NCBI GenBank assembly: GCA_016209275.1
Contig: JACQWM010000003.1
Location: 1 to 44,925 of the forward strand
Source of the DNA: Candidatus Omnitrophota bacterium
GTDB taxonomy: Bacteria; Omnitrophota; Gorgyraeia; Aquiviventales; Aquiviventaceae
Direction of reading: 5' to 3'
Length of the DNA: 44,925 nt
Numbering within the stretch: position 1 is the first letter of the stretch; every line of letters begins with the position of its first letter. The position numbers and the translations under genes are program-made. The notes under the pieces were generated by a model. That model was not told the DNA's origin. It ran no database searches and was given only the letters and a program-made list of their open reading frames with translations. Of this stretch, positions 1 through 44,925 are shown piece by piece.

Positions 1-114
1 CGGACAACCCACGTTCTCGTGTACTGGCAGTGTGGGCATCGGTGCCGCCGGGTCATGCCTCCATGATACTAAACTAGGTGGCTGGAACACGACTTTACCC
101 TTGGTTATTTCTAC

Positions 115-1224
115 ATGATCCCTCGAAATCTTGATGAGCGATATATGAGGCAAGCGCTTCGGTTGGCGCGACGAGGGATTGGGCGCACATCACCGAATCC
201 GATGGTGGGGGCTGTGCTTGTCAAGCACGGACGAGTCATTGGAACGGGGTATCATCAGCGAGCCGGCCGGCCGCATGCGGAAGCCAACGCGCTCCGCGCT
301 GCAGGATCGCGAGCGCGCGGCGCGACCCTCTACGTGACGCTTGAGCCCTGCCAGCACACCGGCCGCACCCCGCCGTGCTGCGAGGCGATTCTCGCTGCCG
401 GCATCCGCCGCGTGGTCGTGGCGTCGAAGGATCCGAATCCCATCACTCGCGGCCGGGGCCTCGCATACTTGCGCCGCGCAGGGATCGCGCTCACCATAGG
501 GCTGCTGGCAGAAGACGCGCGGCGGCTCAACGCGCCCTTTGAGAAAGCCATGACCGAAGGATTGCCGTTGGTCATCGCTAAAATTGGCCAAAGCCTTGAT
601 GGGAAAATCGCCACGACCGCCGGCGAATCGCAGTGGATCACCTCCGCGGCCTCCAGGCGCTTAGGCCATCGGCTGCGCGGCGAAGTCGATGCGGTGCTCC
701 TCGGCATCACGACGGTGCTGCGTGATAATCCTCGGCTGACCGCTCGAGGCGTGCGGCGCCGGGCCGGCCGGCCGGTGCGCGTCATCGTCGATAGCTGCTT
801 GCGGATTCCGCTGAATGCGCGATGCGTGCAGCAACTGACAATACAGCCGACCATTGTGGCGACGACGGTGCGATCGAATGCCAAGCGGCTCGCCTTGCGG
901 CAGCGCGGCGTTGACGTCATCGCGTTTCCTGGATCGTCCCGCGTTCCGCTCCGCCGCCTCTTTCAGCAGTTGGCGCAGCGCGGAGTGCAGTCCCTCCTGA
1001 TCGAGGGGGGTGGAGAAGTTTTGGCGAGTGCTCTGGCTGAACGAGTGGTGGATCGCGTCCTCATCTGCGTCGCACCGCTGATCATCGGCGGCCGTGAAGC
1101 CATCGGCGCGGTCGGGGGTCGCGGGATCCGGCGGCTGTCAGAAGCCATCCATCTTGATCAGATGGCCGTGCGTCGCGTGGGTCCTGATCTTTGCGTGGAA
1201 GGCCGCCTCGTGTATCCAAGATAG
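115..1224 (+). CDS. ribD: RibD, bifunctional riboflavin deaminase/reductase
   Basis: 369 residues, normal length for the two-domain enzyme that deaminates and then reduces the pyrimidine intermediate of riboflavin synthesis. The N-terminal cytidine-deaminase-like domain shows the zinc set HAE (54-56) and PC...GRTPPC (Cys79, Cys88). The C-terminal reductase-like domain starts near residue 150 (KIGQSLDGKIAT) and includes LIEGGGEVL. The ATG at 115 is used because DERYMRQALRLA is the usual family opening; no clear Shine-Dalgarno precedes it, and ATG 145 is a possible alternative. ribE follows after 22 bases. I see no FMN riboswitch upstream, but only 114 bases are visible. Confidence 0.95.
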   Translation: MIPRNLDERYMRQALRLARRGIGRTSPNPMVGAVLVKHGRVIGTGYHQRAGRPHAEANALRAAGSRARGATLYVTLEPCQHTGRTPPCCEAILAAGIRRVVVASKDPNPITRGRGLAYLRRAGIALTIGLLAEDARRLNAPFEKAMTEGLPLVIAKIGQSLDGKIATTAGESQWITSAASRRLGHRLRGEVDAVLLGITTVLRDNPRLTARGVRRRAGRPVRVIVDSCLRIPLNARCVQQLTIQPTIVATTVRSNAKRLALRQRGVDVIAFPGSSRVPLRRLFQQLAQRGVQSLLIEGGGEVLASALAERVVDRVLICVAPLIIGGREAIGAVGGRGIRRLSEAIHLDQMAVRRVGPDLCVEGRLVYPR

Positions 1225-1243
1225 CTATCAGCGATCAGCTAAA
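1222..1243. repeat. short 7-bp tandem array (AGCTATC type) between ribD and ribE
   Basis: Three degenerate heptamers (AGCTATC, AGCGATC, AGCTAAA) fill the gap between the ribD stop and the ribE ATG. They resemble the better-formed arrays elsewhere in the window, here without an opposed arm. No Shine-Dalgarno is visible before ribE. Confidence 0.5.
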
Positions 1244-1246
1244 ATC

Positions 1247-1843
1247 ATGTTTACAGGCATCGTTCAAGAAATTGGTACCGTGGTGAAGCGGCAAGCTTCA
1301 CGCGGTGTAGTCCGTCTCACCATCCAAGCCCCCAAGACGGCGGCCAGGGTGCGGCCGCTGGAAAGTGTTGCGGTTAATGGCGCGTGCCTCAGCGTGGTGG
1401 CGGTCGCGCGCGGGGCGCTGGCGTTTGAGATGATTCCCGAAACGCAGCGCCTAACGACCTTAGGCGCGCTGCGTATCGGCGATCCGGTCAATCTTGAGCC
1501 GAGCCTATCGCTCACCGACCGGCTCAATGGCCACGTGGTCTTGGGGCATGTCGATGGCGTCGGCCGCGTCATCAAGCGGCAGCAGCGCCGGGGTGAGCTG
1601 GTGCTCACGATTCGCGTGGCACCCCCCCTTAGGCGGCTGCTGGTACCCAAGGGCCCTGTCACCGTCGATGGCGTAAGTCTGACTGTGGGACAGCGTCTGA
1701 CAGCCTCGTCATGTGCCGTCCATCTGATTCCGGAAACCCTGCGCCGCACCACGTTGCGGTGCCGAGAAGTTGGCGATGTCGTCAATATAGAGCTAGACTA
1801 TTTGGCGAAACTTGTTGCACAAGTGCTCGTATCCCGTCGGTAA
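1247..1843 (+). CDS. ribE: riboflavin synthase alpha subunit
   Basis: 198 residues. This enzyme dismutates two 6,7-dimethyl-8-ribityllumazines to riboflavin plus the pyrimidine precursor. The protein opens with the family's MFTGIVQEIGTV, has two homologous barrel halves (second half from NGHVVLGHVDGVGRVI), and the conserved pairs SVAVNGACLSVV and GPVTVDGVSLTV. The ATG at 1247 is chosen because it gives exactly the family N-terminus; the open frame extends upstream only as a shadow of ribD. It forms an operon with ribD. ribBA and ribH are not in the window; ribF lies 9 kb downstream. Confidence 0.95.
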   Translation: MFTGIVQEIGTVVKRQASRGVVRLTIQAPKTAARVRPLESVAVNGACLSVVAVARGALAFEMIPETQRLTTLGALRIGDPVNLEPSLSLTDRLNGHVVLGHVDGVGRVIKRQQRRGELVLTIRVAPPLRRLLVPKGPVTVDGVSLTVGQRLTASSCAVHLIPETLRRTTLRCREVGDVVNIELDYLAKLVAQVLVSRR

Positions 1844-1873
1844 ACTTCGGGGCGTGCGACCGAGGCGGGGACC

Positions 1874-1901
1874 TTGACAGGGAAGGGCGGAGCGTGATAA
1901 T
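1874..1901 (+). promoter_or_regulatory. sigma70-type promoter of first TA pair
   Basis: TTGACA (1874-1879) and GATAAT (1896-1901) are separated by 16 bp. AGGAG at 1927-1931 is a good ribosome binding site for the ATG at 1939. Confidence 0.7.
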
Positions 1902-1938
1902 CTTATAGTAGGAAATCCAAGAATTCAGGAGAAAAACA

Positions 1939-2229
1939 ATGACCAGCAAAATTATTACCTCGCCAGTCGGCGCGAAAGCTCAGGTGACGTTGCCTAAAGT
2001 GGTGCGGGAGGCGTTGCACCTCAAGGCCCAGCATGATTTGGTGGGGTTTGTGATTCGGGGAGGCCGCGTGGCGCTGACCCGCATCGAGCCGGTGCCGTCA
2101 ACCGATCCATTCACGGATGAGGAATGGAGGAAGATTGAGCGGCTTGCCGCTCAAGCGCCCGCCGCCATGTGTGAAAACGCGGCGGATTCCTTGAGCTACT
2201 TGAAACGCCATCTTGGCCGCCGTGGCTGA
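1939..2229 (+). CDS. AbrB/SpoVT-type antitoxin
   Basis: 96 residues. The N-terminus (SPVGAKAQVTLPKVVREAL) is a SpoVT/AbrB swapped-hairpin DNA-binding domain of the kind found in MazE/VapB-like antitoxins. The C-terminal half (TDPFTDEEWRKIERLAAQ) is polar and probably binds the toxin. It has its own promoter and ribosome binding site, and its stop overlaps the next start by one base (TGATG), indicating translational coupling to the toxin. Likely represses its own promoter, as is usual for the family. Confidence 0.8.
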   Translation: MTSKIITSPVGAKAQVTLPKVVREALHLKAQHDLVGFVIRGGRVALTRIEPVPSTDPFTDEEWRKIERLAAQAPAAMCENAADSLSYLKRHLGRRG

Positions 2230-2504
2230 TGCGGTATGACTATCAGCCGTCGTTCCTCGACGCCACCCGGAATCTTTCCAGGGCGCAAGCGACCAAGCTC
2301 CTGAGGGCGATTGAGAAATTCCAGCACGCCATAGAGGGTCGTCAGTGGCCGCAAGGCTTGGGGATCACGCATCTGCGGAACGACTATTTTGAATTTCGTG
2401 TGGACATCCACGTGCGCGTGATGTATCGCCGTGCCGGCGACCTCATCCAGTATGTCCTCTACGGCAGCCACGATCATGTCAGGCATTTCCTGAAAACCCG
2501 ATAA
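2229..2504 (+). CDS. RelE/YoeB-like toxin
   Basis: 91 residues, the size of RelE/ParE-superfamily toxins. The core strand pattern HLRNDYFEFRVDIHVRVMYR followed by LIQYVLYGSHDHVRHF fits the RelE fold; many members are ribosome-dependent mRNA endonucleases. It is coupled to the AbrB-type antitoxin by a one-base overlap. AbrB antitoxins usually pair with MazF or PIN toxins, so this is a mixed pairing. Family assignment rests on pattern only. Confidence 0.7.
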   Translation: MRYDYQPSFLDATRNLSRAQATKLLRAIEKFQHAIEGRQWPQGLGITHLRNDYFEFRVDIHVRVMYRRAGDLIQYVLYGSHDHVRHFLKTR

Positions 2505-2506
2505 CA

Positions 2507-2656
2507 GGGAAAACGACCTTCGCGAGAGAGTTCTTGCCGCATGATGCCAAGTGCGAAAATTTCGTCAACGCCGATCTTATCGCTCAAGGCTTATCGCCGT
2601 TTTCTCCTGCAGCCGCCGGCATCAAAGCGGGTAGATTGCTGCTCAAGAGGATTGAT
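2507..2656 (+). pseudogene. zeta-toxin-like P-loop ATPase remnant
   Basis: The frame begins abruptly with GKTTFAREFLPHD, the tail of a P-loop, followed by FVNADLIAQGLSPFSP and IKAGRLLLKRID, the pattern of small zeta-toxin-like ATPases that pair with antitoxins. The N-terminus, including the first half of the Walker A motif, is missing: the sequence starts three bases after the stop of the RelE-like toxin. The C-terminal two thirds is also absent; the frame runs into the next small gene. Both sides therefore look like deletion junctions, and the product cannot be an active kinase. Confidence 0.65.
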
Positions 2657-2827
2657 ATGCGCGCCAAAAAAGTGAGCGTCTCTGCCTTATCGTCCAAGGC
2701 CGAAAAGGCTCTAAGAAGCGCCGTTCGACAAGTTGTCAAAGAGCATCAGCGGACAGGGCAACCGATTGTCGTCTGGCGCTCAGGCAAAGTCGTGCGAATC
2801 CCTGCCGATCGCTTGGCACGTCAATAG
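2657..2827 (+). CDS. small partner (putative antitoxin) of zeta-like toxin
   Basis: 56 residues from ATG 2657, preceded by AAGAGG at 2645-2650. The sequence (AEKALRSAVRQVVKEHQRTG, then QPIVVWRSGKVVRIPADRL) resembles small proteins encoded beside zeta-like ATPases. The same frame is open upstream into the ATPase remnant, so a 97-residue fusion from TTG 2534 is formally possible, but the internal ATG has the better ribosome binding site. In an intact locus this small gene would normally precede its toxin, so the order here suggests rearrangement. Confidence 0.55.
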   Translation: MRAKKVSVSALSSKAEKALRSAVRQVVKEHQRTGQPIVVWRSGKVVRIPADRLARQ

Positions 2828-2927
2828 CGTTGTGAAGAAAGGTTGATAGAAACACCGGGGCGTGCGCCCGAGCCCACGACGGTGGGCGATGGGCATCCCG
2901 AAGGCCATCAGGCCTGAGGGAGCTCAG

Positions 2928-2969
2928 TCCTGCTTCGCTCGTGGCCTTTCGGCCCGAGCTTCGCAGCGG
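2928..2969 (-). repeat. REP-like hairpin element, copy 1
   Basis: Read on the minus strand it starts CCGCTGCGAAGC and ends GCGAAGCAGG, enclosing a hairpin (GCTCG, bulge, GGCC, loop TTTC, GGCC, CGAGC on the + strand). Copies with the same ends and a different interior lie at 3177-3206 and 41902-41942. The rest of the 222-base spacer before the tRNA shows no gene. Confidence 0.6.
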
Positions 2970-3049
2970 CAAGCTTGGTAGTGCGAACATTCACAGAAGA
3001 GAGTAGTTGCTACGAAGCCGCCTCATGAAAATGGAGCGGCGAAGTAGAA

Positions 3050-3123
3050 CGGGGCGTGGCTCAGCTTGGTAGAGCGTCTGGTTCGGGACCAGAAGGTCGC
3101 AGGTTCAAATCCTGCCGCCCCGA
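3050..3123 (+). tRNA. tRNA-Pro (anticodon CGG)
   Basis: A complete cloverleaf: acceptor CGGGGCG (3050-3056) pairs with CGCCCCG (3116-3122), discriminator A3123. D arm GCTC/GAGC, anticodon stem TCTGG/CCAGA around loop TTCGGGA (anticodon CGG), T arm GCAGG/CCTGC with loop TTCAAAT. C1-G72 is typical of bacterial tRNA-Pro. The CCA tail is not encoded. A 10-bp hairpin (GCTGCTCCAC/GTGGAGCAGC, 3133-3156) follows, lacking a T tract. Isolated between TA modules. Confidence 0.97.
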
Positions 3124-3176
3124 TTCTTCTACGCTGCTCCACTGTCGTGGAGCAGCTTCGAAGCAATTCGGGCGAG

Positions 3177-3206
3177 CCGCTGCGAAGCCCGATAGGGCGA
3201 AGCAGG
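3177..3206 (+). repeat. REP-like hairpin element, copy 2
   Basis: CCGCTGCGAAGC, a short CCC-GATA-GGG hairpin, then GCGAAGCAGGG. Same conserved ends as 2928-2969, in inverted orientation on the other side of the tRNA. Confidence 0.55.
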
Positions 3207-3239
3207 GCCGCCCTGACCAATCATGGCCCATGCGGTCGC

Positions 3240-3269
3240 TTGACATCGCTGGGCGAATGAATGTATACT
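3240..3269 (+). promoter_or_regulatory. mazEF promoter and possible operator
   Basis: TTGACA (3240-3245), 18-bp spacer, TATACT (3264-3269). An inverted repeat ATGTAT...ATACAT overlaps and follows the -10 (about 3261-3283) and could be the MazE autoregulatory operator. GGAGGAGG just before ATG 3300 is a strong ribosome binding site. Confidence 0.7.
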
Positions 3270-3299
3270 CAATGTAGATACATCTGATCGGAGGAGGCC

Positions 3300-3542
3300 A
3301 TGGACACGACGGTCCAGAAGTGGGGCAATAGCCTGGCGTTACGGATCCCCCAGTCCGTGGCGAGGGATATCCGTCTCCACCAGGGGTCGGTGGTAGACAT
3401 TGTTCTCGTGGCGGGCAAGCTTGTGGTGAAACCCAGGCGGCAGCGGCACTATGCCTTATCGAAATTGCTCAAAGAGGTCACCAAGCGCAATCGTCATGCG
3501 GAGCTGGACTGGGGAGGGCAGGTCGGACAGGAAATGTGGTGA
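3300..3542 (+). CDS. mazE: MazE-like antitoxin
   Basis: 80 residues with the canonical MazE N-terminus (TTVQKWGNSLALRIPQSVA), the AbrB-fold DNA-binding part, and a C-terminal toxin-binding tail (RHAELDWGGQVGQEMW). It should neutralise the MazF encoded next and repress their shared promoter. Its TGA overlaps the mazF ATG by one base. Confidence 0.9.
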   Translation: MDTTVQKWGNSLALRIPQSVARDIRLHQGSVVDIVLVAGKLVVKPRRQRHYALSKLLKEVTKRNRHAELDWGGQVGQEMW

Positions 3543-3883
3543 TGTCCGACTCGTATTGTCCTAAGCGCGGCGAGATTGCCTGGCTGACATTTACTCCGCA
3601 AGCAGGGCATGAGCAGGCCGGCCATCGGCCCGCGCTCATCATCTCTCCGGAGGCCTACAATAAAAAGGTTGGGCTCGCACTCGTCTGTCCCATCACAAGC
3701 CAAGTGAAGGGGTACCCGTTCGAGGTCGCGATCCCTCAAGGATTCGCGGTGTCGGGTGTTGTCTTAGCCGACCAACTCAAGAGCGTGGACTGGAAGGCCA
3801 GAGGAGCTCGCTATTGCTGTACGGTGCCGGTAGCGACAGTTTCTGAAGTGTTGGCTAAATTAGCCGCCCTCATCGAGTCCTGA
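3542..3883 (+). CDS. mazF: MazF-like mRNA interferase toxin
   Basis: 113 residues, usual MazF length. Family signatures: PKRGEIAWLTFTPQAGHEQ, GHRPALIISPEAYN, ALVCPITSQVKGYPFEV and VVLADQLKSVDWKAR; the conserved Arg of the GHRP segment and the Thr/Ser of PITS fit the active site of this sequence-specific endoribonuclease. The ATG at 3542 is preferred over GTG 3536 because of the TGATG coupling with mazE. The frame is intact and ends in another TGATG overlap with acyP, so the toxin is co-transcribed with a housekeeping gene. Confidence 0.92.
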   Translation: MSDSYCPKRGEIAWLTFTPQAGHEQAGHRPALIISPEAYNKKVGLALVCPITSQVKGYPFEVAIPQGFAVSGVVLADQLKSVDWKARGARYCCTVPVATVSEVLAKLAALIES

Positions 3884-4161
3884 TGAAAAAACGCGTCCAC
3901 GTCTTTTACTCGGGCCGGGTGCAGGGGGTTGGGTTTCGCATGACCGCCGAGGAGATCGCCCGCCAATTCGGCGTGGTGGGCTGGGTGAAGAATCTGCGCG
4001 AAGGGCGCGTGGAGCTGATCGGCGAAGCCGAAGAGGACACCCTCAAGCAATTTCTCGAGGCCGTCCGCGCGAGCCCCATGAAGAACTTCATTCAGCAGGT
4101 CGACCTGACGTGGAGCAGCGCCTCTGAGACCTTTGACGATTTTGAGATCCGTTACTACTGA
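3883..4161 (+). CDS. acyP: acylphosphatase
   Basis: 92 residues, the family's usual length. Contains GRVQGVGFR with catalytic Arg19 and VKNL with catalytic Asn37. Hydrolyses carboxyl-phosphate bonds of acyl phosphates in the cytoplasm. Starts within the mazF stop (TGATG), so it is probably translated from the mazEF transcript. Confidence 0.93.
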   Translation: MKKRVHVFYSGRVQGVGFRMTAEEIARQFGVVGWVKNLREGRVELIGEAEEDTLKQFLEAVRASPMKNFIQQVDLTWSSASETFDDFEIRYY

Positions 4162-4172
4162 CGGGCTGCCGA

Positions 4173-7451
<3,279 letters not shown>

Positions 7452-7452
<1 letters not shown>

Positions 7453-8336
7453 TGAAGCAGCAGATTGAAGAGTATCTCTCGTACCTGGAGCTGGAGCGGG
7501 GCTTAAGCCGCACCACGCGCGAGAGCTACGCCCAGGATCTTCAGCGCTTCGAGCGATTTCTGCAGGAGCGGAAGATCAGCGCCTTCACGCGCGTCCAGCC
7601 GCTGGACGTGCGGGAATTTTTGCAGGCGATTCGGGCCACCCGCAGCCCGGCAACCGTCGCCAGGAAACTTGCCGCCGTCAAAGGGCTGTTTCGATATCTT
7701 GAAGGCCAGCGGGTGATCACGCGCAATCCCACGGCCTTTATCGAAACCCCGCGGTTGTGGCACCGCCTTCCCACGACGCTGCGGCTTGAGGAAATCGAGC
7801 GGATGCTGGCCAGCATCAGCGCGGAGGGCTTAGGCATCCGCGATCTGGCGATGCTTGAGCTGCTCTACGGCGCTGGCCTGCGCGTCTCCGAGCTCGTTTC
7901 GCTAGATCTTATGCACTACAATGCCGATGGAGGATTCTTGCGCTGCATCGGCAAGGGCAATAAAGAGCGCCTGGTGCCTTTGGGCAAGCACGCCGCGTCA
8001 GCGCTCGCGCACTATCTCTCGGCTGAGCGCTCCGCGTTGGTCAAGCGCCGACCCGAGACGTTAGCACTCTTCGTGAATCGCCGAGGCGATCGTCTGACAC
8101 GGCAGCGCATTTGGCAGCTCTTGCGCCGCTACGCCGCGGCCGGTCTGATCGAGAAAACGGTCGGCCCGCACACGCTGCGCCATTCCTTTGCCACGCATCT
8201 CTTAGAGCGGGGCGCTGATCTGCGCGTCGTCCAGGAGCTCTTGGGCCACGCGAACATCAGCACCACGCAGCGCTACACGCATGTGGATCGGGCTCGCTTG
8301 AAAGCGGTGCATGAGCAGTATCATCCGAGACCGTAA
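7452..8336 (+). CDS. xerC: XerC-type tyrosine recombinase
   Basis: 294 residues. N-terminal SAM-like core-binding domain (IEEYLSYLELERGLSRTTRE) and C-terminal catalytic domain with Arg in GAGLRVSELVSL, Lys in GKGNKERLVPL, HTLRHSFATHLL, LGHANISTTQRYTHV with the nucleophile Tyr. Length and position in a housekeeping operon favour the chromosome-dimer-resolving Xer recombinase over an integrase. ATG 7452 is used because it overlaps the previous stop (TGATG). Whether it is XerC or XerD cannot be settled here. Confidence 0.92.
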
Positions 8337-8340
8337 ATGC

Positions 8341-8368
8341 AGCAAATAGCAGATAGCCGATAGCAACG
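8341..8368. repeat. AGCAGAT-type tandem array abutting pcnB start
   Basis: Four 7-bp units (AGCAAAT, AGCAGAT, AGCCGAT, AGCAACG) fill the space between the xerC stop and the pcnB ATG, which follows as aacgATG. No Shine-Dalgarno is present. Confidence 0.8.
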
Positions 8369-9055
8369 ATGGCAGCCTGTATTCCGAGAGCGATCGCTCC
8401 TCTCTTACGGCGGATAGGCGTGATCGCTGAGGAGCATGGAATGAAGGCGTATGCGGTTGGAGGATGCGTCAGAGATTGGATGCTTGGTATTACGCAGACG
8501 CCCGATCTTGATGTCGCCGTCGAAGGCGATAGCCTTGCATTAGCTCGCGCTATCGCTGCAGAGCTTGGGGGGGATGTGACGGCTGTGCATGAGCAGTTTC
8601 GAACGGCGACTATCACCCTTGAGCCTTCAGCCTTGAGCCTTGAGCGCCATCTAGATATCGCCATGTGCCGCAAAGAAACGTATGCGCGTCCGGCGGCCTA
8701 TCCAACGGTCGCGCCGGGGGCGCTGAAGGATGATTTGCGCCGACGGGATTTTACGATCAATGCTATGGCGGTCGCGTTGGCTCCAGCGCAGTTTGGCCGG
8801 CTCATCGACCCGTTTCACGGCGCGCGCGATCTGCGCCGGCGGCAGCTGCGCATCTTGCATCCGCGCAGTTTTCTGGATGATCCCAGCCGCATCCTCCGGG
8901 GCATTCGGTTTGCCCACCGCTTTCATCTGCGGTGGGAGGCCTCGACGGCCCGCGCGCTTCGGCGCGCCGTGCAAGCCGGCGCCATCGGATGGCTGAATGC
9001 CGGGCGTCTCAGGAAAGAGCTTGACCTGATGACGCGCGAAGGGGAGCGCCCATGA
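8369..9055 (+). CDS. PcnB/CCA nucleotidyltransferase, head domain only
   Basis: 228 residues, about half the usual length. Class II nucleotidyltransferase motifs: GGCVRDWMLG, DLDVAVEGD with the metal-binding Asp pair, RRRDFTINAMA, and DDPSRILRGIRFAHRF. The C-terminal neck/body helices of CCA-adding enzymes or poly(A) polymerases are largely missing; the protein ends shortly after LRKELDLM with an ATGA overlap into rbfA, so the short form is not a frameshift I can see. An in-frame 7-bp array (8618-8645) writes LEPSALSLERH in a turn before the conserved LDIAMCRKETY. Role in tRNA CCA repair or RNA tailing is not decidable. Confidence 0.85.
   Translation: MAACIPRAIAPLLRRIGVIAEEHGMKAYAVGGCVRDWMLGITQTPDLDVAVEGDSLALARAIAAELGGDVTAVHEQFRTATITLEPSALSLERHLDIAMCRKETYARPAAYPTVAPGALKDDLRRRDFTINAMAVALAPAQFGRLIDPFHGARDLRRRQLRILHPRSFLDDPSRILRGIRFAHRFHLRWEASTARALRRAVQAGAIGWLNAGRLRKELDLMTREGERP
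8618..8645. repeat. CTTGAGC x4 tandem array inside pcnB
   Basis: CTTGAGC, CTTCAGC, CTTGAGC, CTTGAGC, inside the reading frame of the nucleotidyltransferase domain, between FRTATI and LDIA. Confidence 0.85.
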
Positions 9056-9420
9056 ACGACACCAGGACCCAGCGATTAGCGGATCAGTTGCAGCAGGAAA
9101 TCGCCATGATCATCCACCGGGAGCTCAAAGACCCCGACGTGGGGTTCGTCACGATTACGCGGGTTGACTTGTCAAAGGATCTGAGCCATGCCAAAGTCTT
9201 TTTCAGCTGCCTGGGCAGCGAGCAGGACCTCGCAGAATCGCAGGACGCGCTGAATCGTTCGGTCAGATTCGTGCGCGGGCTGATCAGAAAACGCTTTCGT
9301 CTGAAAGTGATTCCGGCTTTGGTGTTTTGTTATGATGAATCGATCGCCGGCTCCATCGCGATCGGCAAGAAACTCGATGATCTCCGAACAACCAACACCC
9401 GTGACCACGTGGCCCAGTGA
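9052..9420 (+). CDS. rbfA: ribosome-binding factor A
   Basis: 122 residues, usual size. KH-type fold signatures: RLADQLQQEIAMIIHRELKDP, FVTITRVDLSKDLSHAKVFFS, and FRLKVIPALVFCYDESI with the terminal ARI-like helix. Acts in 30S maturation. ATGA overlap with pcnB. The last residues (TTNTRDHVAQ) are written by the 8-bp array that also forms the start of truB. Confidence 0.95.
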   Translation: MNDTRTQRLADQLQQEIAMIIHRELKDPDVGFVTITRVDLSKDLSHAKVFFSCLGSEQDLAESQDALNRSVRFVRGLIRKRFRLKVIPALVFCYDESIAGSIAIGKKLDDLRTTNTRDHVAQ

Positions 9421-10156
9421 CCACGTGGCCCAGGCTCCCGCCCACTCGGCCACTCGGCCACCCGGCCACGTCGAGGGGTTGTTGCTCGTCGATAAACCGC
9501 GGGGGATGACGTCGCATGACGTCGTGGCCCTGGTGCGGCGCAAGCTTGGGATCACGCGCATCGGCCATACCGGCACGCTGGATCCGATGGCGGAGGGGCT
9601 GCTGATACTGCTCATCGGGCGCGCCACCGCGCATCAACAGGCATTTCAGGGGCACGACAAATCCTACGAGGCGGTCGTGAGCCTCGGAGTCCAAACCGAT
9701 ACCGGCGACGCCGACGGCCGCCCTGTGCGGAGGGCACCCGTCCCGCCATTCGATCGCGCGCACGTGGCACGGCTGTTGTCGTCAATGGAAGGCCAGCAGA
9801 CCCAGACGCCGCCGGCCTATAGCGCGGTCAAGGTGCGCGGCCGCCCGGCGTACTGGTGGGCGAGGCGCGAACAGCCGGTCACGCTCTCGGCGCGATCCGT
9901 GCATATCGCGCGCCTGACGCTGATGGACTGCGCGCCCCAGGCCCTGACGGTGCACGCGACCTGTTCGGCCGGCACGTACATCCGCGCGCTGGCGGAGACG
10001 ATCGCGGAACGGCTCGGCACGGTTGGGCATCTCACAAGCCTAAGGCGCACGCGGATCGACGCCTGGTCGCTGGATGCGGCGAAATCGTTGTCCTGGATCC
10101 GCGCCGCGTCCTCTAACGAGATCATACAGGAACTCCGAGCAACGAGTCACCATTGA
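9377..10156 (+). CDS. truB: tRNA pseudouridine synthase B
   Basis: 259 residues from ATG 9377. TruB makes pseudouridine 55 in tRNA; the catalytic Asp lies in GHTGTLDPMAEGLLILLIG. The family core begins at GLLLVDKPRGMTSHDVVALV (about 9475), so residues 1-33 are an extra tail written mainly by an 8-bp array. Other possible starts are GTG 9401 or TTG 9478 next to GAGGGG; the N-terminus is uncertain. Overlaps the end of rbfA by 44 bases with the start chosen. Confidence 0.93.
   Translation: MISEQPTPVTTWPSDHVAQAPAHSATRPPGHVEGLLLVDKPRGMTSHDVVALVRRKLGITRIGHTGTLDPMAEGLLILLIGRATAHQQAFQGHDKSYEAVVSLGVQTDTGDADGRPVRRAPVPPFDRAHVARLLSSMEGQQTQTPPAYSAVKVRGRPAYWWARREQPVTLSARSVHIARLTLMDCAPQALTVHATCSAGTYIRALAETIAERLGTVGHLTSLRRTRIDAWSLDAAKSLSWIRAASSNEIIQELRATSHH
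9401..9470. repeat. GGCCACTC-type 8-bp array across rbfA/truB junction
   Basis: A GTGACCACGTGGCCCA duplication (9401-9432) followed by CCACTCGG units (about 9442-9470). Same unit as the arrays at 28076-28103, 33141-33171 and 36090-36122. Encodes the rbfA C-terminus and the presumed truB N-terminus. Confidence 0.8.
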
Positions 10157-10159
10157 CCA

Positions 10160-11188
10160 ATGCCGACGCGCATCTTCAGGGGATGGCGTGCGCTGCGAGG
10201 ACTACCGAGGCGCACGGTCGTCACCATCGGTGTCTTCGATGGCGTGCACCTTGCCCACCAGCGGTTGATTCGAGCCACCGTGCGCCTTGCCAAGCGCCTT
10301 CAGGCCGCCAGCGTCATCATCACCTTTGATCCTGATCCGCATCACGTCCTCGATCCTCAGCATGCCCCGCCGTCGCTGATGTCGCCTTCCGCGCGTCTTC
10401 AGGCGCTCGCGGCCTTAGGCGTTGACGTGATTTGGGTGATACCCTTCAGCCGTTCCTTCGCCCGCCTGTCGGCGAAAGCGTTCACGGAGCGCTTCGTGTT
10501 CCGCCGGCTGCGCGCGGCGGCGGTCATACTCGGCGAAGGATTCGTCTTTGGCCGGAATCGACAGGGCACGATGGACACGCTTCGGCAGCTCGCCAGGCAG
10601 TGTTCGGTGCGCGTGATCGCGGTGGCGCACGTGCGGCGCCAGGGGGCGGTCGTCTCCAGCTCGCGCATTCGGCGGCTGATCGCGCGCGGTTCGATTTCCG
10701 CCGCGCGATCCTTGCTGGGCCGCCCCCCCTCGCTTGAAGGCGTGGTGATCCGGGGCGCCGGGCGCGGCGCATGGCTGGGATTTCCGACGGCCAATATCCG
10801 CCTGATCCCCCAAGCGGTTCCTCCTCATGGGGTCTATGCGGTGATGCTTGAAGATCTGCGTCGCCACCGTCGCTGGAAAGGGGTGACCCCACCCCCTGTT
10901 GCTATTCGCCGCAGGCGAATCGCTTCATTGAAGCGATGGCCGCTCTGCGGCCATGCAGCAGGGGGTGGGGTGATGAACTTCGGCGTCCGCCCCACCTTTG
11001 GCGGCGGGCCAGCCGTGTGCGAGGTCCATCTGTTTCGCGACCCAGGCCGCCTGCTGGGCCGCCGTGTGATCGTTTGGCTCATCGCGCCGCTTCGGCGAGA
11101 GCAGCGCTTTCCCTCTGTGGAGGCGCTCCAGCGGCAGATGCGGCACGATCGCGCCCGCGCCCAACGCCTCCTGGCTCGGCTCCACTAA
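10160..11188 (+). CDS. ribF: RibF, riboflavin kinase/FAD synthetase, with in-frame insertion
   Basis: 342 residues. N-terminal FMN adenylyltransferase domain (VVTIGVFDGVHLAHQRLI; VVSSSRIRRLIARG) and C-terminal riboflavin kinase domain (GRGAWLGFPTANIRL; GVYAVMLEDLRR). The kinase signature GVMNFGVRPTF is split: 29 extra residues beginning TPPPVAIRRRR lie between WKGV and MNFGVRPTF, encoded by the structured insertion at 10880-10973. The frame is kept because the insertion is 87 bp. The site is next to the flavin/ATP-binding region, so kinase activity may be affected. Makes FMN and FAD from the product of ribDE. Confidence 0.93.
   Translation: MPTRIFRGWRALRGLPRRTVVTIGVFDGVHLAHQRLIRATVRLAKRLQAASVIITFDPDPHHVLDPQHAPPSLMSPSARLQALAALGVDVIWVIPFSRSFARLSAKAFTERFVFRRLRAAAVILGEGFVFGRNRQGTMDTLRQLARQCSVRVIAVAHVRRQGAVVSSSRIRRLIARGSISAARSLLGRPPSLEGVVIRGAGRGAWLGFPTANIRLIPQAVPPHGVYAVMLEDLRRHRRWKGVTPPPVAIRRRRIASLKRWPLCGHAAGGGVMNFGVRPTFGGGPAVCEVHLFRDPGRLLGRRVIVWLIAPLRREQRFPSVEALQRQMRHDRARAQRLLARLH
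10880..10973. mobile_element. cloverleaf-forming insertion with 7-bp direct repeats
   Basis: Direct repeats GGGGTGA (10880-10886 and 10967-10973) flank the insert. The outer arms 10886-10902 and 10955-10971 pair over 17 positions with one G-U. Between them are three hairpins, each with a 3-base loop: 10904-10920 (ATTCGCC/GGCGAAT), 10921-10935 (CGCTTC/GAAGCG) and 10936-10954 (ATGGCCGC/GCGGCCAT). Deleting one repeat plus the insert restores the family sequence in RibF. Encodes no protein of its own; it would have to be moved by a factor elsewhere. Confidence 0.8.
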
Positions 11189-11247
11189 GTCCTTTGCATT
11201 TCCCGTAGAATTCCTTATTTTCCCATAAGATTTTGTGGCTTTTTATC

Positions 11248-11277
11248 TTGACAACGCGTGGGGCAAACAGGTATAGT
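11248..11277 (+). promoter_or_regulatory. promoter of the division/cell-wall cluster
   Basis: TTGACA (11248-11253), 18-bp spacer, TATAGT (11272-11277), in the only sizeable gap between ribF and mraZ. Confidence 0.8.
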
Positions 11278-11289
11278 TTGTGCATTCTT

Positions 11290-11313
11290 GTGGATGAAAG
11301 TGGAAGAAAGTGG
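11290..11313 (+). promoter_or_regulatory. MraZ-binding boxes
   Basis: Three GTGG repeats at 11290, 11300 and 11310, exactly 10 bp apart, just downstream of the -10 and before mraZ. This matches the spaced TGG-type repeats bound by MraZ oligomers, and implies autorepression of the cluster. Confidence 0.7.
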
Positions 11314-11343
11314 TAAATTCGTTGCAGACCAGCAGGCGATGCA

Positions 11344-11781
11344 ATGCTGTACGGCGAATACGAACATACGGTCGACCGGAAAGGCCGCGTCATCATTCCT
11401 TCCAAATTCCGCCAAGCCCTCACGCAGCACGACGTGAAGACGCTGTTTCTCACGCGCGGGCTCGATGGGTGTCTGTTTCTGTTTCCCGAGGCCGAATGGC
11501 GCCTGGCCGAGAACCGTTTCAAGCAGATCCCGTTTACAAAAGCCGAAGGGCGGAAATTCAATCGCCTCTTCTTTTCCGGAGCGGCCGAGGTCGCCGTGGA
11601 TGGCTTAGGCCGCATCTTGATTCCTAAAGCGCTCAAGGAATTCGCCCAGATCAAGACGGATGTCGTTATCGTGGGCGTTTCCAGCCGGATGGAGATTTGG
11701 GCGAAAGAGAAGTGGCAGGCGTTTTATGACAGCTCGCGGCAAAGTTTTGAAGAGGTCGCCGAGCGCGTCATGCTGGACTAG
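11344..11781 (+). CDS. mraZ: transcriptional regulator MraZ
   Basis: 145 residues, with the two AbrB-like half-domains of MraZ: GEYEHTVDRKGRVIIPSKFR and AAEVAVDGLGRILIPKALK. MraZ binds DNA as a ring and represses the dcw operon it heads. First gene of the cluster, with candidate boxes upstream. Confidence 0.96.
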   Translation: MLYGEYEHTVDRKGRVIIPSKFRQALTQHDVKTLFLTRGLDGCLFLFPEAEWRLAENRFKQIPFTKAEGRKFNRLFFSGAAEVAVDGLGRILIPKALKEFAQIKTDVVIVGVSSRMEIWAKEKWQAFYDSSRQSFEEVAERVMLD

Positions 11782-11791
11782 CCGTGAACCG

Positions 11792-12727
11792 ATGGTTGAA
11801 GTTGCTGATGTGGTGGCAATGAGCGGGGAGACGCGATGGCATCAGCCGGTGATGACGCGGGAAGTCCTCGAGTTGCTCGCTCCGCGCCCAGGGGCGACCT
11901 TTGTGGATGCGACGGTGGGCGGCGGCGGCCATAGCCTCAGCCTGCTGCCGCATCTGCTGCCGAGCGGGCGCGTGATCGCCGTGGATCGCGACCCCCACGC
12001 GCTGGAGATCGCGAAAAAACGTTTGATTGAATTCGAGCCTCATGTGACATTCGTCCACGACAATTACCGCCATCTCGCCGCGGGGCTCCGCGCGCTGCAT
12101 GTCCCCTCCGTCGATGGCATCGTGCTCGATCTGGGCATGTCCAGCCTGCAAGTCGACACGGCTGAGCGCGGGTTTAGTTTTCTGCAGGACGGCCCGCTCG
12201 ATATGCGCATGGATCCCACGCAGGAGATCACGGCGGCCGCCATCGTCGGCGAATCCAGCATGGAGGAGCTCGCCACGCTGTTTGCGACCCTCGGGGAAGA
12301 GCGGTTTGCCAGGCCGATCGCCCGGCGGATCGTCGAGGCGCGGCGGGCGCAGCCGTTCACCACGACCATGCAACTGGCCGAGATGATCCGCCAGGCCGTG
12401 CCGCCGCGCGCGCGATACGGCCGCCTGCATCCCGCCACCCGCGTTTTTCAGGCCTTGCGCATGGCCGTCAATGATGAGCTCGGAGCGCTCGAAGCCCTCC
12501 TGGCGGATCTCCCGGGGCTGCTGGCGCCCGGCGGCCGCGCGGTCGTGCTGACATTCCATTCGCTGGAAGATCGCCTGGTGAAGCGCGCGTTTCTCGCGGG
12601 AAGCGCGCAGGGGCTCTGGAGGATCCTGACGAAAAAACCGTTGCGGCCCTCGGAAGACGAGGTGGAGCGCAATCCGCGCGCCCGCTCGGCCAAAGTGCGC
12701 GGCGTGCAGCGCCGGGACGGGCGCTAA
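11792..12727 (+). CDS. rsmH: 16S rRNA m4C1402 methyltransferase
   Basis: 311 residues from ATG 11792; ATG 11819 is an alternative and neither has a strong ribosome binding site. HQPVMTREVLELL, FVDATVGGGGHSLSLL (SAM-binding), VDRDPHAL, DGIVLDLGMSSLQVD and TFHSLEDRLVKRAF are family signatures. Methylates the N4 of C1402 in the 30S decoding centre. Second gene of the dcw cluster, as usual. Confidence 0.96.
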   Translation: MVEVADVVAMSGETRWHQPVMTREVLELLAPRPGATFVDATVGGGGHSLSLLPHLLPSGRVIAVDRDPHALEIAKKRLIEFEPHVTFVHDNYRHLAAGLRALHVPSVDGIVLDLGMSSLQVDTAERGFSFLQDGPLDMRMDPTQEITAAAIVGESSMEELATLFATLGEERFARPIARRIVEARRAQPFTTTMQLAEMIRQAVPPRARYGRLHPATRVFQALRMAVNDELGALEALLADLPGLLAPGGRAVVLTFHSLEDRLVKRAFLAGSAQGLWRILTKKPLRPSEDEVERNPRARSAKVRGVQRRDGR

Positions 12728-12728
12728 G

Positions 12729-13037
12729 ATGCCGCTGGCTCGATGGGTGGTGTTCGTGGCACTCGCCGTGGGGATCAGCATGCTGATCACCGCGCAGCGC
12801 ATGGCGGTGTTCATGGAAGGCTATCTCGTGGGGAAACGTCTGCAGCAGGTGCAGGAATACGAAACGCGGCTGAGCTGGTTGTCGCATCAAGTGATCGGCG
12901 AGGCCTCGCCGGCCAGCTTGGCTCGCGAGGCTCAGTCGCGGCAGCTGGCCTTGGTGGCGTGGTCATCGATCGATGAATTATCCACGGCCGATGATCCGCG
13001 GCAGATCGAGATGAGGGATGGCGCGGCCCACGAATGA
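12729..13037 (+). CDS. ftsL: cell division protein FtsL-like
   Basis: 102 residues: one N-terminal membrane segment (about residues 5-22, WVVFVALAVGISMLI) followed by a heptad-rich region (GKRLQQVQEYETRLSWLSHQV). FtsL is poorly conserved; assignment rests on size, topology and position between rsmH and ftsI. It would form the FtsQLB bridge of the divisome. Overlaps ftsI by 20 bases. Confidence 0.8.
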   Translation: MPLARWVVFVALAVGISMLITAQRMAVFMEGYLVGKRLQQVQEYETRLSWLSHQVIGEASPASLAREAQSRQLALVAWSSIDELSTADDPRQIEMRDGAAHE

Positions 13038-14715
13038 TCGCCTTATCGGCGTGTTGCTTATCGGGCTGGGCGTGTTTGCCGTCCTCTGGGTCCGCTGCTT
13101 CTGGCTGCAGGTGGCGGGGGCGGGCCGGTACGCAGCCGCTGCTGATGCCCAGCACTACGCCACGCAACGCCTGCGGGCGGCGCGCGGCACCATTTATGAT
13201 CGCGACCAGCGGTCCTTGGCGATGACCGTGCCCGTGCCCTCGGTGTTTGCCGATCCCGCGCTCGTGGAGGCCAAGCCGGCCATGGCGCGCCAACTGGCCG
13301 GCATCGTCCATCGCGATCCCCGGCAGATTGAGAGCCGGCTCAAGAAGGAGCGGCGGTTCGTGTGGATTGCGCGGCAGATGACCCCGGGAGTGAAACTCGC
13401 CCTCCTGCCGCTGCATCGCGAAGGGGTGGGGATTATCGAGGAGCCGAAGCGGTTTTATCCCCACGGGCGGCTCGCCGGGCATCTGATCGGATTTACCGAT
13501 GTCGATCAGCGGGGGCTGGAAGGTTTGGAATTAGCGCTCAACGGGATGCTGCAAGGGCATGACGGGTGGCGCGCCACCCTCCGGGACGCCAAAGGCGATC
13601 TCTTGGTCGGCCCGTGGACCGCGGAAACGGCGCCGATCGACGGCCATGATCTCGTGCTGACGATCGACAGCGTGGTGCAGCAGGTGGCGGAAGACACCCT
13701 CGAGTGGGGGATGCATAAATACCACGCCAAGGGCGGATCGATCGTGGCCATGGATCCGCACACCGGCGCGATCCTGGCTCTGGCGAATGCGCCCTCCTAT
13801 GACCCGAATGCTCCGGGCGGTTCATCGGCGGAGCGCCGCCGCAACCGCGCGGTGACGGATCTCTTCGAGCCGGGCAGCACGTTTAAGGTCGTGACAGCAG
13901 CGGCCCTGCTGGATCTTGGCCGCATCACGCCGGAGGAGCCGATTTTCTGCGAAAACGGCGCCTACCCGGCGGTGGGGCGTCACGTGCTGCATGATCATAC
14001 CCCGCACGGCACGCTCGCCTTCCGCGATGTCATCAAGTACTCCTCGAATATCGGCACCGTCAAAGCCGCGCAGCGCCTCACACCGGAGGAGCTCTACCGC
14101 TACATCCAAGCCTTCGGCTTCGGCCGTAAGACCGGCGTTGAAGTGCCGGGCGAAGTCAGCGGCCTGGCGCCCGCGCCCGCGCGCTGGTCGAAGATGTCGT
14201 CCTACAACATCCCGATGGGGCAGGGCGTGGCGGCCACCCCCATGCAGCTGGCCGTCATGGTATCCGTCATCGCCAACGGCGGCAGCCGCGTTCGCCCCCA
14301 TGTGATTGACCGCGTGGTCGCAGCAGACGGCCGCGTGATCCGCTCGCATGCGTCTGCGGCCGCACCGCGGGTGATCCGTCCAGAAACCGCCGCAACACTT
14401 CAACAGATACTCGTCGAAGCAGTGGCGTCAGGCACCGGCCAGCTGGCAACCGTCCAGGGCCTCGTAACGGCCGGTAAGACCGGGACGGCTCAAAAACTTG
14501 AGCCGGACGGCCGTTATTCCCACAGTCGGTTCGTTGCCTCCTTCGTCGGCTTTGGGCCGGTGCCTGACCCACGCTTCGTGATCGCGATCTGCATGGATGA
14601 GCCGCGGCCGGTGTATTTCGGCGGCGTGGTCTCAGCGCCGATGTTTAAGCGCATGGTGGAGCACTTAGCGAGTTATTGGGAGCTGCCTCGGCGAGCGATC
14701 GCGAGAAGTCCGTAA
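13018..14715 (+). CDS. ftsI: septal peptidoglycan transpeptidase (PBP3)
   Basis: 565 residues. One membrane anchor (about 10-28), dimerisation domain (RAARGTIYDRDQRSLAMTVP), and transpeptidase domain with Ser287 in STFK, YSSNIGT for the SxN motif, and AGKTGTAQ for KTG. No PASTA repeats. Crosslinks septal peptidoglycan with FtsW, encoded downstream. Between ftsL and murE, as in most dcw clusters. Confidence 0.96.
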   Translation: MARPTNDRLIGVLLIGLGVFAVLWVRCFWLQVAGAGRYAAAADAQHYATQRLRAARGTIYDRDQRSLAMTVPVPSVFADPALVEAKPAMARQLAGIVHRDPRQIESRLKKERRFVWIARQMTPGVKLALLPLHREGVGIIEEPKRFYPHGRLAGHLIGFTDVDQRGLEGLELALNGMLQGHDGWRATLRDAKGDLLVGPWTAETAPIDGHDLVLTIDSVVQQVAEDTLEWGMHKYHAKGGSIVAMDPHTGAILALANAPSYDPNAPGGSSAERRRNRAVTDLFEPGSTFKVVTAAALLDLGRITPEEPIFCENGAYPAVGRHVLHDHTPHGTLAFRDVIKYSSNIGTVKAAQRLTPEELYRYIQAFGFGRKTGVEVPGEVSGLAPAPARWSKMSSYNIPMGQGVAATPMQLAVMVSVIANGGSRVRPHVIDRVVAADGRVIRSHASAAAPRVIRPETAATLQQILVEAVASGTGQLATVQGLVTAGKTGTAQKLEPDGRYSHSRFVASFVGFGPVPDPRFVIAICMDEPRPVYFGGVVSAPMFKRMVEHLASYWELPRRAIARSP

Positions 14716-14731
14716 CGAAGGCACTTGGCGC

Positions 14732-16234
14732 ATGCACTTACGTGAGCTGTTGCAGGATATCACCACGGAACCCGTGGCCGATGTCACGGTCTCGGGCATC
14801 GCGTGCCATTCGAAGCAGGTCCGTTCGGGCGACGTGTTTGTCGCGATGGAAGGCGCGGTTGCGGATGGCCATGCCTTCCTCCACGAAGCGGCCAGCCGTG
14901 GAGCGGCGGCCATCGTCGTGCAGCGGAGGCCTGCGCCTGCCGCTCCACGCCCCCCAGCAGGATCAGGACCTCCTCCGGCGGCGTGCCCGGTGATCGTCGT
15001 GCCGGATACGCGCTCGGCCGCCGTGGCCATGGCCGCGCGGTTTTACGGCCACCCCTTGCGCAAGCTGCGCCTCATCGGCGTGACCGGCACCAACGGCAAA
15101 ACGACCACCACCTTCCTCCTGCAAACGATTCTGGAAGCCGCCGGGCAGCGAGCCGGGCTGCTGGGCACCATTGCGTATCACATCGGCCGCCGCGTGCTTC
15201 CGTCGACGAATACGACGCCGGGCCCGCTGGAGCTGCAGCGCTATTTCGCGCAGATGGTCGGGCAGGGGCTGTCGTGGTGCGCGATGGAAGTCTCCTCCCA
15301 CGCGCTGGCCCAGGGCCGCATCGAGGGGTTGGAGTTCGAGGCCGCCATTTTCTCCAACCTCGGCTCCGATCATTTGGACTATCACAAGACGCGTGAAGCG
15401 TACGCGGCGGCGAAGCGGCGGCTGTTTGATCATCTCAAGCCATCGGGATACGCCGTCGTCAATATGGATGATGAGTACGGCCGCATCCTCAGCGAATCCT
15501 TGCCGCATCGTCCGCTGTTGACCTACGGGGTGGAGCAGCCGGCGAAAGTCACCGTGGATCGGCTCCAATGTTCCTGGCAGGGCCTGGAGCTGATGCTGCG
15601 AACGCCGTGGGGCGTCGTGCCGGTGACGACACCGCTGCTGGGGCGGCATAACGCCTCGAATATTGCCGCGGCGGCCGCGGCCTTGCTCCCGCTGGGGATT
15701 TCGCCGGGTGCGATTCGCGAAGGATTGGCCGGGATCAGGCAAGTGCCGGGGCGCCTCGAGCGCGTGCCGAATGATGCGGGCGTCCACGTGCTCATCGACT
15801 ACGCGCATACCGCCGATGCCCTGCGGCTCGCCCTCCTGTCGCTGCGGGAGCTGACGCGCGGCCGCGTGATCGTCGTCTTCGGCTGCGGGGGCAATCGCGA
15901 CCACACCAAACGGCCGGTCATGGGGCAGGCGGCCAGCCGGCTGGCTGACGTCGTCCTCCTCACCTCGGATAATCCGCGCGGGGAAGAGCCGCTCGACATC
16001 ATTCGTCAGATCCAGGCGGGGTTTCCGCCGGGCTTTACCCAATCGGAAACCATCGCGGATCGCGAGCAGGCGATTCTCGCCGCCTTGGGGCTGGCGCGCC
16101 GCGATGACGCCGTGTTAATCGCCGGCAAAGGGCATGAGGCGTATCAGACATTCGATCACGTTTCCGTGCCGTTTTCCGATCGCGAAGTCGTGGAGCGTTG
16201 GTTCTCTTCGCGCCATGCGGTGGCGGTGGGATGA
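14732..16234 (+). CDS. murE: UDP-MurNAc-tripeptide synthetase
   Basis: 500 residues. ATP-binding GTNGKTTTTFLLQ near residues 117-130, GPLELQRYFAQM, the ligase domain, and DNPRGEEP: the DNPR motif marks meso-diaminopimelate-adding enzymes. A proline-rich stretch (about residues 69-88) after AAIVVQRR is longer than in typical MurE and could be a natural loop or an insertion. ATGA overlap with murF. Confidence 0.96.
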   Translation: MHLRELLQDITTEPVADVTVSGIACHSKQVRSGDVFVAMEGAVADGHAFLHEAASRGAAAIVVQRRPAPAAPRPPAGSGPPPAACPVIVVPDTRSAAVAMAARFYGHPLRKLRLIGVTGTNGKTTTTFLLQTILEAAGQRAGLLGTIAYHIGRRVLPSTNTTPGPLELQRYFAQMVGQGLSWCAMEVSSHALAQGRIEGLEFEAAIFSNLGSDHLDYHKTREAYAAAKRRLFDHLKPSGYAVVNMDDEYGRILSESLPHRPLLTYGVEQPAKVTVDRLQCSWQGLELMLRTPWGVVPVTTPLLGRHNASNIAAAAAALLPLGISPGAIREGLAGIRQVPGRLERVPNDAGVHVLIDYAHTADALRLALLSLRELTRGRVIVVFGCGGNRDHTKRPVMGQAASRLADVVLLTSDNPRGEEPLDIIRQIQAGFPPGFTQSETIADREQAILAALGLARRDDAVLIAGKGHEAYQTFDHVSVPFSDREVVERWFSSRHAVAVG

Positions 16235-17634
16235 TGTGGACGATCGAAGAGTTATTGGAAGCCACCCACGGCCGCCTGCTGCGGGGCGATCGGGCGCGCC
16301 AGGTCAGCGGGATCAGCATTGATTCCCGGCGCATCGCCGCTGGCGAGGCCTTCGTGGCCATCAAAGGCCTGCGCTTCGACGGGCATGCGTTTGTCGAAGC
16401 GGCCGCCCACCGGGGAGCCTCCTGCGTGATCGTCTCGCGGGAGCTGATCCCCACGAACGGCTCGGCGGCCCTGCCGGCCATTCTCGTGGGAGACACCACG
16501 AAAGCGCTCGGAGATCTCGCGCGGTTTCATCGGCAGCGCGTGAATCCGCTGGTCATCGCCGTGACCGGCTCCTGCGGCAAGACCACGACGAAAGAATTGA
16601 TCGCCCATGTGGTCGGAGCGTCTGAGGAGGTGCTCAAAACCTTCGGCACGCAGAACAACCACATCGGCGTCCCCCTGACCCTGCTGCGGTTGACACCCGC
16701 CCACCGCTACGCCGTGGTGGAAGTAGGCTCCAACCATCCGGGAGAAATTGCGTATCTCGCCTCGATGGTCCAGCCGGATGCGGCCGTCGTCACCAATGTC
16801 GGTCCAGTGCATTTGGAATTCTTGGGATCGCTGGAGGGCGTGCGCCAAGAAAAACTGTCGCTCTTGCGAGCTCTGCCGCCGGACGGCTCGGCCGTGTTGC
16901 CCGGCGATCAAATGGATATCGGATTCGAGGCGCCGAAATATCTGCATGCGATGGTGCGGCGCGTCTTCTTCGGCACCACCGATCGCTGCGACATTCAAGC
17001 CTTTGATGTGCAGCGCGCCGATGCCGGCATGCTCCTTCGGCTGCGCGATCAGTTCACCCAATGGACAATTCCGCTCATCGGCTTCCACAATGTGGAAAAT
17101 ACGCTGGCCGCGATCGCCTGCGCGTGGGCGGTGGGCGTGCCGCTATCGTTGATTCGCGACCGGCTCATGACCGCAGCGCCCATTCCGCTGCGCTCGGAAG
17201 TGTTGCGCTGCAACGGCCTGACCATCTTGAATGATTGTTATAACGCCAATCCGCTCTCCATGGCGCGCGCCTTGGAAACCTTGCGGGACCTTCAGGCGAG
17301 CCGCAAGGTCGCCGTCGTGGGCGATATGTTGGAGCTCGGGGACTATGCGCCGTCGGCGCATCAGGCCATCGGCCGGCTGGCGATCCAACTGGGCATCGAT
17401 GCGGTGATTGCCGTCGGGCAGCACGCGGAATCCGTGGCAGAAGGCGTGCGGGAGTCCCGTCCTGAGGCGGCCGCCACGTATCAGACCGTCGAAGAGCTCC
17501 TGACACAGCTGCCGGGATTGCTTCAGCAGGGCGATGGCTTGCTGGTGAAAGGCTCGCGGCGCTTGCAGTTGGAGCAAGTCACGGATTTTCTGTTGAAGCG
17601 ATATGCTCGACAACCGGATCGCGCCACTGCGTGA
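16231..17634 (+). CDS. murF: UDP-MurNAc-pentapeptide synthetase
   Basis: 467 residues. Adds D-Ala-D-Ala to the UDP-MurNAc tripeptide. GSCGKTTTKELIAHV is the P-loop; GTQNNHIGVPLTLL and NDCYNANPLSM are family signatures. ATG 16231 is chosen for its ATGA overlap with murE and gives the usual MMWTIEELLEA start. Overlaps the mraY start by 32 bases. Confidence 0.96.
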   Translation: MMWTIEELLEATHGRLLRGDRARQVSGISIDSRRIAAGEAFVAIKGLRFDGHAFVEAAAHRGASCVIVSRELIPTNGSAALPAILVGDTTKALGDLARFHRQRVNPLVIAVTGSCGKTTTKELIAHVVGASEEVLKTFGTQNNHIGVPLTLLRLTPAHRYAVVEVGSNHPGEIAYLASMVQPDAAVVTNVGPVHLEFLGSLEGVRQEKLSLLRALPPDGSAVLPGDQMDIGFEAPKYLHAMVRRVFFGTTDRCDIQAFDVQRADAGMLLRLRDQFTQWTIPLIGFHNVENTLAAIACAWAVGVPLSLIRDRLMTAAPIPLRSEVLRCNGLTILNDCYNANPLSMARALETLRDLQASRKVAVVGDMLELGDYAPSAHQAIGRLAIQLGIDAVIAVGQHAESVAEGVRESRPEAAATYQTVEELLTQLPGLLQQGDGLLVKGSRRLQLEQVTDFLLKRYARQPDRATA

Positions 17635-18562
17635 GGCGGCGCTGGTCTTCGTGGCCAGCGCGGGAGGCTGCATGATCGCAGGGCGTCTGATCATTCCTGC
17701 GCTCATCCGCGCGCAGCGCCTCGCCCCCCTCCGCTACGGAGATTGCCCGCCGCTGTTGGCCTATCAGCAAACTAAGCCGCAGGTGCCCACGATGGGAGGG
17801 CTCATCGTGCTCGGCGTCGCCGTGGCCGCAGCGCTGGCCGCGGGCGCTGGCGGGGCGTGGCTGGTGCTGGTGCCAACGCTGGGGATCGGGGCCATCGGCC
17901 TCGCGGATGATCTCTTAAAGTTTCGCGGACCCAATGGCCGCGGGCTTCGCAGTCTGCCCAAGCTGCTGCTCAGTGGCGTGGTCGCCATCGCCGTGGGCGT
18001 GGTGACGGCGGCCCCCACGGCCGGGATGATGGCGAACGCCCTCTGGATCCTGTTTGTGATGCTGGTCATCGCCGGCGCCTCCCATGCGGTGAATCTCACG
18101 GATGGCATGGATGGGCTGGCGGTCGGGTGCTTGGCCATGGCGTTTGCCGCCTTCGGCGTGCTGACGCTGCTGCCGGGCTCGGCGCATCCAGCGCTCGCTG
18201 TCTGGTGCGCGAGCTTTTCGGGCGCGTGCGTGGGATTTTTGTGGTTCAACAGTTTCCCGGCGTCGGTGTTTCTCGGCGACGTGGGGGCGATGGGATTGGG
18301 AGCCGCCCTCGGGACGATCGGCGTCGTCAGCGGCCGCCCCTGGTGGCTGGCGATCGTCGGTGGCGTCTTTGTCGCGGAGGCCGTTTCGGTGATGCTGCAA
18401 GTCGGATCCTATAAATGGCGGAACAAGAAGCGCGTGTTCCGCGTCGCCCCGCTGCACCATCACGTGCATCTGGGGGGGTGGCCTGAGCCGAAAGTGATCG
18501 CCCGCTTTTGGATCGCGGGGTTGCTGCTGGCCGCGCTGGGGCTGGCCCAGGTGGCGCGGTGA
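17603..18562 (+). CDS. mraY: phospho-MurNAc-pentapeptide translocase
   Basis: 319 residues, polytopic membrane enzyme making lipid I. Signatures: KPQVPTMGG, LADDLLKF (catalytic Asp pair), NLTDGMDGLA, FLGDVGAMGLGAALG, and PLHHHVHLGG near the C-terminus. Somewhat short compared with E. coli (360), mostly at the N-terminus. TGATG coupling to murD. Confidence 0.95.
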   Translation: MLDNRIAPLREAALVFVASAGGCMIAGRLIIPALIRAQRLAPLRYGDCPPLLAYQQTKPQVPTMGGLIVLGVAVAAALAAGAGGAWLVLVPTLGIGAIGLADDLLKFRGPNGRGLRSLPKLLLSGVVAIAVGVVTAAPTAGMMANALWILFVMLVIAGASHAVNLTDGMDGLAVGCLAMAFAAFGVLTLLPGSAHPALAVWCASFSGACVGFLWFNSFPASVFLGDVGAMGLGAALGTIGVVSGRPWWLAIVGGVFVAEAVSVMLQVGSYKWRNKKRVFRVAPLHHHVHLGGWPEPKVIARFWIAGLLLAALGLAQVAR

Positions 18563-19923
18563 TGACGATGACCATGGAACCTGAGATGGCTGCCGGGTTG
18601 TGCGATCGTTTCGGCCGCTCATGGAGCGGGCGGCGCGTGACCGTCGCGGGGCTGGGCAAAAGCGGCGCGGCGGCGGCTGAATGGCTCTGCCGGCTGGGAT
18701 GCCGCGTGGCCGTCACGGAATCCGGCGACACGCCGCAGCTGCGCGCCTCGGCTGAGCGGCTGCTAGCACTCGGCGTCCTCGATGTGGAGCTGGGCGGGCA
18801 TACCGCGCGATCTCTCGATGAGGCGGAGCTGCTCGTGGCGAGCCCGGGCGTGCCTGAAACGCATGGGCCGATTGCATGGGCGAGGGCGCGGCAACGTCCG
18901 GTCATGAGCGAAATTGATCTGGCGTTTCATTTTTGTCCCTCCCCGGTGGTGGCCGTGACCGGGACGAATGGCAAAAGCACCGCCACCACGCTGATCGCCG
19001 AGGCGCTCCGGGCCAGCGGGCGTGAGGCGATCGCCTGCGGCAATCTTGGCACGCCGTTTTCCTCCGTGATCAGCCGGCTGACCCCGGCGGTGACCGCGGT
19101 GGTTGAGGTCAGCTCCTTTCAGCTGCTGGGCTGCGAGCAGTTTCGCCCCCGCATCGGGGTGCTGCTGAATATCGGCGCCAATCATTTGGATCGGCACCGC
19201 GATCCGGAGGCGTATCTTGCGGCGAAGATGCGGCTGTTCCAGCGGCAGGACGCGACGGACTGGGCCGTGCTCAACGGCCGCGACCCCCGCGTGGTGTCAG
19301 CCGCAGACCGTTGCGGTGCCAAGCGCGTGTGGTTCGGCGAGAATCGCGGCAACCCTCCGCCGCTGTCCCTGGCCGAGGAAACGCGGCGCATGTTGTCGGA
19401 GAACGCGCAGGCGGTGCTGCAGGTTACGCGCCTCCTCGGTATTGCCGATCCGCTGGCCTGGCAGGTGCTGCGCGAGTTTCGCGGCCTCGAGCACCGGATG
19501 GAGCATGTGGCGAGCCTCGGCGGGATCGATTTCGTGAACGACTCCAAGTCCACGTCGCCCGAGAGCTTGCTCTTTGCGTTGGAGGAGGTGCGCGGCGATG
19601 TCGTGGTGATTCTTGGGGGGCGCAATAAAGGATTGGATTTTGCCCCGCTGTCGGCTCCGCTGCGGCAGGCGCGCGTCAAGGGCCTGGTGTTGATCGGAGA
19701 ATCGCGCCCGCGGCTGCGCGAGCTGCTGCAGGGTGTGCCAGCGCTCAGCGAAGCCGACACGCTGGAGCAAGCCGTCGTGGCCGCGGCCGTGCAAGCACGG
19801 CCCGGGACGACCGTGTTGTTTTCACCAGCGTGTGCCAGCTTCGACATGTTCCATAACTTCGAGGATCGCGGACATTCGTTCAAGACGATCGTGCATCACT
19901 TGGCTGAGGGGCGGTCGTCATGA
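18562..19923 (+). CDS. murD: UDP-MurNAc-L-Ala:D-Glu ligase
   Basis: 453 residues from ATG 18562, which lies in the mraY stop (TGATG). VAGLGKSGAAAAEWL is the UDP-binding N-domain; VTGTNGKSTATTLIAEAL is the ATP site; FVNDSKSTSPES and ILGGRNKGLDF are characteristic. Adds D-Glu to UDP-MurNAc-L-Ala. ATGA overlap with ftsW. Confidence 0.96.
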   Translation: MTMTMEPEMAAGLCDRFGRSWSGRRVTVAGLGKSGAAAAEWLCRLGCRVAVTESGDTPQLRASAERLLALGVLDVELGGHTARSLDEAELLVASPGVPETHGPIAWARARQRPVMSEIDLAFHFCPSPVVAVTGTNGKSTATTLIAEALRASGREAIACGNLGTPFSSVISRLTPAVTAVVEVSSFQLLGCEQFRPRIGVLLNIGANHLDRHRDPEAYLAAKMRLFQRQDATDWAVLNGRDPRVVSAADRCGAKRVWFGENRGNPPPLSLAEETRRMLSENAQAVLQVTRLLGIADPLAWQVLREFRGLEHRMEHVASLGGIDFVNDSKSTSPESLLFALEEVRGDVVVILGGRNKGLDFAPLSAPLRQARVKGLVLIGESRPRLRELLQGVPALSEADTLEQAVVAAAVQARPGTTVLFSPACASFDMFHNFEDRGHSFKTIVHHLAEGRSS

Positions 19924-21032
19924 CTCCGAAGACATTGCGTCAGCTGATGCTCGTGATCATCACGATCCTCTTAGGGATCGGCCTGATGGCGGTCTATTCG
20001 GCGAGCGCGGTGATGGCCGAAACGACGTACGGCAATAGCCTGCGGTTTGCGCTGCATCATGTCTTCTCCATCGTCATCGGGGCGCTGCTGGGCATCGCGT
20101 GTTTGATGGTGCCGTATGAGGCGCTGCGCCGCTCTGGACGCTGGTTGATGGGGCTGAGCCTCGTCCTCCTCGTGCTCGTGGACGTCGTCGGCCAGGAGAT
20201 CGGGGGGGCCAGCCGATGGTTTCGGATCGGCGGTTTCAGCTTTCAGCCGTCGGAGCTGGCGAAGATTTCGCTCATTCTCTATCTGGCGGATCTGCTCGCG
20301 CGCAAGGCGGGCATGATGCACGAGTGGTGGCGCGGTGTGGCGCCCGCGCTCATCGCCACCGGGCTGACGGCCGGCCTCGTCCTGATCCAGCCTGATTTGG
20401 GGACGACAATGACGATGGGGGCGGTCACGCTGCTGCTGCTGGTGGTCGCGCGCGCGCGCTGGCGGCACCTCGCCGGCGTGGCGATCTTCGCTGCGGCCGC
20501 CCTGGTCATCCTGATCGCCGGCGCCGAATACCGCCGGCGGCGGATCATGATGTTTCTTGATCCGTGGGCTGATCCGCTGGGCAGCGGCTATCAGATTCTC
20601 CAGTCCTATTGTTCCTTGGCCGGCGGCGGGCTCTTCGGCACGGGCCTCGGCGGATCGCTGCAAAAATTATTTTTCCTGCCGAGCGCGCACACGGATTTCA
20701 TTTTTGCTATCATTGGGGAAGAATTGGGATTCATTGGCACCACAAGCATCTTGCTGCTGTTTGCGCTATTTGTGACGTGCGGTTTTCGGATTGCGATTGC
20801 CTCACACGATTTGTTTAGCAAATACCTTGTCTGCGGCCTGGTGGGGATGATCGGGTTGCAGGCGATGGTCAACATCGCGGTAGTGACAGGCCTGATTCCG
20901 ACCAAAGGCCTGCCGCTACCGCTGATTTCGTTTGGCGGCAGCTCCATGGTCATGAATGTGGTGGCCTGCGCCTTGATCTTTCAAGCGAGCCGCCAAGGAG
21001 AACGATGTGGTGAAAGCGCTCTTGGTCGCTGA
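19920..21032 (+). CDS. ftsW: septal peptidoglycan polymerase FtsW
   Basis: 370 residues, SEDS family with about ten membrane segments. Signatures: GLMAVYSASAVMAE near the N-terminus, GGASRWFRIGGFSFQPSELAK, LIQPDLGTTM, HTDFIFAIIGEELGF and TKGLPLPLISFGGSS. Polymerises lipid II at the septum with FtsI. Overlaps murG by 26 bases. Confidence 0.96.
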   Translation: MTPKTLRQLMLVIITILLGIGLMAVYSASAVMAETTYGNSLRFALHHVFSIVIGALLGIACLMVPYEALRRSGRWLMGLSLVLLVLVDVVGQEIGGASRWFRIGGFSFQPSELAKISLILYLADLLARKAGMMHEWWRGVAPALIATGLTAGLVLIQPDLGTTMTMGAVTLLLLVVARARWRHLAGVAIFAAAALVILIAGAEYRRRRIMMFLDPWADPLGSGYQILQSYCSLAGGGLFGTGLGGSLQKLFFLPSAHTDFIFAIIGEELGFIGTTSILLLFALFVTCGFRIAIASHDLFSKYLVCGLVGMIGLQAMVNIAVVTGLIPTKGLPLPLISFGGSSMVMNVVACALIFQASRQGERCGESALGR

Positions 21033-22116
21033 CGGCAGCGGCGGACACCTCAGTCCCGCGCTGGAAGTGGCGGCCTACCTTGCGCGGGAGGGCGCAGTGC
21101 CGCAGGTGTGGTACGCGCAGCGTCCGCACGCGCGCGCCATGCTCGCCGGTGTCTGCGACGCCTGGCCTTCGTCCGTCGAGATCGCTCCCATCCCCGTCGC
21201 GCCCTCCCGCCTGATCGGGCGCTTGTGGCAATGCGGGCAGTTGTGGCACAAAGCCCACCGGTGGTTCGACGCGTGCGATCCGGATGTGGTCGTCGGCTTC
21301 GGGGGATGGGTGTCCGCCCCCGTGCTGGCGGCCGCGAAGTCGCGCCGGATCGCCTGCCTGCTGCATGAGCAGAACGTCGTCATGGGCCGCGCCAACCGGT
21401 GGCTCGCTCCATGGGTGGATCGCATTACGCTCTCGTTTCCCGAAACCCAACCCGGCCTCGCTGGCCGTCCGACGATCATCACCGGGCTGCCGATTCGCGG
21501 ATCCATCGGCCACCTCGCCAGTGCCGCCACGAGGGAACGCTTCGGATTCGACGCGCAGCGGCCGACGGTGCTCGTCCTCGGCGGCAGCCAAGGGGCGTCG
21601 GCGATCAACCGTCTGATGATGGCCGCCTTGCCGCTCCTCTCGCCCAGGGAGCGTTCGACCTGGCAGGTGATCCATCTCGCAGGCGCCGCGGATGCGCCGG
21701 ACGTTGAGGCCGCGTATCACGACGCACAGGTATCCGCTTGGGTCGCCCCGTTTCTGTCCGACATGGCCGCCGCCTACGCGGTGGCCGATCTCGCCATCGG
21801 CCGAGCAGGGGCGTGCACGATCGGCGAATTGGCGCGATGCGGCACGCCCGCCATTCTGATCCCCTATCCGTATGCGGGGAGGCATCAGCGCGCCAACGCC
21901 GCGCTCGTGGAAACCGTCGGGGGCGGCCTGATGATCGAACAGGCCGAGGCGACACCGGAGCGCCTGCTGGCTGCGGCGCGCCGCCTGCTCTCCGATGAGC
22001 GCTTGCGCGCCGTCATGGGAGGCCACATGCGATCCTTGGATAGCGGCGATGCCACGCAGCGCCTCGGCAGCGCGATTCTCGACCTGGCGGATCGCCGAAC
22101 CAAGCACCCATCATGA
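21007..22116 (+). CDS. murG: lipid II synthase MurG
   Basis: 369 residues from GTG 21007. GSGGHLSPALEVA is the N-terminal glycine loop; LHEQNVVMGRANRWL, VLGGSQGASAINRL, and the UDP-GlcNAc-binding GRAGACTIGELARCGTPAILIPYP follow. Transfers GlcNAc to lipid I at the inner face of the membrane. ATGA overlap with murC. Confidence 0.95.
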   Translation: MVKALLVADGSGGHLSPALEVAAYLAREGAVPQVWYAQRPHARAMLAGVCDAWPSSVEIAPIPVAPSRLIGRLWQCGQLWHKAHRWFDACDPDVVVGFGGWVSAPVLAAAKSRRIACLLHEQNVVMGRANRWLAPWVDRITLSFPETQPGLAGRPTIITGLPIRGSIGHLASAATRERFGFDAQRPTVLVLGGSQGASAINRLMMAALPLLSPRERSTWQVIHLAGAADAPDVEAAYHDAQVSAWVAPFLSDMAAAYAVADLAIGRAGACTIGELARCGTPAILIPYPYAGRHQRANAALVETVGGGLMIEQAEATPERLLAAARRLLSDERLRAVMGGHMRSLDSGDATQRLGSAILDLADRRTKHPS

Positions 22117-23504
22117 TCTTGCCTGAGCAAGCCGTGCGCATTGCCCCAGGGACGCGGCTGCATTTTCTCGGCATCGGCGGCATCGGCATGAGCGGCTTGG
22201 CCTCGATCTATCAGGAGCGCGGCTGCCAGATTTCCGGCTGCGACGCGAAGGTCAACGCCTCGGCGCATCGGCTGCGGCAGCGCGGGGCGATCATTTCCGC
22301 CGGGCATCATCCCGCGCACCTCCATGAGGGCGCGCAGGTGGTGGTCTATAGTTCAGCGGTGGCCGCCGAGGAGCCGGAGCTCGTGGAGGCGCGCGCGCGG
22401 GGCCTGCGCACCATCAGCCGCGGCGAGTTGCTCGCGGCCCTCGCGATGGAGCATCGGCTCATCGGGGTGGCCGGCGCGCACGGCAAGACCACGACGTCGG
22501 GCATGGCCTCGCAGCTCCTCATCCATGCGGGATGGGATCCCACTGTGGTCGTCGGCGGCATCATGCTCTCCCTCGGCGCGAACGCCCGCAACGGGACGGG
22601 GGCGTATCTCGTGGCGGAAACCGATGAATCCGACGGTTCCTTCTTGCACCTGTTTCCGCACATCGCCATCATCACCAACATTGATCGGGAGCATCTGAAT
22701 CACTATCAGAGTTTTGACACGCTCATCGCCGCGTTTCAGCAATATGCGCTGCAGCTGCGGGCCGGAGGCGCCTTGATTTGCTGCGCGGACGATCCCATCA
22801 TCCGCGAGACCCTCAGCTATCCGTCGCAGCTCACCTACGGGTTCTCCTGCGGCGCTGATGTGACGGCTGAGCGGATCCGCTTCTTGGCGCACAGCAGCGC
22901 GTTTCGCGCCTCGTTCAAGGGCCGCGCGCTCGGCGCGTTCACGCTCTCGGTGCCCGGCCGCCACAATGTCCTCAATGCGCTGGCCGTCATCGCATTGGGA
23001 TTGACGCTGGATCTGCCGATGCTGACCGTCCGCGAGGCCCTCGCCGGGTTTCAAGGCACGCGCCGCCGGTTCCAATTGCGGCGATTGCCCGGCGACATCT
23101 GGTTCGTGGAAGATTACGCCCATCATCCGTCGGAAATCCAGGCCACACTCGATGCCGATGCGATCAACGGCCGGCACCGGCTCGTGGTCTTTCAGCCGCA
23201 CCGCTTCTCGCGCACCCAAGCCTTGGAGCGGGAATTTTCAAGCTGTTTCGATCGAGCCGACGGGGTCATCATCACCGACATCTACCCGGCCTTTGAAACG
23301 CCGATTCCTGGCATCTCCGGCGAGCGCCTCGCAACGCTGGTCCGCGACCGCGGGCACCCGCATGTGCGCTATGTGCCGAAACAGGAATTGTCATCCTTCG
23401 TGCAGCGCATCGCTCGGCCCGGGGATACGATTTTCTTCCTCGGAGCCGGCGATATCGGAGATCTCTGCCATGCCGTGGCCACACAGATGCGTTCGAGCGC
23501 GTGA
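22113..23504 (+). CDS. murC: UDP-MurNAc:L-alanine ligase
   Basis: 463 residues. LHFLGIGGIGMSGLA is the UDP-binding loop, GVAGAHGKTTTSGM the P-loop, VEDYAHHPSEIQATL the ligase signature. First amino-acid-adding step. Its end overlaps the murB start by 35 bases. Confidence 0.96.
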   Translation: MILPEQAVRIAPGTRLHFLGIGGIGMSGLASIYQERGCQISGCDAKVNASAHRLRQRGAIISAGHHPAHLHEGAQVVVYSSAVAAEEPELVEARARGLRTISRGELLAALAMEHRLIGVAGAHGKTTTSGMASQLLIHAGWDPTVVVGGIMLSLGANARNGTGAYLVAETDESDGSFLHLFPHIAIITNIDREHLNHYQSFDTLIAAFQQYALQLRAGGALICCADDPIIRETLSYPSQLTYGFSCGADVTAERIRFLAHSSAFRASFKGRALGAFTLSVPGRHNVLNALAVIALGLTLDLPMLTVREALAGFQGTRRRFQLRRLPGDIWFVEDYAHHPSEIQATLDADAINGRHRLVVFQPHRFSRTQALEREFSSCFDRADGVIITDIYPAFETPIPGISGERLATLVRDRGHPHVRYVPKQELSSFVQRIARPGDTIFFLGAGDIGDLCHAVATQMRSSA

Positions 23505-24354
23505 GCCGCTCGCCGACCATACCAGTTTTCGCATCGGCGGGCCGGCCGAATGGTTCGCCGAGCCCTCCAGCCTTGATGAGCTCATCGGCGTGCTGCGCGA
23601 AGCGCGACGTGCCGGCCTGCCGATGTCCATCGTCGGCGGAGGCACGAACACGCTGGCGGCGGATCGAGGGGCCCGCGGGCTGGTCGTGCACCTCGGGCGC
23701 GGCTTTCGCACGCTTGAAGACTGCAGCGATCCCGAGGAGCCCGAGGCGCGCGTGGCCTGCGGCGCAGCGCTCCTCACGCAGCGGCTGGTGTATCTGGCGA
23801 CCGTCCACGGGTGGGGCGAGCTGGAGCGGCTGGCCGGATTGCCTGGGCAATTGGGCGGGGCCGTCGCCATGAATGCGCAGGAGATCGGCCGGTTCGTGCG
23901 CCGCATCCACTTCGTGACGTTTGACGGAGCCCTCCGCGAGCTGACCGGCGAGCAGCTCCAGTTCCGCTATCGGTACGCCGCGCTGGAGCCGGGCATTGTC
24001 ACGCGGCTTGAGCTGGCGTTTCCCAAGGTGCCGCCGGCCGACGCCTATGAGCGGATTCGCCAGGCGCTGGCCTATCGGAATTCCACCCAGGAGTTTCGCC
24101 TGCCCTCGGCAGGCTGCGCGTTCAAAAATCCTCCTGGGGTCGGGGCCGGCCGCTTGATTGATCAGGCGGGCCTGAAAGGGGCTCGGATCGGCGATGCGCA
24201 GGTCTCGCTGCGCCATGCCAACTTTATCGTCAATATCGGGCGGGCGACGTGCGATGACGTGCTCTCGCTCATGGAGCATGTGCAGCGCCGCGTCCATCGA
24301 GTCTTTGGCGTGACCCTTGAGCCGGAAGTGCGCATGATCGGCGAGAAACTGTAG
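23470..24354 (+). CDS. murB: UDP-N-acetylenolpyruvoylglucosamine reductase
   Basis: 294 residues from ATG 23470. ADHTSFRIGGPAEWFAEP and VGGGTNTLAADRGARGLVV bind FAD; RYRYAALEPG, PSAGCAFKNPPG with the catalytic Ser region, and HANFIVNIGRATCDDVL are family signatures. Reduces enolpyruvyl-UDP-GlcNAc to UDP-MurNAc. The earlier open frame is murC shadow. Confidence 0.95.
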   Translation: MPWPHRCVRAREPLADHTSFRIGGPAEWFAEPSSLDELIGVLREARRAGLPMSIVGGGTNTLAADRGARGLVVHLGRGFRTLEDCSDPEEPEARVACGAALLTQRLVYLATVHGWGELERLAGLPGQLGGAVAMNAQEIGRFVRRIHFVTFDGALRELTGEQLQFRYRYAALEPGIVTRLELAFPKVPPADAYERIRQALAYRNSTQEFRLPSAGCAFKNPPGVGAGRLIDQAGLKGARIGDAQVSLRHANFIVNIGRATCDDVLSLMEHVQRRVHRVFGVTLEPEVRMIGEKL

Positions 24355-24358
24355 CAAT

Positions 24359-24490
24359 GCAAATTCCAAGCACCAAATCCCAAATTCCAAGCAAATCCCA
24401 AATCCAAAATCCCAAATTCCAAACGGTTTGGTGCTTGGGATTTGGAGCTTGGTGCTTGCTTGGTGCTTGGGATTTGGCATTTGGTGCTTA
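24359..24490. repeat. large opposed heptamer array between murB and ddl
   Basis: The left half (to about 24423) is built of CCAAATC/CCAAGCA-type 7-bp units, the right half (from about 24424) of their reverse complements (TTTGGTG, CTTGGGA, TTTGGAG). The two halves can pair as a long imperfect hairpin. It fills the whole intergenic region and stops 3 bases before the ddl ATG (aacgATG), leaving no Shine-Dalgarno. The right half is open in the ddl frame and would add 22 mostly hydrophobic residues if an upstream start were used. Confidence 0.9.
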
Positions 24491-24493
24491 ACG

Positions 24494-25504
24494 ATGGATC
24501 AGCATCTCAGAGTTGCGGTGCTCATGGGCGGTCCGTCCGGCGAGCATGACATCTCGCTCAAAAGCGGCCAGGGGGTGACGGACGCTTTGCGTCGTCGGGG
24601 CGTCTTCGCGGAGCCTCTCATCATTCCGAAAGTCGGCTCCCGCGGCACGGCGTGCGCCTTCGTTTCCTCGTCGCTGCAGCAGCAGCGTCCCGATGTCGTC
24701 TTTATCGCGCTGCACGGAGCTTTCGGCGAGGATGGCACCGTCCAACAACTCTGCGAGAATCTTCATCTGCCCTATACCGGATCGGATGCTCGTGCGAGCC
24801 GTCTCGGCATGGATAAGGTGGCCTCGCGCCGCGTCTTCGAGGAAGCGGGCATTGCTGTGCCGCGATGGCAAATCGTCAATCTCCGTGAAGCTAGGAGCTG
24901 GAAGCTAGAAGCTGGAAGCAAATGCCAACACCCCCAGCTCCCAGCTCCCAGCTCCCAGCTTCCTATGATAGTCAAGCCAGTGCGCGAAGGGTCAAGTCTC
25001 GGCGTTTCCTTGGTGCGGCGTCCGGAGGAGTTCGGGCCAGCGCTTCGCATGGCCGGACAGTATGGCGGCGAAGCGCTGATTGAAGAGTATATCGTGGGCA
25101 GAGAAGTGACGGTCGGCATCTTGGGCGAAGAGCCGCTCCCCGTCGTGGAAATTCGCCCGCATCAGGGATGGTTTGATTTCGCCGCAAAGTATACGGCCGG
25201 CATGACGGAGTATCTCGTGCCGGCTCCTCTGCCTCCGTCAGTGGCTGAGGCGTCGCAGGCGGCGGGGCTCGCCGCGCACCGCGTCTTGGGCTGTCGGCAT
25301 GTGTCCCGCGCTGACATCCTGTTGCGCAACGATCAGCAGCCCGTCGTGCTGGAGATCAACACGATTCCCGGATTTACGCCGACGAGCCTGTTGCCGAAGG
25401 CCGCGGCGTGTGCCGGCATCTCCTACGATGAGCTCTGTGAGCAGCTGGTGATGATGGCATGGCAAAAAAATATCGAGCGGCACCAGGCCTACTCCCGCGC
25501 GTAG
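24494..25504 (+). CDS. ddl: D-alanine-D-alanine ligase
   Basis: 336 residues from ATG 24494. ATP-grasp enzyme: VAVLMGGPSGEHDISLKSG, FIALHGAFGEDGTVQQL, LPYTGSDARASRLGMDK, VKPVREGSSLGVSLV, and EINTIPGFTPTSLLP with metal-binding residues. Between PRWQIVNL and MIVKPVREGSS is an extra stretch of about 26 residues encoded by an opposed 7-bp array (24887-24963), in the central ATP-grasp subdomain. Overlaps ftsQ by 46 bases. Confidence 0.95.
   Translation: MDQHLRVAVLMGGPSGEHDISLKSGQGVTDALRRRGVFAEPLIIPKVGSRGTACAFVSSSLQQQRPDVVFIALHGAFGEDGTVQQLCENLHLPYTGSDARASRLGMDKVASRRVFEEAGIAVPRWQIVNLREARSWKLEAGSKCQHPQLPAPSSQLPMIVKPVREGSSLGVSLVRRPEEFGPALRMAGQYGGEALIEEYIVGREVTVGILGEEPLPVVEIRPHQGWFDFAAKYTAGMTEYLVPAPLPPSVAEASQAAGLAAHRVLGCRHVSRADILLRNDQQPVVLEINTIPGFTPTSLLPKAAACAGISYDELCEQLVMMAWQKNIERHQAYSRA
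24887..24963. repeat. opposed heptamer array inside ddl
   Basis: Left arm GAAGCTA, GGAGCTG, GAAGCTA, GAAGCTG, GAAGCAA (24887-24921); right arm CCCAGCT x4 (24933-24960) then TCC. The arms are imperfect reverse complements, so the mRNA could form a stem of more than 25 bp inside the coding region. The frame stays open. Confidence 0.9.
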
Positions 25505-26253
25505 GGCGGTGGATCCTCGCGCAGGCGCGGGCCATTGCGACGCATCCGCATTCGCTGGTGTGCAGCCTGCTGCTGGGTCTGGCCCTGTGGGGCATGGCGC
25601 TCGCCCTGCGGCGGGCGGATGTGTTCCGCATCGCGCGCGTGGAGCTGCCGGAGCGTCCCGCCTTGTCACTGCCCCAATCCGTGATCGGGGCGAATCTCTG
25701 GGCGGTGGATCTGCAAGCCCTCGCAGCCGCATTGAAGGCGCAGCAGCCCGCCTTGCGCACCGTGCGGGTTATTCGCCAATTGCCCAACACGCTGCGCATC
25801 GAAGCCGTGCCGCGGCGGCCGGTGGCGGTGGTCCAGCTTGGCTCTTGGTATCCGGTGGATGCCGGAGGGTTCGTGCTGCCGGAGCCATCCAGCCTGCCGC
25901 AGGAGTCGATGGTTCGGCTCACCGGCCTCTCGCAGCGGTCGGTGAAACCCGGCCGGGAGTCTGCCGATGAACGGTTGCAATTGGCCCTCCGCCTGCTCGC
26001 GCGCCTGAAACAGGCTCCGCCGCTGGTCGCGCGGCATCTGGCCGAAATCGATGTGGCCGACGATCACGAAATCCGTTTTCTCCTGCGCTTATCTGCGCAG
26101 GGAGACACCGAGGTCCGATGCGGATCGGAGCAGGAGCTTGATCAGCAATTACGCCGGCTGCAGGCGGCCTTGAACGTGATGACCAGGCAGGTGCTGCCGG
26201 CGCGCTACATCGACGTGCGATTCCCCGAACCCGTGATTGCGCCGAGAACATAA
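25459..26253 (+). CDS. ftsQ: cell division protein FtsQ
   Basis: 264 residues. Cytoplasmic N-terminus, one membrane segment (about 33-50, LVCSLLLGLALWGMALAL), then a POTRA-like domain (VELPERPALS...IGANLWAVDLQALAAAL) and the FtsQ core (VRVIRQLPNTLRIEAVPRRP, WYPVDAGGFVL). Assignment rests on topology, motifs and its place between ddl and ftsA. Confidence 0.88.
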   Translation: MAKKYRAAPGLLPRVGRWILAQARAIATHPHSLVCSLLLGLALWGMALALRRADVFRIARVELPERPALSLPQSVIGANLWAVDLQALAAALKAQQPALRTVRVIRQLPNTLRIEAVPRRPVAVVQLGSWYPVDAGGFVLPEPSSLPQESMVRLTGLSQRSVKPGRESADERLQLALRLLARLKQAPPLVARHLAEIDVADDHEIRFLLRLSAQGDTEVRCGSEQELDQQLRRLQAALNVMTRQVLPARYIDVRFPEPVIAPRT

Positions 26254-26258
26254 TGCGT

Positions 26259-26274
26259 GGCCACTTGGCCACGG
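26259..26274. repeat. short GGCCACTT-type array before ftsA
   Basis: CGTGGCCACTTGGCCACG, a near-palindromic piece of the 8-bp family, seven bases before the ftsA ATG at 26282. Confidence 0.6.
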
Positions 26275-26281
26275 AGTTGTG

Positions 26282-27421
26282 ATGGCCATTCAGCCGTTAG
26301 TCGCTTTGGACGTTGGCTCAACGAAAATCGCCTGCGCCATCGGCCTGCCGCATCAGCAGGCGGCGGGCTTCGAGCTGCTCGGCAGCAGCCTCGTGCCCTA
26401 TCCAGCGCCGTTGGAAGGATGGCTCTCCGATCCGCTGCTCGTCGGTCGCACCATCGAGCAGGCCCTCGCCGCCACGGCGGTGCGCGCGGATGTCTCGCGG
26501 GCGCTGGTCGCCATCAATCCGCCAGCGCTCATCAGCGAGCAGGTGCGCAGCATGGTGCGTCTGGCGGATGAGCCTGTGATCGTGCGGGCCCACGATCTTC
26601 AGCGCCTGCAGGAACGCGCGCTGGATCAGGCGCTGGCCGTGGACCGCGACGTGCTGCTGATGGAACGGCTGAGCACGAGCGGCAATGGCTTTGATCATCT
26701 CCGCGATCCCCGCGGGGTAACCGCCACGCGGCTGATGGGGCAGTTTCATCTCGTGTCCATGCCGATGGCGGCTCGCCGCCGCCTGGTGCAGGCCGTCGAG
26801 TCAGCGGGCTTGGAAGTGGCGCGCTTGAGCTGGACCTTGCCGGCCGCTCTTGCGGCGTCGGCGGATGCGCTGGGGTCAGCCCAGCGCGTGCTCATCATCG
26901 ATGTGGGGGGATGGTCGACGACGGTCGGGGTGTTCGTGGACGGCGTCCTCTCGGCGTCGGCTCGCGTGGAGGAGGGCGGAGGGCCCCTGGCCATGGCGAT
27001 CGCCACACAGTTGCAGACGACGATGGATCACGCCACCGCCTGGAGCCTAGAAGCAACCTTAAGCCGCAAGCCCGAGGTTCGCGCGCTGATCGACGCCTCA
27101 TGGGCGCGCCTGAAGCCGGCCATCGCCGGCCTGCTCGCCGAGGGGCCTCGCCCCGATGCCGTGCTGGTGACCGGCCGCGGGGCGCTGCTCGACGGTTTTG
27201 TTGAATGGGTGGAGCAGGCCACCGGCATGACGGCGACCATCAGCCGCAGCGCGCGCACCCAGCGGCTGACCGACCTCGCCCGCCAGGTCGCGTTGGCACC
27301 GGCGATCGGCGTGCTGGAGCAGGCCACCCGCGCCTTCACCAATGGCGTGCCGAGGCCATCCCACCGATTCGTCGACCGCCTCATCAGCCGCACCCGCACC
27401 ATCCTCACCGAGTATTTCTAA
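26282..27421 (+). CDS. ftsA: cell division protein FtsA
   Basis: 379 residues from ATG 26282. Actin-fold: VALDVGSTKIACAIGL is phosphate 1, VLIIDVGGWSTTVGVFVDG phosphate 2, DAVLVTGRGALLDGFVEWVE the adenosine region. The C-terminus (FVDRLISRTRTILTEYF) is amphipathic and could be the membrane-targeting helix. FtsA normally tethers FtsZ, whose gene usually follows; here the next gene is yggS. The divergent phosphate-2 loop (GGWSTT rather than GGGTTD) is notable. Confidence 0.88.
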   Translation: MAIQPLVALDVGSTKIACAIGLPHQQAAGFELLGSSLVPYPAPLEGWLSDPLLVGRTIEQALAATAVRADVSRALVAINPPALISEQVRSMVRLADEPVIVRAHDLQRLQERALDQALAVDRDVLLMERLSTSGNGFDHLRDPRGVTATRLMGQFHLVSMPMAARRRLVQAVESAGLEVARLSWTLPAALAASADALGSAQRVLIIDVGGWSTTVGVFVDGVLSASARVEEGGGPLAMAIATQLQTTMDHATAWSLEATLSRKPEVRALIDASWARLKPAIAGLLAEGPRPDAVLVTGRGALLDGFVEWVEQATGMTATISRSARTQRLTDLARQVALAPAIGVLEQATRAFTNGVPRPSHRFVDRLISRTRTILTEYF

Positions 27422-27425
27422 AGCC

Positions 27426-27461
27426 ATATCAGATATCAAAACGCCATTTGATATCTGATAT
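27426..27461. repeat. GATATCA-type palindrome, copy 1
   Basis: Arms ATATCAGATATCAAA (27426-27440) and TTTGATATCTGATAT (27447-27461) with a 6-base loop, five bases after the ftsA stop, where ftsZ would be expected. Built from two GATATCA heptamers per arm. Confidence 0.9.
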
Positions 27462-27483
27462 CGCTCGTGCTAGAGTAGCCACC

Positions 27484-28206
27484 GTGTTAGCCGATTGTCT
27501 CCAGTCAGTTCGAGACCGCATCGCAAAGGCCTGCCAGCGCAGCGGCCGTTCCCCATCAGCCGTGACGCTGATTGGCGTGACCAAAACCGTGCCGGTCGAG
27601 CGGATCGAGGAAGCAGTCACGGCTGGCTTGACGGATCTTGGCGAAAATCGCGTCCAAGAAGCTCGAGCGAAGCACGTCGTTCTTTCTCGCTTCCAGCTTC
27701 CAGCTTCCAGCTTCCAGCGGAATGTGCGGTGGCACATGATTGGTCATTTGCAGTCGAATAAGGCCAGGCAGGCCGTCGAAATCTTTGACGTCATGCATTC
27801 AGTCGATTCGCTTCCTCTCATCGAGGTCTTGGAACGCGAAGCGGCCAAACAGTCGAAAGCGGTTGACGTCTTGATCCAAGTCAACGTCTCGGGGGAAGCG
27901 GCCAAAAGCGGCTGCCGCCCCGACGAAACGCAAGGATTAGCGCAAGCCCTCATGAACACCTCGCACCTGAAACTCACCGGCCTTATGACCATTCCTCCTC
28001 TCGCTGATAGCCCCGAAGCCTCGCGTCCCTTCTTCCGCCAATTACGCGAACTTCGCGATACGCTTCAGCGAGGACCACTCGGCCACTCGGCCACTCGGCC
28101 ACTGCAGTTATCCATGGGCATGTCCCACGATTTTGAGGTCGCCATCGAGGAAGGCGCGGATGTCGTCCGCATCGGCACGGCGATCTTTGGGGCGCGAGCC
28201 ACATGA
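27484..28206 (+). CDS. yggS: YggS/PLPBP, PLP homeostasis protein
   Basis: 240 residues from GTG 27484. PLP-binding barrel protein: TLIGVTKTV with the PLP lysine, DLGENRVQEA, WHMIGHLQSNKARQAV, VLIQVNVSGEAAKSG, LTGLMTIPPL and LSMGMSHDFEVAIEEGADVVRIGTAIFG. Two arrays sit inside the gene: a CTTCCAG array after RAKH (27690-27717) and a GGCCACTC array before LSMGMS (28076-28103), both in variable positions. ATGA overlap with proC. Neighbour of ftsA as in many bacteria where it follows ftsZ. Confidence 0.93.
   Translation: MLADCLQSVRDRIAKACQRSGRSPSAVTLIGVTKTVPVERIEEAVTAGLTDLGENRVQEARAKHVVLSRFQLPASSFQRNVRWHMIGHLQSNKARQAVEIFDVMHSVDSLPLIEVLEREAAKQSKAVDVLIQVNVSGEAAKSGCRPDETQGLAQALMNTSHLKLTGLMTIPPLADSPEASRPFFRQLRELRDTLQRGPLGHSATRPLQLSMGMSHDFEVAIEEGADVVRIGTAIFGARAT
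27690..27717. repeat. CTTCCAG x4 tandem array inside yggS
   Basis: Four perfect CTTCCAG units encoding FQLPASSFQ between the GENRVQEA and WHMIGHLQSN motifs. Confidence 0.9.
28076..28103. repeat. CCACTCGG x3 array inside yggS
   Basis: Three CCACTCGG units encoding GPLGHSATRP just before the conserved LSMGMS. Same unit as the arrays at rbfA/truB and before lgt. Confidence 0.9.
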
Positions 28207-29027
28207 CGTCACTTCGCAGTGTCCGTATTGGCATCATTGGCGCGGGGAAGATGGGCCAGGCCCTCATCAAAGGCCTTTTAGCGACGGGCCTTTCGCCGAA
28301 TGCCCTCCGCGCCGCTGACGCGGATGCGGCGACGCGCAAGGCCGTCAGCCAGCGCTTTTCCGTGCAGGTCGCCGAGGACAATCTCGGGCTCGTCCGGTGG
28401 ACGAACGTGGTGATTGTTGCCGTCAAACCGCAGCAGTGTCACGATGTGATCGTGCCGCTGGCCTCCGAGTTGACCCCGCAGCATCTGGTGATTTCGATTG
28501 TGGCCGGGATCACGCTTCGATGGTGGCAGGCAAAGCTCCCTGGGGTGCCGGTGGTGCGGGTGATGCCGAATCTTCCGGCGACGGTGGGTGCCGGATTTTC
28601 CGCCATTGCGTGGGGGCCAAAGGTGCGCCCGCGCCATCGGGCGATGGCGCGCGCCATCGTTCACGCCGTGGGAGAGGTGGCGGAGCTTCCCGAGCGGCAT
28701 TTCGATGCGATCACCGCCGTCAGCGGCTCAGGCCCCGCGTATGTCTTCTCCCTCGTGCAAATGTGGGAGGACGCCGCCCGGGCCCTGGGGCTGCCGAAGG
28801 ATGTGGCGTCGGCCGCCATCGCCCAGACGCTCTCGGGTAGTGTGGCGCTGCTGCGCGCCAGCGGGGAGCCGGCCGGCGCGCTCGTGAGCCAGGTCGCCTC
28901 GAAGGGGGGTACGACGGAAGCGGCGCTCAAAGTCTTTGAGCAGCGACGCCTGAGACTCCATATGATGGAGGCGCTCCGGGCCGCCGCGCAGCGCTCCAAA
29001 CAACTGTCAGAACGATATCAGATATGA
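28203..29027 (+). CDS. proC: pyrroline-5-carboxylate reductase
   Basis: 274 residues. IGIIGAGKMGQALIKGLL is the Rossmann NAD(P)H loop; VVRVMPNLPATVGAG, ITAVSGSGPAYVF and SKGGTTEAALKVFE are family signatures. Last step of proline synthesis. The final codons and TGA stop lie inside a 40-bp perfect palindrome (29013-29052). Confidence 0.96.
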   Translation: MTSLRSVRIGIIGAGKMGQALIKGLLATGLSPNALRAADADAATRKAVSQRFSVQVAEDNLGLVRWTNVVIVAVKPQQCHDVIVPLASELTPQHLVISIVAGITLRWWQAKLPGVPVVRVMPNLPATVGAGFSAIAWGPKVRPRHRAMARAIVHAVGEVAELPERHFDAITAVSGSGPAYVFSLVQMWEDAARALGLPKDVASAAIAQTLSGSVALLRASGEPAGALVSQVASKGGTTEAALKVFEQRRLRLHMMEALRAAAQRSKQLSERYQI

Positions 29028-29052
29028 AATGGCCATTTCATATCTGATATCG
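29013..29052. repeat. GATATCA-type palindrome, copy 2 (perfect, 40 bp)
   Basis: CGATATCAGATATGAAATGG followed directly by its exact reverse complement. Contains the proC stop codon and lies 20 bases before yggT. Confidence 0.97.
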
Positions 29053-29071
29053 CCTTGAGGGAGGGGAGAGG

Positions 29072-29374
29072 ATGTTCGTTCTGGCTAACGCGCTGGAGGC
29101 GATTGCCGTCATCGCGGATAAAGTGCTGTGGATCTACAGCCTCATCCTGCTGATCGCCATCCTGCTGACCTGGGTGAACCCGGATCCGTTCAATCCGATC
29201 GTGCAGTTTCTCCGCGCCGCGACCGAACCCGTGCTGGACTGGATCCGGCGCCATCTGCCGTTTGTGGTGATAGGCATGCTGGATCTGTCCCCCATCGTCG
29301 CGTTTCTTGGCATTCAACTCATTCAGATGGTGGTGATCCGCACCCTCTTGGACGTGGCCATCCGCCTCCGCTGA
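29072..29374 (+). CDS. yggT: YggT-family membrane protein
   Basis: 100 residues with two hydrophobic segments (LWIYSLILLIAILLTWV and SPIVAFLGIQLIQMVVI) and the family's VNPDPFNPIVQFLRAATEPVLDWIRR. Function unclear; linked to division and osmotic phenotypes in some bacteria. Preceded by GGGAGGGGAGAGG, a strong ribosome binding site. Confidence 0.9.
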   Translation: MFVLANALEAIAVIADKVLWIYSLILLIAILLTWVNPDPFNPIVQFLRAATEPVLDWIRRHLPFVVIGMLDLSPIVAFLGIQLIQMVVIRTLLDVAIRLR

Positions 29375-29382
29375 CGATTCGC

Positions 29383-32247
29383 ATGGACTATAAGACCACG
29401 CTGAACTTGCCGAAGACCAGCTTCCCGATGAAGGCGGATTTGCCGAAGCGGGAGCCGCAGTATCTCGCCCGGTGGCGCGACCAGGACCTCCACGGCCACA
29501 TCCGCAAGGCGCGCGCCTCCGGAGCGCCGTTTATCCTCCACGACGGTCCGCCGTATGCCAATGGCGACATCCATATCGGCCACGCGCTCAATAAAATCCT
29601 CAAAGATCTCATCGTGCGCTACAAAACGATGCAAGGGTTCAACGCGCCGTACGTGCCCGGGTGGGATTGCCACGGCATGCCCATCGAGCACCAGCTCTTT
29701 AAAGAATTGAAGCTGACGAAGCATCAGATTGCGCAGACCGAGTTCCGCCGGAAAGCGCGGGCCTACGCCCAGCGCTATGTCGATGTGCAGCGCAGCCAAT
29801 TTCAGCGGCTCGGGGTCGCCGGCGACTGGGATCGGCCGTACCTGACCATGGCGCCGGAGTATGAGCTGGCCATCCTGCGCGTGTTTCGCGAGCTGGTGGA
29901 GGCCGGCTACATCTATCACGGCAAAAAACCGGTCTATTGGTGCGCCTCCTGCGAGACGGCCTTGGCCGAGGCTGAGGTGGAATACGAGGATCGGCACGAC
30001 ACGTCCATCTATGTGGCGTTTCCGGTGGTGGAGCCGCCGACCGTGGTGCCCTCCGGATGGCGCGATGTCTTTCAGCAACCCAAGCGGCTGGCCATGGCCG
30101 TCTGGACCACGACGCCCTGGACGTTGCCGGCTAATGTGGCTCTCTGCGTGCATCCGCAGGCGAAATATGTGCTGCTGCGCGCGGCCGGGTGGGATCATGA
30201 TCTGTTTGTGGCCGAGGCACTCGCTAGCCGATTGGCCGGTGTCCTTCATGCGGGGCTTCCGACGACGATCGGCGCCATCGCGGGCAAGGAGCTCGCCGGG
30301 ATGCGGTGCGCAGCCCCGTTCGGCCTGCCTGCCGCGACGCCCGCGGCGCAGGCAGGCGGCCGAGCCTCCGTCGTCGTGACCGATGAAAGCGTGTCCATGG
30401 AAGAGGGGACCGGCATCGTCCATATCGCGCCGGGCCATGGGCAGGAGGATTACCTCATCGGGCAGCGGTATCAGCTGCCGGTGCTCTCGCCCGTCGACCA
30501 TCAAGGCCGCCTCACCACGGAGGTGCCGGAATTCGCCGGGCAGCCGGTGTGGGAGGCCAACGAACACATCATCCAACGCTTGGCGGCCGATCGGCGATTG
30601 CTCGCCCAGGAGATCATCTCCCATTCGTATCCCCATTGCTGGCGCTGCAAGCAGCCGGTCATCTTCCGCGCCACTCCGCAGTGGTTTCTCAAAGTGGATC
30701 CGTCGTTCCGCGAGCGATTGCTCAAGGCGGCGCGGCAGGTGACGTGGATTCCGAGCGTGGGATTGCATCGCATCACCGGCATGCTGGAGCATCGGCCGGA
30801 TTGGTGCCTCTCCCGCCAGCGCTATTGGGGCACGCCGATTCCCATGCTGCATTGCGTGCCCTGCGAGCAGCCGCTGCTCGATGTGGCTGTGATCCAGCAA
30901 ATCGAAGCGGCCCTCGCCCGGCAGGGGGTCGAGGCGTGGTTTACCGAATCGGCGCAGGCGCTGGCCCCGGACGCGCGTTGTCCGACGTGTTCAGGCGCCG
31001 CGCTCCGGAAAGAGACCGACATTCTCGATGTCTGGTTTGATTCCGGTGTGAGCCACGAGGCCGTGTTGAAAGCGCGCCCCGAGCTGAGCTGGCCGGCGGA
31101 ATTGTATCTTGAGGGCTCCGACCAGCATCGCGGATGGTTTCAGGTGTCGCTGATTCCCTCCGTGGCCCTGACCGGCCAGCCGCCCTACCGCAGCGTCTTG
31201 ACGCACGGCTTTGTGGTGGATGGCGAAGGGCGGAAGATGTCCAAGAGTTTAGGCAACGTGGTGGCACCCCAGGACGTCATGCAGCGCTATGGCGCCGACA
31301 TCCTGCGCTTGTGGGTGGCCTCCTGCGACTATCGGGATGATGTGCGGATCTCGGAAGAGATCCTCCGCCAGGTCGCCGAAACCTACCGCAAGCTCCGCAA
31401 CACCTTTCGGTATGTGCTGGCGAACCTGTATGATTTTGCGCCCGGGGAACCGGGGCTCACGGCGGCGGATCTGCCCGAGCTGGACCGCTGGGCGTTAGGG
31501 CGCGCGCACGAGGTCTTGCAGGATGTCACCCGCGCGTATGACGCCTACCAATTTCATGACGTGGTCCGCGCCGTCTATCAGTTTTGCGTGGTCGACCTCT
31601 CCGCCTTCTATCTGGATGCCCTGAAGGACCGGTTATACACCGACGCTCCGACGGGAGCCAAACGTCGCTGTGCACAGCAAGTGCTATATGATATACTGCA
31701 ACTGTTGGTGAAAATCTTAGCCCCGATTCTCGTCGTGACGACGGAAGAAGTCTGGGACGTGATGCGCGAGGCGGGGTGGGTCCGGGAACCGTCGGTGCAT
31801 GCGGCCACCTGGCCGGCGGCGCCCACGTCGAGCGTCACGGATGAAGCGTTCCGGAGCCGATGGGCGACGTTCTTTGCCATTCGCGATGTCGTGATGAAGG
31901 CGCTGGAGGACGAGCGCAGCCGGGGGACGATCGGCAGCCCGTTGGAGGCGCGTCTGACACTGATTGTCAGCGACGCCGAGCTGCAACGGCTCTGCGAGAC
32001 GCACCGCGAGACGCTGGCTGAAGCGTTTGTGGTCTCGGAGGTGCGGGTGGAGCTGACCCCCTACGAGCGCGCGTCCTTGGCGACCGGCGTGCCTGGGCTC
32101 TTGCGGGTTCGCGTTGAGCGGGCGGCGGCGGCCAAGTGCGCTCGATGTTGGAAGCACCTGGCCAGCGTCGGAGACGATGCCGCGCATCCTGAGCTCTGCG
32201 CGCGGTGCGCTGCGGTGGTAGGGCGGGTGTCAACCCGCCAGCGGTAG
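29383..32247 (+). CDS. ileS: isoleucyl-tRNA synthetase
   Basis: 954 residues from ATG 29383. Class I synthetase with HIGH site in PPYANGDIHIGHALNK, KMSKS in GRKMSKSLGN, editing-domain GTGIVHIAPGHGQEDY, and a C-terminal zinc site CARCWKH...CARC (bacterial type). A palindromic GC-rich stretch (30321-30362) encodes LPAATPAAQAGG in a loop before the editing motif. Small gap to yggT; followed by dksA. Confidence 0.98.
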   Translation: MDYKTTLNLPKTSFPMKADLPKREPQYLARWRDQDLHGHIRKARASGAPFILHDGPPYANGDIHIGHALNKILKDLIVRYKTMQGFNAPYVPGWDCHGMPIEHQLFKELKLTKHQIAQTEFRRKARAYAQRYVDVQRSQFQRLGVAGDWDRPYLTMAPEYELAILRVFRELVEAGYIYHGKKPVYWCASCETALAEAEVEYEDRHDTSIYVAFPVVEPPTVVPSGWRDVFQQPKRLAMAVWTTTPWTLPANVALCVHPQAKYVLLRAAGWDHDLFVAEALASRLAGVLHAGLPTTIGAIAGKELAGMRCAAPFGLPAATPAAQAGGRASVVVTDESVSMEEGTGIVHIAPGHGQEDYLIGQRYQLPVLSPVDHQGRLTTEVPEFAGQPVWEANEHIIQRLAADRRLLAQEIISHSYPHCWRCKQPVIFRATPQWFLKVDPSFRERLLKAARQVTWIPSVGLHRITGMLEHRPDWCLSRQRYWGTPIPMLHCVPCEQPLLDVAVIQQIEAALARQGVEAWFTESAQALAPDARCPTCSGAALRKETDILDVWFDSGVSHEAVLKARPELSWPAELYLEGSDQHRGWFQVSLIPSVALTGQPPYRSVLTHGFVVDGEGRKMSKSLGNVVAPQDVMQRYGADILRLWVASCDYRDDVRISEEILRQVAETYRKLRNTFRYVLANLYDFAPGEPGLTAADLPELDRWALGRAHEVLQDVTRAYDAYQFHDVVRAVYQFCVVDLSAFYLDALKDRLYTDAPTGAKRRCAQQVLYDILQLLVKILAPILVVTTEEVWDVMREAGWVREPSVHAATWPAAPTSSVTDEAFRSRWATFFAIRDVVMKALEDERSRGTIGSPLEARLTLIVSDAELQRLCETHRETLAEAFVVSEVRVELTPYERASLATGVPGLLRVRVERAAAAKCARCWKHLASVGDDAAHPELCARCAAVVGRVSTRQR
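30321..30362. repeat. GC-rich palindrome inside ileS
   Basis: GCCTGCCTGC (30323-30332) and GCAGGCAGGC (30348-30357) are perfect reverse complements, flanked by CGGCC/GGCCG. In frame. May be a decayed REP-like insertion or chance in a GC-rich loop. Confidence 0.55.
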
Positions 32248-32266
32248 AAAAGACCAGAGGAAGGCG

Positions 32267-32650
32267 ATGGCGTTCACCAAAGATCATCTCAAGCAATTTC
32301 GGCAGCTCCTGATTACCGAGCGGGTCAAACTGGCCGGAGAAATCCGGGCCATCGCCCAAGAAAATTCGAAAAGCCCTCGGGAAGCTTCCGGCGACCTGTC
32401 GGCCTACACGCTGCACATGGCCGACATGGCGGCCGACACGTATGAGCGCGAGCTGTCCATGAATATCGTCTCCAGCGAGCAAGAGCTGCTGTATCAGATT
32501 GATGATGCGCTCAAGCGTCTTGATGACGGCAGCTTCGGCCTCTGCCAGCAGTGCAGCGAGCCCATCACCATGAGCCGCTTGAAGGCGGTTCCCTACGCAT
32601 CACTCTGCATCAGTTGCCAACGCGCCAAAGAACAAAAACCCAAAAAGTGA
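32267..32650 (+). CDS. DksA/TraR-family zinc-finger protein
   Basis: 127 residues. Coiled-coil helical part (residues 1-85) and a Cys4 zinc finger CQQCSEPI...CISC. LDDGSFGLCQQC is the family signature. Could be DksA proper (RNA polymerase secondary channel, ppGpp response) or the YlyA/TraR type that often sits between ileS and lspA; position favours the latter. RBS AGAGGAAGG precedes it. The stop codon lies in the arm of a terminator hairpin. Confidence 0.9.
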   Translation: MAFTKDHLKQFRQLLITERVKLAGEIRAIAQENSKSPREASGDLSAYTLHMADMAADTYERELSMNIVSSEQELLYQIDDALKRLDDGSFGLCQQCSEPITMSRLKAVPYASLCISCQRAKEQKPKK

Positions 32651-32689
32651 CAGGCACGTTTGGCCCTCAAAAAGTGCCTGTCACTTTTT
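32642..32689. terminator. bidirectional hairpin terminator after dksA-like gene
   Basis: AAAAAGTGACAGGCAC (32642-32657) and its exact reverse complement (32674-32689), 16-base loop, T run on each strand. The stop of the gene is in the left arm. The first convincing terminator after the dcw promoter. Its core GTGACAGGCAC resembles the GTGACAGTCAC repeats at 33921-33971. Confidence 0.85.
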
Positions 32690-32696
32690 GTTGCTG

Positions 32697-33131
32697 ATGC
32701 GCCTGCCGTGGATCATTAGCGCCCTAACGCTGGCCACCGACCAAGTCACAAAGTTCGTCGTCGCCGCCTCGTGCGTGCCTGGCCAACGCCATCCCCTGTT
32801 TCCCCCAGTGCTGTCTCTGACCTATGTCCAAAATACGGGGGCGGCCTTCGGCATGCTCAAAGGGTTGTCAGCGCTGTTGATTGTGATCTCACTCCTCGTC
32901 GTGGGATGGCTCACATGGGAGGTGATCAGCAAGCCAGCGCTCCCGAGGCTTGCGCAATGGGGCAGCGGCCTGATCATCGGAGGGGCGGTCGGCAATCTCA
33001 TCGATCGGCTTCGCTTCGGTTACGTCATCGACTTTATCGACGTCCGCGTCTGGCCGGTGTTCAACATCGGCGACTCAGCCATCACCATCGGCGTCTCGCT
33101 CCTGATATGGTATTCACTTCGGCGACGATAA
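32697..33131 (+). CDS. lspA: signal peptidase II
   Basis: 144 residues from ATG 32697. Four membrane segments. TDQVTKFVV, VQNTGAAFGM (Asn) and GGAVGNLIDRLRFGYVIDFIDV with the two catalytic aspartates. Removes signal peptides of lipidated prolipoproteins; works after Lgt, encoded next. Confidence 0.95.
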   Translation: MRLPWIISALTLATDQVTKFVVAASCVPGQRHPLFPPVLSLTYVQNTGAAFGMLKGLSALLIVISLLVVGWLTWEVISKPALPRLAQWGSGLIIGGAVGNLIDRLRFGYVIDFIDVRVWPVFNIGDSAITIGVSLLIWYSLRRR

Positions 33132-33140
33132 TTTCTCCGG

Positions 33141-33171
33141 CCACTCGGCCACTCGGCCACCGGGCCACCTG
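33141..33171. repeat. GGCCACTC-type array before lgt
   Basis: GGCCACTC, GGCCACTC, GGCCACCG, GGCCACC; ends three bases before the lgt start, leaving no Shine-Dalgarno. Confidence 0.85.
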
Positions 33172-33174
33172 CTG

Positions 33175-33948
33175 ATGCACCCCGTTCTCTTTTCCTTTGG
33201 CCCAGTCACGCTGTACACCTACGGCGCGATGATGGTCGCGGCGTTTCTGACGGCGACCCTCTTAGCGGCGCATGTCGCGCGGCGCCTGCCGGCCGATCAG
33301 CGGCCGATGAATCCTGAGCGCGTGGTGGATTTTTCGTCGGTCATTCTTCTGGGAGGGCTGGCGGGCGGCCGGCTCTTCTTTATCCTGCTGCACTGGGACG
33401 AGTTTGTTCCTTCGCCGTGGGAAGCGCTCGCCCTCTGGCATGGCGGGCTGGTGTGGTATGGAGGGTTTGTGGGGGGGCTGGCGGGTGCGTGGCTCTATGT
33501 GCGCGCGCAGCGGCTGAATATGCTGCGCGTCCTCGATTTCTACGTCCCATTTCTCGCTCTGGGCCATGCCATCGGACGGATCGGCTGTTTCTTCAACGGC
33601 TGCTGCTATGGCAAGCCCGCCGACAGCTGGTGCGGTGTGACGTTTCCGGGGCAAAATGTCCGGGTAATTCCGACACAGTTGATCGAAGCGATCTGTCTTG
33701 CAGTGCTATTTCTGTTGCTTCGAAGTCTGCAGCGTCCATCAGTGTTGAAGTGCTCGGGCCGTGTATTCGGCGCCTACCTGGTCGGCTATGCCGTCATTCG
33801 GTTTGTTGTGGAATCATTGCGTGGCGATCAGGTGGTGTGGGTCGCCGGCTTGACACTGCAACAGGTCATCAGCCTCAGCGTACTCCTCTCCGGCCTCCTT
33901 CTCGTGAAAAAAATGGCTGTCCCCAAAAGTGACAGTCACCAAAAGTGA
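33175..33948 (+). CDS. lgt: prolipoprotein diacylglyceryl transferase
   Basis: 257 residues, polytopic. GGLVWYGGFVGGLAGAWL (His/Tyr region) and the signature GHAIGRIGCFFNGCCYGKP are clear. Transfers diacylglycerol to lipobox cysteines. The last residues (VPKSDSHQK) and stop come from the tandem GTGACAGTCAC repeat downstream. Confidence 0.95.
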   Translation: MHPVLFSFGPVTLYTYGAMMVAAFLTATLLAAHVARRLPADQRPMNPERVVDFSSVILLGGLAGGRLFFILLHWDEFVPSPWEALALWHGGLVWYGGFVGGLAGAWLYVRAQRLNMLRVLDFYVPFLALGHAIGRIGCFFNGCCYGKPADSWCGVTFPGQNVRVIPTQLIEAICLAVLFLLLRSLQRPSVLKCSGRVFGAYLVGYAVIRFVVESLRGDQVVWVAGLTLQQVISLSVLLSGLLLVKKMAVPKSDSHQK

Positions 33949-33971
33949 CAGTCACCAAAAGTGACAGTCAC
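33921..33971. repeat. 16-bp tandem repeat with GTGACAGTCAC palindrome, x3
   Basis: CAAAAGTGACAGTCAC repeated three times head to tail; each unit has the 11-bp palindrome GTGAC-A-GTCAC. It spans the lgt stop and ends 14 bases before the rluD ATG. Confidence 0.9.
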
Positions 33972-33984
33972 TTTAGCTTCAGCG

Positions 33985-35025
33985 ATGCGGACGTATCAGT
34001 TTCACATCAGCGCCAAGGAAGCCGGCGCGCGGCTGGATCAGTATCTTGTTCAGCGCTTACCCCAGGAGGTCTCGCGCGCCATGGTCCAGCGGGGGATTCG
34101 CGCCAGGCTGATTCTCGTCGATGGCAAACCGGCAAAGGCCAGCACCAAGTTGCGCAGCGGCAGTGTCGTGACCGCGCCATTTGAGGAGCTGCCGGCTCCA
34201 GCGCGCGATGTGCCGCTGACACCTCAGGACATTCCGCTCGAGATTGTGTATGAAGATGACCTACTGCTCGTCGTGAATAAGCCGCCTGGCCTCGTCGTCC
34301 ATCCAGCGCCAGGGCATTGGGAGGGGACATTGGTCAACGCAATTTTATGGCATTTAGCAAGTCGCAAGGTCGCAAGGTCGCAAGGTCGCAAGGAATCGTT
34401 GGACCGGGCGGGGATTGTTCATCGACTCGATAAAGATACGTCTGGATTGTTGCTGGTGGCCAAGACGGCGCAAGCTCAACTCTCGCTCTCTCGTCAGCTC
34501 AAGGCGCGGACGGTCAAGCGGCGCTACCTGGCGGCGGTGGAGGGGCACCTTCCGCTGAATACCGGCACGATCAATGCGCCCCTGGGCCGCCACGCGACCC
34601 ATCGCAAGGAAATAACCGTCCGGCATCTGGGCGGCCGATCCGCGGTGACGCACTACCGCGTCCTCCATCGAGATAATGTCGAATGTCGAATGTCGAATGT
34701 CGATTCGTCATTCGGCATTCGTCATTCGAAATTAGCCTATTCAGTTGTCGATATCGCGCTGGAAACAGGCCGGACGCACCAGATCCGCGTCCACATGGCT
34801 CACCTTGGCTACCCAGTGCTGGGCGACCTCACCTACGGCAAGCGCCCGGCCAGTTTTTGGCACTCGCTCGGGATCACCCGCCAGCTCCTCCATGCCTACG
34901 CCATCCAGTTCCAGCACCCCTCGACCCATTGCTCCATGGCCCTCACCTGTCCGCCGCCTGAAGACATGGTGGCGCGGATTCCCCCTCAAGCGATATCAGA
35001 TATCAAACGCCCGTTTGATATCTGA
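33985..35025 (+). CDS. RluD-family 23S rRNA pseudouridine synthase
   Basis: 346 residues from ATG 33985. N-terminal S4 domain (AGARLDQYLVQRLPQEVSRA) and catalytic domain with IVHRLDKDTSGLLLVAKT (catalytic Asp), ETGRTHQIRVHMAHLGYPVLGD. Two repeat arrays are in frame: GCAAGGTC units (34357-34393) before GIVHRLDK, and an opposed GAATGTC array (34675-34732) before VVDIALETGRTHQ. The C-terminus (ISDIKRPFDI) is written by a GATATCA palindrome that supplies the stop. RluD versus RluC-like specificity not resolved. Confidence 0.92.
   Translation: MRTYQFHISAKEAGARLDQYLVQRLPQEVSRAMVQRGIRARLILVDGKPAKASTKLRSGSVVTAPFEELPAPARDVPLTPQDIPLEIVYEDDLLLVVNKPPGLVVHPAPGHWEGTLVNAILWHLASRKVARSQGRKESLDRAGIVHRLDKDTSGLLLVAKTAQAQLSLSRQLKARTVKRRYLAAVEGHLPLNTGTINAPLGRHATHRKEITVRHLGGRSAVTHYRVLHRDNVECRMSNVDSSFGIRHSKLAYSVVDIALETGRTHQIRVHMAHLGYPVLGDLTYGKRPASFWHSLGITRQLLHAYAIQFQHPSTHCSMALTCPPPEDMVARIPPQAISDIKRPFDI
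34357..34393. repeat. GCAAGGTC 8-bp array inside rluD-like gene
   Basis: GCAAGTC then three GCAAGGTC units, encoding LASRKVARSQGRK. Confidence 0.85.
34675..34732. repeat. opposed GAATGTC array inside rluD-like gene
   Basis: About four GAATGTC units then the reverse-complement type (ATTCGTC, ATTCGGC, ATTCGTC, ATTCGAA), forming a possible hairpin of about 25 bp within the coding sequence. Confidence 0.9.
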
Positions 35026-35080
35026 TATGGATTGCCCGTTTGATATCAGATATGAAATGACCATTTCATATCTGATATCG
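34991..35080. repeat. GATATCA-type palindromes, copies 3 and 4 in tandem
   Basis: Copy 3 arms 34993-35009 and 35012-35028 (17-bp perfect); copy 4 arms 35042-35059 and 35062-35079 (18-bp perfect). The stop of the rluD-like gene is in the right arm of copy 3. Confidence 0.95.
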
Positions 35081-35089
35081 CTCTTGCTC

Positions 35090-35119
35090 TTGACGCGGTT
35101 CCTGCCGATCAGGCATACT
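35090..35119 (+). promoter_or_regulatory. promoter of riboswitch-controlled operon
   Basis: TTGACG (35090-35095), 18-bp spacer, CATACT (35114-35119). Predicted transcription start about 35126, just before the riboswitch. Confidence 0.6.
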
Positions 35120-35137
35120 TCCACTGAATAGATAGGA

Positions 35138-35226
35138 AAGCCCTACTGACAAAGCCACACCTGTCGTAAGGCAGGGTCGGAAAGCCACAGCTCCCGATGA
35201 GGGAGGGCTGGGTTGCCAAAGGGGGA
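35138..35226 (+). promoter_or_regulatory. c-di-GMP class I riboswitch (GEMM-I)
   Basis: Core GACAAAGCCACACC (35148-35161), a stem CCTGTC/GGCAGG capped by a GTAA (GNRA) tetraloop, the joining strand CGGAAAGCCACAG, a second stem CTCCC/GGGAG with its receptor region, and the closing GGGCTGGGTTGCC (35205-35217). Outer CCCT/AGGG closes P1. At the position where cGAMP-specific variants carry A, this one has G (35154 by my hand alignment), so c-di-GMP is the expected ligand. Followed at once by a terminator. Confidence 0.9.
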
Positions 35227-35251
35227 AGACGTGAATCAGTACCGGCTGTTG

Positions 35252-35285
35252 AACCTAACTTGGGTCTACCTGGTTAGGTTTTTTT
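35252..35285 (+). terminator. riboswitch expression-platform terminator
   Basis: AACCTAAC (35252-35259) pairs with GTTAGGTT (35273-35280); a run of seven Ts ends at 35285. Lies between aptamer and first gene, so ligand binding presumably decides read-through. I cannot fix whether it is an ON or OFF switch by eye. Confidence 0.9.
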
Positions 35286-35339
35286 CTTACCTCGGTTGTG
35301 CCCTTTTTGAGTCCGATCGTACGCAACGAGGGCACACTC

Positions 35340-35999
35340 ATGCTTGAATCCCTCGTCTCCTCACGTATCCGGCGCACCCTCCTTGAGCACATCCTGACCC
35401 ATCCCCAAGAACCCTTCTACCTCCGAGGACTGGCCAAGCAGCTCAGCCTGTCCATCAGCCCGCTGCGGCGCGAGCTGCTCCGGTTGGAACATACCGGCAT
35501 GCTGAGCGCCGTGGAAGAGGGGAACATGAGGTTTTATCGCGTCAATGCAACATCGGCGGCCTTCCTTGAACTGAAAGATGTGGCCAAGTGGCCCCGCCTA
35601 CGCCAAGGCTTCGGCGGGCAGGCAAGTGGCCAAGTGGCCCCCAGCCCTCAGCTCCCAGCTCCAAGTGCCACAGCTCCGATCTTGATGGGTGTGATTTCTC
35701 CAACGCCACAGCAGCCATGGTGGAAGCAGCCGCTGTCGACCCCGATGCTTTTTTTATCGGCGGCACTTGGCATCGCCTTCCTGATCATGGTGGCCGGCGT
35801 GTCGTACCTCGCCGTCACAAATCAGCGCTTGGCGGTGGCCACCGAGCAGGCGGTCACCGCACCTCGCACCAGCGTGACCGTGGTCACATCCACCCCGTCG
35901 GCTTCGCGCACGATGCAGGGGAGTCGATGGCGCCTCGTCCCTGGCGCGATGGGCGGGTTTAGCGCGTCATCCGGCGGCGACTCCAACGAGAGCTACTAA
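35340..35999 (+). CDS. membrane-anchored winged-helix protein
   Basis: 219 residues from ATG 35340 (GAGGG upstream). Residues 1-70 form an ArsR/MarR-like winged helix (RRTLLEHIL...FYLRGLAKQLSLS...GMLSAVEEGNMRFYRVN). Residues about 82-113 are a linker written by repeat arrays and a REP-like element. A single membrane segment follows (about 136-159), then a Ser/Thr-rich periplasmic tail. First gene after the c-di-GMP riboswitch and immediately before the giant secreted protein; it may sense envelope state and bind DNA, but its target is unknown. Confidence 0.8.
   Translation: MLESLVSSRIRRTLLEHILTHPQEPFYLRGLAKQLSLSISPLRRELLRLEHTGMLSAVEEGNMRFYRVNATSAAFLELKDVAKWPRLRQGFGGQASGQVAPSPQLPAPSATAPILMGVISPTPQQPWWKQPLSTPMLFLSAALGIAFLIMVAGVSYLAVTNQRLAVATEQAVTAPRTSVTVVTSTPSASRTMQGSRWRLVPGAMGGFSASSGGDSNESY
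35577..35668. repeat. nested repeats: GGCCAAGT array, REP-like element, CAGCTCC array
   Basis: GTGGCCAAGTGGCC (from 35579) is interrupted by a palindromic CCCGCC...GGCGGGC unit (about 35593-35623) and resumes as AAGTGGCCAAGTGGCC; then CTCAGCTCCCAGCTCC heptamers. The frame stays open (RLRQGFGGQASGQ; SPQLPAPS). Confidence 0.85.
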
Positions 36000-36024
36000 C
36001 ATGAGGAAAGGTGGTGACTCAGTG

Positions 36025-39000
36025 ATGACGCGGTATGGGATGAAGCCCTCTTTCGCGTTGCGGATTCTGCTTGCCATCTCGCTCTCACTGGGCCACTTGG
36101 CCACTTGGCCACTCAGCCACTCGCGTGCGGAAGCTGCCATCCCCTGGATGATCAACTACCAGGGACGGCTGACCGACGCCACCGGCCAGGCGGTGACCGG
36201 GGCACTCACCATCACCTTCCGCCTGTATGACGCCGCCACCGGCGGCAGCGAGTTGTGGAAAGAGGATCAAAGTGTGAGCCTGGCCGAAGCGGACAGCGGG
36301 GTGTTTAACGTCATCCTCGGCAGCGTCACCGCGCTCTCCACAGTGGATTTCAACGCGCCGATGTGGCTGACGGTCCAGGTCTCCGGCGATACCGAAATGA
36401 GTCCGCGCCAGCGGCTGACCGCCAGCGGCTACGCGATGAACACGGATAAGATCGACAGCCTCGACTCGGCTAGTTTCATGCGAACCGACACCAGCACCTC
36501 CACCTCAGGCAAGATCACGATCACCCGCGCCGGCACCGCCCTCGTTATCACGCCAACGACCAATCCGGATGCCGGCACCAAGATGATCGATGTGCAAAAC
36601 GCCGCCGGGACGTCCAAGTTCAGCGTCGATAACGACGGCAATCTCACCATCGCCGGCGATGCGACCGTAGCCGGCGACGCGGCGGTGACCGGTGACGCGA
36701 CCGTCACCGGCAATCTGACCGTCTCGGGAACGATCAGCGGTGCCACCAGCGTGAATAGCACTACCGCGGCCACCTTTACCGTGGATAGCGACAACACCGG
36801 CGGCAGCGCGCCGGCCAACGGGGCGGGCCTGGTGATCGAAGGCGGTAGCGGCGATGCGTCGCTGCTGTGGAATACGACAACGTCAGACCTCACCCTCGAC
36901 AAGGACATGCGCTTAACCGGACAGAAGGCGTTGCGTCTTTCGGATTCTTCCGATTATTACGTGGGCTTCAAGGCGCCCTCAAGCTTATCCTCAAGTGTCG
37001 TGTGGACGCTGCCCAGCGCGGACGGGGCCGCCGATGGCTATGTGTTGAAAACCGATGCCGCCGGCGCGCTCTCCTTCGTGAACCCGTCTGGCATTTCCGG
37101 CGTTGGGGATATCACTAGCGTCGGCGATTGCACGGGCAGTGCGTGTTTCACCGGTTCCAGCGGCACAACACTCACCTTCAAAGGCTCCACCTCCGGCACG
37201 ACCACCCTCGCCCCTGCGGCGGCGGCCTCCGGCGTGCTGACGCTGCCGAATTCGACCGGGACCGTTGTGTCCACCGGCGATACCGGCACCGTCACCGGCA
37301 CGATGATCGCCGACGGAGTCAGCGGGGTGTCGCTGACGACGGATGTCACCGGAACACTGCCCGTCGCCAATGGCGGCACCGGAGCCGCCACGCTGGCCTC
37401 CAATGGGGTGGTCTACGGCAGCGGTGCTAGCGCGGTCGGCGTGACGACGGCAGGAACGACTGGCACCGTCTTGCACGGCAACACAGGTGCTGCCCCCTCC
37501 TTTAGCGCGGTCAGTCTCACGACAGATGTCACCGGAACACTGCCCCTAGCCAACGGCGGCACGAACAACGCGTCGCTCGACAACTGCGCCACCGGCCAGG
37601 TGCTGACCGTCACCGCAGGGGCAGTGGCGTGCACGGCGAATTCGGACGCCGGCAGCGGCACGACCAGCACCACGTTCACCATCGATTCCGACAACACCGG
37701 GGCTGTGGCCGATGGGGCAGGGATCGTGCTGGAAGGCACGACGGATAAGTCCATCTTATGGGACGCCACGAATACCGAGTTTGACGTCAATGACGACGTC
37801 GCCATCAGCGGCGACATGCTCATCGACACGACCGGCGATGCGGATCTGGCGGCCTCCGGCGGCAGCCCGTCGCTCACCAACCGGACGCAAAGCGAGGCCC
37901 TGGCGGTGGCGACCCAGCCCACCGCCGCGGATTCGGATGGGGTGATCAAACTCGGACGCGATAACAGCGAATGGGAGTACATCTGGTACGACAACTCCGC
38001 GCGAAGCGGGGCAGGCGAGTTCGTCTTCAGCAGCTCGCAGCGTGTGGAATCATCCAGCCCCGCCTACATGATGTTCTCGACGGGAGCCAACACCACGCGG
38101 TACGCCGTGAAGTTTGATCCGGATGTCACGCCCAAGACCATCAGCTTCGTGGAGATCACGAATCCAGGGGCCAGCCAAGTGGAGACGACGCTCCTGGAAA
38201 TGAAGGCCGGGGGGCGCATGGGGCTTGAGTTCAGCAACCTGGTCCGGAATGGGTCGTTCGAGGCCTTCAGCGCGCTGGAGAAATTCAAAGATGCCGGGTT
38301 TACCGGCGCCTATCAGCATGGCACCACCGCGGCGACGGCCTATGAAGGCGGTTGGGCCAACTTTGCGCCGGATGAATGGACCTGGGTGGCGGGGAATATC
38401 GTGCAGCACTCCCCGGTGATGCTCGCGAATGTGACCGCCAACATCACCGTGGATGCGGCGCATGGCAAGAGCGCTGTGGGCATTAAAGATACCGTCATCG
38501 GCACGTCCTACACGATCCCGAATGATGGCAACGATGGCGCGATCAAGCAGGTGATCAAGAACCTCAAGCCGAGCACGACGTATGCCGTTGGTGTGAAAGC
38601 GCTGGTCACCAACGCCTCAAACTCAACCGCCCTCGTGGATGTCATGGGAGACGATGCGGCCGGACAGCTCACACCGGTGGCTGTCAGCGCGGCCGGCCCG
38701 CTCTCGACGCAAGCGGCGACCTTCACCGACCTCATCGGCACCTTCAAGACCGACTCGCTGGCGAGCGACATTACGCTCTTCTTGCTCTGCCGCCAGACCG
38801 GCAGCCCGGTGGCCGGGGACATGTGCCGGTTCGATGCGATCCAGGTCGTTGCCAGCAAGTCGGTGCCGGAGTTTTCGCCAAACGCGATCGTGGATTCCGG
38901 CGACCAGACGATGTACGGCATGCTGCGCATCGGCCGCACGACGGATAGCGAAGGCGGGGCCGGAGGCGGGATCCTCGCGGTTGACCGTTTCGTGCGCACT

Positions 39001-41064
39001 CGAGGGGTTGAATTCTTCAGGGACGACCCTGGGTTTACCGGACAGGCTGGAGGCATGGGAACGATCGGTCCGCCAACCCCCACGGTCTCCAATCCTGGCG
39101 GCACCGCCGGAAGTCTCTCCTTAACGGCGAGCGGGACGTACACCGGCACCGACCCTGTCGAATATAAGGTCCGCATCAGCAGCAACGGCGCTCCGAATCA
39201 ATTTCGATGGAAGAAGCGCATCGTGCCGAGCGGCACCTTTGGGGCTGAAAGCTCTCCGATCAACGTCTCGATGTCGGCACAGACGCTTGAGCTCGGGGTG
39301 CAGGTGAGCTTTAACGCGACGACGGGCGGCAACGTCAACGACGAATGGATGTTCGGCGCCATGGGGACCGCGATGCAAAACTCCTATAGCTCCTTTACCT
39401 CCACGGCCTCCTACACCCCAGGAGAAAGCAAAATCTTCATGGATCCGTACACGAATAAGATGACGTTTCAAGAGGGCACCAAGCGGGTGACGCTCGATCA
39501 GATCACGGATGACGTGGCCCAGCCTGCCATTGTCGGCTACCCGACCTTCTCCGGCTCCGGCACGATGTCCATGAGCTCCTACGGGACCTACTCGGGAAGC
39601 ACCTCGCGAACCTACGAAGTCGTGATCGATGGCGATAATACGGCCGGCACCGCGAATGCGGATACGTTTAAATGGCGGCCCATCTCCAACGGGTCGTTCA
39701 CGCAGACCGGGGTGTCCATCCCGCAGAATGGCACGTCGGTCACGCTGGAAGACGGGATTCAAGTGTCGTTTTTCAGCTCGCCCTCGCTGAAATATAACGA
39801 AGGCGTCATGGGAGATAAATGGACCTTTAACGTGTATCCTGCCACGAGCGGCAGCTCAAAAGTCAATTCGATCCGTTCCTACGACAACGTGACGGACAAC
39901 CGGCCGCCCCTCAGCGGCGCGGTGCGGTTCGTCCAAGGCAGCAACATCACGCTCGGGCAGACGGGCCAGGACATCACCATCAACGCCTCGCTCGCCGGGG
40001 CCGACGGCAAAGATGTCAAATCCAGCGCCTCAGACAGCACGGCCACGTTCCTCGCGCAGGAAATCATCGGCGGCAGCGGGATCGGGGTGGCGGAGAGCGG
40101 GGCCGGCGACACGAAGACGCAAGTCTCGCTGGCGGCCCTTGGCGCGGACTGGAACCAGACCGGGGCGTACAGCATTGTGCTCAACAACACCGCAGCCGGC
40201 CTGAAGATCTTGGAAGCTGGTGCCACCCCCTCGCTCTACGGCATCTTCGATGTGGCGGATCTGAACAGCGCCGATAAGACGTATACATTTCCGGATGCCT
40301 CTGGGATCGTGATCACCACCGGGAATCTGGCCAGCATCACCGCCACCGGGACCGTTGGCACCGGCACGTGGAACGCTGACCCCATTGCGGCCGGCAAAGG
40401 CGGGACGGGTATTGACACGAGTGCTGCCACTGGTGTTGCGCAAATTGCCAGCGGCACGTGGTCGGTGTCTGGGACAACCGGCACCGGCAACATCGTGCGC
40501 GCGAGCTCGCCCACGATCACGACACCGACGATCAGCGGCGACATTACCTATTCCGGCGCACAGCCCAAGCGCACGGCCATTTTGACCTCGGCTGGTGCCA
40601 TCGTCGCACCCGCGGCTGGGTTTGCCGACCAGCTCCGCACCGACGGGACGAACTTCAGCTACTACACGCTGAACTTTGATCAAACCGCGCAGGAGAAAGC
40701 CTACTGGCAGTTTGTCGTGCCCAGCTCCTACACGGGTGCCACGGTGGACGTGACGATCTACTGGACCTCCGCGGCGACCAGCGGTGACGCGGTCTGGCGC
40801 GTGGCGACCGACAGCAAGGCGGCTGGGGCGGCATGGGACGCAGTACTCTCCGCGCCCTCAACCGCACCCCCGGCAACGACCAGCGGCACGGCCAATGCGG
40901 TCAACACGACCACCATCACCGGGGTCACCTCGGGATGGGCGCTGGATGAGCCCGTCGTCTTTGAGCTGATCCGCGTGGCGGCCGATGGCAGCGACACCCT
41001 CGCCGCCGACGCCAAGGTGCTCCAAGTGAAGATCGAGTGGACGTCTGCTACTGAGAGTGACTAA
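36025..41064 (+). CDS. giant secreted/surface protein with tail-fibre-like modules
   Basis: About 1,679 residues from ATG 36025 (AGGAAAGGTGG upstream; ATG 36001 would add 8). Signal peptide (FALRILLAISLSLGH...AEA), its middle written by an 8-bp array. Then a module beginning INYQGRLTDATGQAV and ending LTASGYAM, common at the start of bacterial surface and fibre proteins; low-complexity Gly/Ser/Thr repeats; VTGTLPVANGGTG-like tail-fibre repeats (near residues 440 and 500); a jelly-roll, CBM-like region from LVRNGSFEAF (about 740-950); and beta-rich repeats to the end. No membrane anchor or sorting signal seen. Probably an adhesin or sheath/fibre component under c-di-GMP control; function inferred only. 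Confidence 0.85.
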   Translation: MTRYGMKPSFALRILLAISLSLGHLATWPLSHSRAEAAIPWMINYQGRLTDATGQAVTGALTITFRLYDAATGGSELWKEDQSVSLAEADSGVFNVILGSVTALSTVDFNAPMWLTVQVSGDTEMSPRQRLTASGYAMNTDKIDSLDSASFMRTDTSTSTSGKITITRAGTALVITPTTNPDAGTKMIDVQNAAGTSKFSVDNDGNLTIAGDATVAGDAAVTGDATVTGNLTVSGTISGATSVNSTTAATFTVDSDNTGGSAPANGAGLVIEGGSGDASLLWNTTTSDLTLDKDMRLTGQKALRLSDSSDYYVGFKAPSSLSSSVVWTLPSADGAADGYVLKTDAAGALSFVNPSGISGVGDITSVGDCTGSACFTGSSGTTLTFKGSTSGTTTLAPAAAASGVLTLPNSTGTVVSTGDTGTVTGTMIADGVSGVSLTTDVTGTLPVANGGTGAATLASNGVVYGSGASAVGVTTAGTTGTVLHGNTGAAPSFSAVSLTTDVTGTLPLANGGTNNASLDNCATGQVLTVTAGAVACTANSDAGSGTTSTTFTIDSDNTGAVADGAGIVLEGTTDKSILWDATNTEFDVNDDVAISGDMLIDTTGDADLAASGGSPSLTNRTQSEALAVATQPTAADSDGVIKLGRDNSEWEYIWYDNSARSGAGEFVFSSSQRVESSSPAYMMFSTGANTTRYAVKFDPDVTPKTISFVEITNPGASQVETTLLEMKAGGRMGLEFSNLVRNGSFEAFSALEKFKDAGFTGAYQHGTTAATAYEGGWANFAPDEWTWVAGNIVQHSPVMLANVTANITVDAAHGKSAVGIKDTVIGTSYTIPNDGNDGAIKQVIKNLKPSTTYAVGVKALVTNASNSTALVDVMGDDAAGQLTPVAVSAAGPLSTQAATFTDLIGTFKTDSLASDITLFLLCRQTGSPVAGDMCRFDAIQVVASKSVPEFSPNAIVDSGDQTMYGMLRIGRTTDSEGGAGGGILAVDRFVRTRGVEFFRDDPGFTGQAGGMGTIGPPTPTVSNPGGTAGSLSLTASGTYTGTDPVEYKVRISSNGAPNQFRWKKRIVPSGTFGAESSPINVSMSAQTLELGVQVSFNATTGGNVNDEWMFGAMGTAMQNSYSSFTSTASYTPGESKIFMDPYTNKMTFQEGTKRVTLDQITDDVAQPAIVGYPTFSGSGTMSMSSYGTYSGSTSRTYEVVIDGDNTAGTANADTFKWRPISNGSFTQTGVSIPQNGTSVTLEDGIQVSFFSSPSLKYNEGVMGDKWTFNVYPATSGSSKVNSIRSYDNVTDNRPPLSGAVRFVQGSNITLGQTGQDITINASLAGADGKDVKSSASDSTATFLAQEIIGGSGIGVAESGAGDTKTQVSLAALGADWNQTGAYSIVLNNTAAGLKILEAGATPSLYGIFDVADLNSADKTYTFPDASGIVITTGNLASITATGTVGTGTWNADPIAAGKGGTGIDTSAATGVAQIASGTWSVSGTTGTGNIVRASSPTITTPTISGDITYSGAQPKRTAILTSAGAIVAPAAGFADQLRTDGTNFSYYTLNFDQTAQEKAYWQFVVPSSYTGATVDVTIYWTSAATSGDAVWRVATDSKAAGAAWDAVLSAPSTAPPATTSGTANAVNTTTITGVTSGWALDEPVVFELIRVAADGSDTLAADAKVLQVKIEWTSATESD
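36090..36122. repeat. GGCCACTT 8-bp array inside signal peptide of giant protein
   Basis: GGCCACTT, GGCCACTT, GGCCACTC, AGCCACTC; encodes GHLATWPLSHS at the end of the hydrophobic core and the cleavage region. Confidence 0.9.
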
Positions 41065-41066
41065 TG

Positions 41067-41190
41067 GAATTGACGATTGACGATTTTCGATTGACGATTA
41101 ATTTTCAATTTCCGATTGCCGATCGTCGATTGAAAATCGCACATCGACAATTAATCGACAATCGTCAATCGACAATCGAAAATCTCTTGT
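41067..41190. repeat. ATTGACG-type heptamer array after giant gene
   Basis: ATTGACG/ATTTTCG-type units on the left and AATCGTC/AATCGAC-type on the right are reverse complements; a long imperfect hairpin directly after the stop of the giant gene. Confidence 0.9.
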
Positions 41191-41214
41191 GTTGTTGACA
41201 CTCAAATTGCCCGG

Positions 41215-41283
41215 CCGGGTAGCTTGTTCCGGCTCCTTCTGCAGAGGGAGCTGGGAGATGGTGAAGCTGCCCGGTCTTTTTTT
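41215..41283 (+). terminator. extended nested-hairpin terminator
   Basis: Outer stem CCGGGTAGC/GCTGCCCGG (41215-41223, 41266-41274; one G-U), inner stem CCGGCTCC/GGAGCTGG (41229-41236, 41247-41254; one G-U), then TCTTTTTTT. Unusually large for a terminator; could be a structured RNA ending in one. Convergent with the TA module on the minus strand. Confidence 0.65.
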
Positions 41284-41296
41284 CCGGGTGAGCGAA

Positions 41297-41551
41297 CTAA
41301 CGGTAGACGTCGCGACGATGCGCAATGCGATGGATCACAACGCGGCGGATATGATCTTCAATGGTGTAGACGATCCGATAACGACCGATACGGATGCGGT
41401 AGGTGTTCGGAGATCCCGTCAGTTTTTCCGTACGGATCGTCCGGGGGTTCTCGACCAGGTGACGGACAGTGTTCGTGACGGATGCGGCGATCTGAGAGGG
41501 AAGATGGTTGAGCTGTCGTTCGGCCGAGCTGGTATAGAAGACGCTATACAA
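41297..41551 (-). CDS. RelE-family toxin A
   Basis: 84 residues. YSVFYTSSAERQLNHLPSQI then YRIRIGRYRIVYTIEDHIRRV and IAHRRDVYR, the classical RelE ending. Paralogous to the toxin at 42953-43207. Overlaps its antitoxin by 8 bases. Confidence 0.9.
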   Translation of the reverse strand: MYSVFYTSSAERQLNHLPSQIAASVTNTVRHLVENPRTIRTEKLTGSPNTYRIRIGRYRIVYTIEDHIRRVVIHRIAHRRDVYR

Positions 41552-41744
41552 GGCCAGCTCGCTTCAGCGAGGCATGGACTTTCGCCATGGGAACCAGTTT
41601 TTCGTGCCGGTGAGCCTTGAGGTAGGCGATGTCATCACAATCCTCAACGAGATCCACAAGCTTGCGGTATTCGCGGACAGGCAACTGGACCGCTCGCGTG
41701 CGACCTCTGCCATCAACGATGAACTGGGTGTGTAGCGTAATCAT
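41544..41744 (-). CDS. RelB/Phd-like antitoxin A
   Basis: 66 residues (HTQFIVDGRGRTRAVQLPV, REYRKLVDLVEDCDD). Same pattern as the antitoxin at 43212-43421 (HEQFVVDAKG, EYQHLLRTVEGLEDALDL). Upstream gene of the pair; GGAGATG precedes the start on the minus strand. Confidence 0.85.
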   Translation of the reverse strand: MITLHTQFIVDGRGRTRAVQLPVREYRKLVDLVEDCDDIAYLKAHRHEKLVPMAKVHASLKRAGLV

Positions 41745-41790
41745 CGATCATCTCCTTGGCGGTGACAGATTCCGCAAAACGTATATTCCC

Positions 41791-41819
41791 AGTATAGCCG
41801 ACATGCGACAGAGTGTCAA
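41791..41819 (-). promoter_or_regulatory. promoter of TA module A
   Basis: On the minus strand TTGACA (41814-41819), 17-bp spacer, TATACT (41791-41796). Confidence 0.75.
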
Positions 41820-41901
41820 AGAAGCGCAGGCTGGAGTTATGGTAGAATGAACGCGAATACACACCAACGGATGCGACTGCGGACAGTGCCAAGTTCGCTC
41901 G

Positions 41902-41942
41902 CCGCTGCGAAGCCGAAGCGGCCTCGCTTCGGCGTAGCAGGG
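41902..41942 (+). repeat. REP-like hairpin element, copy 3
   Basis: CCGCTGCGAAGC, hairpin CCGAAGCG-GCCT-CGCTTCGG, then GCGTAGCAGGG. Same ends as the copies beside the tRNA. Confidence 0.6.
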
Positions 41943-41993
41943 TTCGCTGCCCTCAGGCCCTTCTCTTTTTTCTCTCCCTCTCCCGCTCAAAGA

Positions 41994-42083
41994 CGATATC
42001 AGATATCGAAGTGGCATTTCATATCTGATATCGCCTCAGACTCCAACTGGAGCCAGTCTAGCGGCGGCAACACCACGGTCAAT
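41994..42083 (+). pseudogene. secreted-protein gene fragment B with palindrome copy 5
   Basis: Palindrome copy 5 (41994-42033; perfect arms 41995-42006 and 42021-42032) then a frame reading SNWSQSSGG-NTT, matching residues of the gene at 44164 after its signal peptide. The signal peptide is missing and the fragment stops where the convergent vapC ends. It lies in a 340-base stretch with no other gene apart from the TA promoter and REP element. Confidence 0.7.
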
Positions 42084-42500
42084 TTAGACCGCGTGGCTCA
42101 AGAGTTTGATCGTGGCGAGGTGATGAGCGGCCTGATGCAGTCGCTCATCTGCGGTAATCAACGTGGCCCCAAGATTCTTTGCAGCGGCGAGGTAGCAAGA
42201 GTCATAGTACGTCAGACGGCTGCGGTGGGACAGGTCGGCGGCTTGGTGCAGGAGCACTTCCGTGGGCGCGATCAATTCCAACTGAAAGCGCAAGATGTCG
42301 CTCAGCGCAGCTTGGGTGTCGGACAAGGTGAAATCACGCTTGAAGCGGAGGGCATTGCCGACTTCGTAGAGCAAGAGATCTGGAGCGGCCAACAAGACAT
42401 CGCCCGCCAGATGACGCTGCCGCAACTTCAGCGCGTGAGGCGAGTCAGTTTCCTGCAGGAACCATTTCAGGACGACCGAGGCGTCAACAACCGCAATCAT
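42084..42500 (-). CDS. vapC: VapC PIN-domain toxin
   Basis: 138 residues, full length. PIN signatures: VVDASVVLKWF with the first Asp, LLYEVGNALRF with Glu, TYYDSCYLAAAK and LITADERL. Members are site-specific endoribonucleases. 4-base overlap with its antitoxin. Confidence 0.92.
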   Translation of the reverse strand: MIAVVDASVVLKWFLQETDSPHALKLRQRHLAGDVLLAAPDLLLYEVGNALRFKRDFTLSDTQAALSDILRFQLELIAPTEVLLHQAADLSHRSRLTYYDSCYLAAAKNLGATLITADERLHQAAHHLATIKLLSHAV

Positions 42501-42676
42501 CGTGCTTCGCGAATTTTGCGAAGCACGGCAACACTCTCAAAGCCAGGCTCAGGCTTGCCGCAGCGTTTGCGCAGCGCGTCCATGTGGCGTGCGGCCTGGC
42601 GCATCGTGGCGACGTCCCTGAGGCGGGATTTGATGAATTCTTCCACGGTGAATTTGGTGAATTTCGCTACAGCCAT
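42497..42676 (-). CDS. vapB: VapB-like antitoxin
   Basis: 59 residues from the ATG at 42676, which has GGAGGAAT just before it on the minus strand. MAVAKFTKFTVEEFIKSRL; the longer frame to 42724 lies in the promoter. Polar helical C-terminus (HMDALRKRCGKPEPGF) probably wraps VapC. Confidence 0.8.
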   Translation of the reverse strand: MAVAKFTKFTVEEFIKSRLRDVATMRQAARHMDALRKRCGKPEPGFESVAVLRKIREAR

Positions 42677-42695
42677 TATTCCTCCTTGCAGTAGG

Positions 42696-42724
42696 AGTGT
42701 AGCATGAGCCGCCACCGACGTCAA
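42696..42724 (-). promoter_or_regulatory. promoter of vapBC
   Basis: Minus strand TTGACG (42719-42724), 17-bp spacer, TACACT (42696-42701). The opposing strand of the same bases carries AGGAG (42693-42697) and ATG 42704 of the secreted-protein fragment. Confidence 0.75.
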
Positions 42725-42952
42725 AGACGATATCAGATATCACACGGCCGTGTGATATCTGATATCGCTTTGGTCTTAGGGCTGCTCCTGCTGCCGGCGT
42801 CGGCGGAAGCCCTCACGAAATGCTGCAACTGGAGCCAATCCAATGGCGGGGCCAACAACACCACGCATCCCGGCGCCTCCGACGTCGCCACCTTCACCTC
42901 TGGCGGCAACACCAACTGCGCCGGAACTCTTAGTTTCAAAGCTGGGAGAAGG
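42704..42952 (+). pseudogene. truncated secreted-protein gene C
   Basis: AGGAG, six bases, ATG; positively charged start, palindrome-encoded stretch, hydrophobic core (ALVLGLLLLPASAEA) and NWSQSNGGANNTTHP, nearly identical to the gene at 44164, but 16 residues around the signal cleavage site are collapsed. Homology stops after GNTNC (about 42920-42950), where a convergent TA module begins. The frame runs on to 43450 as antisense of that module. Confidence 0.75.
42728..42767. repeat. GATATCA-type palindrome, copy 6 (perfect, 40 bp)
   Basis: CGATATCAGATATCACACGG and its exact reverse complement; encodes RYQISHGRVISDI between start and signal-peptide core of fragment C. The left edge abuts the -35 of the vapBC promoter. 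Confidence 0.97.
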
Positions 42953-43207
42953 TCAACGATAAACCTCGCGGCGGTGTTTGATGCGATACACCGTGACGAG
43001 TCGTTGAACGTCATCAATGGTGAACAGCACGCGGTAATCACCAATCCGGATGCGGTATCCTTCGCTGCCGGCCATTTTCTCAACGCCATGGCGACGAGGA
43101 TTATCTTTGAGAGTTTCAACTACAGAAAGGATGCGGGCGGTGTCTCGCGCAGGGATGGGACGAAGCTCTTTGAGCGTGCGCCGATCGTAGCGAAGACCGT
43201 ACATCAC
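42953..43207 (-). CDS. RelE-family toxin B
   Basis: 84 residues; YGLRYDRRTLKELRPIP, YRIRIGDYRVLFTIDDVQRLV, IKHRREVYR. Paralogue of toxin A. Its 3' end replaces the rest of secreted-protein fragment C. Confidence 0.9.
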   Translation of the reverse strand: MMYGLRYDRRTLKELRPIPARDTARILSVVETLKDNPRRHGVEKMAGSEGYRIRIGDYRVLFTIDDVQRLVTVYRIKHRREVYR

Positions 43208-43211
43208 GCGA

Positions 43212-43421
43212 CTAACGGTGGGCGTGGTGTTTCAACGACTTTAGCAGGGCGTCGTGCGAGAGAAACTGCTTGGCTGTCCGAACGGCGTGCTTCAGGTCCA
43301 GTGCATCTTCAAGACCTTCGACGGTGCGCAAGAGATGCTGATATTCAGTCCAGGAAAGCATTACGCCCTGTCGGTGGCCTTTTGCGTCAACGACAAATTG
43401 CTCATGAAGTTGTGGCGGCAT
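43212..43421 (-). CDS. RelB/Phd-like antitoxin B
   Basis: 69 residues from the ATG at 43421, with AAAGGAGA upstream on the minus strand; the longer frame reaches back across the promoter and is not used. Paralogue of antitoxin A. Confidence 0.85.
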   Translation of the reverse strand: MPPQLHEQFVVDAKGHRQGVMLSWTEYQHLLRTVEGLEDALDLKHAVRTAKQFLSHDALLKSLKHHAHR

Positions 43422-43443
43422 GGTACGTCTCTCCTTTGGCGGA

Positions 43444-43472
43444 AGTGTAACACAGATGGTACAGGGCGTCAA
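43444..43472 (-). promoter_or_regulatory. promoter of TA module B
   Basis: Minus strand TTGACG (43467-43472), 17-bp spacer, TACACT (43444-43449). Confidence 0.75.
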
Positions 43473-43481
43473 ATATGAGGC

Positions 43482-43510
43482 CACTGACAGCTGGTAGCTG
43501 AAAGCTAACG
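43482..43510. repeat. AGCTGAA-type short array before fragment D
   Basis: ACTGACAGCTGGTAGCTG then AAAGCTAACG: degenerate 7-bp units ending directly before the ATG at 43511 (aacgATG), as at pcnB and ddl. Confidence 0.6.
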
Positions 43511-43621
43511 ATGATGAAACGATACACTTGGATGACAACGTTCGCGATTGGGGCAGCAGGGTTGATGCTGCTGAGCGCGTCCGATGCGGAAGCCGCGACG
43601 AACGGCGGCGTCTCTGGCAAA
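43511..43621 (+). pseudogene. truncated secreted-protein gene D
   Basis: MMKRYTWMTTFAIGAAGLML then LSASDAEA is a clean signal peptide, different from those at 42704 and 44164. After about 37 codons it meets the convergent PIN toxin gene; the frame stays open to 44167 only as antisense of it. Confidence 0.65.
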
Positions 43622-43903
43622 TTACAGGCTCTGAATGTGGAGGGTTCGGATCGCGCGGAAGTCTTTCACGTTTCTGGTCAGGAGCGTGGCATGGCTCATC
43701 AGGGCCGTGGCGGCGATCAAGGCATCGGGTATCGTGATGGAATGGCGAAGGCGCAATTGGGCAGCCAGCCGAGCAATCCGAGATGTGATGGCGACCCGAG
43801 AGAACAGCTCCAACAACTCAACAACCGATCGTTCTTCACGCGGGGTCAAGACAGGGCTACTGAGAAGCTCGCATTCCGTGATCACCGACAGGTATTTGGC
43901 CAA
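43622..43903 (-). pseudogene. VapC-like PIN toxin, N-terminus deleted
   Basis: 93 residues. Retains YLSVITECELLS, IPDALIAATALM and LLTRNVKDF of a PIN domain but lacks the first beta strand with the catalytic Asp (DT/DA motif). It opens right after the antitoxin's TAG stop and in the same frame, as if a deletion joined the two genes. Unlikely to be active. Confidence 0.75.
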
Positions 43904-44134
43904 CTACGAAACCTCGCGCTTGAGCCGCAGCTCCCACTCCCGACGAATCCGACGCTGATAGATGCGGCCGGTTGGCAGACGTCCACGCAACAATCCAGCG
44001 GTACGGCTTACAATGCTCGGCGCATGACGATGGCTGATGCGGATCATGGGCTGGGGCAGTCGAACCGACCATTTGATGGCTTGGAGTTGATCCTCCAAAC
44101 GCTCAAGTTGATCAATCACGTTAATGGCTTTCAT
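43904..44134 (-). CDS. VapB-like antitoxin of degenerate module
   Basis: 76 residues: KAINVIDQLERLEDQLQAI, then TAGLLRGRLPTGRIYQRRIR, which looks like a toxin-binding tail. Has its own promoter. Possibly now an orphan antitoxin. Confidence 0.6.
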   Translation of the reverse strand: MKAINVIDQLERLEDQLQAIKWSVRLPQPMIRISHRHAPSIVSRTAGLLRGRLPTGRIYQRRIRREWELRLKREVS

Positions 44135-44155
44135 GGCATCGCCCTCCCTCCCAGG

Positions 44156-44184
44156 AGTCTAGCATGAGCGGCCACCGTCGTCAA
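44156..44184 (-). promoter_or_regulatory. promoter of degenerate vapBC
   Basis: Minus strand TTGACG (44179-44184), 17-bp spacer, TAGACT (44156-44161), superimposed on AGGAG and ATG 44164 of the secreted-protein gene on the + strand. Confidence 0.7.
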
Positions 44185-44925
44185 AGACGATATCAGATAT
44201 CACACGGCCGTTTGATATCTGATATCGCCTTGGTCTTAGGGCTGCTCCTGCTGCCGGCGTCGGCGGAAGCGGCGACGAAGTACTGGATCGGAGCCGCCGG
44301 AGGCAGCTTTAACTCGGATGCCAACTGGAGCCAGTCCAGCGGCGGGGCGAACAACACGACCCACCCCATTTCGACCGATCTTGCAGTCTTCGATAGCGCC
44401 GGCAATACCAACTGCCTCATGGATTCCGCTGTCAGCGTCCAGGGGATCGACATTCAAGCCAATTATACGCAGACCATCACCCAAAATGCTGGGGTCACAC
44501 TCACGATTGGCTCCTTGGGCTACGCCCAAGCCGACGGCATCTTTACCGGTGGCGATTCTGCGATCGACATCAACGATAAGGGCTTCACCCTCTCCGGCGG
44601 CGCCTTCACCAACTCCTCAGGGAATATGACGGTGGAACGTAACTTCACGGTCTCGGGTGGAACCTTTACCAACACCAGCAAAACGGTGACCTTCGACTCA
44701 ACCGATGCATTTGATGATTCCACCCTCACCTGCACAGGTTCCCTTGGCGGCACCGTGGCGTTCAACAAGACCACCACCGGCGCGGATCTGACCGTGGCCA
44801 GCGGCTGTTCCATCGCGCTCGGGGCCGGCCCCACCTCCACCCTCGGCATCGCCAGCAGCAGCACCGGGCTGACCAACAACGGGACGATCACCATCGCCTC
44901 CGGCACCTGGACGGTGAATGCCAGC
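44164..44925 (+). CDS. secreted beta-repeat protein, 5' part (runs off window)
   Basis: 254 codons, open to the end of the window. AGGAG (44153-44157) lies six bases before the ATG. Charged start (HRRQRRYQ), palindrome-encoded stretch, signal core (ALVLGLLLLPASAEA), then KYWIGAAGGSFNSDANWSQS, GGANNTTHP, and short beta repeats (GGAFTNSSGNMTV; SGGTFTNTSKTVTF) typical of beta-helix or autotransporter-like surface proteins. This is the intact relative of fragments B and C. Function unknown; likely cell-surface. Confidence 0.85.
   Translation, partial: MSGHRRQRRYQISHGRLISDIALVLGLLLLPASAEAATKYWIGAAGGSFNSDANWSQSSGGANNTTHPISTDLAVFDSAGNTNCLMDSAVSVQGIDIQANYTQTITQNAGVTLTIGSLGYAQADGIFTGGDSAIDINDKGFTLSGGAFTNSSGNMTVERNFTVSGGTFTNTSKTVTFDSTDAFDDSTLTCTGSLGGTVAFNKTTTGADLTVASGCSIALGAGPTSTLGIASSSTGLTNNGTITIASGTWTVNAS
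44188..44227. repeat. GATATCA-type palindrome, copy 7
   Basis: Same 40-bp palindrome with one mismatched pair; encodes RYQISHGRLISDI in the n-region of the signal peptide. Confidence 0.95.

Follow-up and report, generated by a model that had tools for sequence, protein, structure and literature searches.

In the 44,925-nucleotide stretch of Candidatus Omnitrophota DNA analysed here (the window), a riboswitch, a regulator with a predicted membrane helix and a giant protein constitute, as sequence comparison indicates, a real and conserved three-part operon. A promoter, a GEMM-I aptamer, a terminator, a gene for a 219-aa winged-helix protein and a gene for a 1,687-aa secreted protein follow one another in that order (Table 1), and the ATG of the giant gene lies 1 nt after the stop codon of the regulator gene, so the two are probably translationally coupled. 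An initial annotation had described a 'complete c-di-GMP-responsive surface operon': the parts are indeed kept as one unit, but 'complete' was too strong a word, and neither a sensor domain nor an export apparatus was recognised among the operon genes. On balance we favour the idea that this operon, with its product resembling the MAT fibres of Bdellovibrio, is under two layers of control, one exerted by the c-di-GMP aptamer and its terminator and the other by a membrane-fixed winged-helix autoregulator acting on its own leader. As far as we have found, the combination is new, its component parts being of known kinds; no description of a riboswitch–regulator–fibre unit was found in the literature (of which our coverage was incomplete).

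Table 1. Features of the operon, with positions in the window
Feature	Position	Strand	Details
Sigma70-like promoter, TTGACG – 18 nt – CATACT	35090..35119	+	Direct reading; boxes 35090-35095 and 35114-35119
c-di-GMP-I-GGC (GEMM-I) aptamer	35145..35221	+	RF03167, 64.7 bits (cut-off 59)
Intrinsic terminator, GAACCTAAC...GTTAGGTTT + T run	35251..35285	+	Hairpin 35251-35281, -14.8 kcal/mol
Inverted repeat, TGTGCCCT (35297-35304) / AGGGCACA (35329-35336)	35297..35336	+	Conserved; between terminator and start codon
Regulator, 219 aa	35340..35999	+	Predicted winged helix (about residues 9-82), linker, membrane helix (about 137-157), tail
Giant secreted MAT-like protein, 1,687 aa	36001..41064	+	Signal-peptide-like start, then N-terminal domain
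MAT-type N-terminal domain	36139..36492	+	NF053851 (Bdello_MAT_N), E 5.1e-8, 32.9 bits (below curated cut-off of 60)
CBM4/9-like carbohydrate-binding region	38209..38862	+	PF02018, 20.1 bits (below cut-off of 25.9)

Evidence that these parts belong together comes from a homologue search of 59 relatives and 293 class genomes. There was a clear gap between 21 regulator loci matching at E 3e-39 or better and the next matches (1.4e-26 and weaker), which covered the winged helix only. At every one of the 21 loci, found in 20 genomes of families f1, f10, f19 and f20, an aptamer immediately precedes the regulator gene and a giant gene immediately follows it, and the giant gene always encodes an IPxxINYQGRLTD domain, so the pairing of regulator and giant noted in the initial annotation is found, together with the aptamer, well beyond the window (as samples the loci are not independent, but the association extends over four families). 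No aptamer was present within 1.5 kb of any of 20 winged-helix-only loci, nor at any of 13 genes encoding the N-terminal domain of the giant in genomes that lack the regulator. Those weaker loci that were read in detail appear mostly to be of the HTH-MNT (winged-helix/nucleotidyltransferase) kind, with a small HEPN-like gene downstream. Some copies are imperfect: the regulator of G119 is cut by a contig end (its aptamer is present), that of G014 is truncated, and the aptamer of G035, with an insertion, reaches no more than 27 bits. Upstream of the operon there is a pseudouridine-synthase gene, both in the window and, by reading, in f19; this suggests that the locus has descended as a whole, and the operon has probably been inherited vertically within Omnitrophota. 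Regulator homologues in ten named records were labelled Candidatus Omnitrophota in nine cases and Planctomycetales in one.

The leader begins with the promoter, which was annotated by direct reading; a TTGAC / CATACT or TATACT pair occurs at the same spot ahead of the aptamer in most homologous leaders. The annotated GEMM-I aptamer was borne out when the whole window was searched with RF03167 (E 3.6e-13), and its P1 could be lengthened by the flanking CCCT (35141-35144) and AGGG (35220-35223). The nucleotide that sets ligand specificity, as read from our own alignment, by which the Vc2 numbering was carried onto this aptamer, is G35154, the last base of J1/2 before P2 (equivalent to G20 of Vc2); it is followed by a C whose pairing partner is the compensating G in GGAAAGCC. 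A G at this base marks the c-di-GMP type and an A the cGAMP type (A14 / G20A; PMC6274999). Since this base is G and the canonical D is present in the readable GGDEF proteins, c-di-GMP is the expected ligand. cGAMP was rejected as the ligand in view of the same G and because these GGDEF proteins (two weaker GGDEF matches were left out) have GHxxGD or GFxxGD and lack a Hypr-type serine. In its score, its c-di-GMP-type base, its downstream terminator and its association with a surface-protein operon the element resembles other GEMM-I riboswitches (RF03167), and it appears to differ from them in controlling a conserved pair of regulator and fibre genes. A GEMM-I aptamer also precedes and controls a transcription-regulator gene in the case of tfoY of Vibrio cholerae, for which neither a membrane anchor nor a fibre-gene partner is known.

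Which way would such a switch work? The terminator, annotated earlier and retained here as a hairpin followed by a T run, begins 29 nt past the aptamer and shares no strand with it. In Cd1, an OFF switch, aptamer and terminator coexist, whereas in pilM, an ON switch, they are mutually exclusive (PMC9262584); the layout in the window is of the Cd1 kind, in that both structures can form together. In f10 and in four f19 leaders, moreover, the 5' arm of the terminator is complementary to the P2 strand of the aptamer (z -1.9 to -2.8 against shuffles), more weakly so in G251 (z -1.3), and in three further f19 leaders the pairing at the same place requires G-U and is non-significant; within the window's own family, complementarity between terminator arm and aptamer is no better than in shuffles (z -0.35 for the window). 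From the likeness to Cd1 and the complementarity in the sister families, our guess is that the switch is OFF, with c-di-GMP favouring termination. We give a lesser but appreciable chance to an ON switch, in which c-di-GMP would block termination and high c-di-GMP would turn the fibre on: two riboswitches of the source genome (C54 and C14:20173) do build their terminators from the aptamer's own 3' strand, as in the pilM layout (PMC9262584), but the separation of terminator from aptamer in the window, with no strand in common, argues against it. Two other arrangements were rejected, namely an antiterminator that mimics P1 in the window's family (the terminator arm does look like the 5' strand of P1, but without co-variation and with a duplex energy within that of shuffles) and a second copy of the aptamer 3' strand as the window's platform (absent from 15 of 15 regulator leaders examined).

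The regulator is likely to start at ATG 35340, which has GAGGG 7 nt ahead of it, the alternative GTG 35298 being without an evident Shine-Dalgarno sequence. The AF2 model contains one long helix (residues 134-173) as well as a winged helix (pLDDT > 90 over about residues 10-80), and Foldseek relates the latter to the ArsR/MarR-type winged helices of NolR, HlyU, SmtB and others (probability 1.00, best E 2.5e-4). All Pfam matches of the protein were sub-threshold, and the match to NCBIfam HTH_metalloreg scored 19 bits (cut-off 55); as modelled, then, the regulator shares the ArsR/SmtB-type fold, and is not a member of the HTH_metalloreg family. Nearly all homologues have a single hydrophobic helix near residues 137-157 (less clear in G006), and the prediction thus agrees with the initial annotation of a winged-helix regulator with a membrane anchor. 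The linker between winged helix and membrane helix is of low complexity; the C-terminal tail includes SRWRLVPG, part of an SRWxLVPG-like motif conserved in homologues, and SPLRREL, the recognition helix, is one of the best-conserved segments. Because the winged helix must be able to reach DNA, the tail is presumably in the periplasm.

The predicted plan of an N-terminal winged helix, a single membrane helix and a presumed outer C-terminal part is also that of regulators of the ToxR/CadC type (PMC5430869). The window regulator differs from them in its ArsR/HTH-MNT-like winged helix (there was no Pfam match to the OmpR/PhoB-type Trans_reg_C domain), in its short C-terminal part, in which no sensor domain was recognised, and in being encoded within the operon that it would control. 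No paralogue of the regulator was found in the source genome; a candidate at C29:27406 matches only residues 71-118, in the linker region, and contains a stop. At 35608-35640 the linker-encoding DNA has a repeat-like stretch, GCTTCGGCGGGCAGGC followed by AAGTGGCCAAGTGG, which homologues lack there, and AAGTGGCCAAGTGG recurs early in the giant gene. We also note that a protein of G051 (L115, the one protein checked) combines an N-terminal winged helix and a hydrophobic segment with a TolC-type outer membrane efflux protein (OEP 6.6e-71), and that fusions of winged helix and TolC may, from open frames of 518-573 aa, occur in about 13 other class genomes.

A new feature of the leader is an inverted repeat. 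Its consensus, TGTGCCCTNNNWGRGNNC, has a single match in the source genome, which is the one in the window leader. Across 36 genomes searched, it matched in 17, comprising 16 of the 21 that bear the regulator (G119 counted) and G208, where the match is flanked by part of a regulator gene at the edge of a contig, and it was absent from the other 14 genomes without the regulator; among the matches listed it was always in the leader of the regulator operon. As a control, the reversed pattern gave one match in the 36 genomes. Near variants are present at the same position in G001, G021a and G251, G035 has an imperfect repeat only, and none was recognised in G045. G021b stands apart in having a different repeat (TGTCTCC/GGAGACA), and is also the sole copy with an altered recognition helix (SPVHREL, versus S/TPLRREL or SPLRRQL elsewhere), a co-variation that is a single case.

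We consider the repeat to be a candidate operator, probably for the regulator itself, and lean this way because the sequence of the arms is preserved across families. Its position 3' of both promoter and terminator would be odd for an operator. The other reading is of an RNA hairpin that masks the ribosome-binding site and so adds a second, translational layer, the winged-helix protein binding elsewhere or to this RNA. We think this rather unlikely, although several features of the repeat suit it. Its right arm overlaps the Shine-Dalgarno sequence (GAGGG, 35328-35332) in the window and its family; in f1 the arms are 24 nt apart, with the right one over that sequence; the arms are 98.9% pairable over 11 leaders; changes in f1 mostly preserve pairing through G-U, which was retained in four of five deviating cells; and the stem change in G021b is compensatory. 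Against this, f1 and f19 share the arm sequence itself, beyond mere pairing, and the f19 repeat, a tight palindrome of 19 bp, precedes the Shine-Dalgarno sequence rather than covering it, while column shuffles, which are powerless here because the changes are one-sided, gave no covariation support. The confinement of the repeat to the operon's own leader is the best evidence we have for the feedback from the envelope to transcription that the initial annotation suggested and that may or may not exist here, with an RNA hairpin as the alternative that could account for it. It is improbable that the winged-helix/membrane protein has no role in transcription and instead serves assembly or export of the fibre, with a winged helix taken over from the HTH-MNT type, for, while its gene always adjoins the fibre gene, its tail motif is kept and another Omnitrophota protein fuses a similar winged helix and hydrophobic segment to TolC, the recognition helix is among its most conserved parts and it is accompanied by a repeat unique to the operon.

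In the two-layer scheme that we prefer, the aptamer and intrinsic terminator would act ahead of the whole operon, termination being favoured by c-di-GMP. The first gene would then provide a DNA-binding winged helix held at the inner membrane by one helix, and the target of this protein would be the inverted repeat of its own leader, the sole such site found in the source genome. Such a local autoregulator might adjust the operon, or position it at the membrane, during synthesis and export of the giant fibre. More tentatively, one may imagine a regulon of one: the winged-helix protein, tethered to the membrane, would bind no leader but that of its operon and, joined to a c-di-GMP riboswitch, would tie synthesis of a giant fibre for recognition of prey or host to the second messenger on the one hand and, on the other, to the operon's state or position at the membrane. 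Omnitrophota are uncultured, and this conserved union of a c-di-GMP-type aptamer, a MAT-like fibre and a membrane-helix regulator provides candidates for how they attach to other cells and how attachment is switched, as well as a simple one-site system for membrane-tethered gene control. A predatory or parasitic life has been proposed for many Omnitrophota, whose giant ORFs may serve in adhesion, in a study that mentions neither riboswitches nor c-di-GMP (PMC10066038).

The initial annotation of a giant, fibre-like secreted protein is upheld by the signal-peptide-like start and the MAT-like N-terminal domain (an alternative start at ATG 36025 would give 1,679 aa). NF053851 is the sole NCBIfam model matched by each of 14 homologous N-terminal domains (13 from the operon and one from a paralogue in the source genome), at best with E 3.5e-12. 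MAT fibres of Bdellovibrio bacteriovorus combine an invariable predicted N-terminal domain with varied adhesive ends (PMC10769870). The giant resembles these fibres, which Bdellovibrio uses in prey recognition, in its homologous N-terminal domain, long fibre-like body and carbohydrate-binding-type region, but it scores below the family cut-off, is longer, lies behind a riboswitch and belongs to Omnitrophota rather than Bdellovibrionota, and no S74, TNF-like or lectin end was recognised in it; on sequence grounds it appears to be a distant relative of the MAT fibres, not a member of the family. The match to PF02018 exceeds the cut-off in homologues from G021 (26.1) and G001 (26.7), the structure model of the region in the window being poor (pLDDT 49), and one homologue, in G035, has YadA head repeats. 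The middle of the giant matches other homologues; its end region, which had no Pfam match, resembles that of G010 and G011 alone. Because contig ends truncate many of the homologues, the comparison makes no clean case for swapped ends. Sub-threshold Rfam matches inside the giant gene (Xoo1 and MIR531) were dismissed as chance. Past the gene, at 41198-41290, there is a strongly folded RNA-like stretch (z -5.3), and similar DNA was found only in G021, once right after that genome's second giant gene.

The source genome (1.8 Mb) gave 21 aptamer-family matches, 12 of them above the cut-off, and by reading most of its GEMM-I elements precede genes for pilin-type and secreted proteins. Just downstream of 9 of its 21 GEMM-I elements (for example L023 in C13, L024 in C62, L027 in C51 and L030 in C30), and of 7 of 29 from relatives (for example L068, L071, L077 and L086), there is a second copy of the aptamer 3' strand, which in the source genome forms the 5' arm of the terminator, so that a single 5' half might be contested by two alternative 3' halves. 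At L031 (C14, 7910-8055 and 8174-8315) tandem aptamers precede one gene, the first having G at the specificity base (c-di-GMP type) and the second A (cGAMP type); by reading, A also occurs there in C52, C28 and C53, and no Hypr-type GGDEF was seen among the readable proteins. At L026 (C29:9842 and C29:12867) a terminator-like hairpin lies within the beginning of the pilin-type coding region that directly follows the aptamer. Finally, a dispersed palindromic repeat with the core ATATCAGATAT/ATATCTGATAT (63 cores in the 256 kb examined) is present just upstream of the promoter in the window (34993-35080) and also in the variable loop of five aptamers (C29:9842, C29:12867, C14:19909, C2 and C56).
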